Shown here piece after piece: positions 1 to 64,000 of a stretch of 64,000 nucleotides of DNA (the first letter of the stretch is position 1; each line of letters opens with the position of its first letter). The notes below the pieces were generated by a model. It searched no databases. It was not told where the DNA came from and saw only the letters and a program-made list of their open reading frames with translations. Source of the DNA: Dehalococcoidia bacterium (GTDB lineage Bacteria > Chloroflexota > Dehalococcoidia > SpSt-223); NCBI GenBank assembly GCA_026003895.1, contig BPIC01000006.1:229495-293494 (forward strand), written 5' to 3'. The position numbers and the translations under genes were made by a program.

Positions 1-2
1 CG

Positions 3-53
3 CGTCCGGCGGGCAGTCCACCAGCGGCTTCGCCAACGGCGGGGACACGGTGA
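3..53 (+). CDS. 3' end of an upstream gene (partial)
   Basis: The third frame is open from the window edge to a TGA at 51-53 and would encode a short Pro/Ala/Ser-rich tail (RPAGSPPAASPTAGTR). The stop overlaps the ATG of the next gene as TGATG, an arrangement repeated many times in this window, so the two genes are probably translationally coupled. Too little is present to name the product. Confidence 0.3.
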   Translation, partial: RPAGSPPAASPTAGTR

Positions 54-1543
54 TGCGGCGCATCGCGCTGGCGGCGCTCCTCGCGCTGCTCGTTCCGCTC
101 TCCTCGGCCTCAGCGCAAGAACTCTTCGAATATTTCTCAGAGACGGGCCACTACGTTCAAGGCGACTACCTCGCGTGGTATCGAGCCAAGGGTGGGGCGG
201 AGGTGCTGGGCTTTCCGCGAACGCCCGATTTCCGGGAGCGCGACCGGCTGGTCCAATATTTTCAGACCATCCGCCTCGAATGGGACTGCGGCCCGGACGG
301 ACGCGACCCCTGCCGGCTGCGCCCCGGCACGCTCGGTGAGGAGATCTACGGGAAGAAGGTCGACCTCCCACCAGACCGGCAAACGCCCGGCATCTCAACC
401 GGCGAGTCAACCTTCTTTGGCGAGACGAATACGGTCGTCGAAGGGGCGTTCTGGCGCGTCTTCCGCCAACTCGGTGGGCTGGAGTTCTTCGGCTATCCGC
501 TCACCAATCAAGTCAATGAAGCTGGACAGACGGTCCAGTGGTTCCAGCGGGCGCGGCTGCAGCTCGACGGCGACGGTGTCGTCCGGCTGTCGGCCCTCGG
601 CGATTATTGGATCGACACACTGCGTCGCGTGCCAGCGCCCTATCTCGTGCGGCGTCCCGCCCCCGCGCCGGTTCCGGCGGTGCCGATCACAGGACGACAG
701 CCGGTTGGCCGCTTCTACTTCCAAACTGCCGCCGGGCAGATCGTCGCGGTGAACGCTGACGGCACCGACGAGCGCGTGGTGACCACGGGAAGCGAGCCGT
801 CCGTTTCGCCCGATGGCACGCAGCTCGCCTTGAGCCGTAGCGGGCCGGACAGCATCTGGATCCGTGACTTGCGCAGCGGCGAGGAGCGACAAGTCGTCGC
901 GTTGCCGGGCGTTCGGAGCCCGGTTTGGTCACCGGACGGCACGCGCCTCGCGATATTGAAGGGAAAGGAAGATCCGGTGTTGCGGCTCGACCCGGCGACC
1001 CGCCGGCCCCGCTGGATGCTCGAGGAGCATTACGCGATCGCGGTCGTCGATGTGGCGAGCGGCACGGTGCAAGACATCCCAAGCCAAACGTTCAGCGCCT
1101 ATCCGAGCTGGTCGCCGGATGGCCGGCAGATCGTCTTCGATGGCAACACCGGCCTCTACATCGTCGAGCCGACCGGCGCCGGCGAGCCACGGGTGATCCC
1201 CGGCACGAACAATCAATACACGATGCCGGCGTGGTCCCCAGATGGGAGCGTGATTGCTTTCGCGCTTCGCCGTGCAGACCATTATGACATCGCCCTCATC
1301 CGGCCAGACGGCGGCGGAGTCCGTTTGCTCACCGAGAGCCCATCACTCCTTCGAGCGAGCAACAATGTCGCGCCGGCGTGGTCGCCGGATGGCCGGCAGA
1401 TCGTCTTTCTGTCGGACCGCGACGGGTCGTGGCAGCTCTACACTGTGGACGTGGATGGCCGAAACCTGCGGCCGGTCTTCGCGGGAGACCGAGTCTTCAC
1501 GTTCAGCTACGGCGACGAGCGACTGGTGGCCTGGGGACGCTAA
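53..1543 (+). CDS. exported PD40/TolB-like beta-propeller protein with N-terminal YFxETGH repeats
   Basis: The product is a secreted protein of about 496 residues. Residues 1-23 form a signal peptide (hydrophobic core AALLALLVPL, then SASAQ). Residues ~27-190 hold two copies of a repeat seen in many Chloroflexota exported proteins (YFSETGHYVQGDYLAWY ... GGAEVLGFPRT; then VVEGAFWRVFRQLGGLEFFGYPLT). From ~225 to the end there are at least five PD40/WD40-like blades marked WSPDGxxIxF. Propellers of this kind usually mediate binding; no catalytic motif is visible. GTG at 50 and ATG at 53 are both possible; ATG 53 overlaps the preceding stop and is preferred. The next gene starts inside this stop codon. 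The specific role is unknown. Confidence 0.85.
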   Translation: MRRIALAALLALLVPLSSASAQELFEYFSETGHYVQGDYLAWYRAKGGAEVLGFPRTPDFRERDRLVQYFQTIRLEWDCGPDGRDPCRLRPGTLGEEIYGKKVDLPPDRQTPGISTGESTFFGETNTVVEGAFWRVFRQLGGLEFFGYPLTNQVNEAGQTVQWFQRARLQLDGDGVVRLSALGDYWIDTLRRVPAPYLVRRPAPAPVPAVPITGRQPVGRFYFQTAAGQIVAVNADGTDERVVTTGSEPSVSPDGTQLALSRSGPDSIWIRDLRSGEERQVVALPGVRSPVWSPDGTRLAILKGKEDPVLRLDPATRRPRWMLEEHYAIAVVDVASGTVQDIPSQTFSAYPSWSPDGRQIVFDGNTGLYIVEPTGAGEPRVIPGTNNQYTMPAWSPDGSVIAFALRRADHYDIALIRPDGGGVRLLTESPSLLRASNNVAPAWSPDGRQIVFLSDRDGSWQLYTVDVDGRNLRPVFAGDRVFTFSYGDERLVAWGR

Positions 1544-1914
1544 TGGACCGCTCACGCTACAGCGCCGAAGCCCAGCGAATTCTCGACTATGCCGACGAGG
1601 AAGCGCGGGCGCTCCGGCACGGTCAGATCGGCACTCACCATTTTCTGATTGCGCTTGTTCGCGCCGGTGCGTTTCCCGGCGACGAACGTGAAGCGCGCCT
1701 CTACGTCCGGGAAGCAACCTTTGAGCTCGAACCACGCCTCGATCAGTTGCCGGAGTCCCTGCCCTATTCGTACGGTAGTCAGCGCTTTCTTGAACGTGCC
1801 GAGCAGTACGCCGGTGCGTCATTGGTCACGCCCGAACATCTTGCCGAATCGCTCAAACACCAGAGCGGCCATGTCGTCAGCGTGCTTCACCGAATGGGCA
1901 TCTTCCTCTACTGA
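1543..1914 (+). CDS. Clp N-terminal (Clp R) domain protein, stand-alone
   Basis: This 123-residue protein begins DRSRYSAEAQRILDYADEEA and continues HGQIGTHHFLIALVR. That matches the first half of the Clp repeat domain (helical substrate/adaptor-binding module of ClpA/ClpC), including the conserved H-x-GTxHxLxALL signature. No AAA+ ATPase region follows, so it is not an unfoldase. Stand-alone ClpN proteins are generally thought to act as adaptors or decoys of Clp machines. Its ATG overlaps the TAA of the propeller gene (TAATG), so the two are co-translated, although no functional link is evident. Confidence 0.75.
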   Translation: MDRSRYSAEAQRILDYADEEARALRHGQIGTHHFLIALVRAGAFPGDEREARLYVREATFELEPRLDQLPESLPYSYGSQRFLERAEQYAGASLVTPEHLAESLKHQSGHVVSVLHRMGIFLY

Positions 1915-1993
1915 GGACCCGACGACTGCGGATACGTGCGCCCGTCCAAGCGCTCGGCAGCCCATCGCATCTCGCTGACTCACCCCGCTCGGC

Positions 1994-2800
1994 TCAGCGC
2001 CAGGCCGTGAATCCGCCGTCCAGCACAAGATTCTGCCCGGTGATGTACGCCGAAGCGTCGGAGACGAGAAAAATCGCCGGCCCTTTGATGTCGACGCCAT
2101 CTCGGCCCATCCTGCCAAGCGGCGTACGATCCGCATAGGCCCGAATAAAGGCCGCTGGCTGCTGGCGGGCAAATCCACCGGGCGAGATTGCATTCACCCG
2201 AATTCCCAGCGGGCCGAGTGCGGCCGCAAGATCGCGCGTTAGCGCAATGACCCCGCCCTTCGCCGCCGCATAATCGACCGGTTGCTCGGCCATCGCGCTC
2301 TGCCAATACATCCGCCGATCGCGCCCGACGAGACCAGCGATCGACGCGATGTTGAGGATGACACCGGACCGCTGCACAGCCATAACGCGCACCGCCGCTT
2401 GGCTACAAAAGAGCGTACCAAGCAGATTGACGGCGATAAGGTCGGTCATCGCCGCCGGCGGGCGATCGAGGAACGGGCGCGGCTCGTCGGGAGCCGTGCC
2501 GCCGGCGTTGTTGACGAGAATGTCGAGCCGGCCACCCCAGTCGACCACGGTCCGGACGGCGCGAGCGCAGGCGTCGGCATCACGGACGTCAAGAACGAGC
2601 GGCAGGACCGCCGCCCCGGTGGCCTCGTGCAAGCGCTGCGCCGCCAGTTCGGCACGCTCCGCCTCGCGCGAGGCAATCGCGACCTTGGCGCCCGCGCTAG
2701 CAAGCGCGTCGGCAATGTCGAAGCCGAGGTCCCGAGCGCCCCCGGTCACGAGGGCGATGCGGCCATCGAGCCGAAAGCGGTCCAGCGCCGAGGTCACCAC
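1994..2800 (-). CDS. SDR family oxidoreductase
   Basis: Classical short-chain dehydrogenase of 268 residues. The Rossmann motif TGGARDLG is near residue 20, NNAGG near 95, a catalytic Ser lies in NIASIAGLVG, and YAAAK is the Tyr-Lys pair, followed by IRVNAISPGG. It resembles gluconate 5-dehydrogenase or 3-oxoacyl-ACP reductase-like enzymes, but the substrate cannot be read from sequence. It is the last gene of the minus-strand operon that starts with the sugar-binding protein at 9416. Its start overlaps the preceding gene by 7 nt. By context it probably oxidises or reduces a hydroxyl/keto intermediate of the same catabolic route. Confidence 0.85.
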   Translation of the reverse strand: MVTSALDRFRLDGRIALVTGGARDLGFDIADALASAGAKVAIASREAERAELAAQRLHEATGAAVLPLVLDVRDADACARAVRTVVDWGGRLDILVNNAGGTAPDEPRPFLDRPPAAMTDLIAVNLLGTLFCSQAAVRVMAVQRSGVILNIASIAGLVGRDRRMYWQSAMAEQPVDYAAAKGGVIALTRDLAAALGPLGIRVNAISPGGFARQQPAAFIRAYADRTPLGRMGRDGVDIKGPAIFLVSDASAYITGQNLVLDGGFTAWR

Positions 2801-3741
2801 CCAGCCTCGTCACCCTCGGCCGAGATTACCACCGAATCCAGATACAGGAAGCACCGTTTGTCACGGGCAGCTTCAATCCCGAAGATGGTTGCCACGAGGC
2901 CGGGGCACCGCTCCGTGCTGGCGCGGAAGCCGGTTAAGGGCGGGTCGAAGACGTGACGTTTTCCCGCGACGGCAAACTCCTTGCCGTAGCAATGAAAGTC
3001 CACGTAGCAGTGGGTGGTGAGGTCGATGGTGAGCCGGAGATAGTGCCACTGATATTTGGTCGGCGAACGGTTGAAGCCAAGGTCTTGGCGGCCGTCAGGA
3101 AGATCATCCCACGGCCCATCGAGGACCCCTTCCGAACCGTGGAGCATCATCTGCCAGCGCCCCCCTGCCGGGTCGTTCACATAGCGCACCGCTGGCCACC
3201 AGCGAAGCGGCTCCTCACCACGCTCGCGGAGGTGATGAGGATCCATCACATCGCAGGCGAGGAACACGGCGCGCACGTCGTGCTCGCCGAGACGAAAGTC
3301 GGACGGCTCCGCCTTATAACAAAAGTACGTCTCAAAGCGAAGCTTGCCGCGCTCCGGAAGCGTCAGCCGCTTGACCGCCAAGCCTTTCTCTCCGGCGATC
3401 GGGAGGGTCGGGATCTTGAGCGCGTAAGTCCCGTCCCACGTTCCTTGGCTGCCAATGTCCCACGAGGTAAGGCTACTGAGCATGGGCATCGCGCGGCGGC
3501 CGAGTGGGATGCGCCGGTCGATGCGGAGGCCCGGATCGGCACGTGAGAGGGCGACGATTTCCGGCACCGTTGGCACCGGCGCGTAGCGCTCCGGATAGTC
3601 CTCCCAGCCATCATAGTCGGGGAACAGCCCTTGCCAACCGTTCATGCCGTGGTCGAAGTCGTCGACGACAAGGAGCCGTTCCAGCGGCTGGTAGCGACCG
3701 AGCAAGCGATCTGACCGTCGGAGCGCCCGCGCGAGGTCCAT
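2794..3741 (-). CDS. uncharacterised protein (about 315 aa) of the catabolic operon
   Basis: I do not recognise a named enzyme. The start is ATG at 3741, just after the stop of the 115-aa gene; a longer reading frame back to 3831 would overlap that gene. The protein is rich in Trp, Tyr, Phe and His (DDFDHGMNGWQGLFPDYDGW; ETYFCYKAEPSDFRLGEHD; YVDFHCYGKEF), has no signal peptide, and alternates short beta-like segments. It therefore looks like a beta-sandwich, carbohydrate-binding or laminarinase-like fold. It lies between a small unknown protein and the SDR in one polycistronic unit. A role in recognising or processing the imported substrate is inference only. Confidence 0.65.
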   Translation of the reverse strand: MDLARALRRSDRLLGRYQPLERLLVVDDFDHGMNGWQGLFPDYDGWEDYPERYAPVPTVPEIVALSRADPGLRIDRRIPLGRRAMPMLSSLTSWDIGSQGTWDGTYALKIPTLPIAGEKGLAVKRLTLPERGKLRFETYFCYKAEPSDFRLGEHDVRAVFLACDVMDPHHLRERGEEPLRWWPAVRYVNDPAGGRWQMMLHGSEGVLDGPWDDLPDGRQDLGFNRSPTKYQWHYLRLTIDLTTHCYVDFHCYGKEFAVAGKRHVFDPPLTGFRASTERCPGLVATIFGIEAARDKRCFLYLDSVVISAEGDEAGW

Positions 3742-3743
3742 GC

Positions 3744-4091
3744 TTACTCCTTGAACACCCAATAGATGTCGACGATGGCCGCCGGCCCGCTCGACGGCCC
3801 TCCCGAAACGGCGCCGACCAACCGCAGCCAATTGCCGAAGTGCGTGAGCCGGAGCAAAGCCCCTCCGGGCGCTGTCTGCGGCGGAAAGGCGGCCCCAAGG
3901 TCGACCCAGCGCTGGCCATCCGCTGATCCTTGTGCCCGCAGTTCGAGGCGAGGATCCGGTCCCGCGACCTCACGCACGTAGACGAAGGCGATCGCTTCCG
4001 ATGCCCACCCAGCTTCGTAGGGCTCACTTTCATACGGGCCGTTGGCAAGGCTGGCAAACAACTCGATCGGGACAGTGTGGCTGCGACGCAT
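3744..4091 (-). CDS. uncharacterised small protein (115 aa)
   Basis: This is a 115-residue soluble protein without signal peptide or membrane segment. It has a pattern like a discoidin or beta-jelly-roll subunit (RLELRAQGSADGQRWVDLG ... LLRLTHFGNWLRLVGAVSG). The ATG overlaps the TGA of the FAD oxidoreductase by one base (TGATG), which implies translational coupling. Together with the 315-aa protein it forms an unusual pair downstream of the FAD oxidoreductase. Function is unknown. Confidence 0.65.
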   Translation of the reverse strand: MRRSHTVPIELFASLANGPYESEPYEAGWASEAIAFVYVREVAGPDPRLELRAQGSADGQRWVDLGAAFPPQTAPGGALLRLTHFGNWLRLVGAVSGGPSSGPAAIVDIYWVFKE

Positions 4092-5534
4092 CAGTGGCTG
4101 ACTCCGGCGGGCGCGGGGTTGCTCGGAATTGCCCCGATCCGCTCAATCAGCGCTTCGTCCGGCTGACCGAGCGCTTGGCGCAGCTCTGCTCCCTGCTCGA
4201 TGAGGCGAGCTTGCAGGCGATCAATGGGCACGTCGCGCGGGCTCTTCCCCAACTCCACCGCCAGTGCCGCAGCCGTCCCGACTGCCTGCCCCTCGGCCAT
4301 ACAAATGGGGATCACTCGCGTGCTCGCGATCGCCTCGTGGGTGGCGGAAATGCACTTGCCCGCCATCAGCAAGTTCTCCACGCCCCCGCGCCACCAGCGA
4401 TCGAAAGGGAATGTCGTATGGCTGCACATTGCGGCTCTCGACCCACCGGCCATCGGGTTGGTGAATATCGATGTGATACCCCCCCATCGCGACGACGTCC
4501 GGGAAGACTCGGCCTGCCATCACGTCCTCGCCCGTCAAGACGTAGTCCCCCAGAATGCGACGGCTCTCGCGCGTGCCGATCATCGGCGCAATCTCGAGGA
4601 GGTAAGAGTGCTCGAAGCCGGGAAGGTAGGTTCGGAAGAAGCGCAGGAGCGGCGGAATCTGGGCGTAGGCATCGAGATAGGCTCGGGTAAGGACGTCGAC
4701 ATCGGTGGGGTCGAAGGCGACCACTTTGGTCGTGACGGCGATAAATTGGTCCGGCTGATGCGGTTTGACCCCAACCACCCGTGAGGGCGGCACATCGAGA
4801 TCGCCGGCCCGTCGCGCCTCCTCCATCAGGTGGTGGTAGCCGCCGACGATGATGACCGGCTGGTCCGGCAAACGAGCAAGAAACTTGGTAAGCGCATCGG
4901 GATAGGGCGCCAGCATCTCCCGGAAGCGACCACCAAGACGTTGCGCCCCTCGGACGAAGGCTTCGCGATCGACGCCACCGACGCGGAAGACGAGCGTGGG
5001 TGCTTGGATGAGTCCATCGCCCGACCGTCCTTTCTCCCAAGGAACACCCCCGCGAGCGGCCACGTCGCCATCGCCCGAGCAGTCGATCACGACATCCGCC
5101 TCGATCACCTCGCGGCCGCTCTTGTGCTCGACGACGACCCCCGCAATGCGGTCGCGTTCTCGAATGACGTCGACCACGTGGGTCTGGAGCATCACTCGAG
5201 CCCCGGCTTCGCCCAACAATTCGAGAGCGAGCACCTTGTAGCGGTGGCCATCGAGGCTCATCGCCGAACTGCACACCGGGTCGAGGACGATCGGACTTGC
5301 TGCGCCGATCGCACGGAGCCGCTCGGCGAGTTCGAGCGCGATCCCCCGGACGACCAACCGGTAGTCCCGAGAATGAAAGCCCAGCCACGGCAGGATCGCC
5401 GAGTTGCCGCCGACGAACCCCTGCGACTCGACCAGCAGCGTGTCCGCGCCGTTGCGAGCTGCGGCGAGCGCCGCGGCGACCCCCGCGGCGCCACTGCCGA
5501 CCACGAGCACCCGCGCTCGACGAGCGCGGATCAC
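4091..5534 (-). CDS. FAD-dependent oxidoreductase (FAD_oxidored-like), frameshifted in this sequence
   Basis: The N-terminal part reads VLVVGSGAAGVAAALAAARN, a dinucleotide-binding fold, then GFVGGNSAILPWLGFHS. The C-terminal part reads GVENLLMAGKCISATHEAI and MAEGQAVGTAAALAVE, typical of the FAD-binding C-terminus of PF12831-like oxidoreductases. The two halves are in different frames. Removing one C from the CCCCC run at 4383-4387 joins them as PFRSLVARGVENLLMAG and gives a normal protein of about 480 residues. The start is a GTG that overlaps the aldolase stop (GTGA). A single-base error in a homopolymer is the simplest reading; a genuine recent pseudogene cannot be excluded. By context it oxidises an intermediate of the operon's unknown substrate. 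Confidence 0.8.
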
Positions 5535-6307
5535 CGGGCCACTCCCGCGGTTAGCTCACGGAATCGGCGAACACTCGCCACCGCTGCCGATTGAAGGTAG
5601 GCGAGATCGCCGCTGGTCCAGATCATCGCCGCCCCTCGCTCAATCCAATACGCAGCCTCGCGCTCGTCGGCGGCATGCAGCGCTGCCGGTATGCCGAGGC
5701 GAACCGCCGTTGCCAACACGTGCTCGACCGCCTCTTCAACGCGCGGATTCCGCCAGTCCGGCGCGAGCCCCATCGAGCCGGTGAGATCGGCTCGGCCGAT
5801 CAGCGCGACGTCAACGCCCGGTGTCGTCAAGATTTCCTCGGCATGCTCCACGGCGTCGATGTGCTCAATTTGGACGATCACCATCACTCGCTCGTTGGCA
5901 TCCAGAAGATAGCGGTCCCCCTCACCCTGCGCGTTGGCTCGCCGTGGGTTGATCCCCCGCACCCCACGGGGGGGAAATTTGCAGAGCCGGACCGCTCGCT
6001 CGGCTTCCTCCCGCGAGTTGATCATTGGCAGCATGATTGCTTCGGCGCCAATATCAAGGACGACCTTCGTCGAGGTGATATCGTTCCACGGCACGCGCAC
6101 GATCGGCACACAATCCAGCCCTTTGAAGACCATCAGCATGGCCTCGAGCCGTTCGAGAGAGATCGGGGCATGCTCGAGGTCAAAAATCAGCCAGTCGAAC
6201 CCCGCATAGGCCATCGTTTCGGCGACGGTGACATCATAGGAGACAATCCACGAGCCGAATGTCGGTTGGCGCGACTGGAGCTTCTGCTTAAGCGGGAGAC
6301 TTCGCAT
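5531..6307 (-). CDS. HpcH/HpaI family aldolase (2-dehydro-3-deoxy acid aldolase-like)
   Basis: This is a class II, metal-dependent aldolase of 258 residues. Seen motifs are WLIFDLEHAPIS (metal/substrate loop), AEAIMLPMINSREEAERAV, PPRGVRGINP, the metal-binding Glu in VQIEHIDAVE, and the Asp in IGRADLTGSMG. The family cleaves 2-keto-3-deoxy (aldol) acids to pyruvate plus an aldehyde, for example in 2-keto-3-deoxy-L-rhamnonate, glucarate and homoprotocatechuate routes. The start at 6307 was chosen because AAGGA lies 6-7 bases upstream and the conserved N-terminus begins there. The reading frame is open to 6439, but that stretch overlaps the permease gene. It points to an acidic-sugar-like pathway ending in a C-C cleavage. 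Confidence 0.87.
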   Translation of the reverse strand: MRSLPLKQKLQSRQPTFGSWIVSYDVTVAETMAYAGFDWLIFDLEHAPISLERLEAMLMVFKGLDCVPIVRVPWNDITSTKVVLDIGAEAIMLPMINSREEAERAVRLCKFPPRGVRGINPRRANAQGEGDRYLLDANERVMVIVQIEHIDAVEHAEEILTTPGVDVALIGRADLTGSMGLAPDWRNPRVEEAVEHVLATAVRLGIPAALHAADEREAAYWIERGAAMIWTSGDLAYLQSAAVASVRRFRELTAGVAR

Positions 6308-6324
6308 CAAATTTCCTTCTTGCG

Positions 6325-7170
6325 CTATTGCTTCACCGCGCCACTCGTTAGACCCGCGATGAATTGGCGCTGCATCAGGATCAAGCACACAATGAGCGGG
6401 ACGACAGAGAGGGTGGCGCCGACGGTAATCGGACCCCAAACCGATCGGTCTGTGCCCGAAGCGGCAGCAACCGAACTGTAGAAGTATTGAAGTCCGAGTG
6501 AGATGGGCAAGTTATCCCGCGTTCGCACCATCACGAGCGGCAGGAGATAGGCATTCCATGCCGTCAGAAACATCAGCAGGCCAGCAGCACCGAGGCCCGG
6601 ACGGATGAGCGGAAGCGCAATCTGCCAATACAGTCGGAACTCGCCCGCGCCATCGATCCGCGCCGCGTCGAACAGCTCTTCCGGAAGCTGTTTCAAGTAT
6701 TGGCGAAGCAGGAACAGCGGGAGAACCGCCGCAGCAAGGGGGATTATCACGGCAAATGGCGTGTTGACGAGGCCAAGCAACCGCGCGACGACGAACGAGG
6801 GTATCAACGTCACGTAATCAGGGATCGCCAACGACGCGAGGAGCAAGCCGAACAACACATCTCGACCGCGGAAGTGATAGCGAGCGAAGGCAAACGCTGC
6901 CATCGACGTGACCGGCAGGCCAATCAACAGGGTACCCACCGCGATCACGGCAGTGTTCAGAAGAAACCGCGGCACTGGTGTTTCGGTAAGTGCATACACG
7001 TAGTTTTCAAGCGTCAGCCGCGCTGGAATGAGCGACGGGTCAGAAACGATGTCCGACGCCGGCTTGAACGACGAGATCGCCAACCAATAGAAGGGAATGA
7101 GCGTCACCACGCCCATCAGCACGAGGAAGGCATAGACCAAGACGAGGTCCGGAGCAACCAGTCTACGCAT
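6325..7170 (-). CDS. carbohydrate ABC transporter permease (MalG/UgpE type)
   Basis: Inner-membrane permease of about 281 residues with six predicted helices (VYAFLVLMGVVTLIPFYWLA near the start). The EAA loop DAARIDGAGEFRLYWQIALP, which contacts the ATPase, is about 80 residues before the end. It is the second permease of a CUT1-type importer with the adjacent permease and binding protein. The ATG at 7170 overlaps the stop of the upstream permease by 8 bases and the conserved N-terminus starts there. The partner ATPase is probably the gene at 13723-14817. Confidence 0.9.
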   Translation of the reverse strand: MRRLVAPDLVLVYAFLVLMGVVTLIPFYWLAISSFKPASDIVSDPSLIPARLTLENYVYALTETPVPRFLLNTAVIAVGTLLIGLPVTSMAAFAFARYHFRGRDVLFGLLLASLAIPDYVTLIPSFVVARLLGLVNTPFAVIIPLAAAVLPLFLLRQYLKQLPEELFDAARIDGAGEFRLYWQIALPLIRPGLGAAGLLMFLTAWNAYLLPLVMVRTRDNLPISLGLQYFYSSVAAASGTDRSVWGPITVGATLSVVPLIVCLILMQRQFIAGLTSGAVKQ

Positions 7171-8089
7171 CGTGGTCTCCGCGCAGGAAGCGCACCTGAA
7201 GAATGGTGACCGCAATGATCGCGACCGCCAAAATTGCTGCCGCCGCCGCCCCGCGGCCGAGGTCGAAACTCAGGAACGCTTGACGGTAGATGTACATCAC
7301 CGCCGTGAGCGTGGACCGCGCCGGACCGCCTTCGGTGAGGACGTAGGGCTCCGCAAACAGCTCCCACGCGGCAATCGACGCCGCGACGATGACGAACAGC
7401 GTCACCGGACGAAGCAGCGGCAACGTAATGTGCCGGAAGCGCTGAAGGCCGTTCGCGCCGTCGATAGCCGCAGCCTCATAGAGCTCGCTGGGTATCGACT
7501 GGAGGCCGGCATAGAGAATGACTGCGTAATACCCGACGACACGCCAGACGCGCAGAGCGATGATCGACCACGGCGCGACCGACGGGTCCTCCAACCACCG
7601 GATTCGCGGCCCGCCGATCCAGGTAAGGAAGGCGTTCAGGACGCCGGCTCGCTCGTCGTACAGCAGGTCAAACACCATCGCCACGACGATGAGCGACATC
7701 GTGATTGGTAAGAAGTAGACGACCTGAAAGGTCCGCCGGCAGGCGAGATTCGGACGATTCAGCGCGACGGCGATCACCATCGCCAGCGGGACGAGGATGA
7801 CGATGTAGCCGAGGAACATCCGCAAGGTGTTCCAAAGCGCGATTTGGAAGACGCTGTCTCGCAAGACGAAGGTGAAGTTCTGCAGCCCGACGAACTCGAT
7901 ATCGCCACCGATCTCCCAATAGACGAAACCGATGGCGACGGCGCCGAGCACCGTCGCAGCGCCAAACGGGATGAAGATGACGAAGAACGGAACGAGAAAG
8001 AGGTATGGCGTCCAGGCCGAATAGAGCGTCCGCTTGCGTGTCCGGACGGGTGGCACAAGGGCAATCGGCGAAGCGGCAACCCTGGCCAC
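7163..8089 (-). CDS. carbohydrate ABC transporter permease (MalF/UgpA type)
   Basis: Six-helix permease of about 308 residues (TPYLFLVPFFVIFIPFGAA at the first helix) with the EAA loop EAAAIDGANGLQRFRHITLP. It forms a heterodimer with the next permease. I chose the GTG at 8089, four bases after the stop of the solute-binding-protein gene. An in-frame start at 8134 would overlap that gene by 41 nt. Neither has a strong ribosome-binding site, so coupling to the upstream stop is likely. Confidence 0.88.
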   Translation of the reverse strand: MARVAASPIALVPPVRTRKRTLYSAWTPYLFLVPFFVIFIPFGAATVLGAVAIGFVYWEIGGDIEFVGLQNFTFVLRDSVFQIALWNTLRMFLGYIVILVPLAMVIAVALNRPNLACRRTFQVVYFLPITMSLIVVAMVFDLLYDERAGVLNAFLTWIGGPRIRWLEDPSVAPWSIIALRVWRVVGYYAVILYAGLQSIPSELYEAAAIDGANGLQRFRHITLPLLRPVTLFVIVAASIAAWELFAEPYVLTEGGPARSTLTAVMYIYRQAFLSFDLGRGAAAAAILAVAIIAVTILQVRFLRGDHDA

Positions 8090-8093
8090 CGGA

Positions 8094-9416
8094 TTACCGG
8101 CGCTCGCTCGCGATTTTCTCCAGCGCCTTGACACTCAGGTCGACCGCCTGAGCAGCCGTGACTTGTCCGGCGGCGGCTTGCTCGACAATCGGGCCGATCT
8201 CGGACTCCATTTTGTCCCAGTCCCAGTAGTTGAACGGAGGATACGGGACCCGGCTCATGTCGAGTTGCACCTTCTGCCCTCCGAAGAAGGGGCGGCCTTC
8301 TTGGTAGATCGGAAGCTCGGTCGCCGGCTTGTAGTTGCTAATCCCCCAGACCTTGATCTGCTCCTCCATGCCCTTCTCGAGCCAGAAGGTCATGAAGGCG
8401 CGCGCCGCGTCCAGATTCTTTGCGTTCTTGAGCACGGCGTAGAAGACCCCGCCAAAGGCGCCAGTTTGGTTTGGCGCGTTTGGGCCCCATTTCGGCCACG
8501 TGACCATGCGCCACTGCCCGCTCTGCTCGGGCAGGTTCTGGACGGTGTTATTCGCACCAACGGCGAAGTTCATCTGATAGCCGAGGTTCTTGCCCTCTCT
8601 CGCGGCCTGCCAAAACGTCGGCGGTACCCAATCGTTTTCGTAGGCGATGCCAGCGCGCTTGAGGTCGATCCAAAACTGGAAGACCTCCTGCAGAGTCTGC
8701 AAGTTCCTGCCATCCTTATACGGTTGGCCATCCTCAGTCCACCAGTTGCCACTGCGCGAGTGAAAGAAGGTATTGAACGTATTGAAGCCGATGGCGCGCA
8801 ACGGCTGGATCAGGAACGTCTTCTGGCCGCCGGAATCGCGAGCCAGTTTCTTGGCAGCCTCGATGGTGGCATCCCACGTCGTGAACGTCGCGATGTCGAT
8901 GCCGTTCTGGCGCAGTTGCTCGGCGTTCACCCACAGCGCGACGTTCCCGGGACCCTGAACATAGCTATAGATGCGGCCGCGATGGCGGACGATCGCCGAC
9001 GGCGAGTCGAACCGCGATTCATACGGCTTGAGCAGATCATCCATCTCGAGGAACTGATTGGTGCGCAGGTAAATTGCGGCGCGCCGCGCGATCACCCACG
9101 TGATGTCCGGGAGATCGGTCTGGGTAGCAAGGGCGACGAGCAATTTCTCCTGGAGGTCATTGCCGCCGAAGTCGACGAGGTTCACCTTCAAATTGGGATA
9201 GGCCGCTTGAAAGGTTTGCTTGATCGCGTTGGTCATCTGGCTCGAGCCGTTCCAGATCGTCAGCTCGCCGGTGATGTCGGCGGGCGCCTTGGTTGGGGCG
9301 GGAGCGGGAGCCGAAGCACCACCGGTCGTTGGGCCAGCCGGATTACAGCCGGCGAGAGCGGCGCCGCCGAGCGCGGCTGAGGCGACAAGGAACGAACGCC
9401 GGGAGATCTGGTCCAC
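8094..9416 (-). CDS. extracellular solute-binding protein, family 1 (sugar type), Tat/lipoprotein
   Basis: Substrate-capture subunit of the importer, 440 residues. The N-terminus SRRSFLVASAALGGAALAGC combines a twin-arginine pattern with a lipobox Cys at about residue 24, followed by a Pro/Ala/Thr-rich tether. After that comes the family-1 fold (ELTIWNGSSQMTNAIKQTFQ; LPDITWVIARR). A GTG start with AAGGAGG just upstream (9421-9427) begins the operon. The palindromic GntR operator lies at 9445-9463, between the -10 hexamer and this start. The ligand cannot be read from the sequence; family members bind mono- or oligosaccharides and sugar acids. Confidence 0.92.
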   Translation of the reverse strand: MDQISRRSFLVASAALGGAALAGCNPAGPTTGGASAPAPAPTKAPADITGELTIWNGSSQMTNAIKQTFQAAYPNLKVNLVDFGGNDLQEKLLVALATQTDLPDITWVIARRAAIYLRTNQFLEMDDLLKPYESRFDSPSAIVRHRGRIYSYVQGPGNVALWVNAEQLRQNGIDIATFTTWDATIEAAKKLARDSGGQKTFLIQPLRAIGFNTFNTFFHSRSGNWWTEDGQPYKDGRNLQTLQEVFQFWIDLKRAGIAYENDWVPPTFWQAAREGKNLGYQMNFAVGANNTVQNLPEQSGQWRMVTWPKWGPNAPNQTGAFGGVFYAVLKNAKNLDAARAFMTFWLEKGMEEQIKVWGISNYKPATELPIYQEGRPFFGGQKVQLDMSRVPYPPFNYWDWDKMESEIGPIVEQAAAGQVTAAQAVDLSVKALEKIASERR

Positions 9417-9444
9417 ACACCCTCCTTGTTGAACGGTTCACGAG

Positions 9445-9463
9445 TCAGATATCAGATATCTGA
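9445..9463. promoter_or_regulatory. GntR operator 1 (perfect 19-bp palindrome)
   Basis: TCAGATATCAGATATCTGA is a perfect inverted repeat around a central A. It lies just downstream of a TATACT -10 hexamer (9472-9477, minus strand) and upstream of the sugar-binding-protein start. The 15-bp core AGATATCnGATATCT recurs with one mismatch at 10311-10325 in front of the GntR gene. The geometry (odd-centred 15-19 bp palindrome) is that of FCD-type GntR operators. A bound repressor would block transcription start. Confidence 0.8.
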
Positions 9464-9471
9464 GGAACTAC

Positions 9472-9500
9472 AGTATAGATCATCGGAGTACGGGATGAAA
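9472..9500 (-). promoter_or_regulatory. candidate promoter of the transport/catabolic operon
   Basis: On the minus strand TATACT (9477-9472) is a good -10 hexamer. A weak TTTCAT -35 (9500-9495) stands 17 bp upstream. The predicted start point falls at about 9465, directly at the edge of operator 1, so the layout supports repression by the neighbouring GntR protein. Confidence 0.55.
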
Positions 9501-9597
9501 GATTTTGTCTTCCGCACACCGGCCTAGGCGTAGCCCTCCAATCCCGATCACCCCGGCAAGCGCGACCGGCCGGGAACCCCATCCGCCGAGCGGGCCG

Positions 9598-10296
9598 TTA
9601 GCGCGTGAAATCCTCCGGCAGCACGCCCCGAATCCGCGCCCAGACTGGATCAAAGTGACGGCGCATCGCGTCGGTTGCCGCGCCCACGTCACCCGAGCGC
9701 AGGGCAGCGACGATCGCCCGGTGCAGCGCGACAACCCGATCGAGATCGCGCTCGAAGGGAACGACGTTGCCCTCCAAGCGGTGGTAGGTCTCCCAGAACA
9801 CCTCGATCAATCGCAGAACGATCGGGTTATTGAGCGGCGCGAACAGCCGCTGATGGAACGCTCGGTCGAGGTCCTCAAATCCGACCCCGGTCGAGGCGCG
9901 CGCGGCCATTCCGTCGACCAACGTGTCCAACTGATCAAAGTCCTCGGTCGACATCTTTGCCATCGCCATCGCGAGCAGCCCTTCTTCAAGCGCTTCGCGA
10001 ACTTGCAACACATCGCCGAGCGACTTGCCGTCGACGAACAAACTGTAGGGGAGATTGTCCAAAATTGGCGTGAACGAGAATGCTTTGACGTAGACACCGT
10101 TGCCCTGACGCGCCTCGACGATGCCAAGCGCTTCCAAGCTCTTCATCGCCTCTCGCATCGACAGTCGGCTGATCCCCAACTGCTCGGCAAGGACGCCCTC
10201 CGGCGGAAGCGGGTCGCCGGGTCGCAGGTGGTGCGTCTCGATATAGCGTTTGACCTGGGCCTGCGCCTCGCGGTACATCGGCACGCGTCTCGCCAT
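9598..10296 (-). CDS. GntR family regulator, FadR/FCD subfamily
   Basis: 232-residue repressor. It has an N-terminal winged helix (YIETHHLRPGDPLPPEGVLAEQ ... SRLSMREAMKSLEALGIVE) and a C-terminal all-helical FCD ligand domain. The FCD domain has the expected acid/His pattern (EDLDRAFHQRLF; ALHRAIVAALRSGD; AMRRHF), usually metal-bound with a carboxylate or sugar-acid effector. It sits between the two arms of the locus and is divergent from the Gfo/Idh gene. Both intergenic regions carry the same palindrome, so it very likely regulates itself, the transport operon and the dehydrogenase arm. Confidence 0.9.
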   Translation of the reverse strand: MARRVPMYREAQAQVKRYIETHHLRPGDPLPPEGVLAEQLGISRLSMREAMKSLEALGIVEARQGNGVYVKAFSFTPILDNLPYSLFVDGKSLGDVLQVREALEEGLLAMAMAKMSTEDFDQLDTLVDGMAARASTGVGFEDLDRAFHQRLFAPLNNPIVLRLIEVFWETYHRLEGNVVPFERDLDRVVALHRAIVAALRSGDVGAATDAMRRHFDPVWARIRGVLPEDFTR

Positions 10297-10308
10297 CGCA
10301 CACCCCAG

Positions 10309-10327
10309 TCAGATATCTGATGTCTTC
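10309..10327. promoter_or_regulatory. GntR operator 2
   Basis: TCAGATATCTGATGTCTTC matches operator 1 in its core: AGATATC-T-GATGTCT, one mismatch from a perfect 15-bp palindrome. It also contains the perfect 12-bp palindrome TCAGATATCTGA at 10309-10320, also present in operator 1 at 9452-9463. It lies between the GntR gene (start 10296) and the divergent Gfo/Idh gene (start 10381). It would allow autoregulation and control of the rightward arm. Confidence 0.8.
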
Positions 10328-10340
10328 GACGTTAATGTCG

Positions 10341-10349
10341 TAGTATAAC
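10341..10349. promoter_or_regulatory. overlapping divergent -10 region
   Basis: TAGTATAAC reads TATAAC (plus strand, towards the Gfo/Idh gene) and TATACT (minus strand, towards the GntR gene). The -35 elements are weak. Operator 2 overlaps the -35 side of the plus promoter and the initiation side of the minus promoter, so one bound dimer could control both directions. Confidence 0.5.
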
Positions 10350-10380
10350 GCTCATCCTCGACGGTCTGGCGGAGGTTCGC

Positions 10381-11406
10381 GTGGAGCCGGTTCGATTCGC
10401 AATCGTCTCTCCCGCACGGTGGGGGCGCTTGCTCCTCGACGCGGCGCGCGAGACGCCAATGCTCTCCTTCGCTGGAGTCGCGTCCGGAACCCGGTCGAAC
10501 GCGGACGCGGTCGCCCACGACTATGGCGGCCGCGTCTATCCGAGCTACGAGGCGCTGCTGGCTGATCCCACCATCGAGGCCATCCTTCTGCCGACGCCGC
10601 ATCACCTTCACTATCCGCAGGCGATGGCCGCCTTTGCCGCCGGCAAACATGTCTTCGTCGAGAAGCCGATCGCGGTCACCATCGCTGAGGCGGAAACAAT
10701 GCAGCAGGAAAGCGAGCGCCGGGGCTTGGTATTGGCCGTCGATCACCCGGGCCGACGCACGGGCGGCGCACGCCTCGCCAAGCGGCTGATCGACGAGGGC
10801 CGGCTCGGCGCAATCGTCTCGGCGGTCGCCATTCACGGCGCACCGCTTGAGCCCCGCAGCAACGAAGACTGGAAGTTTTCGGCGGAGGTCGTCCCGGGCG
10901 GACCGCTCGATCAACTCGGCCCGCACTATGCCGATCTGATGCACTACCTCCTCGGGCCAATTCGCAACGTGAGCAGTTACGTGCGCGACGACGTGACCCC
11001 ATTTTCCGCGCCCGATGCCGCCATCGCCAGCTTTCGGTTCGCCAGTGGCGTGATCGGCGTGTACGTCACCCATCAGGTCGCCGGCTACGTTAGCTCGCTG
11101 ACGATCTTCGGCGTCGCCGGCGCTCTTCGGATCGAGCGCTTTGGCCAAGAACTGTTCTGGCAGGATCGCACGCCAACCCAAGCTGCCCAAGCCGGAGAGG
11201 GTGGCTGGCGGCCAATCCCGGTTGCGGGGCCCGCGCCGTCCACCACCGCGTTGACTGAAGCGCTCGATGAATTTGCCCGCTGCATTCGCACGGGAGCTCG
11301 CGCGGAGGTCGGAGCGGCCGAAGGGATCGCAGCCTTGCGCGTGATGCGGGCTGCGCTCGACTCTGCTCAGATCGGCCGCGTTATTGAGCTGGCGGTGGAG
11401 CAGTGA
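10381..11406 (+). CDS. Gfo/Idh/MocA family oxidoreductase
   Basis: NAD(P)-dependent sugar or inositol-type dehydrogenase of 341 residues. An N-terminal Rossmann fold (IVSPARWGRLLLDAARETPM; GVASGTRSNADAVAHDYGG) contains the family hallmark VEKPIAVTIAEAE near residue 97. The C-terminal half is the alpha/beta substrate domain (GPHYADLMHYLLGPI supplies the usual catalytic-region His). The start is GTG at 10381 with GGAGG nearby. It is the first gene of the rightward arm, under operator 2. It probably oxidises a hydroxyl of the imported sugar-like compound. Confidence 0.88.
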   Translation: MEPVRFAIVSPARWGRLLLDAARETPMLSFAGVASGTRSNADAVAHDYGGRVYPSYEALLADPTIEAILLPTPHHLHYPQAMAAFAAGKHVFVEKPIAVTIAEAETMQQESERRGLVLAVDHPGRRTGGARLAKRLIDEGRLGAIVSAVAIHGAPLEPRSNEDWKFSAEVVPGGPLDQLGPHYADLMHYLLGPIRNVSSYVRDDVTPFSAPDAAIASFRFASGVIGVYVTHQVAGYVSSLTIFGVAGALRIERFGQELFWQDRTPTQAAQAGEGGWRPIPVAGPAPSTTALTEALDEFARCIRTGARAEVGAAEGIAALRVMRAALDSAQIGRVIELAVEQ

Positions 11407-11714
11407 CGATGTGCCGCAGGATCAACCCGTGCAGCTCTCGAGGGGCCAGTGGCGTCGAGATCGCCACTGCGCCGGACCGCCCAGGCGGAGCGTGCCCATC
11501 GCCAGCCAGCGCCGGCATCCTCGGCTCGGCACGTGGACGGCATACCACGCACACCGCTGCCCCGCCGATCCGGCCACCTTGGATTGCCAATCACGAGGGA
11601 ACTCGGCAGGCCCGTCCGCCGCGCGACGGCCGAGGGCTGTCCATCGACGGATCTCGGGCTTGGCTGGCGACTTTCCGCATAACGGCCACCGCCGGGCGGG
11701 GCTAGGAGCACGCC
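11407..11714. other. 308-bp intergenic region containing a hairpin
   Basis: No convincing gene: reading frames on both strands are Pro/Arg/Ala-rich without recognisable motifs. A perfect 8-bp stem with a 7-nt loop (CAGTGGCG-TCGAGAT-CGCCACTG) lies at 11447-11469, 41 nt after the Gfo/Idh stop. It has no T-tract, so it is a possible weak terminator or mRNA 3' stabiliser rather than a classical terminator. The next gene may still be in the same transcript. Confidence 0.5.
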
Positions 11715-12737
11715 ATGCCGGTCGTCTCTGCCAACGAACTCGAGCGCCTCGCAGCGGCCATTCTCCACCGGCTCGGGGCGCCGGGGGATATCGCGGGCAT
11801 CGTTGCCGAGAGCCTCGTCGAGGCCAACCTCCTTGGGCACGACTCGCACGGTGTCATCCAACTGCTGCGCTATGCCAGCAAGGTAGCGGAGGGATCGCTG
11901 CAGCCAGCGGCGCGGGCGACCGTCCGACGACGACAGGGAGCGACGGCCACCGTCGATGGCGGCTGGGGCTTCGGGCACCCGGCTGCCCATCTGGCGGTAG
12001 CGACGGCGGCACCGCTGGCAGCCGAATTCGGGATCGCCGCGGTCGTCGTGGAACGGGTCAACCACGTCGGCCGGCTCGGCGAGTACGTCGAGGCGCTCGC
12101 CGCCGCCGGGCAAATTGGAATTGCCACCGCAGCCGGCGCAGGTCGAGGAGGCAGTGTCGCTCCGTTCGGGGGCCGCGAGCGAATCTTTGGCACCAACCCG
12201 ATCGCCATCGCTGTTCCCGTGCCATCGCATCGGCCACCCCTCGTGATCGACTTCGCGACGGCCGCGATTGCCGCTGGGAAGATCGACATAGCCCTTGCCG
12301 AGGGCAAGCCACTGCCAGAAGGAGTGCTGCTCGATGCCGCAGGAGTGCCGACGACCGACCCGGCAGCATTTGCCGCGGGAGGCGCGTTGCTGCCCTTCGG
12401 CGGCCACAAAGGCTCGGGGCTTATGCTGATGATCGAGCTTGTCACCAGCGTCCTCGCCGGCTTCGCGCCGGCCTCGTCCACCGAGTGGCAGCCTGGCAAC
12501 CCAGCCTTGCTCATTGCTCTTGCGGTCGATGCCTTCACCAGCCGCGAGCGGTTTGCGCGATTGACGGAAGAACTGCTGCACCGCGTCGAGTCTTCGGCTC
12601 CCGCCGAGGGCGTTGCCGAGGTCTTGCTCCCAGGCGCTCTGGAGGCGCGCACTCGTGCGAAACGCGAGCGCGAGGGGATTCCCGTGCCGGAACCAACATG
12701 GCGTCAACTCATCGCACTGCGGGACGGCGACCGGTGA
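11715..12737 (+). CDS. Ldh2 family (malate/L-lactate/ureidoglycolate dehydrogenase-like) oxidoreductase
   Basis: 340-residue NAD(P)-dependent enzyme of the Ldh2 fold, unrelated to Rossmann dehydrogenases. Typical motifs are LLGHDSHGVIQLLRY (catalytic His region), NHVGRLGEYVE, and FGTNPIAIAVP (nucleotide site). LPFGGHKGSGLMLMIE lies near residue 230. Members reduce or oxidise 2-oxo/2-hydroxy acids such as malate, 2,3-diketo-L-gulonate and ureidoglycolate. It overlaps the next gene by GTGA. Two successive 2-hydroxyacid dehydrogenases here suggest a sugar-acid substrate. Confidence 0.87.
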   Translation: MPVVSANELERLAAAILHRLGAPGDIAGIVAESLVEANLLGHDSHGVIQLLRYASKVAEGSLQPAARATVRRRQGATATVDGGWGFGHPAAHLAVATAAPLAAEFGIAAVVVERVNHVGRLGEYVEALAAAGQIGIATAAGAGRGGSVAPFGGRERIFGTNPIAIAVPVPSHRPPLVIDFATAAIAAGKIDIALAEGKPLPEGVLLDAAGVPTTDPAAFAAGGALLPFGGHKGSGLMLMIELVTSVLAGFAPASSTEWQPGNPALLIALAVDAFTSRERFARLTEELLHRVESSAPAEGVAEVLLPGALEARTRAKREREGIPVPEPTWRQLIALRDGDR

Positions 12738-13705
12738 GATTTCGGGTGTGGGTGGACGTCGCGCCGCATCCCGCGACCTACCCGGTGCTGGACGGGCAGG
12801 CCGACCTGATCGGGCCGCTGGTCGACCGGTCGGAGGACCCGCTTCACGACATCGAGCGGGCCGATGCTGTGCTGGCCAGTGGGCGGTTTCCAGGGACGGC
12901 AGCCACCTTCGACCGCGCCAGCCGTCTGCGAGCGGTGGCGCGCTTTGGCGCCGGCTATGAGACGATCGATCTCGAAGCTGCGACAGCGCGGGGAATCTGC
13001 GTCATGAACACGCCGGACGCCCCGACGATCGCCACCGCCGAGTTCACCATCATGCTGATGATCGCGGTCATGCGCCGCCTGCTGCCGGGCATTCGCGCCC
13101 TCGAGGCAGGTGGATGGCCACCGCTCGGTGATGTCCTCGGTCACGACCTCTCCGGCAAGACGCTTGGAATCATCGGCCTCGGTCGGATCGGCAGCCGAGT
13201 TGCTCGGCTGGCGACCGCGTTTGACATGAAGGTCGTCGCCGTTGACCCCTTCGTGACGGCAGAGCGGGCCACGGCCGCCGGCGCAACCCTGCTTCCAGCG
13301 CTCGATCAGTTGTTGGGCATCGCCGACATCGTTTCCTTGCACGTTCCAGCGAGCGCGGCGACGCATCACTTGCTCGACCGTGCGGCCATCGCCCGTCTCA
13401 AGCCGAGCGCCGTCGTGATCAACGTCGCGCGCGGAACCGTCGTCGACGAGGTCGCACTCGCCGAAGCGCTCCGCGCTGGGCGGATAGCCGGCGCTGCGAT
13501 CGACGTTTGGAACCCCGAACCACCAGCGCCCAACCATCCGCTCTTGGGACTTCCGAATGTCGTCGCAACGCCACATCAGGCGGGGCTCTCGAACGAAGGG
13601 CGGGAACGCAGTAATACGGAGGCCGCGCGGCAGGCGCTGATGGTCCTGCGCGGCGAGCGGCCACCGCACTTGCTCAATCCGGAAGTTTGGGATCGCCGGC
13701 GCTAG
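12734..13705 (+). CDS. D-isomer-specific 2-hydroxyacid dehydrogenase
   Basis: 323-residue NAD-dependent dehydrogenase of the PGDH/glyoxylate-reductase family. The NAD-binding motif GLGRIG follows GKTLGIIG. The catalytic Arg is in INVARGTVVDE, the Glu in NPEPPAP and the His in TPHQAG. The GTG at 12734 overlaps the preceding TGA. The same frame is open back to 11384, but that upstream part is antisense-like noise over the Ldh2 gene. It likely acts on a 2-keto or 2-hydroxy acid intermediate of the locus. Confidence 0.88.
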   Translation: MRFRVWVDVAPHPATYPVLDGQADLIGPLVDRSEDPLHDIERADAVLASGRFPGTAATFDRASRLRAVARFGAGYETIDLEAATARGICVMNTPDAPTIATAEFTIMLMIAVMRRLLPGIRALEAGGWPPLGDVLGHDLSGKTLGIIGLGRIGSRVARLATAFDMKVVAVDPFVTAERATAAGATLLPALDQLLGIADIVSLHVPASAATHHLLDRAAIARLKPSAVVINVARGTVVDEVALAEALRAGRIAGAAIDVWNPEPPAPNHPLLGLPNVVATPHQAGLSNEGRERSNTEAARQALMVLRGERPPHLLNPEVWDRRR

Positions 13706-13722
13706 CCGGGTCGGAGGCACGC

Positions 13723-14817
<1,095 letters not shown>

Positions 14818-14893
14818 ACGGTGGTGGTCGGCGCCAGCCTCAGGCGCCACCGAGGTCTCGCTGCCGGTCGGATGCCGGACAGCCAGCCGCTGG

Positions 14894-14967
14894 TGGGCGG
14901 TGAGGGGCTCGAACCCCCGGCCTTCTGGGTGTAAACCAGACGCTCTGACCGACTGAGCTAACCGCCC
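14894..14967 (-). tRNA. tRNA-Val (anticodon TAC)
   Basis: The minus strand folds as a full cloverleaf. Acceptor stem GGGCGGT pairs with ACCGCCC, the D arm is GCTC...GAGC, the anticodon arm is TCTGG-TTTACAC-CCAGA with anticodon TAC, and the T arm contains TTCGAGC. A genomically encoded CCA follows at 14893-14891. It is isolated between the ABC ATPase and the response regulator. Confidence 0.95.
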
Positions 14968-15025
14968 GACCTCCCAATAATAGGGCACGCGGGCGCACAC
15001 CACCTCGACGCTGGCCGACGTGCCC

Positions 15026-15403
15026 TCAGCTTCCCGAGAGCGCATCGTCGCACGCCCGCTCGACCGTCGACACCAGCTCGTCGATCTCGAATGGCTTGTG
15101 CAGCCAAGCTGACGCTCCCACCTGCTGCGCTTTGTCTGGGGCACGGGCGTCGGCAGTGAGAAGGATGATCGGAATGGCGACAGCAGGCTTGCGGCCAGCG
15201 AGGGATTCGGCAAACTGATAACCGTTCATCCTCGGCATCATCAGGTCGAGCAGGATGACGTTTGGCTCTTCGCGATCGAGCAGATCTAATCCGTCCACAC
15301 CGTCAGCAGCCGTCAGAACGCGATAGCCCTCGAGCTCCAGCACGTCTCGGATGGTCTGCCGCAAGGACGCGTCGTCTTCGACAAGGAGAACAGTACACTC
15401 CAC
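15026..15403 (-). CDS. response regulator, receiver domain only
   Basis: Single CheY-like receiver of about 125 residues. TVLLVEDDASLRQ carries the acidic pair, ILLDLMMPRMNGYQF carries the phosphoacceptor Asp, LLTADARAPDKA carries the Thr, and LHKPFEIDEL carries the Lys. There is no output domain, so it acts through protein contacts. The GTG at 15403 lies just after the stop of the histidine kinase gene; ATG 15421 would overlap it by 14 nt. It is most likely phosphorylated by that kinase. Confidence 0.88.
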   Translation of the reverse strand: MECTVLLVEDDASLRQTIRDVLELEGYRVLTAADGVDGLDLLDREEPNVILLDLMMPRMNGYQFAESLAGRKPAVAIPIILLTADARAPDKAQQVGASAWLHKPFEIDELVSTVERACDDALSGS

Positions 15404-15407
15404 GAGC

Positions 15408-17090
15408 TTACCCCGCTGCATCGGCAGCGGGCAGCACCACGGTAACCGTGGTGCCGGCGCCTTCGACGCTTTCCACACGTAGCGTTCCGCCGTGCGCTTC
15501 GACGATGGCACGGCTCAAGTACAGGCCCAGTCCGATTCCAGGGTAGGCATCGGCCGCGGCATTCGAGCCACGAAAAAACGGCGTACCGAGGTGCGGCAGG
15601 TCCTGCTCCGGAATGCCGATGCCGGAGTCGCGGACGCGCAGCACCGCGCCGCCGGCATCACGCACGATCTGCAATGTCACCTGCTGGCCGGCCGGCGAAT
15701 ATTTCCGGGCATTCGAGAGCAGATTGTCCACCACCTGCTGCAGGCGCTGGCGGTCGCCATTCACCCAGACCGGCGTCGGCGGCACGAGAGTCTCCAGCGG
15801 CGGATTGGGCCGATCGCTCCGTTCCGCTTGGCGGGCGGCTTCGGCGGCCAGCTCGCGAATATCGAGTCGCTCCAGATTGAGGCGGAGCGCCCCCTCCTGC
15901 ACCCGCGCGGTGTCAATCAGGTCCATGCCGAATGCCGTCAACCGGTCGGTCTCGCGCAGAATAATCTCGACCCATTGCGCGATTCGGTCGGGCGCGATCC
16001 CCTCGGGCCGCCTGCTCGCGCGTTGCAGGAGCTCGGCGCTAGCCCGGATTGCCGCAAGCGGCGTTCGCATTTCATGGGAGGCGGCCGCGAGCAAGTGCTC
16101 TTTGATGCGAGCCGCCTGGCGTTGTTCGGTCACGTCGTGGAAAATGAGAATGGCCCCGCTCAGCCGGCCATGGTCCCCGCGAATGGGGCCAGCGTTGAGG
16201 ACGACCTCACGATACCCGCCCGTGCGGTGGCGTAAGCGAACATGTTCGCCGACCGCCCGCGTCCCGGCTAGCGCTCCGGCGACCGCGGCCGCCAGCCGCG
16301 GCTGGTCTTCGGGCGTGGTCAACCGGTCAAGGGACCCGCCCACCAGCTCGCCGGGTTCGACACCGAGCATTTCACGCCAGCTCGGATTAGCGTAGCTGAC
16401 CGCGCCGTCTGGACCGACGAGCGCGATCGCCTCGACCGCGCCGCGGACCACCTCCTCCCAGCGCGACTCGTTTTGGACCAGCGCCCGCCGGAGCTCCCGG
16501 ACACGGTCCATCAGATGGAGCTGTGCCGCGATGTCCGGGCTCGCCTGTTCGACGTCCGGCGCGTACTCCTTGCCGACCGCTGCTTCCGCCTCGGGCGTGC
16601 GCCGGAGATACACGGTCACCAGACACCCCGGGTCCCCGAGCGCAATCCGTTTATGGAGAACGACTTTGGCGTAGCCAAAGTTCCGCGCCGCGATTCCACC
16701 AAAGACCGAACTCGTCATGAAGCACAGCGACGGCGCACGCTGGACGAGGCGGTCAAAGGGACAACTCGTGGTCTGAACGACGACCTTGTCCGGGTCAGCG
16801 GAGACCAGTGAGAAATTGCCTCGGATCTTCTGTTTCAAGTCGACGATAACATGGGCATATTCCTCGAGCGTAAAGGGACGGTCGATTCCCCAAAACGCCT
16901 TGTATTGTTCCTCGATTGCGGCGCCCATCGATAGCCCGGTGTTCATCACGTAGGCGCCAGCGAGATCGCTGCCCAGAATGCCTTCGTTGAGATAACTCAG
17001 ACTCGTAATGAGTTGACGCATGAAGACGTCGCGATCGAGAGCGATCGGCGTATCGAAGGACGAACGAGGCCTCATGTCGTTCGTTTCCAC
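15408..17090 (-). CDS. sensor histidine kinase with N-terminal MetOD1-like sensor and PAS domains
   Basis: Soluble kinase of about 560 residues. Residues 1-200 have the pattern TTSCPFDRLV ... LCFMTSSVFGGIAARNFGYA ... GDPGCLVTVYL, which I associate with methanogen-output-type (MetOD1) sensory domains whose Cys residues may bind a cofactor. A PAS domain follows (AIALVGPDGAVSYANPSWREM), then HisKA with H in AAASHEMRTPLAAIRAS. HATPase_c has N box DNLLSNARKYS, G1 VRDSGIGIP and G2 GIGLGLYLS. There is no transmembrane segment, so it senses a cytoplasmic signal. I chose GTG 17090, with GAGGA upstream, over TTG 17111 and ATG 17075. Confidence 0.87.
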   Translation of the reverse strand: METNDMRPRSSFDTPIALDRDVFMRQLITSLSYLNEGILGSDLAGAYVMNTGLSMGAAIEEQYKAFWGIDRPFTLEEYAHVIVDLKQKIRGNFSLVSADPDKVVVQTTSCPFDRLVQRAPSLCFMTSSVFGGIAARNFGYAKVVLHKRIALGDPGCLVTVYLRRTPEAEAAVGKEYAPDVEQASPDIAAQLHLMDRVRELRRALVQNESRWEEVVRGAVEAIALVGPDGAVSYANPSWREMLGVEPGELVGGSLDRLTTPEDQPRLAAAVAGALAGTRAVGEHVRLRHRTGGYREVVLNAGPIRGDHGRLSGAILIFHDVTEQRQAARIKEHLLAAASHEMRTPLAAIRASAELLQRASRRPEGIAPDRIAQWVEIILRETDRLTAFGMDLIDTARVQEGALRLNLERLDIRELAAEAARQAERSDRPNPPLETLVPPTPVWVNGDRQRLQQVVDNLLSNARKYSPAGQQVTLQIVRDAGGAVLRVRDSGIGIPEQDLPHLGTPFFRGSNAAADAYPGIGLGLYLSRAIVEAHGGTLRVESVEGAGTTVTVVLPAADAAG

Positions 17091-17201
17091 TGCGATCCTC
17101 GCTTTGTGCAATTCGAAAAACGAACGTCTCCGATGATTGGCGGTCCAGCGCCCTCCTACTGTACCAAATCGGCAGCAGCGAGGCCGCGATTGAGAGAAGA
17201 G

Positions 17202-17600
17202 TCATGAACGTTTCGGGAATTGAAGCTCGCGCCGCAGCACCGATTTCTTGCTTTGCCCGAGTTCTTCAAGGTCAAACGGCTTGCTGCCGTCGGCGACGGC
17301 GTTCAGCCGCCCCGATTCCTCGATTACCTTGGGGCTGGCAGAAAGGACCGGCACTGGCACGTCGGCCGTATCGGGTCCAGTCGGTTGGTGATCTCGAAAT
17401 CGGCGGTCATCCCACACCGGCGTCATCACGTTCACGACCATGCGAGAAATCCCCATCTTTCCAGTAGGTCGAGGGCCGGGGCGCCATGGCGCCCGGCCCG
17501 AATCTGATAGCCTTCGTCTTCGAGCACGTCGGCACGCAAGAATGAAGCAGACCGTCGGTTCGTCGTCGAGCACGAGGATACGGCGCTTGCCTGCCACCAT
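17202..17600 (-). pseudogene. decayed response-regulator receiver
   Basis: RRILVLDDEPTVCFIL starts a receiver in one frame; ADVLEDEGYQIRAGRHGAP continues it in a second frame; VVNVMTPVWDDRRF ... PVPVLSASPKV ... DGSKPFDLEELG finishes it in another. At least two indels are needed. The phosphoacceptor position reads Asn (VVNVMTP instead of LLDVMMP). Unlike the other frameshifted genes here, several lesions plus a lost active-site residue argue for genuine decay. It lies between two histidine kinase genes. Confidence 0.65.
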
Positions 17601-17747
17601 GCCTCCGGGCAAATCGAGCAGAGCGGCGTGGCCGCGGCGAACCGCGGTGTGGCCGGGTGCCGCACGGTTTCGCGGCCGCGGCGGCCGGGCATTGTGCGCT
17701 GCTGCTATCCTAGAAAGCGCACCCCGCGGCCAGAGAGGGAGACGCCT

Positions 17748-19431
17748 GTGCCCTCGGTGACCATTCTCCATGTCGACGACCGGCCAGAGGACCGCGCCCG
17801 CGTGGCACGGGAGATCGCTCGCGACCTCCCGGACGCTCGGGTACTGCCGATCGCGGGCGCTGCCGCCTTGCAGGATGCACTCAGCCAGCCGGTCGATCTC
17901 GTCATCACCGACCATCAGTTAGATTGGACCGACGGTCTGGGCGTCCTCGCCTGCGTCAACGCGGAGCAGCCTGGCATTCCCGTCATCATGCTCACCGCCA
18001 ACGGCAACGAAGAAGTCGCCGTTGCCGGCCTCAAGGCTGGGCTGGACGATTATCTCCCCAAGTCGGCGCTCCATCGGCTCGGCGGCGCAATCCGCACCGC
18101 ACTTGATCGCGCTGAGTCGCGACGGCGCGCTGCCACCGCGGACGCTGCAACTCGCCGCGCGTTCGAGCGGCAGCGCGTCGTCGCCGAGGCAGCACGCGAC
18201 TTTGCCGCCGCTCGCCACGACGTCGCAACCATCGCCGACCGGCTCGCCCGCATCGCGGCGACGACGATCGGCGATTTGGCAACGGTTCAGATCCGATTGC
18301 AGGAGGACATCTCGCTGGCGCTGCTCGCCGCCCACCATCCGGACCCGGCGATAGAGGCGCGCATGCGCGCCCACTATGAGGCTGCGCCAATCCAGCGTGG
18401 CGAAGGGCTCACCGGCAGGATCTTGGAGACGGGCGAACCTGTCGTCTTGAACGGCAAATCGACGGCGGAGATCCAAGGTCAGCTGAAGCCCGAATACCGG
18501 AGCTTCGTCGAAGAGCTTGGTCTGACGGCCGTGCTCGCCGTGCCCCTGCAAGCAACCGGGCAAGTGCTCGGCGTCGTCGCTTGCGCTCGTTACGACCCGA
18601 ACCGACCCTACAGCGCGGACGACCTGCTCGTCCTCGAGGAACTGGCGGGATGCGCGGCGCTCGCGCTCGAGAGCGCGGTCCTCTACCTCAGCGCCCAAGA
18701 AGCGCTGCGCGCCCGCGATCGGGTGCTCTCGATGGCGACCTCATGAACTGCAGACGCCGCTTGCCGCGATTAAAGGTCTTGCTCAGCTGCTCCTGCGCCT
18801 CGAGGCGAGCAACCGCCTCGACCCCGATCGCTTGCGCCAAGGGCTGCGCTCGATTGACGAATCGACCGACCGGCTTACCCGACTCGTCCACGATCTCCTC
18901 GAGGTCTCGCGCATTCGGCTCGGCCGGCTGTCCCTCGCGCTCGAGGCGGTCGAACTCTCTTCGCTGATCCAGCGGATCGCGGCAAGGTATGCCAGCGCTG
19001 GCGTGACGTTCCAGTACGGTGGTGGCCCAGCGCACGTGCGTGCCGACCCGGCTCGCTTCGAACAAGTCTTGACCAATGTCCTCGACAATGCCGTCAAATA
19101 CTCCTCACCCGGCACACCGATCGAGGTTGCCCTCAGCCGGGACGGCGCAGGTTTCCTCGTGACCGTGACCGATGACGGGATCGGGCTGCCCAGCGGGGCG
19201 GCGGCGGCGATTTTCGAGCCGTTCAGTCGAGCCGCCAACGCCGCCAGATCGCAGCGTCCCGGCTTGGGGTTGGGCCTGTTCATCGCGCGCCAGATCGTTG
19301 AGTTGCACGCGGGCACGATTTCGGCCGAGAGCCCCGGCGAGGACCAAGGCACGACGATTCGGATTTGGCTCCCTGCCGCGCCGGCGGATTCGCTACCGGC
19401 GACCGACCCACTGCGTGAGCACCCCTCGTAG
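17748..19431 (+). CDS. receiver-GAF-histidine kinase hybrid, frameshifted at the H box
   Basis: Receiver domain: ILHVDDRPED, phosphoacceptor Asp in LVITDHQLDWTDG, VIMLTANGNEE, LPKSALHRL. A GAF domain follows at ~150-330. Then the frame ends at TGA 18744-18746 immediately before the phosphoacceptor His. The kinase core continues in another frame: HELQTPLAAIKGLAQLLLRL (HisKA), NVLDNAVKYSS, VTDDGIGLPSG, GLGLGLFIAR. Dropping one C of the CC at 18739-18740 gives MATHELQTPL and one protein of about 560 residues. The start is GTG 17748 with GGGAG upstream. Sequencing error is likely; if real, the protein is split into receiver-GAF and kinase parts. Confidence 0.8.
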
Positions 19432-19788
19432 CAGAGCCTCGAGGGCGTCGAAGCCGATTGGCTTGACCACGTAGTCATTCGCTCCGAGCGCCGCCGCGCG
19501 ACTGCGGTCCTCCTCGCGGTCCGACATCGAAAGCATGATCACGGGTGTCGCCTGCCAGCCGGGCGTCGACCGAATCGCGGCCAGCACGTCGAAGCCCGAT
19601 GCGCCAGGCAGCCGAACATCCAGTACGACGAGATCCGGGGGAGCGCCGTCGAGGGCAGCAACCACGTCCCGGCCATCGGCGACGGTTCGCACCTCGATTG
19701 GCTCACCAGGAGGAGCGACCTCCCGAAAGGCGAATTCGGTGAGCGTGGCGTGGGCAGGATCGTCCTCGGCCAGCAGCACACGGATCAC
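19393..19788 (-). CDS. response regulator, receiver domain only (Rcp1-like)
   Basis: Receiver of about 131 residues: VLLAEDDPAHATLTEFAFRE, phosphoacceptor Asp in LVVLDVRLPGASGFDVL, VIMLSMSDREED, and VVKPIGFDALEALL. The longer beta-alpha loops and DDPAHATL start resemble Rcp1-type regulators of multi-domain kinases. It is convergent with the hybrid kinase and overlaps its 3' end by 39 nt. The start is taken as GTG at 19788, after the stop of the preceding minus-strand gene. Confidence 0.85.
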   Translation of the reverse strand: MIRVLLAEDDPAHATLTEFAFREVAPPGEPIEVRTVADGRDVVAALDGAPPDLVVLDVRLPGASGFDVLAAIRSTPGWQATPVIMLSMSDREEDRSRAAALGANDYVVKPIGFDALEALLRGVLTQWVGRR

Positions 19789-19816
19789 GGAGTCCGGACC
19801 TACGTCAGGCCGCCGC

Positions 19817-20596
19817 TCACCGCACGACGCGGAAGCGCCACGGCGCAAGCTCGATCGGATCGGCATCGCGGGGTGGCTCGTCCTCGGCGCGGAGTCCGGA
19901 CAGCGCCTCGGCGCGCAGACGCTCGAGGGTATCCAACCCGCGTTTCGTGTCGGCCGCCACCTTCACCCGGTGAGTCTGGCGCAACCGGTACTTGAACCGC
20001 CAATACGTAAATCGCTTCCAATCGAGGTACGACATCCGTTCGCCGCCGGAGACGGCGGTTTCCTCGCGAAACCGGGCCAGCAATTCGGAGAGCGGCAAGC
20101 CATAGATACGCTCGGCGGTCTCCTCTGGCAATCTGCGATGAGGCGTCAGTCCGGTGATATAGCCTTTGGCCACCTCCTCTTCGACTGAGCGCCAAAGGGC
20201 CTCCTCCACCACCACGCCGTAGTGATAGTTCAGCACTGTGCGATATTTCGCCGGACCGATGGCGTTTTGAAACGTTGCCTCATCCAGTCCGCCGGGCGGC
20301 GCCCCGCAAAAGAGCAGTGGCTCCAACTCGTCAAGCGGAAAGAGCGGTCCGAGCTCGGCGACGAACCGCTCGACGAGGGCGAGCCAGTCAAACGCCTCGC
20401 CGTCGATCAGAAAGAGGTACCGACGACCGTCATACTCGTCTTCAACGCGGTCCCAGCGGCGAATGGCGGCGAGCAGCGCGGGCCACCACGGCTCGCCGCG
20501 CTCAAGCGCGGCCCGGAGCCGCTCGATGGCCTGCCCTTCCCCAGCCCAAACGAGGGCCTCGTCGGCGGTCACAATCGTCTCGGGCAAGCCGCTCAT
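19817..20596 (-). CDS. conserved hypothetical protein (259 aa)
   Basis: No family recognised. The protein is soluble and acidic at the start (ETIVTADEALVWAGEGQAIE), aromatic-rich in the middle (RRYLFLIDGEAFDWLALVER; YRTVLNYHYGVVVEEALW), and has a basic stretch KRFTYWRFKYRLRQTHRVKV near the end. The start ATG 20596 overlaps the stop of the PolX/PHP gene (ATGA), so it is translated after it. Coupling to a PHP nuclease hints at a nucleic-acid role, but this is inference. Confidence 0.7.
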   Translation of the reverse strand: MSGLPETIVTADEALVWAGEGQAIERLRAALERGEPWWPALLAAIRRWDRVEDEYDGRRYLFLIDGEAFDWLALVERFVAELGPLFPLDELEPLLFCGAPPGGLDEATFQNAIGPAKYRTVLNYHYGVVVEEALWRSVEEEVAKGYITGLTPHRRLPEETAERIYGLPLSELLARFREETAVSGGERMSYLDWKRFTYWRFKYRLRQTHRVKVAADTKRGLDTLERLRAEALSGLRAEDEPPRDADPIELAPWRFRVVR

Positions 20597-22300
20597 CGCG
20601 CCTTCTCCCGCAGTCGCCGCAGAAATTGCTCGGTCGGCAGCGTGTTGATCACGGCTTCCGGCCCGAGCCAAGCCCGGCGGGCAATCCCGACGCCAAAGGT
20701 AGCAAGGCCGAAGTGGTCGGCGCTGTGAGCGTCGGTGTTGATCACGAGCGGAACGCCCAACTCGTGAGCGAGACGCGCGTGCTCTTCACGCAGGTCCAGC
20801 CGCGCTGGGTGCGCGTTGATTTCCGCCCACGTGCCCGCCTCAGCGCAGGCACGCAATACGGCTTCGACGTCCACTTCGACGGGATCGCGCCGGCCGATCA
20901 GGCGGCCGGTCAGATGACCTATCGCTGTCACGGCCGGGTGCCGCGCCGCCGCCACCAATCGTGCCGTCATCTTCTCTCGGGGCTGGTCCATCGCCGAGTG
21001 AACCGAGGCGATCACCACGTCGAGCAGGCGCAGCACCTCGTCGGGATAGTCGAGTGTTCCGTCGGCGCGGATGTCGACTTCGCTGCCAGCGAGAAGCAAC
21101 GGCCCATCAGGGTGGGACTCATTGAACCGGCGCACCCGGGCAATCTGGTCGTGCAACCGTTCGATACTGAGCCCATTCGCGACAGCGCGCCCGCCGGAAT
21201 GGTCCGTGATCGCGAGATACGCATAGGCCGCGGGCCAGCGCGCCGGCCACCATCTGTTCGAGCGGCTCAGCGCCGTCCGACCAGTCGGTATGGACATGGA
21301 GGTCGCCCCGAAGGTCCGTGATACAGATGAGACGGGGCAGTTGCCCCGTGGCAGCAGATGCGATCTCGCCGCGATCTTCGCGCAGCTCCGGCGGAATCCA
21401 AGCCAAGCCGAGCGCAGCGTAGAGGGTCTCTTCGTCCGGGAAACCATCGCGATCCGGGGGGGCAATACCAAATGGTCCGATACGCAACCCGCGTCCGCGC
21501 GCCAGCGCCGCCAACGCGTCGTTGTGCGCAGCACTGCCCGTCCACCATTGCCAGAGCGAGCCAAACGCCGACGGTGGCGCGAAGCGGACCGCAATCGTCA
21601 GGCCGTGGAGTGGAAAGCGCACACCGAAGGGATCAAACGGCGCCGTGTCCGGAACGCGCATGGCAAGCTCGGCACACGCTGCCCCGGCATCGTCGGCAGC
21701 GGCAGCGAGGTTGACGTCGCCGACGCGCTCCGCCGACCGACGAACGCTGCCAGCCGGCTCCACGCGCCGAACGCCCGGCAGTCCAGCGACAATCTCCAGC
21801 GCCGTCGCGGTCGCCGCGGCCGCCCGCAACAGGTCGAACCGGTCGCTTTGTGGCTCGACTGCCACAAGGCCGCGGGCGATTCGCTCCGCCGCCGCCTTCC
21901 CGACCGTGGCGGCGAGCCGGCCATCAGCGAGCGCCGCCTGCACGTCGTGGCGCGAGACGATGCCGGCCCCGATCAGCTTGCGAGCGGTCTTCGGTCCAAT
22001 CCCCGGCACGCGAATCAATTCGCGCACGGTCTCGGGCACTTCGTCGTGCAACCGGTCGAGAAAGGCGAGCGCACCGGTCTCGCGCCGCTCGACGATCTTG
22101 GCGGCGATCGCTTCACCGATGCCGGGAAGCGCTCGCAACGCGGCCTCATCGAGCTCGGCGGCTGGTGTCGTCAGCTTATCGAGCGCCTCGGCGGCGCGCC
22201 GGTAGGCGCGGACTTTAAAGGGGTTTTCACCGCGAATCTCGAGCAGATCGGCGATCTCCTCGAACATCGCGGCAAGTTCGGCATTACTGGTATGTGCCAC
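20593..22300 (-). CDS. PolX-like protein: degenerate polymerase X core plus PHP phosphoesterase, frameshifted
   Basis: Two helix-hairpin-helix motifs (LPGIGEAIAAKI; VPGIGPKTARKLIGAG) and an X-family nucleotidyltransferase region (GSVRRSAERVGDVNL) precede a C-terminal PHP domain. PHP ligands GDLHVHTDWSDG, ITDHS, GSEVDIRADG, SVHSAMD and NTDAHSADHF are all present. The frame breaks at 21226-21227, where deleting one G of GG (plus strand) restores ALARGYAYLAITDHS and a protein of about 568 residues, the normal bacterial PolX length. The polymerase triad appears lost: GDVN replaces GDID and IAVRF replaces VDLRV. It may therefore be a DNA-repair nuclease rather than a polymerase. The start GTG 22300 is approximate. 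Confidence 0.8.
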
Positions 22301-22351
22301 GTTGCTGCAATCCGCCGCTCCCTCGGCGATTTCGAAGGGGAGCGTCCGCTG

Positions 22352-22357
22352 ATTATA
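22352..22357 (-). promoter_or_regulatory. -10 hexamer upstream of the PolX gene
   Basis: A perfect TATAAT on the minus strand (22357-22352) lies about 52 nt before the GTG at 22300. I see no strong -35. The predicted leader is about 45 nt and includes the purine-rich GAGGGAGCGGCGGA, which could supply the ribosome-binding site. Confidence 0.5.
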
Positions 22358-22587
22358 ACGGCTCTCCTGACGCCCTCCGGGCACGGAGATCTGGCTCGAC
22401 ACCCGTCAGCATGCGAGGCGCCATGATGTCGCTCTCGTCACCAGCCGCGACACCGCGGAGCGCATACCTCGCGACCGGTGCCCGGAGGTAGCATCGGCCA
22501 GAGCTTGTTTTATCAGGCCGCAGCCGGCCGGTTTGAGCTGACGCGCCGGCCTCGCCGATCGCAGCGAGAATGCCTCGGGGGTCCCCG

Positions 22588-23229
22588 CTACCAGCCCGGC
22601 AGCGCCGCAACCGCCCGGGTCGCCTCGTCGAGGGCGCGCAGCCGGCGCTCCGCCTTTTCGAGCTCGCGCGAATTGACGTGCGAGAGCGTGAGTTGGGCGA
22701 GGCTCTCGCGCGCTTGGCGAATCGCCACGATAAGATTGGTGAGCTTCTCGATCTCAGGGTCGAGCGCCGGCGCGAGCAACCGCGCATCGACCCGCTGGGC
22801 AGCCGCAGCAGTCACGCGGTCGGCGATCCGCCAGACGGCGTCGCTTGCCTCGACCGCTTCCTCGTGGATCGGACGAATAATGCCGAGCGGAACACCCGCC
22901 GCGAGCGCCGCGGCAGCACCGGCGCGCAGGTCGGCCAGTTCGCCGGCAGCATCGACGAGCTTGCTACTGATCGGCCACGCCGGCAATGACCGGCGCAGCA
23001 CGAGCTGGACCGCGCGGCGGTTGGCGACGCCCCAGAACTCACGCATGCCGTCGGAAACCCGCCCCGGCCGAATCATCGGCAGAAAGCGTCGCTGAACCCG
23101 GCGCACCGCTCGGCGGATGAGCACGACCGGAAGCACGACCAACAGCCCAATGACCGCCAGATTGGCGATGACGATCGCCGCCAGCACCAGAATCGCCGTG
23201 GCAAGCAGACCAAGAACGTCACCCATCAT
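22588..23229 (-). CDS. single-pass membrane protein of unknown function
   Basis: 213 residues. An N-terminal helix (LLATAILVLAAIVIANLAVIG and onwards) is followed by a basic stretch RRAVRRVQRRF. The remaining cytoplasmic part is helical and Ala/Glu/Arg-rich, including RELEKAERRLRALDEATR near the end, likely coiled coil. The start ATG 23229 has AAGGG upstream. No enzyme motif is present and no operon partner explains it. Confidence 0.7.
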   Translation of the reverse strand: MMGDVLGLLATAILVLAAIVIANLAVIGLLVVLPVVLIRRAVRRVQRRFLPMIRPGRVSDGMREFWGVANRRAVQLVLRRSLPAWPISSKLVDAAGELADLRAGAAAALAAGVPLGIIRPIHEEAVEASDAVWRIADRVTAAAAQRVDARLLAPALDPEIEKLTNLIVAIRQARESLAQLTLSHVNSRELEKAERRLRALDEATRAVAALPGW

Positions 23230-23284
23230 TGGCGCCCTTTCCCGTGGGAGTGCCGGGCCGGGCATCCCGGCCGGCACAGCGATT

Positions 23285-24571
23285 CTACCCGGCGGCTGGC
23301 TGAACGACGACGATGGTGCGTCCCGCCCCAAGATAGCGCTCGGCCACACGCTGGACGTCGTCGGCGGTCACGCGCCGGACGTTCTCGGCGAACGATTCGG
23401 CCGATTCGTAGCTCCCGAGCGCAGTCAGCGAAGCGATCTGGTTCGCCTGGGCGGCGCTCGTCTCTTCCGCCATGATCCGTCGGCCGGCGAGCTGACCAGC
23501 AGCCGCTCCCAATTCTTCGGCCGTCAACGGCCTCTCGATCAACCGGCGCAGCTCACTGCTGATCAGCTCGATCACTCGTTCAACGTTCCCCGGCTCCGTT
23601 CCCGCCTGGGCGTAGAACAGGCCCGCATCACTCATGAGGCTGAGGCCGGAACCTGCCACGTAGGCCAGCGCCCGGTTGGTCCGAATTTCAGCAAATAGCC
23701 GCCCAGACGGCGAGCCGAGGACGGCATCCAGCACGGCCAAGGCATAGCGGTCGGGATCGCGCCGCCCGGGAATGGGGAGGCCGACGAGGACGATTGCCTG
23801 CCGCTGGCCAGCGAACCGCCCGATACGTTCATCGCCGGCTCGAGGCGGAAGGGGGTGCGGCGTCCGATCGGCAGGCGCCCCGGCAGGAAGCGAACCAAGC
23901 ACGTTGGTCAATTCGGCAAAGGCGCGCTCCGCCGTGATCTGACCGACCACCGCGACCGTGAGGTTGGCACCGACGACCGCACGCTGGCGCAGTTCGAGAA
24001 GCCGGTCGCGGTCGATCCGTTCCACGGTCTCTGCCCGGCCAAGCACCGAATGTCCGCCGGGGTGGTCGCGCCACACCGTCTCAAGCAGGGTATCGAAGGC
24101 GAGCGGCGCCGGATCAGCACTCCGCCGGCGAATGTCGAGCAGGACAAGATTTCGGTCGCGAATGATTTGGTCAGCGTCGAAGCGCGGCGCGTTCAGGACG
24201 TCGGCGAGCACCTCGAAGGCAAGCTGCTGCTCAGCGACCGGGACGGTAACCGAGATGGTCGTCAACTCTTGGGAGGCCGAAACTCCGATGCCGCCGCCGG
24301 TGGCACCGATCGCTCGACGCAACTGATCTTCGGTTGGCCAACGCGCCGTGCCGAGCAAATGCGCCCGGGCGAGCAAGTTCCGGGCGCCCGCATCATCAGC
24401 GGACTCGTCGCGCGCCCCGGAGCGAAGAGCAACCGTGATTGCGACGACTCCGGAGGTCGGCCGCTCTTTCACGAGGAGCAGGGCACCGTTCGGCAACGTC
24501 TGGCGAGCAATGGCGGTCTCCGACGGCAGAGGCGGTGCGCCGGCAGCGGTTCGGCGATCCCCGGTGCTCAA
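23285..24571 (-). CDS. M16 family peptidase-like protein, lacking the zinc motif
   Basis: 428-residue M16 fold (TLPNGALLLVKERPTSGVVAITVALRSG at the N-terminus; LAVLDAVLGSPSGRLFAEIRTNRALAY mid-protein). The HxxEH zinc signature of the family is replaced by NLLAR (context ARNLLARAHLLGT), so it should be catalytically inactive. It starts at a TTG overlapping the TGA of the preceding active M16 gene (TTGA), so equal synthesis is expected. Such pairs form heterodimers in which the inactive subunit helps bind substrate, as in mitochondrial MPP and bacterial M16B pairs. Confidence 0.85.
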   Translation of the reverse strand: MSTGDRRTAAGAPPLPSETAIARQTLPNGALLLVKERPTSGVVAITVALRSGARDESADDAGARNLLARAHLLGTARWPTEDQLRRAIGATGGGIGVSASQELTTISVTVPVAEQQLAFEVLADVLNAPRFDADQIIRDRNLVLLDIRRRSADPAPLAFDTLLETVWRDHPGGHSVLGRAETVERIDRDRLLELRQRAVVGANLTVAVVGQITAERAFAELTNVLGSLPAGAPADRTPHPLPPRAGDERIGRFAGQRQAIVLVGLPIPGRRDPDRYALAVLDAVLGSPSGRLFAEIRTNRALAYVAGSGLSLMSDAGLFYAQAGTEPGNVERVIELISSELRRLIERPLTAEELGAAAGQLAGRRIMAEETSAAQANQIASLTALGSYESAESFAENVRRVTADDVQRVAERYLGAGRTIVVVQPAAG

Positions 24572-26184
24572 AACGTCACCACTACGGTTGTGAGATGGTC
24601 GAGGTCGAGGTAGGCGCGGGCAACGCGCTGGACGTCCTCTGGCGTTACGCGGTCCAACCGTTCTAGCCACACCTCCCACGGCTCGAGCAGACCAAGCGCT
24701 GCATCGCGCGCCAAACGCCGGGCCTGACCGAGGTTTCGCTCCTCGCTAATCTGGCGGCTGCCGCGGATACTCCGAACGGCATCGTCGATCTCTTGTCGGG
24801 AAACGGGTTCGTCCCGCACGCGCCGCAGCTCCGCCACGATTAGCGCTTTCACCTCCTCGAGCTTGTCGGGCGTGGTCACCGCTGAAGCGGCCCACGCGCC
24901 AGTGTCGGTGAGGCCGAAATAGGAGGTGCCAACCGAGGTTGCGAGTCCCCGTTTGTCGCGGATCTCACTTGCCAGCCGCCGACCGGGATGATCAAGAATG
25001 GCATCGAGGACGATGAAGGCCTCGCGATCCTCGCTCGTTGCTGAAGGGGCGATGCCCCCGAGCATCAGGTGTGCCTGACGATCGCCGAGGGAGACGCGGA
25101 CTTCCCGTGCTTCCTCCGGAGCGGGCTCGACCACGACTGGTCGGTGGATCCAATTGCCGCCGGGCAGCCGAGCGAATGCCGCTTCAACCGCCGCCACCGC
25201 CTCCTCATGGCGGACCCGGCCGGCGACGCCGATCGTCATGTTGCCGGCAACATAGCGCTGCTCACGGTAAGCAAGAATGGTCTCGAGGGGGATGTTTTGG
25301 ACGCTCTCGATCGTCCCGCCAATCAGCCGGCGCGCCGGATGAATCCGGAAAACGTTGCTGTAGAAGAGGTCCCCTGCGAGCGCACCAGGGGTGTTCTGCC
25401 GCCGGTTCAGTTCTTCGAAGACCACCCGGCGTTCGCGGTTAAAGTTCTCTTCAGGGAAGGTGCTGTCCAGCAACATGTCGGCCAACACGTCAAGCGCGAG
25501 GCGAAACTCATCGGCCGGCGCTGCAATGAAATAGTCGGTCAGCTCCCAACTGGTGGTTGCGTTGATCTCGCCGCCTACGGCTTCGACGGCGCCAAAGACG
25601 GCCTGATTGTTCGGCCGGCGTGACGTGCCAAGGAAGTGAGCATGCTCGAGCCAGTGCGATCCGCCGCTCGTCTCATCGTCTTCGTCGCGCGAGCCGGCGC
25701 GGACCGCGACGACGACCGCAACGGTGTTGGAGTCGAGGCGCTCCTTGGACAGGACGAGCAAGCCGCTTGGCAGGAGCGTGGCCCGCTCGGTCGGCTCCGA
25801 GACGATGCCACCGACGGGCAGTTCGCCGGTCGTCGTAACGCCGCCCTCCGGACCCTCGACAACGATTGAGGCTTGAACGGCGGCACGGCCGGCCGGCAAT
25901 CGCAGCCGAACCCCGTACGGTCCGGCTTGCTCGCCGCTCCATTCGACCACGCCAGCGTGGATCTCTCCCGCTGGCCCGCCGGGAGCGCCGGCCCATGACG
26001 TTTCCACGGTCGCGTTCTCCGGAACGCGAATTCGGACCGTGCGCCGCCCGCTTTCGATGCCGCGAGGCTCGGCCACCACATCGACCCCGCCGGCAACTCC
26101 TTGCGCCCAGAGCACCAGCGCCGGTCCTCCCACTGCCGTCTCGACGATTTCTGCAGTTACCACAGTACCAAGTTTCTGGGACAT
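24568..26184 (-). CDS. M16 family zinc peptidase, active subunit, with N-terminal extension
   Basis: 538 residues. The zinc motif HWLEH is at residues ~177-181 and the third ligand Glu about 76 residues later (RRVVFEELNRR). The C-terminal M16 half contains AFIVLDAILDHPGRRLASEI. Residues 1-130 precede the peptidase domain and look like a small beta domain (ALVLWAQGVAGGVDVVAEPRG; YGVRLRLPAGRA) unusual for this family. There is no clear signal peptide. It forms an operon with the inactive M16 partner. Substrate unknown; family members degrade peptides or process presequences. Confidence 0.88.
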   Translation of the reverse strand: MSQKLGTVVTAEIVETAVGGPALVLWAQGVAGGVDVVAEPRGIESGRRTVRIRVPENATVETSWAGAPGGPAGEIHAGVVEWSGEQAGPYGVRLRLPAGRAAVQASIVVEGPEGGVTTTGELPVGGIVSEPTERATLLPSGLLVLSKERLDSNTVAVVVAVRAGSRDEDDETSGGSHWLEHAHFLGTSRRPNNQAVFGAVEAVGGEINATTSWELTDYFIAAPADEFRLALDVLADMLLDSTFPEENFNRERRVVFEELNRRQNTPGALAGDLFYSNVFRIHPARRLIGGTIESVQNIPLETILAYREQRYVAGNMTIGVAGRVRHEEAVAAVEAAFARLPGGNWIHRPVVVEPAPEEAREVRVSLGDRQAHLMLGGIAPSATSEDREAFIVLDAILDHPGRRLASEIRDKRGLATSVGTSYFGLTDTGAWAASAVTTPDKLEEVKALIVAELRRVRDEPVSRQEIDDAVRSIRGSRQISEERNLGQARRLARDAALGLLEPWEVWLERLDRVTPEDVQRVARAYLDLDHLTTVVVTF

Positions 26185-26238
26185 GCCATCCCGTTGGGGG
26201 TGTCTGGCTATTGACTGTACGAACGAACCTGGCGGCTG

Positions 26239-27504
26239 TCAACCAACCGGCGCTGACTGGGGCGCCGAGGCTGTCAGACGCGTGGGCGGCTTCGGCTTGG
26301 CGGCCAATCCGAAAAAGAGACACCCAAGCAGGGATAACACGGCCAAAATGGTGAACCCCAGTCGATAGTTGCCCGTTTGGTCGGCAAAATAGCCGGCGAT
26401 CAACGGACCGCTCACACTCCCGACCATCACAATCATGTTCGAGACCCCGAGGATCTTGCCAAAGGCAAGCCGGCCGAAGTAGTCGGCACGAATCGCGGCC
26501 ATCAGCGGACCTCGCACCCCCCACGCCCCGCCATGCAGCACCGCAAACAGCACCACCATCCAGAACTCAGTGGCATAGGCAAGCACCAGCAGACCGGCAG
26601 CATGCCCAAGCATCGCCACGGCGCAGATGGCCCGCTTACTGAAGCGGTCACCCAAATACCCGCCGATCAACTGCCCAGTGAACGACATCACCGTCATGAT
26701 CGTGACGGCGCTCGCCGCCACTTCGAGCGGCACCCCGATGGACTGGCTGACCGCGGGAACGAGGTGGACCGACATCGAGGCGACGATCAGCAAGGCCGAT
26801 GCCTGGCCGAGCGAGATGTACCAAAACGCCGGCGCTCGGATCGCTTGGCGCAGCGTGAAGTCGGGGCCAGCAGGGGAGCGGCGGGGCGTGGTGCCAGCCG
26901 CCGGCGCAGGATCGCCATCGGGGCGCAGTCCATGCTTCTCAGGTGAACTGTCCAACAGCTGGGCAAGCGGCAACCCGACCACAAGAACCACGAACGCCGA
27001 CGCGAGGGCCGTCGCTCGCCAGCCGACGGTCGTCAGCCCCCACGCGACGACAAGCACCAATACGCCGCCAATGCTGATGCCGGTTGAGATGATCGCCAAT
27101 GCCGTCGCGCGCCGCCGCTCAAACCAGTTGACGACCGCGGTCGTGATGCTGACGAAGCCGGCAAGCGTTGCACCAATGGACGCGATGAGGAAGGAACCGT
27201 AGAGCCACGGAATCGAATTGGTGAAACTGAGCAGCGCGAGACCAAGTGCAGTGACGAGCAATCCGGCGCGAACGACAACACGGACACCGTATCGGTCCAG
27301 CAGCCAGCCCTGGAGCGGCCCGGTGATACCGGTTTCCACCTGCGACAACGAGGTAACACCGGCGAAAATCGTCCGGCTCCAGCCGAACTCGGCGGTCATC
27401 GGCACGACGTAGGCGGTGTAGGACTGATAGAGCACGCCGGCGAGCGTGGCCTGAATGCCGACGCCGCCCAGAACGACCCACCAGCCGCGGAAGACCCGCG
27501 GCAC
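26239..27504 (-). CDS. MFS transporter (oxalate/formate antiporter or MCT-like)
   Basis: 421 residues with 12 predicted helices. The first segment WWVVLGGVGIQATLAGVLYQ and YTAYVVPMTAEFGWSRTIFAG, then GPLQGWLLDRYGVR, match the OFA/monocarboxylate branch of the major facilitator family. The central loop is polar (SSPEKHGLRPDGDPAPAAGT). A GTG start overlaps the stop of the 67-aa gene (TAGTG). Substrate is probably an organic anion, unproven. Confidence 0.83.
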   Translation of the reverse strand: MPRVFRGWWVVLGGVGIQATLAGVLYQSYTAYVVPMTAEFGWSRTIFAGVTSLSQVETGITGPLQGWLLDRYGVRVVVRAGLLVTALGLALLSFTNSIPWLYGSFLIASIGATLAGFVSITTAVVNWFERRRATALAIISTGISIGGVLVLVVAWGLTTVGWRATALASAFVVLVVGLPLAQLLDSSPEKHGLRPDGDPAPAAGTTPRRSPAGPDFTLRQAIRAPAFWYISLGQASALLIVASMSVHLVPAVSQSIGVPLEVAASAVTIMTVMSFTGQLIGGYLGDRFSKRAICAVAMLGHAAGLLVLAYATEFWMVVLFAVLHGGAWGVRGPLMAAIRADYFGRLAFGKILGVSNMIVMVGSVSGPLIAGYFADQTGNYRLGFTILAVLSLLGCLFFGLAAKPKPPTRLTASAPQSAPVG

Positions 27505-27707
27505 TACAGCAGTGCCCGCAGCACCAGCGCCGCACCGACGACGATCAGCGGTACACCGGCCATCGCGCCCACCACCGAAAGCGACAGCATGACGCCGATG
27601 ACGATCAAGACGACGCCGGCCAGCCCGAGCAACAGCCGACCGACGATCCCGAGAAGCGCCGTCAGGAGGCCCCAGATCCAGCGAAACGGCGCAAGCAGAC
27701 AGCCCAT
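27504..27707 (-). CDS. small membrane protein (67 aa)
   Basis: GCLLAPFRWIWGLLTALLGI followed by a second long hydrophobic stretch (LLLGLAGVVLIVIGVMLSLS ... VPLIVVGAALVLRALL) gives two to three membrane helices with almost no soluble part. ATG 27707 is preceded by GGAAGGG. It is co-transcribed with the MFS gene. Function unknown. Confidence 0.6.
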   Translation of the reverse strand: MGCLLAPFRWIWGLLTALLGIVGRLLLGLAGVVLIVIGVMLSLSVVGAMAGVPLIVVGAALVLRALL

Positions 27708-27772
27708 TGACACCCTTCCGTATACAGCCGCTTCTCCGATGGTAGGCCGGCCGCCGGAAGGAGTCAAACCAA

Positions 27773-27907
27773 TCAGGGGTCCGAGCAGTCGCGCGTGAAA
27801 CCGCAGCGCGGGCAAACGAGCTTGCAGTGCCGATCGATCATCGGCGTATCGCAGAGATCGCAGCGAACCGGGGACGGTGGCGCTTGCCGGGCAGGCGGTC
27901 GATCCAT
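27773..27907 (-). CDS. 44-aa zinc-ribbon micro-protein
   Basis: Too short for many gene callers. It encodes a Pro-rich start (MDRPPARQAPPSPV), then CDLCDTPM and LVCPRCGFTRDCSDP. The two CxxC knuckles make a single zinc ribbon covering nearly the whole protein. The stop lies 65 bp upstream of the next small gene and the start is 5 bp after the acyl-CoA ligase stop. Possibly a protein- or nucleic-acid-binding zinc ribbon; no further function can be assigned. Confidence 0.6.
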   Translation of the reverse strand: MDRPPARQAPPSPVRCDLCDTPMIDRHCKLVCPRCGFTRDCSDP

Positions 27908-27911
27908 GGCG

Positions 27912-29393
27912 TCATTGTACGCTTGAGAACCCGGCCGGCGCATCGCCATCCCGGGCCGGATAGTCCGCGAACAGCGCCCGCAGTGCTGCCTTATCGACCT
28001 TGCCACCGCTGTTGCGAGGGAGTGCATCGACGATAGCGATCTGTTTCGGGCGCTTCGGGCCGGCGAGGCGGCGGCGCAAGGCCTCGGAGATGGCAGCGGC
28101 GTCGAGCGCCGCGCCGGGCATCGCGACGACAACGGCGACCACTCGTTCGCCCCAATCGGGATCGGGCACCCCCAGCACGGCAGCGTCGGCGATCGACGGC
28201 AGTTCACGCAACGCCGCCTCAACCTCCGCCGGGTAGACGTTCACCCCGCCGCTGATGATCATCTCCTTGCTGCGCCCAACCAGATACAGAAAGCCATCTT
28301 CGTCAAACCGGCCGAGATCGCCGGTGCGATACCAGCCGTCACTGAACGCCTCACCGAGAGGCACCCCGAGATACCCGGAGATCATCCCCGGCGAGCGATA
28401 CCAAATCTCGCCGACCTCACCCGGCCGCACCGCCCCTTCCAGCCGGACCTCCGTTCCCCACATTGGTCGGCCGACCGACCCCGGCTTGGCCGAGTGCTCG
28501 CCGGGGCCGAGCGTTGTTACTCCGCCCGCTTCGACCGAGGCATAGTAGTCATAGAGGTTCGGCGTCAGCCGCGCGAGGACAGCGTCGCGGTCCACCGCTG
28601 GGAGCGCTGCGCCGCTACTGATCAGCGCCCGCATCGTCGGCCATGGCCCCCCGCCCGCTGCCACGATTCGGTGGAGCATGGTCGGGACAACGCAGGCAGT
28701 GGTAATCCCTGCCTCACGGACAATTCGGTCCGCGGCTGCCGCGTCGAATTTGCCCGGCAGCCACACAGTCGCGCCGAGATAGAGATGTGAAAGGGTGAAG
28801 CTGCGCCCCCCACCGGTATGGAGCGGCATGAGGTTCAAGTAGCGATCCTCGGCACTGAAGCGAAAGGTGACGACTTGGGCAAGAAATCGAAAGGCCATCG
28901 CCGCGTGGCTGACGACCGCGCCTTTCGGCTTGCCGGTAGTGCCAGACGAGAGCATCACGAAACAGGGGTCATCGCTCGCCGGTGCCCGGTCGGCGTCACC
29001 ACCGGCGATCAGCGCGTCGAACGCGCCGTCCTCGAGGGCAACGAGAAGCCGCCCGGCCGGCCACCCGTCAGATTCGCGCTCGGCGAGGAGCGCCGCCGGC
29101 GAGAAGCGATCGGCAACGTCGGCGATCTCTTCGGGTGTCGAGGCGACATCGATTGGCAAGGCGGCTGCGCCGAGGCGCGTCACAGCAAGGATCGCCTCGA
29201 CATGTTCGCGGCGATTGCCGATGGCGATGGCGACCCGATCACCGGGCCTGATGCCCCGCCGAGCAAGTCCAGCGGCCAGGCCGCTGATGCGATCGGCAAG
29301 CTCGCGGAAGGTCGTTGTCCGGGCTGGCTCGACGATCGCTGGCCGGTCGGGAGCTCGCCGGGCCACGGCGTGGACAGCGTTACAGAGATTCAT
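27912..29393 (-). CDS. AMP-binding (ANL) acyl-CoA synthetase/ligase
   Basis: 493 residues. P-loop SSGTTGKPKGA near 150; A5-like YYASVEAGG; A7/A8 GWYRTGDLGRF and VGRSKEMIISGGVNVYPAEV; A10 Lys in PRNSGGKVDK. It activates a carboxylic acid as acyl-AMP and transfers it to CoA. Downstream of two acyl-CoA dehydrogenases, but separated from them by a terminator, it probably feeds the same fatty, cyclic or steroid-like acid degradation. Confidence 0.88.
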   Translation of the reverse strand: MNLCNAVHAVARRAPDRPAIVEPARTTTFRELADRISGLAAGLARRGIRPGDRVAIAIGNRREHVEAILAVTRLGAAALPIDVASTPEEIADVADRFSPAALLAERESDGWPAGRLLVALEDGAFDALIAGGDADRAPASDDPCFVMLSSGTTGKPKGAVVSHAAMAFRFLAQVVTFRFSAEDRYLNLMPLHTGGGRSFTLSHLYLGATVWLPGKFDAAAADRIVREAGITTACVVPTMLHRIVAAGGGPWPTMRALISSGAALPAVDRDAVLARLTPNLYDYYASVEAGGVTTLGPGEHSAKPGSVGRPMWGTEVRLEGAVRPGEVGEIWYRSPGMISGYLGVPLGEAFSDGWYRTGDLGRFDEDGFLYLVGRSKEMIISGGVNVYPAEVEAALRELPSIADAAVLGVPDPDWGERVVAVVVAMPGAALDAAAISEALRRRLAGPKRPKQIAIVDALPRNSGGKVDKAALRALFADYPARDGDAPAGFSSVQ

Positions 29394-29425
29394 GGGGCAG
29401 CTCGGCCTCCTGCCGGCGGGGATCG

Positions 29426-29452
29426 AAAAAGGGGCAGACGGCTGCCTGCCCC
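29426..29452 (-). terminator. rho-independent terminator
   Basis: On the minus strand GGGGCAG-GCAGCCGT-CTGCCCC forms a 7-bp G/C stem with an 8-nt loop, directly followed by TTTTTC. It lies 20 nt after the stop of the acyl-CoA dehydrogenase at 29473 and before the acyl-CoA synthetase start. This is the clearest intrinsic terminator in the window. Confidence 0.85.
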
Positions 29453-29472
29453 TTGGTCCTCGCCGTCGATCC

Positions 29473-30654
29473 TTAGCGCGGGAGGCCGAGCACCCGCAGC
29501 GCGACGGTGTTCAGCGCGTTCTCCGGTGTTCCGCCGTTGTGGGCGCCGGCAATCGAGCCCATGTAGCGCCGTTCCCAGCGCGCCGCGAGCGGCGCGAACT
29601 TCGGCGAGTAGTGGCCAACCTGGCTGCCCATCCCGATCACGTCGCAGGCGAACTTGACATGGAGCTGGCCATAGGTCTTCGTCCACACCTGACGCACCGC
29701 GGTCTCGCGGTCCGGCGCCGGGCCGCCGTTTTCCAGCATCGAGGCAACTCGGTAGGCGAGCAATCTCGAAATCTGATTGTGGATCATGAATTCGGCCAGA
29801 CCATTCTGGACCCAATCGTCTTCGATGAGCGGACGCCCGTTGACCTTCGTCTCCTTGGCATACAGCACGAGGTCTTCGAGGTCGCGCCGCGTCTCGGTCC
29901 AGCCGCCAAGGCCAGCCGATCGCATCGTGTTGAGCGTCATGGCGAGGTGATAGAACCCGCGGTTCAGCTCGCCCAGCACGGCATCTGCCGGGACGCGAAC
30001 ATCCTCGAAGTATACTTGGTTGACCCGGTAGCCATCCATCGTCCAGAGCGGCAGCATCTGGATGCCCGGTGTCTTCATGTCGAGCACCATGATCGAGATT
30101 CCCCGGTGGCGCTCAGCACTGGGGTCAGTCCGCACGAGGACCCAGTAGTAATCCGAATCCTGCAGGTGCTCGGTGTACATCTTGTTGCCGTTGATCACCC
30201 ACTCGTCGCCGTCGCGGACGGCGCGAGTCTCGATCGAGGCGAGATCGGTACCGGCGTTCGCCTCCGTCATGCCGACGGACCAGGTCGATTCACCGCGGGC
30301 GATCGGCGGGAGGTATTTCTTTTTTTGCTCTTCCGTACCGTAGTGAATGAGAGCCGGGCCGACGAAGTTGGCGGCAACCTGATGAGCGGCGACCGGTGCG
30401 TGGGCCGCCGCCATCTCCTCGTCAAAGACGAGCCGGTGCCAGACATCCATCCCCATGCCGCCATATTCCTTCGGCCAGGTGAGCGTCAGCCAGCCCTTCT
30501 GTCCGAGCTTGCGCGTGAACGCTTTGTTAAAGCCGTGGGGATAGTCCGTGCAGTGCGCGTACTCGTCCCGGATCTCGGGAGTCAGTTCCCGTTTTAGGAA
30601 CTCGCGGACTTCCAATCGGAACTTTTCGGCTGCTTCGGGGAAGGTGAAGTCCAT
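29473..30654 (-). CDS. acyl-CoA dehydrogenase, subunit 1
   Basis: 393-residue FAD enzyme. Acyl-CoA dehydrogenase motifs WPKEYGGMGMDVW, SVGMTEANAGTDLA and GDEWVINGNKMYTEH, and a C-terminal GAHNGGTPENALNTVALRVL are visible. It oxidises an acyl-CoA thioester to the 2-enoyl form. It is 14 bp after a second acyl-CoA dehydrogenase gene, and neighbouring pairs of unlike dehydrogenases often make alpha2-beta2 enzymes for steroid side-chain or cyclic substrates. Natural chain length unknown. Confidence 0.88.
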   Translation of the reverse strand: MDFTFPEAAEKFRLEVREFLKRELTPEIRDEYAHCTDYPHGFNKAFTRKLGQKGWLTLTWPKEYGGMGMDVWHRLVFDEEMAAAHAPVAAHQVAANFVGPALIHYGTEEQKKKYLPPIARGESTWSVGMTEANAGTDLASIETRAVRDGDEWVINGNKMYTEHLQDSDYYWVLVRTDPSAERHRGISIMVLDMKTPGIQMLPLWTMDGYRVNQVYFEDVRVPADAVLGELNRGFYHLAMTLNTMRSAGLGGWTETRRDLEDLVLYAKETKVNGRPLIEDDWVQNGLAEFMIHNQISRLLAYRVASMLENGGPAPDRETAVRQVWTKTYGQLHVKFACDVIGMGSQVGHYSPKFAPLAARWERRYMGSIAGAHNGGTPENALNTVALRVLGLPR

Positions 30655-30668
30655 GTCCTCTCCTCGTC

Positions 30669-31811
30669 CTAGTGATGCTCTGCCGGTTGCGCCATTTCGG
30701 CCAACAAAGCGGTCACGCGCTTCTTATGCCAGCGAGGATGCCCGAGGATCACCTCGGCACCCTTCGCTTTCCGAAAATACAGCTCCATCTCAGAGCCGCG
30801 AATGAACCCTGCGCCACCGTGGATATGACACCCCTCAATCGACGCATTGGTGTAGGCATCGCTCGCCGCGGCCTTGGCGATCGCCACCTCCAGCCGTGCG
30901 TCCTGCCCGACGGCCAATCGGTAGGCCGCTTCGTAGACACACAACTGAGCCCCGGTGATCTCGGTGACGACGCGTGCCATCTTGTGCTGCAGCGCTTGGA
31001 ACGAGCCAATCGGCCGGCCAAACTGCACCCGCTGCTTGGAATAATCGACCGCGAGCTCGAGACAGCGCTCGGCGGCACCGATGGAGGCGGCGCTATGCAC
31101 CACCGCTGCCTTCGCGAGGACGTCTTGGAAGGCGCTCCATCCGCCGCGTTCTGGTCCGAGCACCGCCTCGGCCTCCGCGCCGTCCAACTCAACGATGTAT
31201 TGATGGTCTTTCCCAATGGTGTCGAGAATCGTCAGTTTGACCCCATTGACTTTCGGGTCGACGAGGAAGAAGGCGATGGCGTCGTCGCCCTCGCCAGAGC
31301 GCGCCGCCACGATCAGCAGGTCGGCCACGTGGGCATAGCTGATGTAGAGCTTGGTGCCCGTCAGCTTCCAGCCGTTGCCACTCCGCTCGGCCCGCGTCTC
31401 GACGCCCCAAGCATCATACGTTCCGGTTGGCTCGGTCAACGCGACGACGAAAATCTTCTCGCCGGAGGCAAGCTTCGGCAAGAGATCACGCTTTTGCTCC
31501 TCGGAGCCGAGCGCGAGAATCGTCAGTGCTGCCTCAACGCCCGAGGCGAAGAGCGGACTCGGCAGGAGCGAGCGCCCGACCTCCTCAAAGAGGATGGCCA
31601 TGTCGCTCACGTCGCCGCCTTGGCCGCCGTACTCTTCTGGGATCATCAGACCAGTCCAACCGAGCTCGCAGACCTGTTTCCAGACGGCGGGATCGAAGCC
31701 GATGCGATCTTCCTCCATTTGACGGACGATTGCCGGATTGACGACCGTCTGTAGGAATTCACGGGCAGTGCGCTTCAAAACCTGTTGTGTTTCGCTCGGA
31801 CCGAGGTCCAT
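30669..31811 (-). CDS. acyl-CoA dehydrogenase, subunit 2
   Basis: 380 residues. IPEEYGGQGGDVSDMAILFE, VALTEPTGTYDAWG, NGWKLTGTKLYISYAHVADL and the C-terminal HGGAGFIRGSEMELYFRKAK identify the family. ATG 31811 is preceded by GAGAGGTGG. Upstream in-frame codons reach 31883 but precede the conserved start. It is the first gene of the dehydrogenase operon, with a divergent promoter shared with the gene at 31949. Confidence 0.88.
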   Translation of the reverse strand: MDLGPSETQQVLKRTAREFLQTVVNPAIVRQMEEDRIGFDPAVWKQVCELGWTGLMIPEEYGGQGGDVSDMAILFEEVGRSLLPSPLFASGVEAALTILALGSEEQKRDLLPKLASGEKIFVVALTEPTGTYDAWGVETRAERSGNGWKLTGTKLYISYAHVADLLIVAARSGEGDDAIAFFLVDPKVNGVKLTILDTIGKDHQYIVELDGAEAEAVLGPERGGWSAFQDVLAKAAVVHSAASIGAAERCLELAVDYSKQRVQFGRPIGSFQALQHKMARVVTEITGAQLCVYEAAYRLAVGQDARLEVAIAKAAASDAYTNASIEGCHIHGGAGFIRGSEMELYFRKAKGAEVILGHPRWHKKRVTALLAEMAQPAEHH

Positions 31812-31870
31812 CCACCTCTCCTCAAGGACGGCACGCCGACGGACGGCCAACGCTGGTTTCTCGAATGCGC

Positions 31871-31900
31871 ATTGTACTGCCAAGCGGCAAGCGTATACAA
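31871..31900. promoter_or_regulatory. overlapping divergent promoters
   Basis: Minus strand: TTGTAT (31900-31895), 18-bp spacer, TACAAT (31876-31871), driving the acyl-CoA dehydrogenases. Plus strand: TTGTAC (31872-31877), 16-bp spacer, TATACA (31894-31899), driving the gene at 31949. The -35 of each coincides with the -10 of the other, so only one polymerase could bind at a time. Confidence 0.5.
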
Positions 31901-31948
31901 ACCCGACACCCGATGGGAATCACGGAGAACCAACAAAGGAGGACCCCT

Positions 31949-32332
31949 ATGGATGCCGTCACGTTCTGGTCCAGCCTCGCGCCGCTCGGCATCGTTCGGC
32001 TCATCGTTCGCAATGCCGCCGGCTTGATCGAAGTCGATCGCGCGCTCGATGACCCGCGCCTCTCCGATCGATTCGTCAACTTTCCCGGACGTCCGATTGA
32101 CCTTCATTTTTATCGCGCGATGACCTACCAACTCGAGTTCCGCGACGGTCCAAACGATCACACGGGCCGAGTCGAGCACGGGATCATCGCCCGCGACACC
32201 GCAGGAAACGAACTGTTTCAGATCTTCCTCGTACGCCCGGCCGGAAGCGACGAACACGACCCGGCCTGTGTCGAGGCATATCGCGCTCTCCGTGTCCGTG
32301 CGGAGGCGGGTGACCTCACGCAACGCCCGTGA
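31949..32332 (+). CDS. hypothetical protein (127 aa)
   Basis: ATG 31949 follows a strong AAAGGAGG site. The protein contains GLIEVDRALDDPRLSDRFVN, PIDLHFYRAMTYQLEFRDG and IARDTAGNELFQIFLVRPAG. It is soluble, with an alternating beta pattern faintly like the heme-utilisation ChuX/HutX fold, but I cannot assign a family. It is divergent from the acyl-CoA dehydrogenase operon and convergent with the binding protein. Confidence 0.7.
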   Translation: MDAVTFWSSLAPLGIVRLIVRNAAGLIEVDRALDDPRLSDRFVNFPGRPIDLHFYRAMTYQLEFRDGPNDHTGRVEHGIIARDTAGNELFQIFLVRPAGSDEHDPACVEAYRALRVRAEAGDLTQRP

Positions 32333-32456
32333 TCCGAGACCTCGCGCGTCGGCCACGGCCTGCCGGCCCACACCGCCGATCCACAGGTCAGACGGCTCAT
32401 ACCAGCTCCGTGGGGCAACCCGCACCAGTCCGCATCGGCGACTGAGCGGCGGGCCG

Positions 32457-33995
32457 TTACCACCATCCGAGGATCTGGCGATGGGCCGACCAGACGGTCG
32501 TCTGCGCCCCAAGAAAGAGCGGGCCAAGCGCCCACGCGTCCACCGGCTCCCGGATCACCCACCCCGTCTCCACCTCGGCAATATGCGCACACGGCGCAAA
32601 CTCCAAAATTTCCCGCTGAATTTGCCGGTACATCTCCGGTTGCTCCGCCGCCTCCGCCTGCCGGATAGCGCGGAGCCGATCCGTCCACCGCTTGTCACGG
32701 ATGTTCTTGCCGCCCCACATCCCCAGCGGCGGGTCGTAATCGTGACCAAGGTCATACATCGGTTCATAGAGCGCGTGGCCGCACTCTTCTTTGAACCACA
32801 TCGGCACTTTCGTCCCGAACGGCAAGCTGGTCTGGAGCCGCACCTCAACCACGATCCCGAGCGGTTTGAGCGCCTCACGAACAATCTCCCCAAACCGCAG
32901 CGACTCGCAACTGGGTTGGATGTAGAGCTGCGTCTCAAACCCCGCAGGATAGCCACTCTCCCCCAACAGCCGCTTCGCCTCAGCGAGATCGGTGGCATAG
33001 TGCCAGAACTCGTCGGTGGAGTACTTCGAGACGCTCGGGATGGGCGACTTGGAGAGGCGGCCGTAGCCGTGGTAAACCTGCTCGAGGATGCGCTGGTAGG
33101 GCAGAGCGTAGCAAATGGCTTGGCGAACCCGTTGGTCGTCGAACGGCGGCTCCAGCCAATTGAACTCCAGCGTCGAGTGGTTGGCCCGCACCCGGATGAT
33201 CCGATAGTCCGGCCGCCCCGCGAACCGTGCGAGTTCTTCGGGATACAGCCCAAGCAAGAAGTTCGCCTCACCACGCTCGACCAGCCGCATGCCCTCGTCG
33301 CGGGTCGCGGCTGGTACTTGGGTCACCCGCTCGATGCCCGGCTTCCCGGCCCAGTAGTCGTCCCGCGCCCGGAACTCGAGGACATCGGCCGACTGGCGTT
33401 CGAGCGCAAATGCGCCAAAGCCGGCCACATGATGCGCCAGCCATTCAGTCGCCCACGGATCGTTGGGATCAGCGTGGCGCCGCGCCTCGGTCGAATCGAC
33501 GACGTTGTTCGTGGCGAAGATGAGATACTGCGGAAATTCCGGATTCGGGCCAATCAGGCGAAAGCGGACCGTGAAGCGGTCGAGCGCTTCAACGTCGTCG
33601 GCGCTCTGCACTCCAGCCATCCGTCGTGACCGCCACAGCCCCACGCCCCGCAGCGCGTAGACACGCTGCCACGCCCAGACCACATCTTCGGCGGTCAACT
33701 CGTTGCCAAACTGGCTGCGAACGCCCTCGCGCAGCCGGACCGTCCAGCAGCGGTAACCGTCGGACGGCTCCCACGCAACGGCGAGGCGTGGTTGCAGGTC
33801 TTCCGAGACGGGGTAGCGGACCCCGTCGCTGTCTTCGGCGATACGCGGCGTCGTGAGCGGCTCGTAGGGCAGATGGATCGTGTGATACGGGGCAGGACGG
33901 TGCTCGCGGCCAACGTGGGCGACATCAGGATCCCAAGTCACGTCGATCTGGTGACGGTCGACCGGCCAGACGAGATGCGTAGAGGAAGGGCTCAT
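32457..33995 (-). CDS. ABC-type peptide/solute-binding protein, family 5, without a signal peptide
   Basis: 512 residues. Family-5 features include the first domain EDLQPRLAVAWEPSDGYRCW and VRLREGVRSQFGNELTAEDV, then VRQAICYALPYQRILEQVYH and LAEAKRLLGESGYPAGFETQ. Such proteins normally bind peptides or nickel/glycosides outside the membrane. Here residues 1-40 (MSPSSTHLVWPVDRHQIDVT) carry no hydrophobic leader or lipobox, and no permease or ATPase is nearby. ATG 33995 has GGAG upstream. It may be an orphan or cytosolic derivative, or the start may be mis-sequenced. Confidence 0.82.
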   Translation of the reverse strand: MSPSSTHLVWPVDRHQIDVTWDPDVAHVGREHRPAPYHTIHLPYEPLTTPRIAEDSDGVRYPVSEDLQPRLAVAWEPSDGYRCWTVRLREGVRSQFGNELTAEDVVWAWQRVYALRGVGLWRSRRMAGVQSADDVEALDRFTVRFRLIGPNPEFPQYLIFATNNVVDSTEARRHADPNDPWATEWLAHHVAGFGAFALERQSADVLEFRARDDYWAGKPGIERVTQVPAATRDEGMRLVERGEANFLLGLYPEELARFAGRPDYRIIRVRANHSTLEFNWLEPPFDDQRVRQAICYALPYQRILEQVYHGYGRLSKSPIPSVSKYSTDEFWHYATDLAEAKRLLGESGYPAGFETQLYIQPSCESLRFGEIVREALKPLGIVVEVRLQTSLPFGTKVPMWFKEECGHALYEPMYDLGHDYDPPLGMWGGKNIRDKRWTDRLRAIRQAEAAEQPEMYRQIQREILEFAPCAHIAEVETGWVIREPVDAWALGPLFLGAQTTVWSAHRQILGWW

Positions 33996-34359
33996 CAGGC
34001 GCTCCAATCGATTGAATGGATGCACTATACCGGGTTCGTTGCGCGCGATCGGCTCAGCACCGTCCTACCCGGAACCCGCGGACCCGCCGCAGTCGCCGCC
34101 GAGCCGCAGGATCGACGCACCCACCGGGAATGGCTCACCCACCGCCTCGGCTTGAGAGTCGCTCCGCCACACCGGCAGTTCCCAACCGGACTCGGTCCCT
34201 GAGACGCGGGGTGGTCAGCCGGTCGCGGATGGCCGGGAGGCTCGGGCAGACGCCGGAGCATCACGAAAAGGGGTGTGCCCTGTCATGGCTGCGCCGGCGT
34301 CAGCACGCCATCCCGCGGGCGGATACGATCGGTGGAACGGACGCGGAGGGAAACGCGCA
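33996..34359. other. intergenic region with divergent promoters
   Basis: No gene is convincing. TATAGT on the minus strand (34029-34024) is a good -10 for the family-5 binding protein. TACGAT at 34325-34330 is a possible -10 for the plus-strand gene at 34360, which has GCGGAGGG as its ribosome-binding site. The rest of the ~364 bp shows no motif I recognise. Confidence 0.4.
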
Positions 34360-34869
34360 ATGACCGCCCCCTATGACGCGATGGCCGATTGGGAGGTCCC
34401 CCTCTGGAACCAGCAAGCGGGGATCTGGAGCGGACACGTCACCACCCGTGAAATCGACGGCGCTGTAATCGACGAACACGACGTCGTCACCGACGTGGCA
34501 ATCGATCTCGCCGGCAATCGCTATGCTCAGCGAGTCGTGGCTACGCGCGGCGCAGCCTCGGAAGTACGCAGCTTCACGGCGCATTGGGACGGCCGCGACT
34601 TGGTGGTCCAAAACGCTCGCTTTGCAGCGCGGGCGCGCGCAGTCGACGGACGCGTTCTCCTGCTCACCGCTCGGAGCAGCGACGGCCGTGTCGAAACGTT
34701 CGAGACCATCCTCCTGCTGTCAGAGTTGACGCGGGCGAGAACGATTCAGCACGTCGAGGATGGAGTGTTGGCCGCGATTACGATCGTCAGCGACGAGCGC
34801 CGAATCGCGCCCGTACCTGGCATCGATTTTGCTGGTGAACCGCTGCCGCGACTCGACCCCGCGCCTTAG
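34360..34869 (+). CDS. hypothetical protein (169 aa), lipocalin-like pattern
   Basis: Begins MTAPYDAMADWEVPLWNQQA then IWSGHVTTREIDGAVIDEHD. It continues with alternating beta strands (VTDVAIDLAGNRYAQRVVAT; SEVRSFTAHWDGRDLVVQNA). The WxG start and strand pattern suggest a small lipocalin-like barrel, but no family is certain. It ends 4 nt inside the convergent gene at 34866. Confidence 0.65.
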   Translation: MTAPYDAMADWEVPLWNQQAGIWSGHVTTREIDGAVIDEHDVVTDVAIDLAGNRYAQRVVATRGAASEVRSFTAHWDGRDLVVQNARFAARARAVDGRVLLLTARSSDGRVETFETILLLSELTRARTIQHVEDGVLAAITIVSDERRIAPVPGIDFAGEPLPRLDPAP

Positions 34870-35291
34870 AGGCGTTGGACGGCAAGCACGACGACCAGCA
34901 CGACAAACGAAGCGACAGCAAGGGCAAGCGCCCAGCGCGACAACCGCGCCGACTGCCACGCGCTCTTGCCTGCAGGTAACCGTCGTGCCACTCGGTTCCG
35001 ACGTCGGATCGTCCGCCGGACCGTTCGCGTGGGGCGCGGACGCTGGGTTACGCTTGGCGGGAGCCAGCTCCGCGGCGGAGCGCCTTCCACTTCGGGCAGG
35101 CGAGCCAGTGCGACGGCGAGCCGCGCGACCTCCTCGACCCGCGCGTCTCCGACTAGGGCATCTTCAGTTGGCCAGACGATCTCACCGCTCGCCGTCAGGA
35201 GCCGCAGCACGCGGGCAATGCCGTCGGTAATCGCCTCATCGAGCTGAGCTTCCAGCCGTCGCGGACCGGCGCGCCAAGTTGTCGTGGTCAC
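34866..35291 (-). CDS. hypothetical protein with C-terminal membrane anchor
   Basis: 141 residues. An N-terminal soluble helical region (RRLEAQLDEAITDGIARVLR) is followed by a very basic linker (RRTIRRRNRVARRLP), then one C-terminal helix (WALALAVASFVVLVVVLAV). A tail-anchored topology is likely. The start GTG 35291 was chosen near GGGGGG; the upstream in-frame part to 35354 is unlikely. No function recognised. Confidence 0.55.
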   Translation of the reverse strand: MTTTTWRAGPRRLEAQLDEAITDGIARVLRLLTASGEIVWPTEDALVGDARVEEVARLAVALARLPEVEGAPPRSWLPPSVTQRPRPTRTVRRTIRRRNRVARRLPAGKSAWQSARLSRWALALAVASFVVLVVVLAVQRL

Positions 35292-35392
35292 GTCGGCGCC
35301 CCCCAGCAAGGTTGGCGAAATCCTACCACCGCCCCTAGGCAAAACTGCAAGCAATTAGCCGTATCGCTCAATTTTGCGAGGCGATTTTCGAC

Positions 35393-35998
35393 TCACCGTT
35401 CCAGCGGCAAACGGAGGCTCTGCCAGAGATACCACGTGGCAATCGAGCGATAGGGACGCCAGCGTTCGCCGAGTGTCATCAGACCTGTCGGAGTCAGGTC
35501 GATTTCGCCGCCGTAAAGGCGGCGAATCGCGGTGCGCAAGCCGAGGTCTCCGACCGGGAGAACATCCTCGCGACCGAGCGCAAAAATCAGGAACATTTCG
35601 GCCGTCCAGCGGCCAATGCCGCGACTCCGCGACAGGTGGGCGACGATCGCCTCGTCGTCCATCTGGTGGAGGTGCTCGATGGCGAGGTCACCGCTCACAG
35701 CGCGCGCCGCCAGTTGGCGCACGGCAATCGCCTTGGCACGCGACAGGCCAGCCGCACGAAGGTCCTCATCGCTCGCCGCGAGGAGCGCCTCCGGCGTCAG
35801 CGCACCGCCGAGAAGGGCCTGCAGCCGGGAGGTGATTGCCTCCGCCGCTCGCGTCGAGATCTGCTGCGCCACAATCGCCGAGACGAGCGCCGCGAAGGTC
35901 GGAGCGCGCCGCGGCGGAGCGTATGGGCCGATCGCATCGATCAGCGCGGCCAAGGTCGGATCCACCGACCGCAGATGCCGGATTGCGTCGCTCGACAT
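35393..35998 (-). CDS. DNA-3-methyladenine glycosylase (AlkA-type HhH-GPD)
   Basis: 201 residues. FAALVSAIVAQQISTRAAEA, then the helix-hairpin-helix LRAAGLSRAKAIAVRQLA, and GIGRWTAEMFLIFALGREDV with the catalytic Asp in VLPVGDLGLRTAI. This is the minimal glycosylase II domain that removes alkylated purines. ATG 35998 follows the SDR stop as TAGGAATG, so the SDR stop region also serves as its ribosome-binding site. It is longer than a Nth-type enzyme in motif spacing and has no iron-sulfur Cys cluster. Confidence 0.88.
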   Translation of the reverse strand: MSSDAIRHLRSVDPTLAALIDAIGPYAPPRRAPTFAALVSAIVAQQISTRAAEAITSRLQALLGGALTPEALLAASDEDLRAAGLSRAKAIAVRQLAARAVSGDLAIEHLHQMDDEAIVAHLSRSRGIGRWTAEMFLIFALGREDVLPVGDLGLRTAIRRLYGGEIDLTPTGLMTLGERWRPYRSIATWYLWQSLRLPLER

Positions 35999-36000
35999 TC

Positions 36001-36750
36001 CTACGGCACGCTGTAGCCGCCGTCCACCGTGAGCACCTGCCCGGTGACATAGGATGACGCATCGCTCGCGAGATAGAGGCAAGCGAGCGCGACCTCTTCC
36101 GGCTCCGCGAAGCGCCCAAGCGGGATACGAGCGCGAAACGCGTCGCCCGCATCTTGATTTTCCTCGAGGTAGCGCACCATCGGCGTGCGCGTGACGCCCG
36201 GTGCGACGGCGTTGACTCGCACTCCCCGGCTCGCCCACTCGAGCGCCATCACCTTCGTCAGCCCGATCAGGCCGGCCTTGCTGGCGACGTAAGCGCTGCG
36301 CTCAGGAGCGACGGCGAATGCGAGTTGCGAGGCGACGTTGACGATGCTTCCCGTGCCAGCCGCCAGCATCGCCGGGGCAGCCGCCTGTGAGCAGAGCAGA
36401 GCGCCGCGCAGGTTTATCTTCAAGACCCGATCCCAGTCCTCGACTGTCGTCTCAAGAGTGGGCGATCGGTAGGCAACTCCGGCATTGTTCACGAGCACCG
36501 ACGGTGCGCCGAGCCGTTCGACAATTGCGGCGAATGCTGCGCGAACAGCGTTCGGGTCGCGCACGTCGGCGGCCACGGCGTGGCCATCCTCACCAACCAC
36601 GTCGGCGAATCCGCCCAGCTCAAGGTCGATGCCAGCGACGCGTGCGCCCGCTTCCCGCAGGGCCGCGATCGTAGCTCGGCCGATGCCGCCTCCCGCCCCG
36701 GTCACCACGGCTACCCGCCCGTCCAGCCGCAATCGATCCAGCAGTCCCAC
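36001..36750 (-). CDS. SDR family oxidoreductase
   Basis: 249 residues. GRVAVVTGAGGGIGRATIAA (NAD site), LVNNAGVAY, NVASQLAF (Ser), SAYVASKAGLIGLTKVMALE (Tyr-Lys) and RVNAVAPGVTRTPM. FabG/glucose-dehydrogenase-like. GTG 36750 has an excellent GGAGGGGAGG site; in-frame codons up to 37008 are not conserved. It is translationally coupled to the downstream glycosylase but functionally unrelated. Substrate unknown. Confidence 0.87.
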   Translation of the reverse strand: MGLLDRLRLDGRVAVVTGAGGGIGRATIAALREAGARVAGIDLELGGFADVVGEDGHAVAADVRDPNAVRAAFAAIVERLGAPSVLVNNAGVAYRSPTLETTVEDWDRVLKINLRGALLCSQAAAPAMLAAGTGSIVNVASQLAFAVAPERSAYVASKAGLIGLTKVMALEWASRGVRVNAVAPGVTRTPMVRYLEENQDAGDAFRARIPLGRFAEPEEVALACLYLASDASSYVTGQVLTVDGGYSVP

Positions 36751-36778
36751 GCCTCCCCTCCGCGCTAGCGTGCCGGAA

Positions 36779-36809
36779 TTGTGGCATGCAGCGGTTGGGC
36801 TGGTATGCT
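36779..36809 (+). promoter_or_regulatory. promoter of the amine-oxidase gene, leaderless type
   Basis: TTGTGG (36779-36784) and extended -10 TGGTATGCT (TATGCT 36804-36809) stand 6 nt before the GTG at 36816. A transcript starting about 7 nt after the -10 would begin at the GTG itself, and no Shine-Dalgarno is visible. This predicts a leaderless mRNA. Confidence 0.55.
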
Positions 36810-36815
36810 GATGCG

Positions 36816-38105
36816 GTGAACGCACGGTCGACGGTCGTCGTAGTAGGCGGAGGAATCGCTGGGCTGGCTGCGGCGCGCCGGTTGCACGATGCCGGCATCG
36901 ACACCGTGATTGTTGAAGCGCGCGACCGATTGGGCGGCCGGATTTGGACCGCGCCGCTCGGTGATGGGCTGCACGTCGAATTGGGCGCAACGTGGATCCA
37001 CCGGACAATCGGCAACCCCATCGCCTCGCTCGCCGCTGGCCTACCGACGATCCCGACCGATTATGACAACGGCACCATCTATGGTCCCGACGGTCGCGAG
37101 CTCTCCGACCGACACCAAGAGGCGATCGAGGACGCCTTCGACTCGCTGCTCGAAGGCGTCGCCGCTCTACGGACCCGGCAAGCCGGTGGTCCAGACCAAT
37201 CGCTGCAAGAGGCCATCGACGAGTTGACCGCTGGCAAGGACCGCCAACGGCGGCGCGAGCTTGCCTACGCCGTGAATGTCGAAATCGAGCATGACTATGC
37301 CGCCGACGCCGCCGACCTCTCGCTCTTTTATTGGAACCAGGACGAGGAGTTCGCCGGCCTAGATGTCCTCCTTCCCGGCGGCTACGCAGCGATCATCGAC
37401 CGCCTTGCCGATGGGCTTGCCGTGCGGCGCGGGCGCGTGACACACGTGGTCTCGACTGACGACGGTGTCGCCTTGACGACGGAGACTGGCATCCTGAGCG
37501 CAAGGCTCGCCATCGTCACCGTGCCGCTCGGGGTCCTGAAGGCGGGATCGGTGACGTTCGACCCGCCCTTGCCGCCCCCGCATGTTGCCGCGCTTGGACG
37601 GCTCGGGGTGGGCACGCTCGACCGGGCAGTCTTCCTTTTTCCTGAAGTCTTTTGGGATGAGGACTACGACCTCTTTGGCTGGATCGGACCGGAGCCGGGC
37701 CTGTGGGCCGAGTGGTTCGGCATGCAGCGCGCCAGCGGCGCACCGATTCTCGTCGGCTTCAATGCTGGGAGTATGGCCGACCGGGTCGCGCGGTGGACAG
37801 ACAGCGCCATTGTCAACTCGGCGCTCGCAGCGCTGGAGACCATGCTGGGACGGAAACCGCCGCCACCGCGTGCGGTCGCCCTCACGCGGTGGCGGGCCGA
37901 TCCGTTCGCCGGCGGGGCATATTCTCACATCCCGCCGGGCGCGAGCGGCTCCGACTACGACACCCTCGCGACACCGCCCAGTGAGCGGCTCATCCTCGCC
38001 GGCGAGCACACCAGCCGTGCCTATCCCGGCACCGTCCACGGCGCGTTTCTCAGTGGCGAGCGTGCCGCCCGCGACGCCTTGGCGGCGCTGGAGCGAATCG
38101 GCTAG
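36816..38105 (+). CDS. FAD-dependent amine oxidase-like protein
   Basis: About 429 residues. TVVVVGGGIAGLAAARRLHD with VIVEARDRLGGRIWTAPLGD is the flavin-binding start of the monoamine-oxidase/polyamine-oxidase family. LSARLAIVTVPLGVLKAG and DPFAGGAYSHIPPGASGSDY lie mid to late, and LILAGEHTSRAYPGTVHGAF binds FAD at the C-terminus. There is no signal peptide. The GTG 36816 is preferred to ATG 36786 because of the promoter position and because the conserved region begins there. Substrate may be an amine, polyamine or Trp-like compound. Confidence 0.87.
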   Translation: MNARSTVVVVGGGIAGLAAARRLHDAGIDTVIVEARDRLGGRIWTAPLGDGLHVELGATWIHRTIGNPIASLAAGLPTIPTDYDNGTIYGPDGRELSDRHQEAIEDAFDSLLEGVAALRTRQAGGPDQSLQEAIDELTAGKDRQRRRELAYAVNVEIEHDYAADAADLSLFYWNQDEEFAGLDVLLPGGYAAIIDRLADGLAVRRGRVTHVVSTDDGVALTTETGILSARLAIVTVPLGVLKAGSVTFDPPLPPPHVAALGRLGVGTLDRAVFLFPEVFWDEDYDLFGWIGPEPGLWAEWFGMQRASGAPILVGFNAGSMADRVARWTDSAIVNSALAALETMLGRKPPPPRAVALTRWRADPFAGGAYSHIPPGASGSDYDTLATPPSERLILAGEHTSRAYPGTVHGAFLSGERAARDALAALERIG

Positions 38106-38130
38106 CCTGAGGCCATGGACGGGCAGCACG

Positions 38131-38877
38131 ATGGATGACTTCGACGGCCGGCGCTGGATCTGGCTCGCGGTCGCGCTCGGCGTCGCCGCGGTGCTGTGTG
38201 TTTGTGTGAGCGCGGCAGGCTTAGCGCTTGTCCAAGCCGGCGGCCCAGCGCGGCTAGCAGCGCGCCCGACGCCGACCGCCGCTCCCACTCGCGCCCCAGC
38301 GCAGCCGACGCCAATGCCCGTCGTCGAACGCCTGCAGGTCTTGGGAACGCCCTTGGTGACGCGCGGTAGTGGCACCGTTCAGGTCAGTGGTCTCGTCCGC
38401 AACCCGGAATCTGTCGCTCGCTCGGCGGTGCTCACGGCAACACTCTACGACGCCAGCGGCCGCGTGATCGGCACCGCCGTCGGCGCAGTGCTCAACGTCC
38501 AGCCGAACGACACCAAGCCGTACACGCTCTACAGTGAATCGACCGCCGAGAGCGTCGCCCGGGCCCACGTTGCAGTCGCCAGCCGGCTCCCTGCCAACCC
38601 TCGCTCGGGCGAGACCTCGATCTCCTTCACGAACGCCACCGCCCGGTCCGTGGGTGCGGGGTTTCAGATCGAGGCGCAAGCGACCAACGGCGACCGTGTA
38701 CCCCATCGATTCACCGCCGTGGGTGCCCTCCTCGACGCTGCGGGCAACGTGGTCGGCATTGCCCGCGGTGCGGCGAGCGTGCCCGCGGGTGGCTCCACCA
38801 CGGTAACGCTCACCAGCATCGAGCGCCTTCCTTCCTTCCAGTCGATCCGCGTTCAGGTCGACGTATTGGACGAGTAA
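38131..38877 (+). CDS. membrane-anchored FxLYD-domain protein
   Basis: 248 residues. A short polar start is followed by a hydrophobic helix (WLAVALGVAAVLCVCVSAAG), then a Pro/Ala/Thr-rich tether. FxLYD-like beta domains follow, seen as VQVSGLVRNPESVARSAVLT, LTATLYDASGRVIGTA and FTAVGALLDAAGNVVGIARG. The helix probably anchors it so that the repeats lie outside. Such domains mediate adhesion or protein contacts. It lies 25 bp after the amine-oxidase gene and may be co-transcribed. Confidence 0.75.
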   Translation: MDDFDGRRWIWLAVALGVAAVLCVCVSAAGLALVQAGGPARLAARPTPTAAPTRAPAQPTPMPVVERLQVLGTPLVTRGSGTVQVSGLVRNPESVARSAVLTATLYDASGRVIGTAVGAVLNVQPNDTKPYTLYSESTAESVARAHVAVASRLPANPRSGETSISFTNATARSVGAGFQIEAQATNGDRVPHRFTAVGALLDAAGNVVGIARGAASVPAGGSTTVTLTSIERLPSFQSIRVQVDVLDE

Positions 38878-38889
38878 GCGCCCTGTCCC

Positions 38890-40278
38890 CTACCGCTTGC
38901 GCGTTGGGCCGCGGCGTGCCACCGGATGGCGCGGCACAGGCGTGTCGGCCCGATAATCGGGGATGGGGTCCAGCCCAACGTGGTGGGCCAGCTTCTTGTC
39001 GACAAGGCGCGAACTCAGACGCGGCTCGAGGTCTTCCGGGCGACAGTTCGTCGTGAACACGGTGGGCAGCTTGGCGTTGTAGCGATAGTTGACAAGCTGA
39101 TACAGCTTCTCTTCTGCCCACGGGCTCGACGAGTGGGCGCCGAGGTCATCGAGGATGAGGAGCGGAGCCGTGCGCACGGTTTCGAACAAACCGTCGTATC
39201 GCACCGGGCTATCCGGCGCGAATGTCGAGCGCAGGTGATCGAGGAAATCGGGAACAACCGCGAAGTAGACGGGTTTGCCAGCAGCGATGCGCGCATTCGC
39301 GATCGCGGCGGCGAGATGCGTCTTTCCAGTGCCGCAGGGGCCGGTCAACAACAGCCAGCCCTCGGGCTGCTCGGCAAAGCGCTTGGCGCTGGCGAACGCT
39401 GCTTCCAGCCTACTGCGCTGGTCCGCGGTGGAAAGATCGGCCCGGGCGGCATCAAAGCTATCGAACGTCATCTCCCGCAGCAACTCCAACCCCATCGCTC
39501 CGACGCGTTGGAAGAGGGGAGATTGGCTGCCCTCGAGCTCAATGACGGCCGAGACCTCTTCGTCGGTCAGGCGGACGCGCAGCCGCTCCGGCAGAGCATC
39601 GATCGACGTTGCCAGCGTGAACACCGTCGGCAGCCGCGTGTTGTAGCGCCGGTTCACAATCTGGAACAGCTTCTCCTGCGCCCATTCAGAGCTGGTCGTC
39701 GCCCCGAAATCGTCCAAGATGAGCAGCGGCGATTGGCAGACCTGATCGAAGAGTTCGTCGAAGCGGGCCTCGGCGTTGGGCGCAAAGGTCGAGCGTAGGT
39801 AGTCGAGGAGATCAGCGACGACCAAAAAGAGGGCGGGGTCGCCACGGTCGATGGCCGCGTTGGCAATCGCGGCCGCGAGGTGCGTCTTGCCACAGCCGGG
39901 CACACCGGTCAACACCAGCCAGCCGTCAGGACGCTCGGCAAACGCCTTGGCTTGAGCGACGGCGAGCCGGTACTGCTCGGGGAACCGGCCATAGCGGCCT
40001 TCCGGGCGCAGGTTGGCGAACGTCTTCTCGCTGAGAGCGCCGAGCATGGCCTGCTCGCGTAAGATCGCCCGGCGATGGGTAGCGAAGTGCTCTTCTTGGC
40101 ACCGGCAGAGAATTGCGCGGCCAAACTGCGGATGGCCGGGGGGAACATCGAGGCGGACATAGCCTGCGTCAAAGCAGATCGAACAGGCTGGCTCAGCGGG
40201 CTCGGCGGGGGTCGCCGCCGGCCGAGCGGAAATAGCGTTCCCAGCCCTCTGGCGAAGTATCCGCGCCAACGGCTCCAT
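38890..40278 (-). CDS. tandem DnaC/DnaI-like AAA+ ATPase (helicase loader-like)
   Basis: 462 residues. An N-terminal zinc-finger-like region (CSICFDAGYV ... AILCRCQEEHF) is followed by two complete DnaC-type modules. Walker A sites are GVPGCGKTHLAAAIA at ~125 and GPCGTGKTHLAAAIA at ~313. Walker B sites are SPLLILDDFGA and APLLILDDLGA. The repeats share LDYLRSTFAP/LDHLRSTFAP and PTVFT. Known DnaC and DnaI loaders have one module, so this is an internal duplication. Its 5' end overlaps the DnaD-like gene by 86 nt. With dnaB two genes upstream, it is inferred to load the replicative helicase. Confidence 0.85.
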   Translation of the reverse strand: MEPLARILRQRAGNAISARPAATPAEPAEPACSICFDAGYVRLDVPPGHPQFGRAILCRCQEEHFATHRRAILREQAMLGALSEKTFANLRPEGRYGRFPEQYRLAVAQAKAFAERPDGWLVLTGVPGCGKTHLAAAIANAAIDRGDPALFLVVADLLDYLRSTFAPNAEARFDELFDQVCQSPLLILDDFGATTSSEWAQEKLFQIVNRRYNTRLPTVFTLATSIDALPERLRVRLTDEEVSAVIELEGSQSPLFQRVGAMGLELLREMTFDSFDAARADLSTADQRSRLEAAFASAKRFAEQPEGWLLLTGPCGTGKTHLAAAIANARIAAGKPVYFAVVPDFLDHLRSTFAPDSPVRYDGLFETVRTAPLLILDDLGAHSSSPWAEEKLYQLVNYRYNAKLPTVFTTNCRPEDLEPRLSSRLVDKKLAHHVGLDPIPDYRADTPVPRHPVARRGPTRKR

Positions 40279-40924
40279 CGCTTCTTCCCTCCACCCGCCA
40301 CCGTTCGAGGATGCGCGAAATATAGCGCCAGTTTCGACGGTTCATGGTCACCGCCAGCCGGAAGGCGTCCTCGATCCAGGCGGCAGGAAACTCCTCTTCG
40401 GCAGCACGTAATTCATCGGCCAACAGCGGCGTCAGCAGGCCGATGTTCTGCTCATACAACTGATAGACGTTCGGGCGTGGCGCACTGATTGGCATCTCCT
40501 TCCGCTTGGCGCTCGTCTGGCCGATGTTCAGCTCGCCACGCTCCAGCCGCTCGATCGCCGCCCGGTCGCGCTCACTGTTCAGGAAGATGAGCGTCTCCTC
40601 GCCGCCTTCGCGCCCGACGATCACCTCGATCAGGGTACCGCGCTGCACCGCCAGCCGGAGGGCGCGCCGCAGCTCCTGGAGGGGCGGTCCCGACGCCGCG
40701 AGGCTCGCCAGCAGGACCCGATCGGTATCCAACTCGGATCGAGTGACGAATCGCGGGAAGACTTTCTTTTCGCTGATACGCCAGAGCACGTGCAGCGTCA
40801 GCTTCAGTTCGGCAACGTCGGAAATCGCCGGCGCCAGTTCGCTAAAGAGGGCAACCGGCGTCGGAATCGTCCGAGCGCGGCTCGGAAAGCCGGCAAACGG
40901 CTGGTCACCGGTCGTCACGGACAT
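40193..40924 (-). CDS. DnaD-domain replication protein
   Basis: 243 residues. The C-terminal half holds a DnaD/DnaB_2 domain with NVYQLYEQNIGLLTPLLADE, AWIEDAFRLAVTMNRRNWRY and ISRILERWRVEG. The N-terminal half (IPTPVALFSELAPAISDVAE; LRLAVQRGTLIEVIVG) looks like the winged-helix part. DnaD proteins remodel origin DNA and bridge DnaA and the helicase loader. It lies between dnaB and the tandem loader, matching a replication-restart or initiation module. The start overlaps the dnaB 3' end by 20 nt. Confidence 0.85.
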   Translation of the reverse strand: MSVTTGDQPFAGFPSRARTIPTPVALFSELAPAISDVAELKLTLHVLWRISEKKVFPRFVTRSELDTDRVLLASLAASGPPLQELRRALRLAVQRGTLIEVIVGREGGEETLIFLNSERDRAAIERLERGELNIGQTSAKRKEMPISAPRPNVYQLYEQNIGLLTPLLADELRAAEEEFPAAWIEDAFRLAVTMNRRNWRYISRILERWRVEGRSDGAVGADTSPEGWERYFRSAGGDPRRAR

Positions 40925-42278
40925 TCAGGTTGACGAACTTCGTCGTCTTTTCGAACCAGAGCAGACTGATCTGGCCAGTCGGGCCGTTGCGGTGCTTCGC
41001 CACAATGATGTCGACAATCCCGCGCGGATAGGGCTTGGTCGGAAAGCGCTTTTCCCACTCCTTTTCGGTGTAGTAGACATCTTCTCGGTAAATGAACAGG
41101 ACGACATCGGCGTCCTGCTCGATCGAGCCCGACTCGCGGAGGTCGGAGAGCATCGGAATGTGGGGCGAGCGCGATTCCACCGCGCGCGACAGTTGGGAGA
41201 GCGCCAGCACCGGCACGTTCAACTCACGCGCGAGCGCTTTCAGCGAGCGAGAGATTTCGCCGATCTCCTGCACTCGGTTATCGCTCCCCGAGCCATGAAT
41301 GAGCTGCAGGTAATCGACAACGATTAAGTCGAGCGGATGTTCAGCGTGCAGCCGACGGAGCTTGGCACGCAGGTCGGCCATCCGCGCTGCCGGCGTATCG
41401 TCGATAAAGATATTCAAGTCGGAGAGCGTGCCGATCGCCTCCATCAGCCGCGCTTGCTCGGCGTCCGACAGTTGGTCGAGGCGGATTCGGCGCGAGTCAA
41501 TCCCCGACTCGCTGGCGAGCAACCGGTTCGCGAGCTGTTCGCTCGACATCTCGAGCGAGGTGACTGCGACGGTCGCACCCTGCAGACGCGCGGCGTTCAG
41601 CGCAACGTTCAAGGCAAAGCTCGACTTGCCCATTCCGGGCCGCGCCGCGAGGATGATGAGGTCCGAACGCTTCAGTCCGCCGAGCAGCCGATCCAGATCG
41701 ATGAACCCGGTCTTGACTGCCTCGACCAGCGAGTCGGACTCGGGAACGGCGATTGTCCCTTCGAACAGCTCATCAAGAATATCGCGGAGATGGACGAAGC
41801 CTCGGCGCGCCCGGGTAACGCGGAGGCTGTAGACCAGATCCTCGACCTGGGCCATCGCGCCCTCGATGTCCGAACCCGCCTGATAGCCGATAGCAGCGAT
41901 TTGGCCGCCAACGGCAATTATCCGCCGCTGGATCGCCGTTCGCTTCACGATTCCGGCGTAATACTCGGCATGGAGCGAGGTCGGGGTTTCAGCGATCATT
42001 TGGGCGAGGTAGATCGGCCCCCCGGCATCCTCGAGGCGGTTGCGGTCTTCGAGCTCGCGAGCGACCGTAACAAGGTCGATCTTGGCCTGCCGGTCAAACA
42101 GCGCCACGACCGCTTCGTAGATCCAGCGATGTCGGTCGTAAAAGAAGTCTTCGGGGTCGAGAACGGCCTGCAGTCGGGCAAGAATGTCAGGGTCGACGAG
42201 GACGCTGCCAATCACCGCCTGTTCGGCGGCCTGATCATTTGGCGGTAGCCGGTCCACCGCAGAGTCGTTGATTAGCAT
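40905..42278 (-). CDS. dnaB: replicative DNA helicase DnaB
   Basis: 457 residues. The N-terminal domain begins LPPNDQAAEQAVIGSVLVDP; the RecA-like C-terminal domain has Walker A ARPGMGKSSFALNVALNAA, VTSLEMSSEQLANRLL, Walker B LIVVDYLQLI and LSQLSRAVESR. It unwinds DNA at the replication fork as a hexamer. It belongs to a minus-strand rplI-dnaB-DnaD-like-loader operon, the usual bacterial rplI-dnaB linkage. Length is normal and no intein is present. Confidence 0.95.
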   Translation of the reverse strand: MLINDSAVDRLPPNDQAAEQAVIGSVLVDPDILARLQAVLDPEDFFYDRHRWIYEAVVALFDRQAKIDLVTVARELEDRNRLEDAGGPIYLAQMIAETPTSLHAEYYAGIVKRTAIQRRIIAVGGQIAAIGYQAGSDIEGAMAQVEDLVYSLRVTRARRGFVHLRDILDELFEGTIAVPESDSLVEAVKTGFIDLDRLLGGLKRSDLIILAARPGMGKSSFALNVALNAARLQGATVAVTSLEMSSEQLANRLLASESGIDSRRIRLDQLSDAEQARLMEAIGTLSDLNIFIDDTPAARMADLRAKLRRLHAEHPLDLIVVDYLQLIHGSGSDNRVQEIGEISRSLKALARELNVPVLALSQLSRAVESRSPHIPMLSDLRESGSIEQDADVVLFIYREDVYYTEKEWEKRFPTKPYPRGIVDIIVAKHRNGPTGQISLLWFEKTTKFVNLNVRDDR

Positions 42279-42325
42279 CGTGCTCCTTGTCGCCGACTCC
42301 GTCCAGGACCGGGCCGCCCTCCCAG

Positions 42326-42793
42326 CTAGGCGGAGGCTGCTGCGGTTTCGGGGCTGGCGATCACGACCTTGAGCGTCGGAGTGAGATCGCGTCGCAGCCG
42401 AATGGTGACCTCGTGCTCCCCAACGCGCCGAATTGGCTCCTCGAGGTGCACAAGGCGCCGGTCGATCTCGATACCCTGCTGAGTCTTCAGCGCCTCGGCG
42501 ATGTCGGCGGCGGTGATGGACCCGTAAAGGCGCCCCTCCGAGCCGGCACGAGCGGTGATCGTCACAACCGTCTCGCCCAACCTTCCAGCCAAGGCGCGGA
42601 GTTGCTCGCTTTCCTTCGCCAGCCGTTTCTTCTCCTGCTCGATCGCCGCCTCGTGCTGCTTCAGCATGGCGCTGTTGGCGGCAACCGCGAGCCCTTTCGG
42701 GAGCAGATAGTTCCGCGCAAAGCCGTTCGCCACATCCTTCACGTCACCCGGCTGGGCGACGTTCTCGACTTCTTTCAAAAAAAGCACTTTCAT
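42326..42793 (-). CDS. rplI: 50S ribosomal protein L9
   Basis: 155 residues. MKVLFLKEVENVAQPGDVKD and VANGFARNYLLPKGLAV form the N-terminal rRNA-binding domain. A long connecting helix follows, then RLYGSITAADIAEALK and IRRVGEHEVTIRLRRDLTP. The start is ATG 42793; the in-frame extension to 42871 is not part of L9. The promoter TTGTAG-18 bp-TATAAT lies about 100 nt upstream, with a hairpin in the leader at 42863-42878 (ACGCCCC/GGGGCGT). Ribosomal proteins S6, S18 and SSB are not adjacent. Confidence 0.94.
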   Translation of the reverse strand: MKVLFLKEVENVAQPGDVKDVANGFARNYLLPKGLAVAANSAMLKQHEAAIEQEKKRLAKESEQLRALAGRLGETVVTITARAGSEGRLYGSITAADIAEALKTQQGIEIDRRLVHLEEPIRRVGEHEVTIRLRRDLTPTLKVVIASPETAAASA

Positions 42794-42896
42794 CGTGTGG
42801 GTCCACCATCGAATGGCCGCGCGGCGCCCGCCGGTCGCGCAGCACGTTGAATGAAGAAGGCCACGCCCCACGGGGCGTCGCAGTATCGCTGGGCTG

Positions 42897-42926
42897 ATTA
42901 TATGGGCGGGCGTCGGAGCCCTACAA
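42897..42926 (-). promoter_or_regulatory. promoter of the rplI-dnaB operon
   Basis: Minus strand: TTGTAG (42926-42921), 18-bp spacer, TATAAT (42902-42897). Predicted start near 42890 leaves a leader of about 97 nt with a short G/C hairpin. The -35 touches the inverted repeat at 42924-42942. Confidence 0.6.
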
Positions 42927-42942
42927 GCAGCTAAGCTGCTTG
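42924..42942. repeat. 19-bp perfect inverted repeat
   Basis: CAAGCAGCTAAGCTGCTTG is perfectly palindromic around a central A. It starts 2 bp after the stop of the gene at 42944 and overlaps the -35 hexamer of the rplI promoter by three bases. As RNA it forms a 7-bp hairpin with 5-nt loop but no T-tract follows. It could be a terminator-like structure or an operator. Confidence 0.6.
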
Positions 42943-42943
42943 C

Positions 42944-43735
42944 CTAATCGTCATCAGGGATCGGCACGGGAGAGGGCTCGGGAACAGCCGGCTCGCGCGG
43001 TGCCGGCGCTGGAGGCGCTGCGGACGCCGGTGGGAGGCTGACGAGCGGCATCGACCGATCGAGGCCACGCTCGCGGCGGGGCGGCTGAGGAAAGGCATCG
43101 ATCGTCTCGCGGAACGTCTTGACGACGCTGACCCCCTCCTCATCGTCGACCGAGACGCACACCGCCGCAACGCTGGCGTCGCGCAGCGAGACAAGTTGGT
43201 CCGCCGCGAAGTCGGTAGCAACGGTGACGACGAGAGGCCGCGCACTGAGCGCACCCAGCCGCAAATAGTTCAGCAGCTCATCTACCGAGAGACGTTTGCC
43301 GACCGTCTCATCAACCAAGACAATGTCGACAGGGAGCACGGCAATGGCGCGTAAGCTGCCATCTGGTGTGTCGAGCGGCAGTCGCAGCACCTTTGCGCCT
43401 TCCTCGGTCCGCAGCGCGACCGCATCAGCGCCCAGACCGATGACCATGAAGTCAGCCCCGAGCGCCTTGAGGTCGGGAAGATCCTCGGCGTGGTTTCCGG
43501 CTTGGACGCCGACGATCGCGCCGAGCTCGGCAATCGCCTCGGCCGTCGCGTCGCGAGCATCCACGATAATCGCGTCGGCGACGCCCACGAGGTCCTTCGC
43601 CAGACCGAAGTTGCCCCCGACATTGGCGATCAGCCCGATCCCGGGCGCTTTTGGCTTCGGTCCGCCAGCGACAAACCCCATTCTCGGTGGAACGCCGCGC
43701 GCTGCAGCGCGCAGCTTATCGATCAACTTGCTCAT
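42944..43735 (-). CDS. conserved hypothetical protein (263 aa), TIM-barrel-like
   Basis: Starts MSKLIDKLRAAARGVPPRMG and contains GIGLIANVGGNFGLAKDLVG, DAIIVDARDATAEAIAELGA and ADFMVIGLGADAVALRTEEG. Repeated beta-strand/helix units with hydrophobic strand ends suggest a TIM barrel. It has a Pro/Ala-rich acidic tail. I do not recognise the family and no catalytic site is evident. It is transcribed on the same strand upstream of rplI but separated by an inverted repeat and promoter. Confidence 0.65.
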   Translation of the reverse strand: MSKLIDKLRAAARGVPPRMGFVAGGPKPKAPGIGLIANVGGNFGLAKDLVGVADAIIVDARDATAEAIAELGAIVGVQAGNHAEDLPDLKALGADFMVIGLGADAVALRTEEGAKVLRLPLDTPDGSLRAIAVLPVDIVLVDETVGKRLSVDELLNYLRLGALSARPLVVTVATDFAADQLVSLRDASVAAVCVSVDDEEGVSVVKTFRETIDAFPQPPRRERGLDRSMPLVSLPPASAAPPAPAPREPAVPEPSPVPIPDDD

Positions 43736-43781
43736 CGTTTCCTGCTTTGCGTGGCCGGATTGATCCGGCCGCGATGGCTTC

Positions 43782-44276
43782 CTATTCGGCGCAGCCGCCG
43801 GGTGCGACGCGCTCCCAAAACGCCGCGAGCTGGCGCAGCTCGTCCTCGCTGAACTTGCTCAGGAAGCGCTCGCGCAGTTGGGCAAGGTGGCTCACTCGCG
43901 CCGCCTCGAGCTTGGCGCGCCCTTTTGGGCTAATGGCAGCATACAGGCCGCGTCCGTCGTGCTCACAATGATGCCGCTCGATCAAACCGTCGTGCGCCAG
44001 CCGATCGACAAGCCGAGTCAGCCCCGACGGCGAAAGAAACACCGTGTGGGCGAGCTCGGTCATGCGCAACCGGCCACCCGGTGCGAGCGCCAGCCGCGAC
44101 AACACTTCGAAGGAGCTGAGCGAAAGGTTGTGTTCCGCGACGAGATCCGTGTCCAACTGGCGAACGATGTTGGCATGCGTGCGCAGAAAACCCAGCCAGG
44201 CGGCGCTTTCCGCGGGGTCAAGATCTTGTGCAACTCCCGCGCACGCGTCTTTTGTCGCAAGGGTATCCATCATCAT
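43782..44276 (-). CDS. MarR family transcriptional regulator
   Basis: About 164 residues. The winged helix lies mid-protein: LSSFEVLSRLALAPGGRLRM, then ELAHTVFLSPSGLTRLVDRL (recognition helix) and DGLIERHHCEHDGRGLYAAI (wing). It binds DNA as a dimer and usually responds to phenolic or oxidative signals. Three in-frame ATGs stand at 44276, 44273 and 44270. TACACT (44290-44285) lies 8 nt before the first, so a leaderless transcript is likely. No adjacent transporter or enzyme is obvious as its target. Confidence 0.87.
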   Translation of the reverse strand: MMMDTLATKDACAGVAQDLDPAESAAWLGFLRTHANIVRQLDTDLVAEHNLSLSSFEVLSRLALAPGGRLRMTELAHTVFLSPSGLTRLVDRLAHDGLIERHHCEHDGRGLYAAISPKGRAKLEAARVSHLAQLRERFLSKFSEDELRQLAAFWERVAPGGCAE

Positions 44277-44620
44277 CCTGTTGCAGTGTAGCAGGGAAGA
44301 GCCGAATTCGAAAAGCGTTCGAACACGCCGGCCCGCAAGGAAGAGATCGGCCTCGGTCCCACGATTGGACAGCTTCGCTTCGGAGGCGAAGCGCCCATTC
44401 ATCGCGGTTTGTCGGACCACCGTGCCGTGCGCGGGTCGTTCGCCAGCGAGGATGGCCGAGTTTGCCGGAGCGGCGGCTTCGTCTCAATTCAGGGGGTCGT
44501 CGTATGCGACCTCTGCCGCAGCGCCTCGGCCGGTAGTGTGTGCGAGAACAACTCGAGCGCACGATGGGGCTGGCACCGTGACCCGCGACGTTCAGCCGCC
44601 GCACGACGCGGCTTCGTCAG
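44277..44620. other. intergenic region with MarR promoter and a hairpin
   Basis: It contains the MarR -10 (TACACT, 44290-44285 minus). GCTTCGC (44372-44378) and GCGAAGC (44386-44392) form a 7-bp stem and 7-nt loop. Open frames across it (for example 44228-44536 plus, 44218-44604 minus) lack recognisable motifs and were not accepted. A small unknown gene cannot be ruled out. Confidence 0.4.
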
Positions 44621-45070
44621 CTATCCGGGTCGGATCAGTGTCGCGTAGATCACGGCCGCGAGGCCGAGGCCGCCGACGATGCCGCCACACAGCCCAACGA
44701 TCATGCCAATGGTGAGCACGCTAGCAACGAGCGGGGCGCGCGATGGCGGTTTGGCGATCACCACGACTGACTCCGGCGGCGGTGCGGTCGCCACGGCCGG
44801 TGCGGGCTGACCGACGACTGCGGCTTCGGCCGGCTGCGCCACGCCGACACCCTCCGGCGCAGCCGGCTGCTCAACGACGACCTGCTGAGGATCACCGACG
44901 TCGACCGGCGGCACAACTCTGCGTTCACCGGTCGTAACGAGCGTCACGACTCCCTTGTCGTGCTCGACGACGTAGCCGAGCTCGCACTGCGGACAGGCAA
45001 AGCCGAGATCGTGTTCATCGAATAAGAGCGGTGTCCGGCAGCCAAAGCACGGGATTCGCATCCGCGCCAT
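44621..45070 (-). CDS. zinc-ribbon and transmembrane hypothetical protein
   Basis: 149 residues. ATG 45070 follows GGAGG. N-terminal MRIPCFGCRTPLLFDEHDLG and FACPQCELGYV hold two CxxC knuckles (zinc ribbon). A Val/Ala/Pro-rich linker follows, and one C-terminal membrane helix (GLCGGIVGGLGLAAVIYATL). A soluble zinc ribbon on a membrane anchor is probable. Function unknown. Confidence 0.7.
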   Translation of the reverse strand: MARMRIPCFGCRTPLLFDEHDLGFACPQCELGYVVEHDKGVVTLVTTGERRVVPPVDVGDPQQVVVEQPAAPEGVGVAQPAEAAVVGQPAPAVATAPPPESVVVIAKPPSRAPLVASVLTIGMIVGLCGGIVGGLGLAAVIYATLIRPG

Positions 45071-45193
45071 CGCGTCCTCCGGCACGAACTGTAGCCGATT
45101 GGCAATGCGCCGGGAATCGCTTTGGGTCCGTGCCTCCGGGACGCCGCGGAGCCGATGGTTGCGCAGGAGCAGGGAGCCGCCTACCCTGTCGCC

Positions 45194-45835
45194 ATGCGAG
45201 ACGTTCACCTGACCGCGGAGGACCTTGCGCTCTTGCGGACGTTACGACGCTATCTCGCCTTGGACGACCCGCTTGGGGCGCGAGCGACGGTTCCAAACAT
45301 CGTCCGCTACATCGCGCTCCGCGACTCGGCCGACGAAGCAGCGCAACGAGGCGCAGGCCGACAGGCGGCGGGCTATCGCCTCCAACAGCTCGGCCTCGAG
45401 CGCCAGCATGTCGTGAGCCGGTTTGTCACCGTCGGCGTGGTTCTCCTGCTGCTGACGCTGACGTTGGTCGAAGGGGTGCGGGCTTGGAGCGACTTCAGCC
45501 GAATCGTTCCCGGGCTCCAAGCGGCGCTAGGCGCGGCGACCAGCCCTGATTTTTCGAAGGTCGACGCCAGCTTCCTCGTACCGGATCCCCTGCGCGGGCG
45601 CTTCACGCCTGACCCGGAGCGCGCGTTCGCACCAGTCATCGAAGACTATCGCCAGCGTTCCCAAGCGGGAATCGCCGAGGTGCGCGGCGCGGTGACCGGG
45701 ACGGCAGTTCATCTCTTGCTGGCCGTCGTGCTCGGGGTCGGGGCGCTCGTTTTCGCCGTTCTCCAACCACACGAGCTGGTTCGGCGTTGGCTGCTTCCCC
45801 TGCTCGGTCGGCTGTTGCTCCTGCGAGGGCCCTGA
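45194..45835 (+). CDS. hypothetical two-helix membrane protein (213 aa)
   Basis: ATG 45194. Residues 1-75 are soluble (VHLTAEDLALLRTLRRYLAL); a helix VTVGVVLLLLTLTLVEGV begins near 77. A soluble loop of about 85 residues follows, then a second helix LLLAVVLGVGALVFAVLQ before the C-terminus. TACCCT 6 nt before the ATG suggests a leaderless promoter. No family recognised. Confidence 0.65.
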   Translation: MRDVHLTAEDLALLRTLRRYLALDDPLGARATVPNIVRYIALRDSADEAAQRGAGRQAAGYRLQQLGLERQHVVSRFVTVGVVLLLLTLTLVEGVRAWSDFSRIVPGLQAALGAATSPDFSKVDASFLVPDPLRGRFTPDPERAFAPVIEDYRQRSQAGIAEVRGAVTGTAVHLLLAVVLGVGALVFAVLQPHELVRRWLLPLLGRLLLLRGP

Positions 45836-45878
45836 TCACCGCCGAAGCTCCAACATTGTGAACGGGTCGCGATCAGAG

Positions 45879-45922
45879 CTTTTACCGACGTTAACGTTGC
45901 GTTCATCTTCCTCGCCTACCGT
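45879..45922 (+). promoter_or_regulatory. candidate Pho box and promoter of the PhoX gene
   Basis: Three adjacent 11-nt units (CTTTTACCGAC 45879, GTTAACGTTGC 45890, GTTCATCTTCC 45901) resemble tandem PhoP/PhoB half-sites, strongest in the last two. A TACCGT -10 at 45917-45922 follows about 5 bp later and no conventional -35 is visible, as expected for activator-dependent phosphate-starvation promoters. Placement before a PhoX phosphatase fits this reading. Confidence 0.5.
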
Positions 45923-45928
45923 CCTGGT

Positions 45929-45947
45929 GATCGGGCAGCGCCCGATC
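45929..45947 (+). other. 5'-leader hairpin before the PhoX gene
   Basis: GATCGGGC-AGC-GCCCGATC makes an 8-bp perfect stem with a 3-nt loop. It lies between the predicted transcription start and the ribosome-binding site (AAGGAGATC). It could protect the mRNA or modulate initiation, or be an operator. No homologous motif was found elsewhere in the window. Confidence 0.45.
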
Positions 45948-45975
45948 GAGTGTGACTTCGCGAAGGAGATCCAGT

Positions 45976-47961
45976 GTGACCGACCGAGACACGTCAATTG
46001 GCACTCCCGATCACGGCGTCGGCGAGCTGTGGGGCGATGTGCTCGACCGCTTCTTGAGCCGCCGTGGCTTCCTGAAGGCGAGCGCGGCGCTCGGCGCAGC
46101 GACGGCCGCCTCCGGTCTTGCGCTGAATGCCCCGGCAGCGGATGCGGCAGGGCTCGACTTCACGCCTATCCCCGGCGATCCGCCGGACGCCGATCGCCTT
46201 GTGGTCGCACCCGGGTATCGGATGCAAGTGCTGATCCGGTGGGGCGACCCAATCCTCCCGGGCGGCGAGCCGTGGAGCCCGGAGCGGCAGAGCGCCGAAA
46301 TGCAAGAACGCCAATTCGGCTATAACTGCGACTTCGTCGGGTATCTCCCACTCCCGTATGGCTCGAACAACCCGAACCGGGGCCTCCTCGTGGTCAATCA
46401 CGAGTACACCAACCCCGAATTGATGTTTGCCAATTTCTCGCTCAGTCGCCTGACGAGGGAGCAGGCGGACATCCAGATTGCGGCGCATGGGATTTCGGTG
46501 GTCGAGGTCGAGCGCCGGCCGGACGGGACGTGGCGCTACGTGCCCAATTCGCCGTACAACCGGCGAATCACGGCAAATACCCCGATTCAGCTGACCGGTC
46601 CCGCCGCAGGCCATCCCTGGTTGGTCACGAGCCAAGATCCAACCGGCAGTTGGGTGCTCGGCACGTTGAACAACTGCGCCGGCGGCAAGACCCCGTGGGG
46701 CACCGTCCTGTCGGGCGAGGAGAACTTCAACGGCTATTTCGATAACGCAGGTCAGATCCCGACCAGCGACCCACGACGCGCAAGCATGAACCGCTACGGC
46801 ATCCCCACCGGGATGGGACGCTACCAGTGGAGCCGCTATCACGACCGCTTCGACGTCGCCAAGGAGCCAAACGAGAGCTTCAAGCACGGCTGGGTCGTAG
46901 AAATCGACCCCTACGATCCGACCTCGACGCCGAAAAAGCGCACCGCCCTCGGCCGGCGCAAGAACGAAGCTGCGACCTATGCCATCAACCCCGACGGGCG
47001 GCTGGCGATCTACATTGGCGACGATGAGCGCTTCGACTATGCCTACAAGTTCGTGCCAACGGGCCGCTTCAACCCCAACAATCGGGCAGCGAACATGGAT
47101 CTGCTCGACAGCGGCACCCTGTACGTTGCCAAATTCAACGACGACGGCACCGGTCAGTGGCTCCCACTGGTCTGGGGCGAAGGCCCACTGACGCCTGCCA
47201 ACGGCTTTGGTTCGCAGGCAGACATTCTGATCAACACCCGCCAAGCTGCCGATGCCCTTGGCGCGACGAAGATGGACCGGCCGGAAGACTTCGAATGGAA
47301 TCCGGTGAACGGCAAAGTCTATCTCGTGCTGACGAACAACAGTGACCGGGGCGCACCGGGCCGTGCCGGGCCGGATGCCGCCAACCCGCGGCCAAACAAC
47401 CGCGCCGGCCACATCATCGAGATCACCGAAGCGAACAACGACGTTACCGCCACCACGTTCACGTGGAACATTTTCATCCTCGCTGGGCGGCCAAGCGACC
47501 CAACAAGTTGGTATGCCGGGTATCCGAAGGATCGCGTCAGCACCTTGGGCGCCCCGGACAACATCGTCTTCGACCAGTTGGGGAACATGTGGGTGGGCAC
47601 CGATGGCGCAAGCTCGGCGGTGCAACTCAACGATGGCCTGTTTGCCGTCCCCCTCGAGGGAAGCGAGCGCGGCCATCTCCAGCAGTTCTTCAGCGCCGTT
47701 GCCGGTGCGGAGGTCTGCGGGCCGGAGTTCAACACCGACGAGACGACGCTCTTCCTCGCCGTCCAACACCCGGGCGAAGACGGTACGGTCGAAAACCCGA
47801 TCAGCACGTGGCCAGATGGGCTGCCCTACCCGAGGCCGTCCGTCATCACCATCGTTGCCGAAAACGGAGGCCGCATCGGCATGGCAGGCAGCACCGGCCG
47901 ACAAGCTGCCTCACGGCCGACTGGCGGGCTCGGAGACCTGTTCCGCAACCTTCTCCCCTAG
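45976..47961 (+). CDS. PhoX family alkaline phosphatase (DUF839-like), Tat-exported
   Basis: 661 residues. A twin-arginine signal (FLSRRGFLKASAALGAATAA) is followed by an Ala-rich region. The catalytic-site region typical of calcium/iron PhoX enzymes follows as NCAGGKTPWGTVLSGEENFN, with GYNCDFVGYLPLPYGSNNPN and LVVNHEYTNPELMFANFSLS before it. It releases phosphate from phosphomonoesters outside the membrane. GTG 45976 has GAAGGAGATC upstream. It is convergent with the C39 gene, with a strong shared hairpin between them. Confidence 0.88.
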   Translation: MTDRDTSIGTPDHGVGELWGDVLDRFLSRRGFLKASAALGAATAASGLALNAPAADAAGLDFTPIPGDPPDADRLVVAPGYRMQVLIRWGDPILPGGEPWSPERQSAEMQERQFGYNCDFVGYLPLPYGSNNPNRGLLVVNHEYTNPELMFANFSLSRLTREQADIQIAAHGISVVEVERRPDGTWRYVPNSPYNRRITANTPIQLTGPAAGHPWLVTSQDPTGSWVLGTLNNCAGGKTPWGTVLSGEENFNGYFDNAGQIPTSDPRRASMNRYGIPTGMGRYQWSRYHDRFDVAKEPNESFKHGWVVEIDPYDPTSTPKKRTALGRRKNEAATYAINPDGRLAIYIGDDERFDYAYKFVPTGRFNPNNRAANMDLLDSGTLYVAKFNDDGTGQWLPLVWGEGPLTPANGFGSQADILINTRQAADALGATKMDRPEDFEWNPVNGKVYLVLTNNSDRGAPGRAGPDAANPRPNNRAGHIIEITEANNDVTATTFTWNIFILAGRPSDPTSWYAGYPKDRVSTLGAPDNIVFDQLGNMWVGTDGASSAVQLNDGLFAVPLEGSERGHLQQFFSAVAGAEVCGPEFNTDETTLFLAVQHPGEDGTVENPISTWPDGLPYPRPSVITIVAENGGRIGMAGSTGRQAASRPTGGLGDLFRNLLP

Positions 47962-47990
47962 GCTCGTCCCTCGCGACAGCTGATCCCCCT

Positions 47991-48024
47991 CGCCCCGGTT
48001 TAGCTGCCCGGCTGAACCGGGGCG
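47991..48024. terminator. bidirectional hairpin between convergent genes
   Basis: CGCCCCGGTT (47991-48000) pairs perfectly with AACCGGGGCG (48015-48024). An inner AGC/GCT pair and a short loop complete a 34-nt structure. It overlaps the stop codon and last codons of the C39 gene. There is no T-tract, but the stem is very stable and located between converging transcripts, so it probably reduces read-through on both sides. Confidence 0.55.
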
Positions 48025-49394
48025 CTCGGCTTGAGGCCGGGGCTCGCACTCGGCGCGGGCGGCGGTGGCATCCCCGCCGCGCCACCAATCCGGAAGGTGG
48101 CGCGGTTCGCTTTTCCGTCTGGTGGCAAGTCGTGCCACGCGCCGTCCTTTTGATAGACGATGCCGATAACTTTCCATTCGCCGGTGGCGGGGGTCTCCAC
48201 GATGAGGGAAACGACCCGCTCCTCGCCAGCGGGGAGGACAAGCTGACGCTGGAGCTGATCGAAGGGCTTGCCGTCGGGCTTGACCCCGCGGATGCCAATC
48301 GCCTCGAACGTAATCGGCGCGTTGCCGTCGTTCTTGACCGCGAAGGTCACAACGGCGCTCGACCAGCTTCCCCCCGAACCAGAGGTCAGGACAACGAGGT
48401 CGCCGCTTTGCTTCGGCGCAGCCCGGCCGGCGGGCACTGGCGTGCCCGGCGGCGGCGTCGCGGTGGGCGTCGCCGGAGGCTGCCCGCCATTCGTCAGCAC
48501 GCCGTTGCCGCCCAGAATCTCGATTGCTCGGGGGAAGTCGACCAACTCCCGCATCCCCGCGGCAACTTCGCTGGTCTTGTACAGTCGGTCCTTCCCTTTC
48601 GGCGTGCCGTCGGCATACAGGTAGATCGGGTTCCCCTCCCAGTGGTTGGGGTCGTAGACCGTCAGCCACTGGCCATCGGCAGAAATTCCCTTCACGACGA
48701 TCGAGTGCGCCCCCGCGTAGGAGGAGTAGCGCCCCGTGCGCATCTTCGGGGACGACCGGGCTTGGCCAGCGTCTGCCCCGGTTGAGACCGCGCCGAGCAT
48801 CAGCCCCACAATGACGATGTGGCCACGCCGCACCGCCTCGATCACTTGGTCGATGTTGTCGATGTCATTCGTTGGAACGCCCCAGTAGCGGAGCGCTTTT
48901 TTGGCGTCGGCGCTATTGGTCGGCCCGCCGCGTCCGATGACCGCCCGAACATCCTTGACCGGGATGCGTAATCCGCCGCGGACAAACTGGATCGCCATCG
49001 CTGTCGAGGTGACCTCGCAGTTCTGGAGCGCGTCCGGCCCGGAATCCGGCTCGCCCTGATAGCGATACCACTCGAACGGGACGGTGATTTCGGCTGCACC
49101 CGCCGGCTCAGCGTGAAAAGGACCGAACGCGAAGGCGGCCAAGACGAGGCAGAGCGCGAAGATGACCGCGCTGCGTGGCAGGCGGCGGACGCCGCCGATG
49201 CGCCCTTGTCGGCGGATGATCGGGGTGCGCGGCGGCGGAGCCAGCGGCGCATCCTGCTGGGCGAGCCGGCGTACCGTCGCTGGGCGCACGCTCAGACGCG
49301 GCGGCGACGCCAGCGGCAGCGAGCACGTCGCGCCGCGCTCACTCCGATAGGAGACGAGCAAGGTTGGGCGGGCTGGACGACGATCCTGAGACAC
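48000..49394 (-). CDS. C39-like peptidase domain protein, exported
   Basis: About 464 residues. Near residue 75 a hydrophobic helix (SAVIFALCLVLAAFAFGPF ... AEPAGAAEI) looks like a late signal/anchor. The papain-like domain contains the presumed catalytic Cys in DALQNCEVTSTAMAIQF, GAHSIVVKGISADGQWLTV (His) and VYDPNHWEG (Asp/Asn). A Pro/Thr-rich linker and a beta domain (VVTFAVKNDGNAPITFEAIG) follow. The start GTG 49394 sits 8 nt after TACACT, indicating a leaderless mRNA; TTG 49412 also lies in frame. Substrate unknown; family members cleave peptides or are inactive anchors. Confidence 0.75.
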   Translation of the reverse strand: MSQDRRPARPTLLVSYRSERGATCSLPLASPPRLSVRPATVRRLAQQDAPLAPPPRTPIIRRQGRIGGVRRLPRSAVIFALCLVLAAFAFGPFHAEPAGAAEITVPFEWYRYQGEPDSGPDALQNCEVTSTAMAIQFVRGGLRIPVKDVRAVIGRGGPTNSADAKKALRYWGVPTNDIDNIDQVIEAVRRGHIVIVGLMLGAVSTGADAGQARSSPKMRTGRYSSYAGAHSIVVKGISADGQWLTVYDPNHWEGNPIYLYADGTPKGKDRLYKTSEVAAGMRELVDFPRAIEILGGNGVLTNGGQPPATPTATPPPGTPVPAGRAAPKQSGDLVVLTSGSGGSWSSAVVTFAVKNDGNAPITFEAIGIRGVKPDGKPFDQLQRQLVLPAGEERVVSLIVETPATGEWKVIGIVYQKDGAWHDLPPDGKANRATFRIGGAAGMPPPPAPSASPGLKPSAPVQPGS

Positions 49395-49402
49395 CGGCAG
49401 CG

Positions 49403-49408
49403 AGTGTA
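49403..49408 (-). promoter_or_regulatory. -10 of the C39-like gene (leaderless type)
   Basis: TACACT on the minus strand is followed by CGCTGCCG then the GTG start, the same spacing seen before the MarR gene (TACACT-8 nt-ATG). No Shine-Dalgarno is present, so initiation at the start codon is likely. Confidence 0.45.
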
Positions 49409-49477
49409 GCAAGGCAGCCTGCCTGCTTCAGCAGGATAACGAGCGACGCGCGGCGATTCGACTCACAAGACGCGGCG

Positions 49478-52400
49478 TCATTGGTGGGCGGCGCGTGCCT
49501 CGGCGGGAGCAGGCTGCGGCCAGCGCGGGGTCGGTCGGAAAGTGGGGATTGGGAGGGTGCGCCAGTGTCCGCCGCGGCGATGCCAGCCCCGCGCCAGCTC
49601 GGCGAGGAGCCGCGCAAGCAGGCCAAGGCGCCAAAGCAACCAAAGAGCGATCAAACTTAGCGCGGTGCCGAGAGTAATCCGGAACCCGATCCAGAATGAC
49701 TGTGGCTCGAAGCGCAGCTCGACGATGTGCTCACCCGGCGGGACAGCGATACCTCGCATCAGGTAGTTTGCCCGATAGATCGATGCAGGCAGGCCATCGA
49801 TCGTGGCCTTCCATCCCGGATAGTACGTGTCCGCCACGACCAGGTATTGCTCTTCGGGAGTCACGACCCGAATGCGGAGATACATATCCTGGGCCACTTC
49901 GAGCCGCGCTTCGCTCGGCAACGGTGGGCGCACCGTCGACGGAATGTTGGGCGGCGCGGCATCGTGTTCGAAAACCACCTCGCGCCGCGGATCGAACGCG
50001 TTCTCGGCCATGAAGTTCATCACCTCGATCGGCGATTTGCCGGACGGGCGGACAATCGCGTTCGGAACGAGATAGACGCGCGGCATCACCCGCTGGTTTT
50101 CGAGGATGACGACATCCGCATCTTCATACACCCGCTTCCAGCGGCTAGATCGCTCTGCCGTGAGATGACTGAGCGCCCGCGTCGGCTCGTCGACGAGGGA
50201 CATACCGACAATCTGCAGATCGCCAATTGGGCTGATGTTGCGTGCCTCGACCCGCGTGATACGGGCGCGGCGGCCGAGCGACAAGTTAGCGTAGTAGGCA
50301 ACTCCCTCGACGGCCCCGGATGGTGTCTTGTACTCGAAGGCGACCGGCGCCTTTGCGTGCTTCATCAGCGGCCGGACATCCGGCCGGTCGTAGGCATTCT
50401 CGCTCGTGTGAACGCCGGCTAGCAGTCGCAGCGTCTGCACCGCGCCCCGATCGTCGGTGACGCGGATTTCGATCACGGGCGTGCCCTGCGCAAGGTTGTA
50501 GGAGTTGCGCAATCGCGAGATGACCCGAAGATCCGTCGCGGTAAACCCGTCGAGCACGAATTCAATCGCCGCCGAGCCGTTCGCTGCTGACACCGACGAC
50601 AGGAGCGGCCGCGCCGGGTCGAAGGGTGTCGCCTCGAACGACGGCATTGGGATAAACCGGTTCGACGCCACGACGTATCGAACATGAAAGGCATCCAGCA
50701 AGTGCGGATAGCCGAACTCCAAAGCGCCGGTGTACTCCTCATGACGAGTAAAGCTCAGCGAACTATAGCCACCGATCTCGGGCAGGTTGAATGCGGCGAG
50801 CGTATTGGGAGCGGTCGTTGCGCCCGGCCGGCTGTAGATCCGTCCCGGCTCGCCGGCCAGCCGGTTCTGGAGAAACCGCACTGGCGCCGGCGCGGCCTCC
50901 AGCGAGCGCAACGGCGCCGTTGGATGGAACTGCCAGCCCACGAAGACGAGGTCGACCACGGTCAAAGTGACGAGCAGCGTTGCCCAGACGCGCCGCAGCG
51001 GACGCAACGCCAGCCAGAGGAAGAGCACCAGCACCGCCACGAAGAGCAGGACGAGGGTGTAGTTCATCCAGAATCCGGCAGGATCGAGCGCCGCCCTCAG
51101 CCCAGCCCAAACCCGATCGGCCGTCAGCGACTCATCCGGCAAGCGACGCATGCGGGGCGCAGCGAGGTAATCCTCCACCCACTTGACAGCGTCGGGTGAG
51201 CGGGCCGCGACGGCCGCCGCTGCCTCTTCGATCCGGTGAACCAGCTCGATGGCGAGAAGGAAGACGAGCACGAGGCCAGCGTAGGCCGGAACGCGCCATG
51301 GCCCGGCCGGCAGCGGCCGGCGGACGAACAGCGGCCCTGGCCCGCTGGGATGGAAGCTCCAGCCGCTTCGGAGATGGGTCTCAAGGAAGGAGAAGCCGTA
51401 CGACGCGAGCAGCGCGATGGCGAGCGCAAAGATCAGCGCATACCGCCCAGGAGCCCGCATCTGGTTGTAGCCGGGAAGGTGATAAAGCAGCTCGTGGAGA
51501 TTGATGAAGGGCGCGTTGGATGCCAAGCCGATCCAGAGAGCCACCAGCCCAAGAAGTCCGAAGAAGTAGACAAACCGATTGCGGCAGGCGACCAGCCCGA
51601 AGAGCGCCAGCACGAGGGGGACGATCCCCATATAGAGCCGAGTCTCCCACGAGGACCAGAGCCCCCAGTAATAGGCGTCCGGACCGCGAAAGAAATAGGG
51701 AAAGAGCAGCGTGATCAGATTCGCCGGCGTCTGCGGATGCAAGGTGGCGAAGGCGTAATCGACGCCACCCGCGCGGCGAGAGAAGGTGCCGAGCTCATAG
51801 AGTGGCAGCAATTGCACGGCCGCGAGCGCCGTGCCGACCCCACCAACGACAAGACCGCTCCACCCCCACAGCCAGAGGCGGCCGATGACAACGCGGGCCG
51901 CTGCCCAGAGACGGTCCAATTCTTCGAGCGTCAGCCGGCGTATCCAGCCTTGTTGCCAATCGCTATGGCGGACGAGGAGCCGTGGCGGACTGCCGCCAAT
52001 TGGGCAGAGCAACCAGCGAAATGTGCAATAGGCCGCAATCACCAAGGCGCTCATCAAGGGTACTTGCACGTGGACCGCGAGCGCTTGGAAGCCGAACGCC
52101 GCCCCGGCGAACGCGAGGTTGATCTGCCGTGCGCCGCCGCTTGCCCGCGCCGCCCGCTCGATGAAGCACAAGATCAGCGGCAGCCAGACCGCCGAATCGA
52201 GCAGATTTTGGTGGTGAATCTGGGCGACGAGAAAACCGGAGAACATGAAGGTAACGCCGCCAAACACACTCGCCAGCCGGGTAAGGCCGAGCGCCCGGCA
52301 GAAGCAATAGGTAAACACCCCGGCGAAGAAGAAATGGACGACGACGTTCCAGATAAACGCCTGTCCAGCCGGCAGGAAGAACGCCAGCAGGAAGACCGGC

Positions 52401-52651
52401 GGGTAGAACATCCCGGTCTCCCCGTCCGCAAAAATCGGGAAGCCGCCAAAGATTTCAGGCGACCAGAGCGGCAGTTCGAACTGTTTGAGCCGGCCAGCAA
52501 ACCAGACCTGCAACGGAAAGTAAAAGACGCGCGTGTCTCGCTCGACGAAGATCTCGCCGTTGAAGACCGCCTGCTGAAAAAAGAGGACCGCGAGGAGGAA
52601 GAGGAACGCCGTCGCGAGCAGGTCGTACGACAGCAGGACGTACTTTCGCAC
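49478..52651 (-). CDS. YfhO-like polytopic membrane protein (1057 aa)
   Basis: About a dozen predicted helices, beginning YDLLATAFLFLLAVLFFQQA, with FGGFPIFADGETGMFYPPVF near residue 70. After about residue 540 a large extracytoplasmic domain follows, and a final helix before the basic tail. It resembles YfhO/bacterial membrane protein DUF families that may transfer sugars (GT-C-like), consistent with the HHQNL loop after the third helix. The start is GTG 52651. No sugar-activation genes are adjacent, so the substrate is unknown. Confidence 0.8.
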   Translation of the reverse strand: MRKYVLLSYDLLATAFLFLLAVLFFQQAVFNGEIFVERDTRVFYFPLQVWFAGRLKQFELPLWSPEIFGGFPIFADGETGMFYPPVFLLAFFLPAGQAFIWNVVVHFFFAGVFTYCFCRALGLTRLASVFGGVTFMFSGFLVAQIHHQNLLDSAVWLPLILCFIERAARASGGARQINLAFAGAAFGFQALAVHVQVPLMSALVIAAYCTFRWLLCPIGGSPPRLLVRHSDWQQGWIRRLTLEELDRLWAAARVVIGRLWLWGWSGLVVGGVGTALAAVQLLPLYELGTFSRRAGGVDYAFATLHPQTPANLITLLFPYFFRGPDAYYWGLWSSWETRLYMGIVPLVLALFGLVACRNRFVYFFGLLGLVALWIGLASNAPFINLHELLYHLPGYNQMRAPGRYALIFALAIALLASYGFSFLETHLRSGWSFHPSGPGPLFVRRPLPAGPWRVPAYAGLVLVFLLAIELVHRIEEAAAAVAARSPDAVKWVEDYLAAPRMRRLPDESLTADRVWAGLRAALDPAGFWMNYTLVLLFVAVLVLFLWLALRPLRRVWATLLVTLTVVDLVFVGWQFHPTAPLRSLEAAPAPVRFLQNRLAGEPGRIYSRPGATTAPNTLAAFNLPEIGGYSSLSFTRHEEYTGALEFGYPHLLDAFHVRYVVASNRFIPMPSFEATPFDPARPLLSSVSAANGSAAIEFVLDGFTATDLRVISRLRNSYNLAQGTPVIEIRVTDDRGAVQTLRLLAGVHTSENAYDRPDVRPLMKHAKAPVAFEYKTPSGAVEGVAYYANLSLGRRARITRVEARNISPIGDLQIVGMSLVDEPTRALSHLTAERSSRWKRVYEDADVVILENQRVMPRVYLVPNAIVRPSGKSPIEVMNFMAENAFDPRREVVFEHDAAPPNIPSTVRPPLPSEARLEVAQDMYLRIRVVTPEEQYLVVADTYYPGWKATIDGLPASIYRANYLMRGIAVPPGEHIVELRFEPQSFWIGFRITLGTALSLIALWLLWRLGLLARLLAELARGWHRRGGHWRTLPIPTFRPTPRWPQPAPAEARAAHQ

Positions 52652-53304
52652 ACCGCCCCCGGGGTGGTCGTGGCGGAGAGTATAGCAGGGGGCCTATCGG
52701 GCCAAACGGATCCCCTGATGGCCCGGGGTACCTTGGTACGGTCGGCCAAACCCGCGGGGGCCTGCTCGTTACCTCGCGCTTCCCGGCCTTCGGCTGGGAT
52801 CTCGTTCGCAGCCACGCCGACCTTCGTCACACCCGTCATTCGCCCCGCGCGACTTCGGCCATCGATGCGCAGGAACAGCGCCCCGTCTTCGTCTCCGTTG
52901 CCGGAGGCGTAACGGTTGTCGCTGCCCAGTCGGACTGGTGAGCGCCGAAGACGTTCGGCACGGCAAACCGCACGATGGCAGGATCTTCGTGCCGATCCCG
53001 CGAACCTCACGGGAGCGCCACGGTTATCCACTCGAACCTCGTCGGCCGGATCGCCGACTGCGCACTCACCTTCACGCGCCCAGTCCGCTCGCCGCCGTCC
53101 CGCACGGTCCACCTGCCAGCCAAATAGACGAGGCCCAAGCCCTCGCGGGCCGTTGCCGCGGTGTCAATCATGTGAGCGAGGCGAGGCGCTGCTAGGGGTG
53201 GCCGCTCGGCGTCGCGGGCGCCACGCTTTGCGGTGTCGCCACAGTCGAGAAATCCGGCAGCGTGGTCGAGATCCGGCTGTCGGGGGAGCAGATGCCTTGG
53301 CCGT
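52652..53304. other. 653-bp gap with possible decayed coding sequence
   Basis: No intact gene seen. On the minus strand short protein-like pieces occur in different frames (for example GLGLVYLAGRWTVRDGGE at 53.1 kb; ALFLRIDGRSRAG at 52.9 kb), suggesting remnants of an old gene or chance open frames. Repeats, tRNAs and terminators were not recognised here. Confidence 0.35.
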
Positions 53305-54288
53305 TCAATTCCGGCGCGACGCGAGCGCCTCGGGATTGACGATACCGCTTCGGTCGCCGTCGAGGTAGCTCGTGATTCGCTCGACCACTGACTCGACAAA
53401 CCGAGCGGTGTTTTCTGCCGTCACCCAGCCGATGTGCGGTGTGAGGATGACGTTGTCGAGCTGGGTGAAGGGATGATCAACGGGCAGCGGCTCCACGTCA
53501 AACACATCCAGCCCCGCGCCGGCGATCCAGCGCTCGCGCAGCGCCTCGATCAATGCCGCCTCATCGACGATGGGACCGCGCGCGACGTTGATGAGATACG
53601 CCGTCGGACGCATGCTGGCGAGGTGACGCCGGGTGACGAGGCCACGGGTCTCGGGAGTGAGCCGCGGGCAAATGAAGACAGCATCCGCCTGCGGAAAAAG
53701 GTCGTCGAGCGTCACCCACTCGGCGCCGCTTTCGGCGGCGCGGGCTGGCGTGAGCGTCACCCCGGCAGCGATGACGCGCATCCCGAGCGCCGGGCCGATC
53801 CGCGCGAGAGAGCGGCCAAGTCGGCCAAGCCCGACGATTCCCATCGTCCCACCATGAAGCATGGTGGTCGGCGCGACGTTCCAGTGTCCGGCGCGCACGT
53901 GCCGGTCGTGCTCCGGAATGCGCCTCGCGAGCGCGATGAGGAGGCCAAGCGCCAGTTCAGCGACCCCTTCTATGGACGTCGGGAGGCCGGGTGCGCTGGC
54001 CACCGCGACGCCGTGTGCGCTGGCCGCGGCGACGTCGACATTGGAGCCGATGCCACCAGTCTGAACGATCAACTCGAGCGAGGGCAAACGGGCGATCGTC
54101 TCGGCATCCAGCCGTGTCCGCTCGCGGTTGAGCACGACAACGTTCGCCGCGCGCAGCCGCGCGACCAGATCGTCAACATCCGCCGGACGGTCATGCTGCA
54201 CCTCGATTTCAGCCCGGCCGGCAAGCCGCTTGAGCGCCGGTGCGCCGGCAAACAGGTGGTTCCAATCTTCCAGCACGACGATCCGCAT
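53305..54288 (-). CDS. D-isomer-specific 2-hydroxyacid dehydrogenase
   Basis: 327 residues. NAD motif GLGRLG after GGTMGIVG, catalytic Arg in INVARGPIVDE, Glu in VFDVEPLPVDHP and His in TPHIGWVTAEN. It uses 2-keto/2-hydroxy acids (glyoxylate, hydroxypyruvate, 3-phosphoglycerate-like). ATG 54288 has GGAGGG upstream. It diverges from the DHA2 transporter and is separate from the hydroxyacid dehydrogenase of the GntR locus. Confidence 0.87.
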   Translation of the reverse strand: MRIVVLEDWNHLFAGAPALKRLAGRAEIEVQHDRPADVDDLVARLRAANVVVLNRERTRLDAETIARLPSLELIVQTGGIGSNVDVAAASAHGVAVASAPGLPTSIEGVAELALGLLIALARRIPEHDRHVRAGHWNVAPTTMLHGGTMGIVGLGRLGRSLARIGPALGMRVIAAGVTLTPARAAESGAEWVTLDDLFPQADAVFICPRLTPETRGLVTRRHLASMRPTAYLINVARGPIVDEAALIEALRERWIAGAGLDVFDVEPLPVDHPFTQLDNVILTPHIGWVTAENTARFVESVVERITSYLDGDRSGIVNPEALASRRN

Positions 54289-54327
54289 CCGGTTCCCTCC
54301 CGACCGATTACCTTACACTGTCCGTCG

Positions 54328-54376
54328 GCCCATGATGGGCGCGCCAACCGCACGCACGGCGCACCTGTGCTACTGT
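54328..54376 (+). promoter_or_regulatory. divergent control region with a 13-bp palindrome
   Basis: GCCCATGATGGGC (54328-54340) is a perfect inverted repeat around a central G. TGCTACTGT is an extended -10 for the DHA2 gene (TACTGT at 54371-54376), 17 nt before its GGAGGAAGCG ribosome-binding site. The palindrome sits midway between the two divergent genes and could be an operator, though no regulator gene is adjacent. Confidence 0.4.
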
Positions 54377-54393
54377 GTGTCACGGAGGAAGCG

Positions 54394-55995
54394 ATGGCGC
54401 ATCTCGTCCGGCCGCCGTGCGATGACGCGATCATTCGCGCCGGTGCGGCGGCACGCTCTGTCAAGGGCGCGGAGACTTGGGTGCTGATCGCGGCAATCCT
54501 TGGCTCGAGTATCGCGTTCATCGACGGGACGGTCGTCAACGTCGCCCTTCCGGCACTGCAGGCCGATCTTGGAGCGACCGTCGCCGACGTCCAATGGGTC
54601 GTCGAGTCGTACACGCTGCTGCTCTCAGCCCTGATTCTCGTCGGCGGATCGCTCGGCGATCGCTATGGGCGGCGGCGGATGTTCGGAGCAGGGATCGCGA
54701 TCTTCGCCATCGCCTCGGTCGCCTGCGGTCTTGCGCCAACGCCCCCTACGTTGATTGCCGCCCGCGCCGCGCAGGGCATCGGCGGGGCGCTGCTCGTGCC
54801 GGGATCTCTCGCCATCATTAGCGCCGCCTTCCCCGAGTCGCGACGCGGAAGGGCGATCGGTCTCTGGTCAGGGTTCACGGGGATCACGATGGCGATCGGG
54901 CCAGTGCTCGGCGGATGGCTGATCGAACACCTCTCTTGGCGCTGGGTCTTCTTTCTCAATCTACCGATCGCTGCCGTGGTTATTGCGATTCTGCTCGCCC
55001 GAGTACCGGAGACCCGCGACGAGACAGCAACCGGCCGGCTCGACTGGGCTGGCGCCCTGCTCGTCACCATCGGCCTCGGCGGGCTCGTCTACGGCCTCAT
55101 CACCGCATCGGTAGAAGGGTTGACCACAGTAGGAGTGGTTGTGTCGCTCGCCGGCGGCGCCATCGCGCTCATCGCCTTTCTCAGCGTCGAGGCGCGCGTG
55201 GAACAGCCGATGCTGCCTCTTCGGCTGTTCCGATCGCGCGCGTTCAGCGGGGCGAACCTGCTGACCCTGCTGCTCTATGCCGCGCTGGGGGGATCGCTCT
55301 TCTTCCTCCCGTTCAACCTGATCCAAGTCCAAGGCTACTCGGCGACGGCAGCGGGCGCGGCATTTCTCCCGTTTGTCCTGATCATGTTCGTCCTCTCGCG
55401 TTGGGCCGGTGGCCTGGTCGACCGGTACGGGGCGCGATTGCCGCTCATTGTCGGCCCGGCGATCGCGGCGATCGGTTTCGCGCTCTTCGCCATTCCCGAG
55501 ATCGGTGGCAGCTACTGGACGACCGTCTTCCCGGCCGTTGCGATCCTCGGACTCGGGATGGGAATCACTGTCCCGCCGCTCACCACGGTCGTGATGGACT
55601 CGGTGGATCAGCGGCACGTCGGGACCGCTTCGGGTGTGAACAACGCCGTCGCCCGAACCGCCGGTCTCCTCGCGATTGCCCTTCTTTCGTTGGCGGTCGT
55701 CACCGTGTTCAACAAGGAGCTCGATCGCCGGCTCGATACGCTCCCGCTCGACTCCACGATCCGCGCCGCGATCGACGCGCAGCGATCCAGTCTCGCTGCT
55801 GCCGCCGCTCCCGCTGGCACGCCGGCCGCGGCCACACTCGACCGGGCAATCGACGAGGCGTACGTCGCGGGCTATCGGGTGGCGATGCTGATCGGCGCAG
55901 CGCTTGCGGCGATCAGTGCGATCGTTGCCGCCGTGACGCTGAGCGGAGCGCCGCGAACCACCACGGCGCTGCAGGCAAGCGGAGCTAGGCGATGA
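54394..55995 (+). CDS. DHA2 family MFS drug/solute exporter (14 TMS)
   Basis: 533 residues with 14 predicted helices. The first segment contains SSIAFIDGTVVNVALPALQA and the loop GGSLGDRYGRRRMFG, then GPVLGGWLIEHLSWRWVFFL, typical of EmrB/QacA-type drug:H+ antiporters. The in-frame ORF begins far upstream at 53434, but the real start is ATG 54394 with a strong Shine-Dalgarno. Overlapping stop/start (ATGA) couples the SDR. Confidence 0.88.
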   Translation: MAHLVRPPCDDAIIRAGAAARSVKGAETWVLIAAILGSSIAFIDGTVVNVALPALQADLGATVADVQWVVESYTLLLSALILVGGSLGDRYGRRRMFGAGIAIFAIASVACGLAPTPPTLIAARAAQGIGGALLVPGSLAIISAAFPESRRGRAIGLWSGFTGITMAIGPVLGGWLIEHLSWRWVFFLNLPIAAVVIAILLARVPETRDETATGRLDWAGALLVTIGLGGLVYGLITASVEGLTTVGVVVSLAGGAIALIAFLSVEARVEQPMLPLRLFRSRAFSGANLLTLLLYAALGGSLFFLPFNLIQVQGYSATAAGAAFLPFVLIMFVLSRWAGGLVDRYGARLPLIVGPAIAAIGFALFAIPEIGGSYWTTVFPAVAILGLGMGITVPPLTTVVMDSVDQRHVGTASGVNNAVARTAGLLAIALLSLAVVTVFNKELDRRLDTLPLDSTIRAAIDAQRSSLAAAAAPAGTPAAATLDRAIDEAYVAGYRVAMLIGAALAAISAIVAAVTLSGAPRTTTALQASGARR

Positions 55996-56789
55996 CCGAT
56001 CTGGCGCTGATCACGGGCAGTGCAGTGGGAATCGGCGCGGCGTTTGCCGAACGGTTGGCGAAGGAGGGGTTCCGCCTTGCCCTCGTCGACCGCGATGAAG
56101 GACCATTCGAAGAGACTCGCCGCCGACTCACGGAGGCAGGGGCAACCGTCGAGACGCTGGTTGCCGACCTCGCCAAGGCAGCCGATCTGCGCCGGGTGGA
56201 GGCGTATATCGTCGAGCACGAGGACCTCGCGGTGTTGATCAACAACGCCGGCTTCGCCGACAGTCGGCCGTTTCTCCGACTCCCATCCGAGCGAATCGAC
56301 GAGATGATCGCGGTCCACACCATCGCGCCAGCGCGGCTGGCGCGGGCGGCGCTGCCGGGCATGTTGGCGCGTGACCGCGGCGCGTTGATCACCATGGCTT
56401 CGCCAGCGGCGTTCAACACGGCGCCGAGCGCGGCTTGGGTGGTCTATTGCGCCTGCAAGGCATTCGCCCTCTCGCTTTCACTCGGCTTGGCCGAACAGGT
56501 GAAGGGGACGGGGGTACGGGCCATGGCGCTTTGTCCCGGCTGGGTCCAAACGGGCATCCTGCAGCACGGCGGATTTGACTGGCCGGTACCCGAGGCGAGT
56601 ATGTCGCCTGCCACACTGGTCGACCTCGCGTTGGCGGCGCTTGCCGCCGGTGAGACCGTCTGCCTGCCCAGCGTCGAGGACGTCGGCCTCTTCGAATCGT
56701 ACCTGCAGATCCAGCGCACCCTCTTTGTCGAGGCGCTCAGCCACGGCGAGCCAGCGTCCCGCTACCGGCGACCCGAAGAGCGGGAGTAG
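55992..56789 (+). CDS. SDR family oxidoreductase
   Basis: 265 residues. LALITGSAVGIGAAFAERLA (NAD site), NNAGFADSRPFLRLPSERID, ALITMASPAAFNTAPSA, then YCACK (Tyr-Lys) and MALCPGWVQTG. Translationally coupled to the upstream DHA2 exporter, so possibly acts on a compound that the exporter removes. Substrate not evident. Confidence 0.85.
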   Translation: MTDLALITGSAVGIGAAFAERLAKEGFRLALVDRDEGPFEETRRRLTEAGATVETLVADLAKAADLRRVEAYIVEHEDLAVLINNAGFADSRPFLRLPSERIDEMIAVHTIAPARLARAALPGMLARDRGALITMASPAAFNTAPSAAWVVYCACKAFALSLSLGLAEQVKGTGVRAMALCPGWVQTGILQHGGFDWPVPEASMSPATLVDLALAALAAGETVCLPSVEDVGLFESYLQIQRTLFVEALSHGEPASRYRRPEERE

Positions 56790-56797
56790 CGTTCGGC

Positions 56798-57454
56798 TCA
56801 GGTGGCGAGCCAACGCAAGAACCAGTCGCGCGCCAGCACAGCCACTTGCTCCAACGCGCCCGGCTCTTCGAAGAGGTGAGTCGCACCCGGAACGACCTCG
56901 AGCCGCGCCTCGCCGCCGAGGCGAGCAAGCGCCTCGCGATTGAGCGCGAGCACCGGCAAATCGGCGCCGCCAACGATGAGCAGCACCGGAACGCGCACCT
57001 GCGGCAAGTACGGTTCAGCGAGATCTGGCCGCCCGCCGCGCGAGACGACGGCCGCCACGTGAGGACGAGCGACTGCGGTTCGCAGGGCCGCTCCCGCGCC
57101 AGTGCTCGCGCCAAATAGCCCGACGGGCAGCGCCGCGAGCGCTGGATGGCTCGGCATCCAGTCGACGATTCCGGTGAGGCGTTCGGCGAGCAGGACAATG
57201 TCGAAGCGAAGATGGCCTGTTCGAGCATCGACGGCTTCTTCGGCTGGCGTCAGAAGATCCGCGAGCAATGTCGCCAGTCTCGCCTCGTTCAGCACCTGAG
57301 CGACATAGCGATTGCGCGGACTGAAGCGGCTGCTGCCACTGCCATGTGCGAACAGGACGATCCCAACCGGGTCGGCAGGGACAACGAGGCTGCCCACGAG
57401 GCTGACCTGAGGAAGCGGGAGGAGCAGGGCATCGTCTCGAACCTGCGCAACCAT
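56798..57454 (-). CDS. dienelactone hydrolase-like alpha/beta hydrolase
   Basis: 218 residues. An oxyanion loop (FAHGSGSSRFSPRNRYVAQV), nucleophile elbow FGASTGAGAALRT (GxSxG with Ser), and the Asp/His pair in LLIVGGADLPVLALNREALA and VVPGATHLFEEPGALEQV are visible. The start at 57454 follows the erythromycin-esterase stop by one base (TGAGATG). Clustered with the esterase and phosphoribosyltransferase, a gene trio often seen together in bacteria, role not clear. Confidence 0.85.
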   Translation of the reverse strand: MVAQVRDDALLLPLPQVSLVGSLVVPADPVGIVLFAHGSGSSRFSPRNRYVAQVLNEARLATLLADLLTPAEEAVDARTGHLRFDIVLLAERLTGIVDWMPSHPALAALPVGLFGASTGAGAALRTAVARPHVAAVVSRGGRPDLAEPYLPQVRVPVLLIVGGADLPVLALNREALARLGGEARLEVVPGATHLFEEPGALEQVAVLARDWFLRWLAT

Positions 57455-57455
57455 C

Positions 57456-58796
57456 TCAGATCCCCGTCGGGTAGGTTTCGGGTGGCTCCTCCTCTTCGGC
57501 CTCATGCCAGTCACGAGGCGGGTCGAGCGGAACGAGCGCCCGAGTATCATCCAGATGGATGACAGCATCGAACTGCTCGACGAGCCGACAGTGAAAATAG
57601 TGGTTCTGGCGTTCGGTCACCGGCCGGTAGATGACCCCGATCGCTCGCTCAAGGCGCTCGGTCGGCATGTCCGTCACCAGCGGCCGTCCATTCGAGTCGG
57701 TGAGGACTACCAGAAAGTCCCGCAGCCCGATGTCGTGAAACAGCCGTTCGTAGCTCCCAAGCAGCGCGGGGCGGACCGACATTCGCTGCGCCGGTTCGTC
57801 CCAATCGTGCGCTGCGGTCACCGTGCCCTGATACGTCGTGAAGCCGACGAGGACCGCATCGCGCCCAACTCGCTCGCGCACCAGTTGGCCGACATTCAGT
57901 TCACCGTGCCAGCCCATCTCGGTCGCCCGCGCATCACCGAGATGAGAATTGTGGGCCCACACCGCGATCTGGGCGGGTTGTCCGGGCAGCCCAAGATGAT
58001 CCGACAGCGCAAAGAGAGTCTCTGCCATATGGCGGTCGCGGATGTTCCACGAAGACGCTCGGCCACGGAACATCGCACGATAGTAGCGCTCGGCGTTCGC
58101 AACCAGCCGCGCGTTCTGTTCGGCAAAAAACTGGGCATCTGCGGCCCGCCGCCCGTCCCGCCGGAGGTACTCCGCAGCCCGTCGCTGTAGCTCGACGAGC
58201 TGTTCCACGACTGCGTCCTCACAGTCCTCCACGACTCCAATGGCGGCAGCCAAGCCATACTGCTGGGCTGAGCCGCCGAAATGCTCGAAGCAACTGTAGC
58301 GCTCGCGTGCGCGGGCCGCCGCCTCCGGGTCGACGGCGGCCAAATAGGTGAGCACCTCGTGAATCGATCGGTGCAGGCTGTACAGGTCGAGACCATAGAT
58401 GCCGGTCTGCTGCTCCGCCGGACGGCCCGCATTGTAGGCGCGAAGCCATTCGAGGAAGTCGCGGACGACCGAGTTGCGCCACATCCACTTGGGGAACCGC
58501 TCGAACCCGGCAAGGGCCTCCGCAACCGTCTGAGCGGCGCCGAGTCCACGCACGAAGCAATTCAACTCGTAGGTGTCGGGCCAATCCCACTCGATGGCGA
58601 CCGCGCGACAAGCTCCATCGCGGATGAGCTGCTTGGTGATTTCGGCGCGAAGCCAATAGAACTCGTGCGTTCCGTGCGTTGCTTCGCCGAGGAGGACGAA
58701 CTGGGCTTGGCCGATCCGGTCAATGAGCGGTGTCAGATCGGGCGAGGAGCGGGCGAACGGGATGATCGCTTCGACGAGCGTGCCGCGCCCTGGCAT
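57456..58796 (-). CDS. erythromycin esterase family protein
   Basis: 446 residues. The conserved N-terminal motif FVLLGEATHGTHEFYWLRAE includes the catalytic-base His, and AIEWDWPDTYELNCFVRG and YGLDLYSLHRSIHEVL follow. AVWAHNSHLGDARATEMGWH holds a second His pair. The family includes macrolide-hydrolysing EreA/EreB, but most members have other unknown substrates, so resistance should not be assumed. It is upstream of the dienelactone-hydrolase-like gene. Confidence 0.88.
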   Translation of the reverse strand: MPGRGTLVEAIIPFARSSPDLTPLIDRIGQAQFVLLGEATHGTHEFYWLRAEITKQLIRDGACRAVAIEWDWPDTYELNCFVRGLGAAQTVAEALAGFERFPKWMWRNSVVRDFLEWLRAYNAGRPAEQQTGIYGLDLYSLHRSIHEVLTYLAAVDPEAAARARERYSCFEHFGGSAQQYGLAAAIGVVEDCEDAVVEQLVELQRRAAEYLRRDGRRAADAQFFAEQNARLVANAERYYRAMFRGRASSWNIRDRHMAETLFALSDHLGLPGQPAQIAVWAHNSHLGDARATEMGWHGELNVGQLVRERVGRDAVLVGFTTYQGTVTAAHDWDEPAQRMSVRPALLGSYERLFHDIGLRDFLVVLTDSNGRPLVTDMPTERLERAIGVIYRPVTERQNHYFHCRLVEQFDAVIHLDDTRALVPLDPPRDWHEAEEEEPPETYPTGI

Positions 58797-58805
58797 GGCG
58801 TCCTC

Positions 58806-59495
58806 CTAAGACGCACGTTTCGCCGGACCGTCATCGGCATCGACCCGAGGCGAGGTGGCCCGGGCAAGCAGGTCGCGCACTTCGTCGTCGGTCGTCTGGC
58901 GAAAGTCGCGATACCACAACCCGACCGCGTACAGGTAGGGCGGCGTTTCGGCGCAGACCACGTCGTCGGCGATTGCGCGGAAGTCGTCACAGACATCAGG
59001 CGAGCCGACCGGCACCGCGACCACGACAGCGGCCGGGTGGAGACGGCGGGCGGCGAGCACCGCCGCCCGCATTGTGCTGCCTGTCGCTAATCCGTCATCG
59101 ACGAGGATGACGGTCTTCCCCGCCAGCGCGAGCGGCGGTCGGCCAGCCCGATACAGAGCCTCACGGCGCGCCAGCTCTCGCTCTTCACGAGCCGCCACCT
59201 GATCGATCACCGCGGGCGGAATGTGGAGCGACCCAACCACGTCGTCGTTGAGAACGCGGACGCCTCCACTTGCCACCGCACCCATCGCCAACTCTTCGTG
59301 GCCGGGCACGCCAAGCTTGCGCACCAAAAAGACGTCCAGCGGGGCGCCAAGTGCGCGCGCCACTTCGTAGGCGACAGGTACACCGCCGCGCGGCAGGCCA
59401 AGCACGATCACGTCCGGTCGGCCGGCGTAGCGGGTGAGCGCCGCCGCTAGGGCCCGTCCGGCGTCCGCTCGATCGGCAAACCGCGCCAGTTCCAC
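58806..59495 (-). CDS. phosphoribosyltransferase domain protein
   Basis: 229 residues. The PRPP loop [20 protein letters not shown] is clear; [20 protein letters not shown] and [20 protein letters not shown] come earlier. It binds PRPP or acts as a regulatory PRTase. GTG 59495 with GGAGACGAAG. Similar PRTases sit beside erythromycin-esterase and dienelactone-hydrolase genes in many bacteria, often in stress-related clusters. Confidence 0.85.
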
Positions 59496-59827
59496 CTTCG
59501 TCTCCAGAACTCAACATCGCGTTGGGCACGGCGATCGGCGAATCAATGCTGTACTAAGAAGACGATTTTCCATTGGAACAAGTTCCGCGCAACAACAGTC
59601 ATTGCCTTGACGAAGATCGATTCGGTGCCGGCCCCAGCCTCGCCACGCCATCGCTCGGGCAGGTTCTGCGCCCAGCCAGGCTCGGATTCTGGGGGCCACG
59701 ATGACAGCAGCGCACAGTTGGGTAACGCACGTGGTGTGACTGGTCGAGGAAAGCGCGATGCGCCCGTCCCTCACCGTGGAGGAAGCCTCCGCCCTGCTGG
59801 ACGCTGCTCTGGCGCGGAGGAGCAGTC
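59496..59827. other. intergenic region, no gene found
   Basis: Reading frames on both strands (59511-59774 minus and 59607-59831 plus) have no recognisable features. A short plus-strand frame from 59757 has no supporting ribosome-binding site of note. It presumably carries the promoter of the phosphoribosyltransferase-esterase-hydrolase operon, but I could not place it confidently. Confidence 0.35.
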
Positions 59828-61025
59828 TTAGGTCGTGTAGACGCTGTTGAGGGTGACGTAGTCCTCGCTCAGGTTGCTGCCCCAGGCGGTCGCCTGCTCG
59901 TCCCCGAGGCCGAGGTCGATGGTGATCAGCACGTCGGCCCCTTTGAGGTGGTCGATCGCCGTCGGGGCGTGATAAGCGATGGGCGCGCCCGCCTCGAAGA
60001 CGCGCACCTCGCCGATGGTGATGGCCAGCCGGTCCGCGTCGATCGGGATGCCGGCGTTTCCGATGGCGCCATAGATTCGGCCCCAGTTTGGATCGTTGCC
60101 GTGCACCGCGGTTGTCACCATGAGCGACGAAGCGACGGTACGCGCGACACCGCGAGCCGCCTCCCGGCTTGGGGCACCCACCACGCGCACCTCGATCAGC
60201 TTGCTCGCCCCTTCGGCGTTGCGGACGATCTCCTTGGCGAGGTGCTCGGCAACCGCGCGGAGGGCGCCTTCGAGGGCATCGCCGGCCGCGCCGCCGGCAA
60301 TCAGCGAGCCACCAGCCTGGCCGTTCGCCAGCACGAGCACGGTGTCGTTCGTGCTCATGTCGCCGTCAACGTCAATCATATTGAAGGTGGCATCCGCCAC
60401 GCGGCGCAGCGCTCCAGCCAGCCAGCCAGACTCCGCCGGGGCGTCAGTCGTCAGAAAGGCGAGCATTGTCGCCAAGTTGGGGTGAATCATGCCCGCGCCC
60501 TTGGCGCAGCCGCCGACCGTCACCGTCCGCCCGTCGATGATGAGACGGACGGCCCGCTCCTTCGGCCACGCGTCGGTCGTCATGATCGCCCGCGCGAAAT
60601 CGTGTCCACCGTCTGGCGAGAGGGGCACGCTGGGAATGGCGGCTCGCAGCAGGTCCATCGGCAGCGGCACACCGATGACGCCCGTGCTCGCCGCGAGCGC
60701 CTCGTCCTCTGGAATCCCGAGGCGAGCGGCCAACAAACGGGCCATCTCCCGGGCATCCGCCAGACCCCGCCGCGCCGGTTGCAGCATTGGCGTTGCCACT
60801 ATTCACCACGACGGCGCGTGCCCGCCCGGCAGCGATTCGCTCGCGACTGAGCATGACAGCCGGAGAGGGAAGGGCGTGAGTAGTGAACACCGCCGCCGCC
60901 GCCGCGGGCGTTTCGCTCGCGAGAATACCGAGGTCAAGGGCGCCGCTCGCCTTGATGCCAGCCGCGATCCCTCCCGCAACGAAGCCGCGGGGGCTTGTGA
61001 CGCTCCCGTCGGGGACGATCTCCAT
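59828..61025 (-). CDS. argJ: arginine biosynthesis bifunctional ArgJ, frameshifted in this sequence
   Basis: Ornithine acetyltransferase/N-acetylglutamate synthase. The N-terminal frame has PRGFVAGGIAAGIKASGALD and VVVNSGNANAATG; the C-terminal frame has GLADAREMARLLAARLGIPE, then the self-cleavage/nucleophile region ALAASTGVIGVPLPMDLL (Thr of TGVIG). TAVHGNDPNWGRIYGAIGNA follows. Removing one C of the CC at 60770-60771 rejoins the frames as NAATGARGLADAR, giving about 398 residues, a normal length. ATG 61025 has AAGGTG upstream. It is last in the nth-argC-VTT-argJ operon. Confidence 0.88.
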
Positions 61026-61051
61026 GCTTCACCTTACGCTTCGCTGAGACG

Positions 61052-61747
61052 CTATTCCGGCTCGGTGCGGACGTCGTGGCCGAGCCGTCGAGCGAGGGAC
61101 TCGGTGGCCGCCTGAATCTGGCGGTGCCACAGCGAGAACAGCGCGAGCAACACTCCGCCAATGGTAAAACCGAACACCCACGCCCATGGCCCAAGCGAAT
61201 CGGTCTCGGCGCCGAAGTAATTTGCGAACATCATGCCCGGAAACCGGCCGATTGCCGCGCCGATGATCAGGGTACGCAGGGTGATGCTGGTCAGCCCTGC
61301 AGCATACAGGAGCGGGTCGCCAATCGGCAGCGCAAAGATGACCGCCCAAATTAGCACCGAGCGCACTTGGTTAAACCGCTGAACCCAGCGGATGACGCGC
61401 TCATCGGCGAACTTATAAACGATGGGCTTGCCGATGAGGCGGCCGAGCAGCAGCGCGGTGACCGACCCGAGCGTGCCGCCGACGAACGTGATCCCAAGCC
61501 CGCCCCAGAAGCCATACAAGTAGCCAGAAACCATGCCGATCGCTTGGGCAGGAATCGGCGCGACGACAATTTGGACGATCTGCAAGCCGATAAGGACGAG
61601 CGGAGCGGCCGGACCGAAGGAGAGCACCCAATTTCGCAAAAACGTCGCATCGGAGAGCGCCAAGCCGATGGTCTCGCGGTTCACGACGAAGAACGCGAGC
61701 AGCAGCAGCGCCGCGAGCGCGAGGGCGATATTGCGGGCAAGTGTCAC
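61052..61747 (-). CDS. VTT/SNARE-associated (DedA/TVP38-like) membrane protein
   Basis: 231 residues with several helices: IALALAALLLLAFFVVN, the VTT core APIPAQAIGMVSGYLYGFWG with GGTLGSVTALLLGRLIGKP, and SLGPWAWVFGFTIGGVLLAL near the end. Possibly a lipid scramblase or transporter-like protein. Its GTG overlaps the argC stop (GTGA), and it lies between argC and argJ without an obvious arginine role. Confidence 0.82.
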   Translation of the reverse strand: MTLARNIALALAALLLLAFFVVNRETIGLALSDATFLRNWVLSFGPAAPLVLIGLQIVQIVVAPIPAQAIGMVSGYLYGFWGGLGITFVGGTLGSVTALLLGRLIGKPIVYKFADERVIRWVQRFNQVRSVLIWAVIFALPIGDPLLYAAGLTSITLRTLIIGAAIGRFPGMMFANYFGAETDSLGPWAWVFGFTIGGVLLALFSLWHRQIQAATESLARRLGHDVRTEPE

Positions 61748-62776
61748 GGGTAGACCGGCAGCCCGTCGAGGCCGAGCGTTTCTGGCCAACCGAGCATGAC
61801 GTTCATGTTCTGGATCGCTTGGCCGGACGCCCCTTTCACGAGGTTATCGATCGCGCCGAAGACCAGCAACCGGCGCCCACGCCCGTCCACCTTCGGGTGG
61901 ACCAGCGCCCGATTGCTCCCGTAGGTCGCCTTCGTCGACGGCGGCGCTTTGGTCACGAAGACGAACGGTTCGCGATCGTACCAATCGTGATAGAGCTCGC
62001 TCACCCGCCGTTCGAGCAGCGCCGGGTCCTCCTCCACCGTGTCGGCGAGCGGCAAATAGCAGCTCGCCAAGATGCCCCGCGTCATGGGAACGAGGTGGGG
62101 AATGAAGGTCACGGTCGGTGTCGCCTCGGTCAACGCCGCCAGCTCTTGGACCATTTCGGGAAGGTGGCGGTGCCCGTTCAAGCCGTAGGGCGTAACGTTC
62201 TCGTTCACCTTCGCTGTAATGGTTTGTCAAAGCAAGGCTGCGCCCGCCGCCCGAGATTCCCGACTTGGCATCAACAATCACATCGGGTTTGGCGATTCCG
62301 GCGGCGACCGCCGGAATGACCGCGAGGAGCGCCGCCGTCGGATAGCAGCCCGGGTTCGCGACCAGCTTAGCGCTGGCAATCTGCTCGCGGCGGATCTCCG
62401 TCAGGCCGTAGACCGAGTGGGCGAGGAGATCAGGGCGGGGCGCGTCTACTCCATACCAACGCTGATACTCTGCGGCGTCGTGGAGGCGGAAGTCGGCGGC
62501 GATGTCCACCACGGGAATCCCGCGGTCGATGAAGGGCAGCAGCGCCTCGGCACTCGCCTTGTGGGGCAGCCCGGAGAAGACAAACTCGACGTCGTCGGGC
62601 AATTCCGAGACGATCGGCACGTCGAGCCCCGTCAGGCTCTGAAAAACGTCCGGGAGCGCTTTCCCAGCCTCGCTCCGGCCCGTAACGGCATGGATGGTCA
62701 CCCGAGGATGGTTGGCGAGCAGGCGCGCTAGCTCAATTCCGGCGTAGCCGGTCACATTCAGGATGCCGACCTTCAC
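61744..62776 (-). CDS. argC: N-acetyl-gamma-glutamyl-phosphate reductase, frameshifted in this sequence
   Basis: N-terminal frame: ILNVTGYAGIELARLLANHP (NADP site), VANPGCYPTAALLAVIPAVA with the catalytic Cys, KSGISGGGRSLALTNHYSE. C-terminal frame: NENVTPYGLNGHRHLPEMVQ with the substrate-binding His, then FIPHLVPMTRGILASCYLPL. The gene needs one C removed from the CC at 62208-62209 to read TNHYSEVNENVTPYGLNGH, giving about 343 residues. GTG 62776 overlaps the nth stop. It reduces N-acetylglutamyl phosphate in arginine synthesis. Confidence 0.9.
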
Positions 62777-63513
62777 CGCTGCTCCTTCACGACCGGCTTC
62801 TCGCTACCCCCCCCGATTCTCGGACATCGGGACGCAAGCACGCAGGCCTCGCAGCGTGGGCGGCCGGCGCTGCACGTCTGTCGCCCATGCCGAATCAGGC
62901 TCATATGAAGGTCATACACCTCAGTGGGGGAGATGACTGCCTCAAGCATAGCAGCAATTCGATCGGGGGACGACCGCTCTGGCGCGAGGCCGAGGCGCAC
63001 GGTGACACGCTGAACGTGGGTATCAACGGGCAGTGCCGGCTGGCCGAGGGCGAACAGTAGGACGCAGCTCGCCGTCTTGCCCCCGACTCCGGGCAGGCTC
63101 GCCAGCCAGCGCCGCGCTTCCTCCAGCGGCAGTCCGGCAAGAAAGCTGAGATCAAGGGCGCCACGGGCTGCCAGCACCGCCGAGAGCGCCTGCTGGATTC
63201 GCGCCGCCTTGATCGTCGCCAAGCCGCCCGAGCGGATGGTCGCCGCGAGCTCGTCGGCTGGCGCTGCGAGCACCTTGTCCCACGTCGGAAATCGCTTCTT
63301 CAACGCGGCAAACGCCCGGCCTGAGTTCGCATCCGACGTGTTTTGCGACAGAATTGTCGCCACCAGTTCGTCCAGCGGATCGGCCACGCGACGCGTTGGA
63401 CGGCCGTACTGGTCGAGGAGGCGGTCCAGCACCCAACGGACGCGTTCCTCTAATCCGTTCGGGGCGGTCCCGAGACGACTGAGCTGCGGCGGCGAGGCCT
63501 CACGTTCGGACAC
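62773..63513 (-). CDS. nth: endonuclease III (Nth-type DNA glycosylase)
   Basis: 246 residues. LVATILSQNTSDANSGRAFA, the helix-hairpin-helix SLPGVGGKTASCVLLFALGQ with catalytic Lys, VDTHVQRVTVRLGL with catalytic Asp, and a C-x6-C-x2-C-x5-C iron-sulfur cluster (CSAGRPRCEACVLASRC). It excises oxidised pyrimidines and nicks the DNA. GTG 63513 is preferred because a TACTAT -10 (63529-63524) lies 10 nt upstream; an in-frame codon at 63558 would extend it by 15 residues. It leads the operon with argC, the VTT gene and argJ. Confidence 0.9.
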   Translation of the reverse strand: MSEREASPPQLSRLGTAPNGLEERVRWVLDRLLDQYGRPTRRVADPLDELVATILSQNTSDANSGRAFAALKKRFPTWDKVLAAPADELAATIRSGGLATIKAARIQQALSAVLAARGALDLSFLAGLPLEEARRWLASLPGVGGKTASCVLLFALGQPALPVDTHVQRVTVRLGLAPERSSPDRIAAMLEAVISPTEVYDLHMSLIRHGRQTCSAGRPRCEACVLASRCPRIGGGSEKPVVKEQR

Positions 63514-63612
63514 TCCGCAGCCGATAGTAGCTCTAGCGAGAATTCCTAGCCAGATCATCCTGATCGCCGAGCGGGGTAGCCGGCGCTCGAGAAGGGCGTT
63601 ATCATTGAGTTT

Positions 63613-63688
63613 GCTTCGAGGAGCGCTGCAACGGGCGCCTGCCCGCCAGGCTCGAAGCCTTTGCTACTCTGCAACGGCGCTCACGACC
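63613..63688 (+). ncRNA. SAH riboswitch upstream of ahcY
   Basis: The leader fits the SAH-sensing riboswitch. P1 is an 8-bp perfect helix GCTTCGAG (63613-63620) with CTCGAAGC (63651-63658). A P2 hairpin GGGC (63633-63636) / GCCC (63641-63644) and the conserved strings CGAGGAGCGCTGCAACGGGC and GCAACGGCGCTCACG are present. The pseudoknot GAGCGC (63621-63626) pairs with GCGCTC (63677-63682). It ends about 13 nt before the GGAGG of ahcY, so SAH binding should free the ribosome-binding site or permit transcription. A TATCAT -10 at 63600-63605 fits a start close to P1. Confidence 0.92.
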
Positions 63689-63708
63689 TTTTCTTGGAGG
63701 AGGGCGTG

Positions 63709-64000
63709 ATGCCTACCGCCGTCGTTCCCCAACCCTTCACCGATTTCCGCGTCGCCGACCTCGCGTTGGCCGAGTGGGGCCGCAAAGAGATCGCCATTGC
63801 CGAGACTGAGATGCCCGGTCTGATGGCGATCCGCGAGGAATATGCCGATTTGAAACCGCTGCGCGGCGCGCGGATCGCCGGCAGCCTGCACATGACGATC
63901 CAAACCGCCGTCTTGATTGAGACGCTGCAGGCGCTCGGGGCGGATGTCCGCTGGGCATCGTGCAATATCTTCTCGACGCAGGACCATGCCGCCGCGGCCA
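63709..64000 (+). CDS. ahcY: adenosylhomocysteinase (5' part, runs off the window)
   Basis: The start ATG 63709 follows TTGGAGGAGGG. The available ~97 residues include [40 protein letters not shown] and [16 protein letters not shown], the conserved N-terminal substrate domain of SAHH ([21 protein letters not shown]). It hydrolyses S-adenosylhomocysteine to adenosine and homocysteine with bound NAD. The upstream riboswitch confirms the role; the C-terminal NAD domain is beyond the window. Confidence 0.95.

Follow-up and report, generated by a model that had tools for sequence, protein, structure and literature searches.

We asked whether the tandem repeats in front of phoX, the gene for a predicted secreted phosphatase in this Dehalococcoidia bacterium, form a binding site through which phosphate starvation turns the gene on. 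An earlier note on this DNA had read them as part of a PhoP-activated promoter. Our analysis covered the whole stretch (the window; 64,000 nt, G000:C6:229495-293494), the 3.98-Mb, 80%-complete genome to which it belongs, and related genomes. It points with high probability to a Pho box of the PhoB/PhoP type, which stands in for the −35 element and turns phoX on in phosphate starvation.

Results

The phoX gene and its promoter

phoX (45976-47961, GTG start) and the promoter and leader features described below lie on the plus strand. The gene encodes a PhoX-type alkaline phosphatase, the sole PhoX of the genome. The Pfam match of its product to PF05787 spans the full domain (3-515 of 515, E = 1.4e-161), the nearest solved structure is that of P. 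fluorescens PhoX (3zwu, E = 9e-132), and the nearest named relatives come from Chloroflexota MAGs. The product carries a Tat-like signal with the motif SRRGFLKA, its match to PF10518 (E = 3e-4, 21.0 bits) lying below the cut-off of 22.7. The Shine-Dalgarno sequence AAGGAG (45963-45968) is retained in two congeners, G002 and G001. A 13-nt direct repeat, GATCGAGTGTGAC and GATCCAGTGTGAC, surrounds it at 45944-45956 and 45968-45980, and is absent as a repeat in G002. The gene directly 5′ of the phoX promoter (45122-45835) encodes a membrane-like protein of 237 amino acids that has no Pfam match.

The gap between the end of this gene, at 45835, and phoX is occupied by the repeats and the −10 element, in the order TTTTACC-GTTAACGTTGC-GTTCATCTTCC, a 5-nt spacer TCGCC (45912) and TACCGT. 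We found the tandem 11-nt direct repeats described in the earlier note, with about 7 conserved bases, save that the first unit is one base out of register. The two proximal units, GTTAACGTTGC (45890-45900), which matches the GTTAAC/GTTTAC units found at pstS genes of the class, and GTTCATCTTCC (45901-45911), keep an exact 11-nt register. The distal unit, nominally 45879-45889, has to be moved by one base to TTTTACCGAC (45880-45889) before it fits the motif, and the spacing is then 10 nt. The last unit stands in place of a −35 element, 5 nt before the −10 element TACCGT (45917-45922), and a search for a σ70-type −35/−10 pair near the repeats found none, so that the −10 without a −35 was also correctly noted. 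The repeats thus cover the −35 position at the distance from the −10 element found at other promoters of this kind, as described below.

The same box at pstS and in related genomes

We compared the pstS upstream regions of 46 genomes of the class. Among 31 such regions from outside the genus that have a clear tandem, an xANNNT hexamer lies exactly 5 nt past the last unit in 17 (11 of them TANNNT), as compared with 0-5 at every other gap length from 0 to 19 nt. This preference is independent of the window's own sequence. Examples are the pstS promoters of G070 (GTTAACAAGCT GTTAACAATTG GAGAG TATAAT) and G031 (ATTAAACGCCC GTTAATGCGTC CTCCT TACGCT). From 21 pstS promoters of 21 genomes outside the genus, hand-picked after the 5-nt gap had been noticed, we built a 55-nt weight matrix of four units, 5 nt and the −10 element. 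Genome-wide scoring was by patterns and a covariance model; the matrix was run on the window and on selected loci.

The repeats recur, as the earlier note had proposed to check, upstream of the bacterium's own pstS, the first gene of a pst operon comprising pstS, pstC, pstA, pstB and phoU. Here the tandem units ATTTACATTCT GTTTACAGAGA AATTCAGCAGT GTTTACCTCCC are followed by TCCCC and TAGGCT, so a box stands before pst as well as before another phosphate gene of the genome, again with 5 nt to TANNNT. This site scores 15.7 bits, a value reached in 5 of 300 simulated windows, and on its own would be without genome-wide significance. In G002, whose PhoX is 89% identical, phoX is preceded by GCTTACACCCT CCTAACACACG GCTCATCTTTC TCTTC TACCGT, in which GCTCATCTTTC is the counterpart of the window's proximal unit and GCTTACACCCT is in register where the window's distal unit is not; a matching box also precedes pstS of G002. 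In G001, whose PhoX is 75% identical, the phoX upstream region reads GTTCATCAAAT CGCAACGTCAT GTTCACCGTGC GCTTACCTGGG TGGCG TATCAC. The 5-nt gap is thus kept at own pstS, at pstS of G002 and at phoX of both congeners. The boxes at G002 pstS (21.2 bits), G002 phoX (20.3), G001 phoX (15.8) and own pstS each give the top matrix score of their locus.

When the same matrix was applied to 76 phoX loci of many phyla, the best hit fell in the phoX upstream region in 14, as compared with 1.4 expected. These include several actinobacteria and an Acidobacteria MAG (TTTAACTCAGG ATTTAATTGCT GTTTATGCACA CTTAACTCCCT GTCAG TACACT). Two phoX upstream regions of Thermomicrobiales (L004 and L005) have the repeats without the 5-nt gap. 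The 11-nt tandem geometry is therefore general and only the wording is local; accordingly, the ‘lineage-specific Pho box' of the earlier note holds for its GTTAAC/GTTCAT-like words and fails for its geometry, which is seen before phoX in other phyla.

A candidate regulator

The genome encodes eight full-length PhoB-like response regulators. One of them (L158:3537-4229) is the genome's best match, with 52-62% identity, to the pst-adjacent regulators of five classmates; the other seven reach about 50% at most. The adjoining kinase (L158:2168-3565, C4 locus) is in turn the best match to the kinases of these five pst-adjacent pairs. In a tree the regulator groups, with weak support, among pst-adjacent regulators, and its closest solved relatives include RegX3. 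For the kinase, NCBIfam places PnpS first and phoR_proteo third, and both members of the pair score below the equivalog cut-offs; they are not adjacent to pst in this genome. Judging from these similarities, the two genes probably encode PhoP and PhoR. Inspection by eye of the regions upstream of phoPR, in this genome and in classmates, revealed no evident Pho box.

Two further loci (L163:3935-3989 and L164:4726-4780) carry 11-nt tandems of CTCAG/CTTAG type with a 5-nt gap to TANNNT. They adjoin paralogous OmpR-family regulator genes, and probably serve other two-component systems as autoregulatory boxes. Because these repeats share the geometry of the phoX box, the regulator cannot be named from geometry alone, and phoX could in principle be controlled by another OmpR/PhoB-family member, of which there are seven more full-length ones in the genome, and answer a different signal. 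We consider this improbable, as the words GTTAAC and GTTCAT at phoX fit the pstS class rather than the CTCAG class, and the matrix that scores them was trained on pstS only.

The leader hairpin

Downstream of the −10 element, about at the inferred transcription start, lies the perfect 8-bp hairpin of the earlier note, GATCGGGC-AGC-GCCCGATC (45929-45947). Such a hairpin is only mildly unusual: by a rough base-composition estimate, about 1% of GC-rich leaders of 50 nt would contain one. G002 has the same 3′ arm, and its three changes in the 5′ arm all still pair as G.U. The perfect stem near +1 and the pairing kept in G002 would be consistent with the hairpin, and not the repeats, being the main control element, either as a stabiliser of the mRNA 5′ end or as a palindromic operator at the transcription start. 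Still, no comparable hairpin was found in the G001 leader and no second copy in the window, and the phoX leader folds no better than its shuffles (z = −0.98). We therefore regard control by the hairpin as even less probable than control by another regulator; a role in stabilising the 5′ end of the mRNA is possible but unsupported.

Significance of the phoX site

In a matrix scan of both strands, the phoX site (45868-45922) ranked first of 127,892 window positions with 26.3 bits, and the next unrelated site reached 10.0; in 300 first-order simulated windows the top score was 18.0. The pattern TTNAY-N6-TTNAY-N10-TANNNT has a single exact match in the 3.98-Mb genome, at phoX. The genus-style last-unit pattern GYTNAYCTYYNYYNNCTANNNT, which was designed on the pstS and phoX sites themselves, matches the genome without mismatch only at these two sites. 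A covariance model of the sites gave no match in the window with default filters; without filters it placed the phoX site first, but with an E-value of only 0.027. A crude scan of the window for GTTCAYC pairs (20 hits, 13.5 expected) showed no enrichment and did not set the phoX site apart; it was dropped as a test since the unit words vary. That the repeats are a chance AT-rich intergenic stretch resembling a Pho box, as the unenriched pair scan and the one unit off register might suggest, is the least probable explanation of all, given the 16-bit margin of the top-ranked site, a score that 0 of 300 simulations reached and the conservation of the box in two congeners.

Other candidate members of the regulon

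The covariance-model search led to a further site in the same genome (C1:448347-448401; L221:5348-5402), which scores 23.3 bits with the matrix. It precedes an operon (L221:5434-9577) for a family-5 solute-binding lipoprotein (SBP_bac_5), two ABC permeases and a Y_phosphatase3-family phosphatase. The G001 ortholog, 79% identical, has a 28.4-bit site upstream; in G002 the gene was not found at the E-value cut-off used. This operon is a plausible new member of the Pho regulon. Tentatively, the box may define a small regulon that includes it as an unrecognised phosphate-scavenging operon, whose products would take up a phosphorylated compound and dephosphorylate it.

Two other matrix matches were noted. 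One, of 16.7 bits and hence above own pstS, has CTTAGG/TTCACC/CTCACG units and lies 3′ of an ilvD-like gene (L159:6520-6574). The other, of 37.6 bits, lies in G001 (C111; L190:1499-1553), immediately 5′ of a 61-aa zinc-ribbon-like ORF. A second PBP_like_2 protein (G000:C2:82978-83595) was rejected as a Pho gene, its 12-kb locus having no matrix site above 2.9 bits.

Discussion

The repeats at own pstS, in congeners and across the class, their identical 5-nt gap and the probable PhoP/PhoR pair all favour the earlier reading of the phoX promoter as PhoP-activated. The anatomy of the box fits the PhoB/PhoP mechanism in each testable respect. We read it as a Pho box, and infer the phosphorylation-dependent binding, the activation and the response of phoX to phosphate. 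In phosphate starvation, PhoR would phosphorylate PhoP, which would bind the 11-nt repeats head-to-tail at the position of the missing −35 element and recruit σ and RNA polymerase to the TACCGT −10. The PhoX phosphatase, predicted to be secreted, would then free phosphate for the PstSCAB importer, itself predicted to be under the same kind of box.

Our literature search found no description of a Pho box in this class, with limited coverage of subscription journals; the box thus appears to have been undescribed in this lineage, whereas the mechanism itself is already known. A class of mostly uncultured bacteria would gain a phosphate-starvation motif of strict promoter geometry, and Pho regulons should thereby become readable from genomes. 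A secreted phosphatase and phosphate uptake would be placed under one switch in the class, and at least one unexpected member operon is indicated. The understanding of Pho control itself is unchanged, the phoX box being a further example of a well-known type of switch.

The E. coli PhoB box and the phoX box both consist of tandem 11-nt units in place of the −35 element, with different words. In the E. coli phoA promoter, 12 nt separate the conserved A of the unit from the −10 element, the same distance as here; in E. coli it is phoA, not phoX, that has this role. The E. coli word is CTGTCAT, and PhoB/PhoP activators bind head-to-tail on 11-nt direct repeats (PMC4415409). The E. coli box overlaps the −35 element, with contacts to σ and α having been modelled (PMC3348028), and structural models favour a strict spacing between the PhoB box and the core promoter (PMC10294691). 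The phosphatase itself belongs to one family with P. fluorescens PhoX over nearly its whole length, from a different phylum. In S. coelicolor, the PHO box of PhoP is made of 11-nt direct repeat units with the word GTTCACC (PMC4415409, PMC7866108), and Streptomyces also produces PhoX under phosphate limitation (PMC7866108). The S. coelicolor and phoX boxes are alike in their 11-nt tandems, in their close wording (here GTTCATC) and in the site upstream of pstS. They differ in that the lineage here is of Chloroflexota type and that the words of the class tend to GTTAAC/GTTAAT; the fixed 5-nt gap to the −10 element was seen at promoters of this class.
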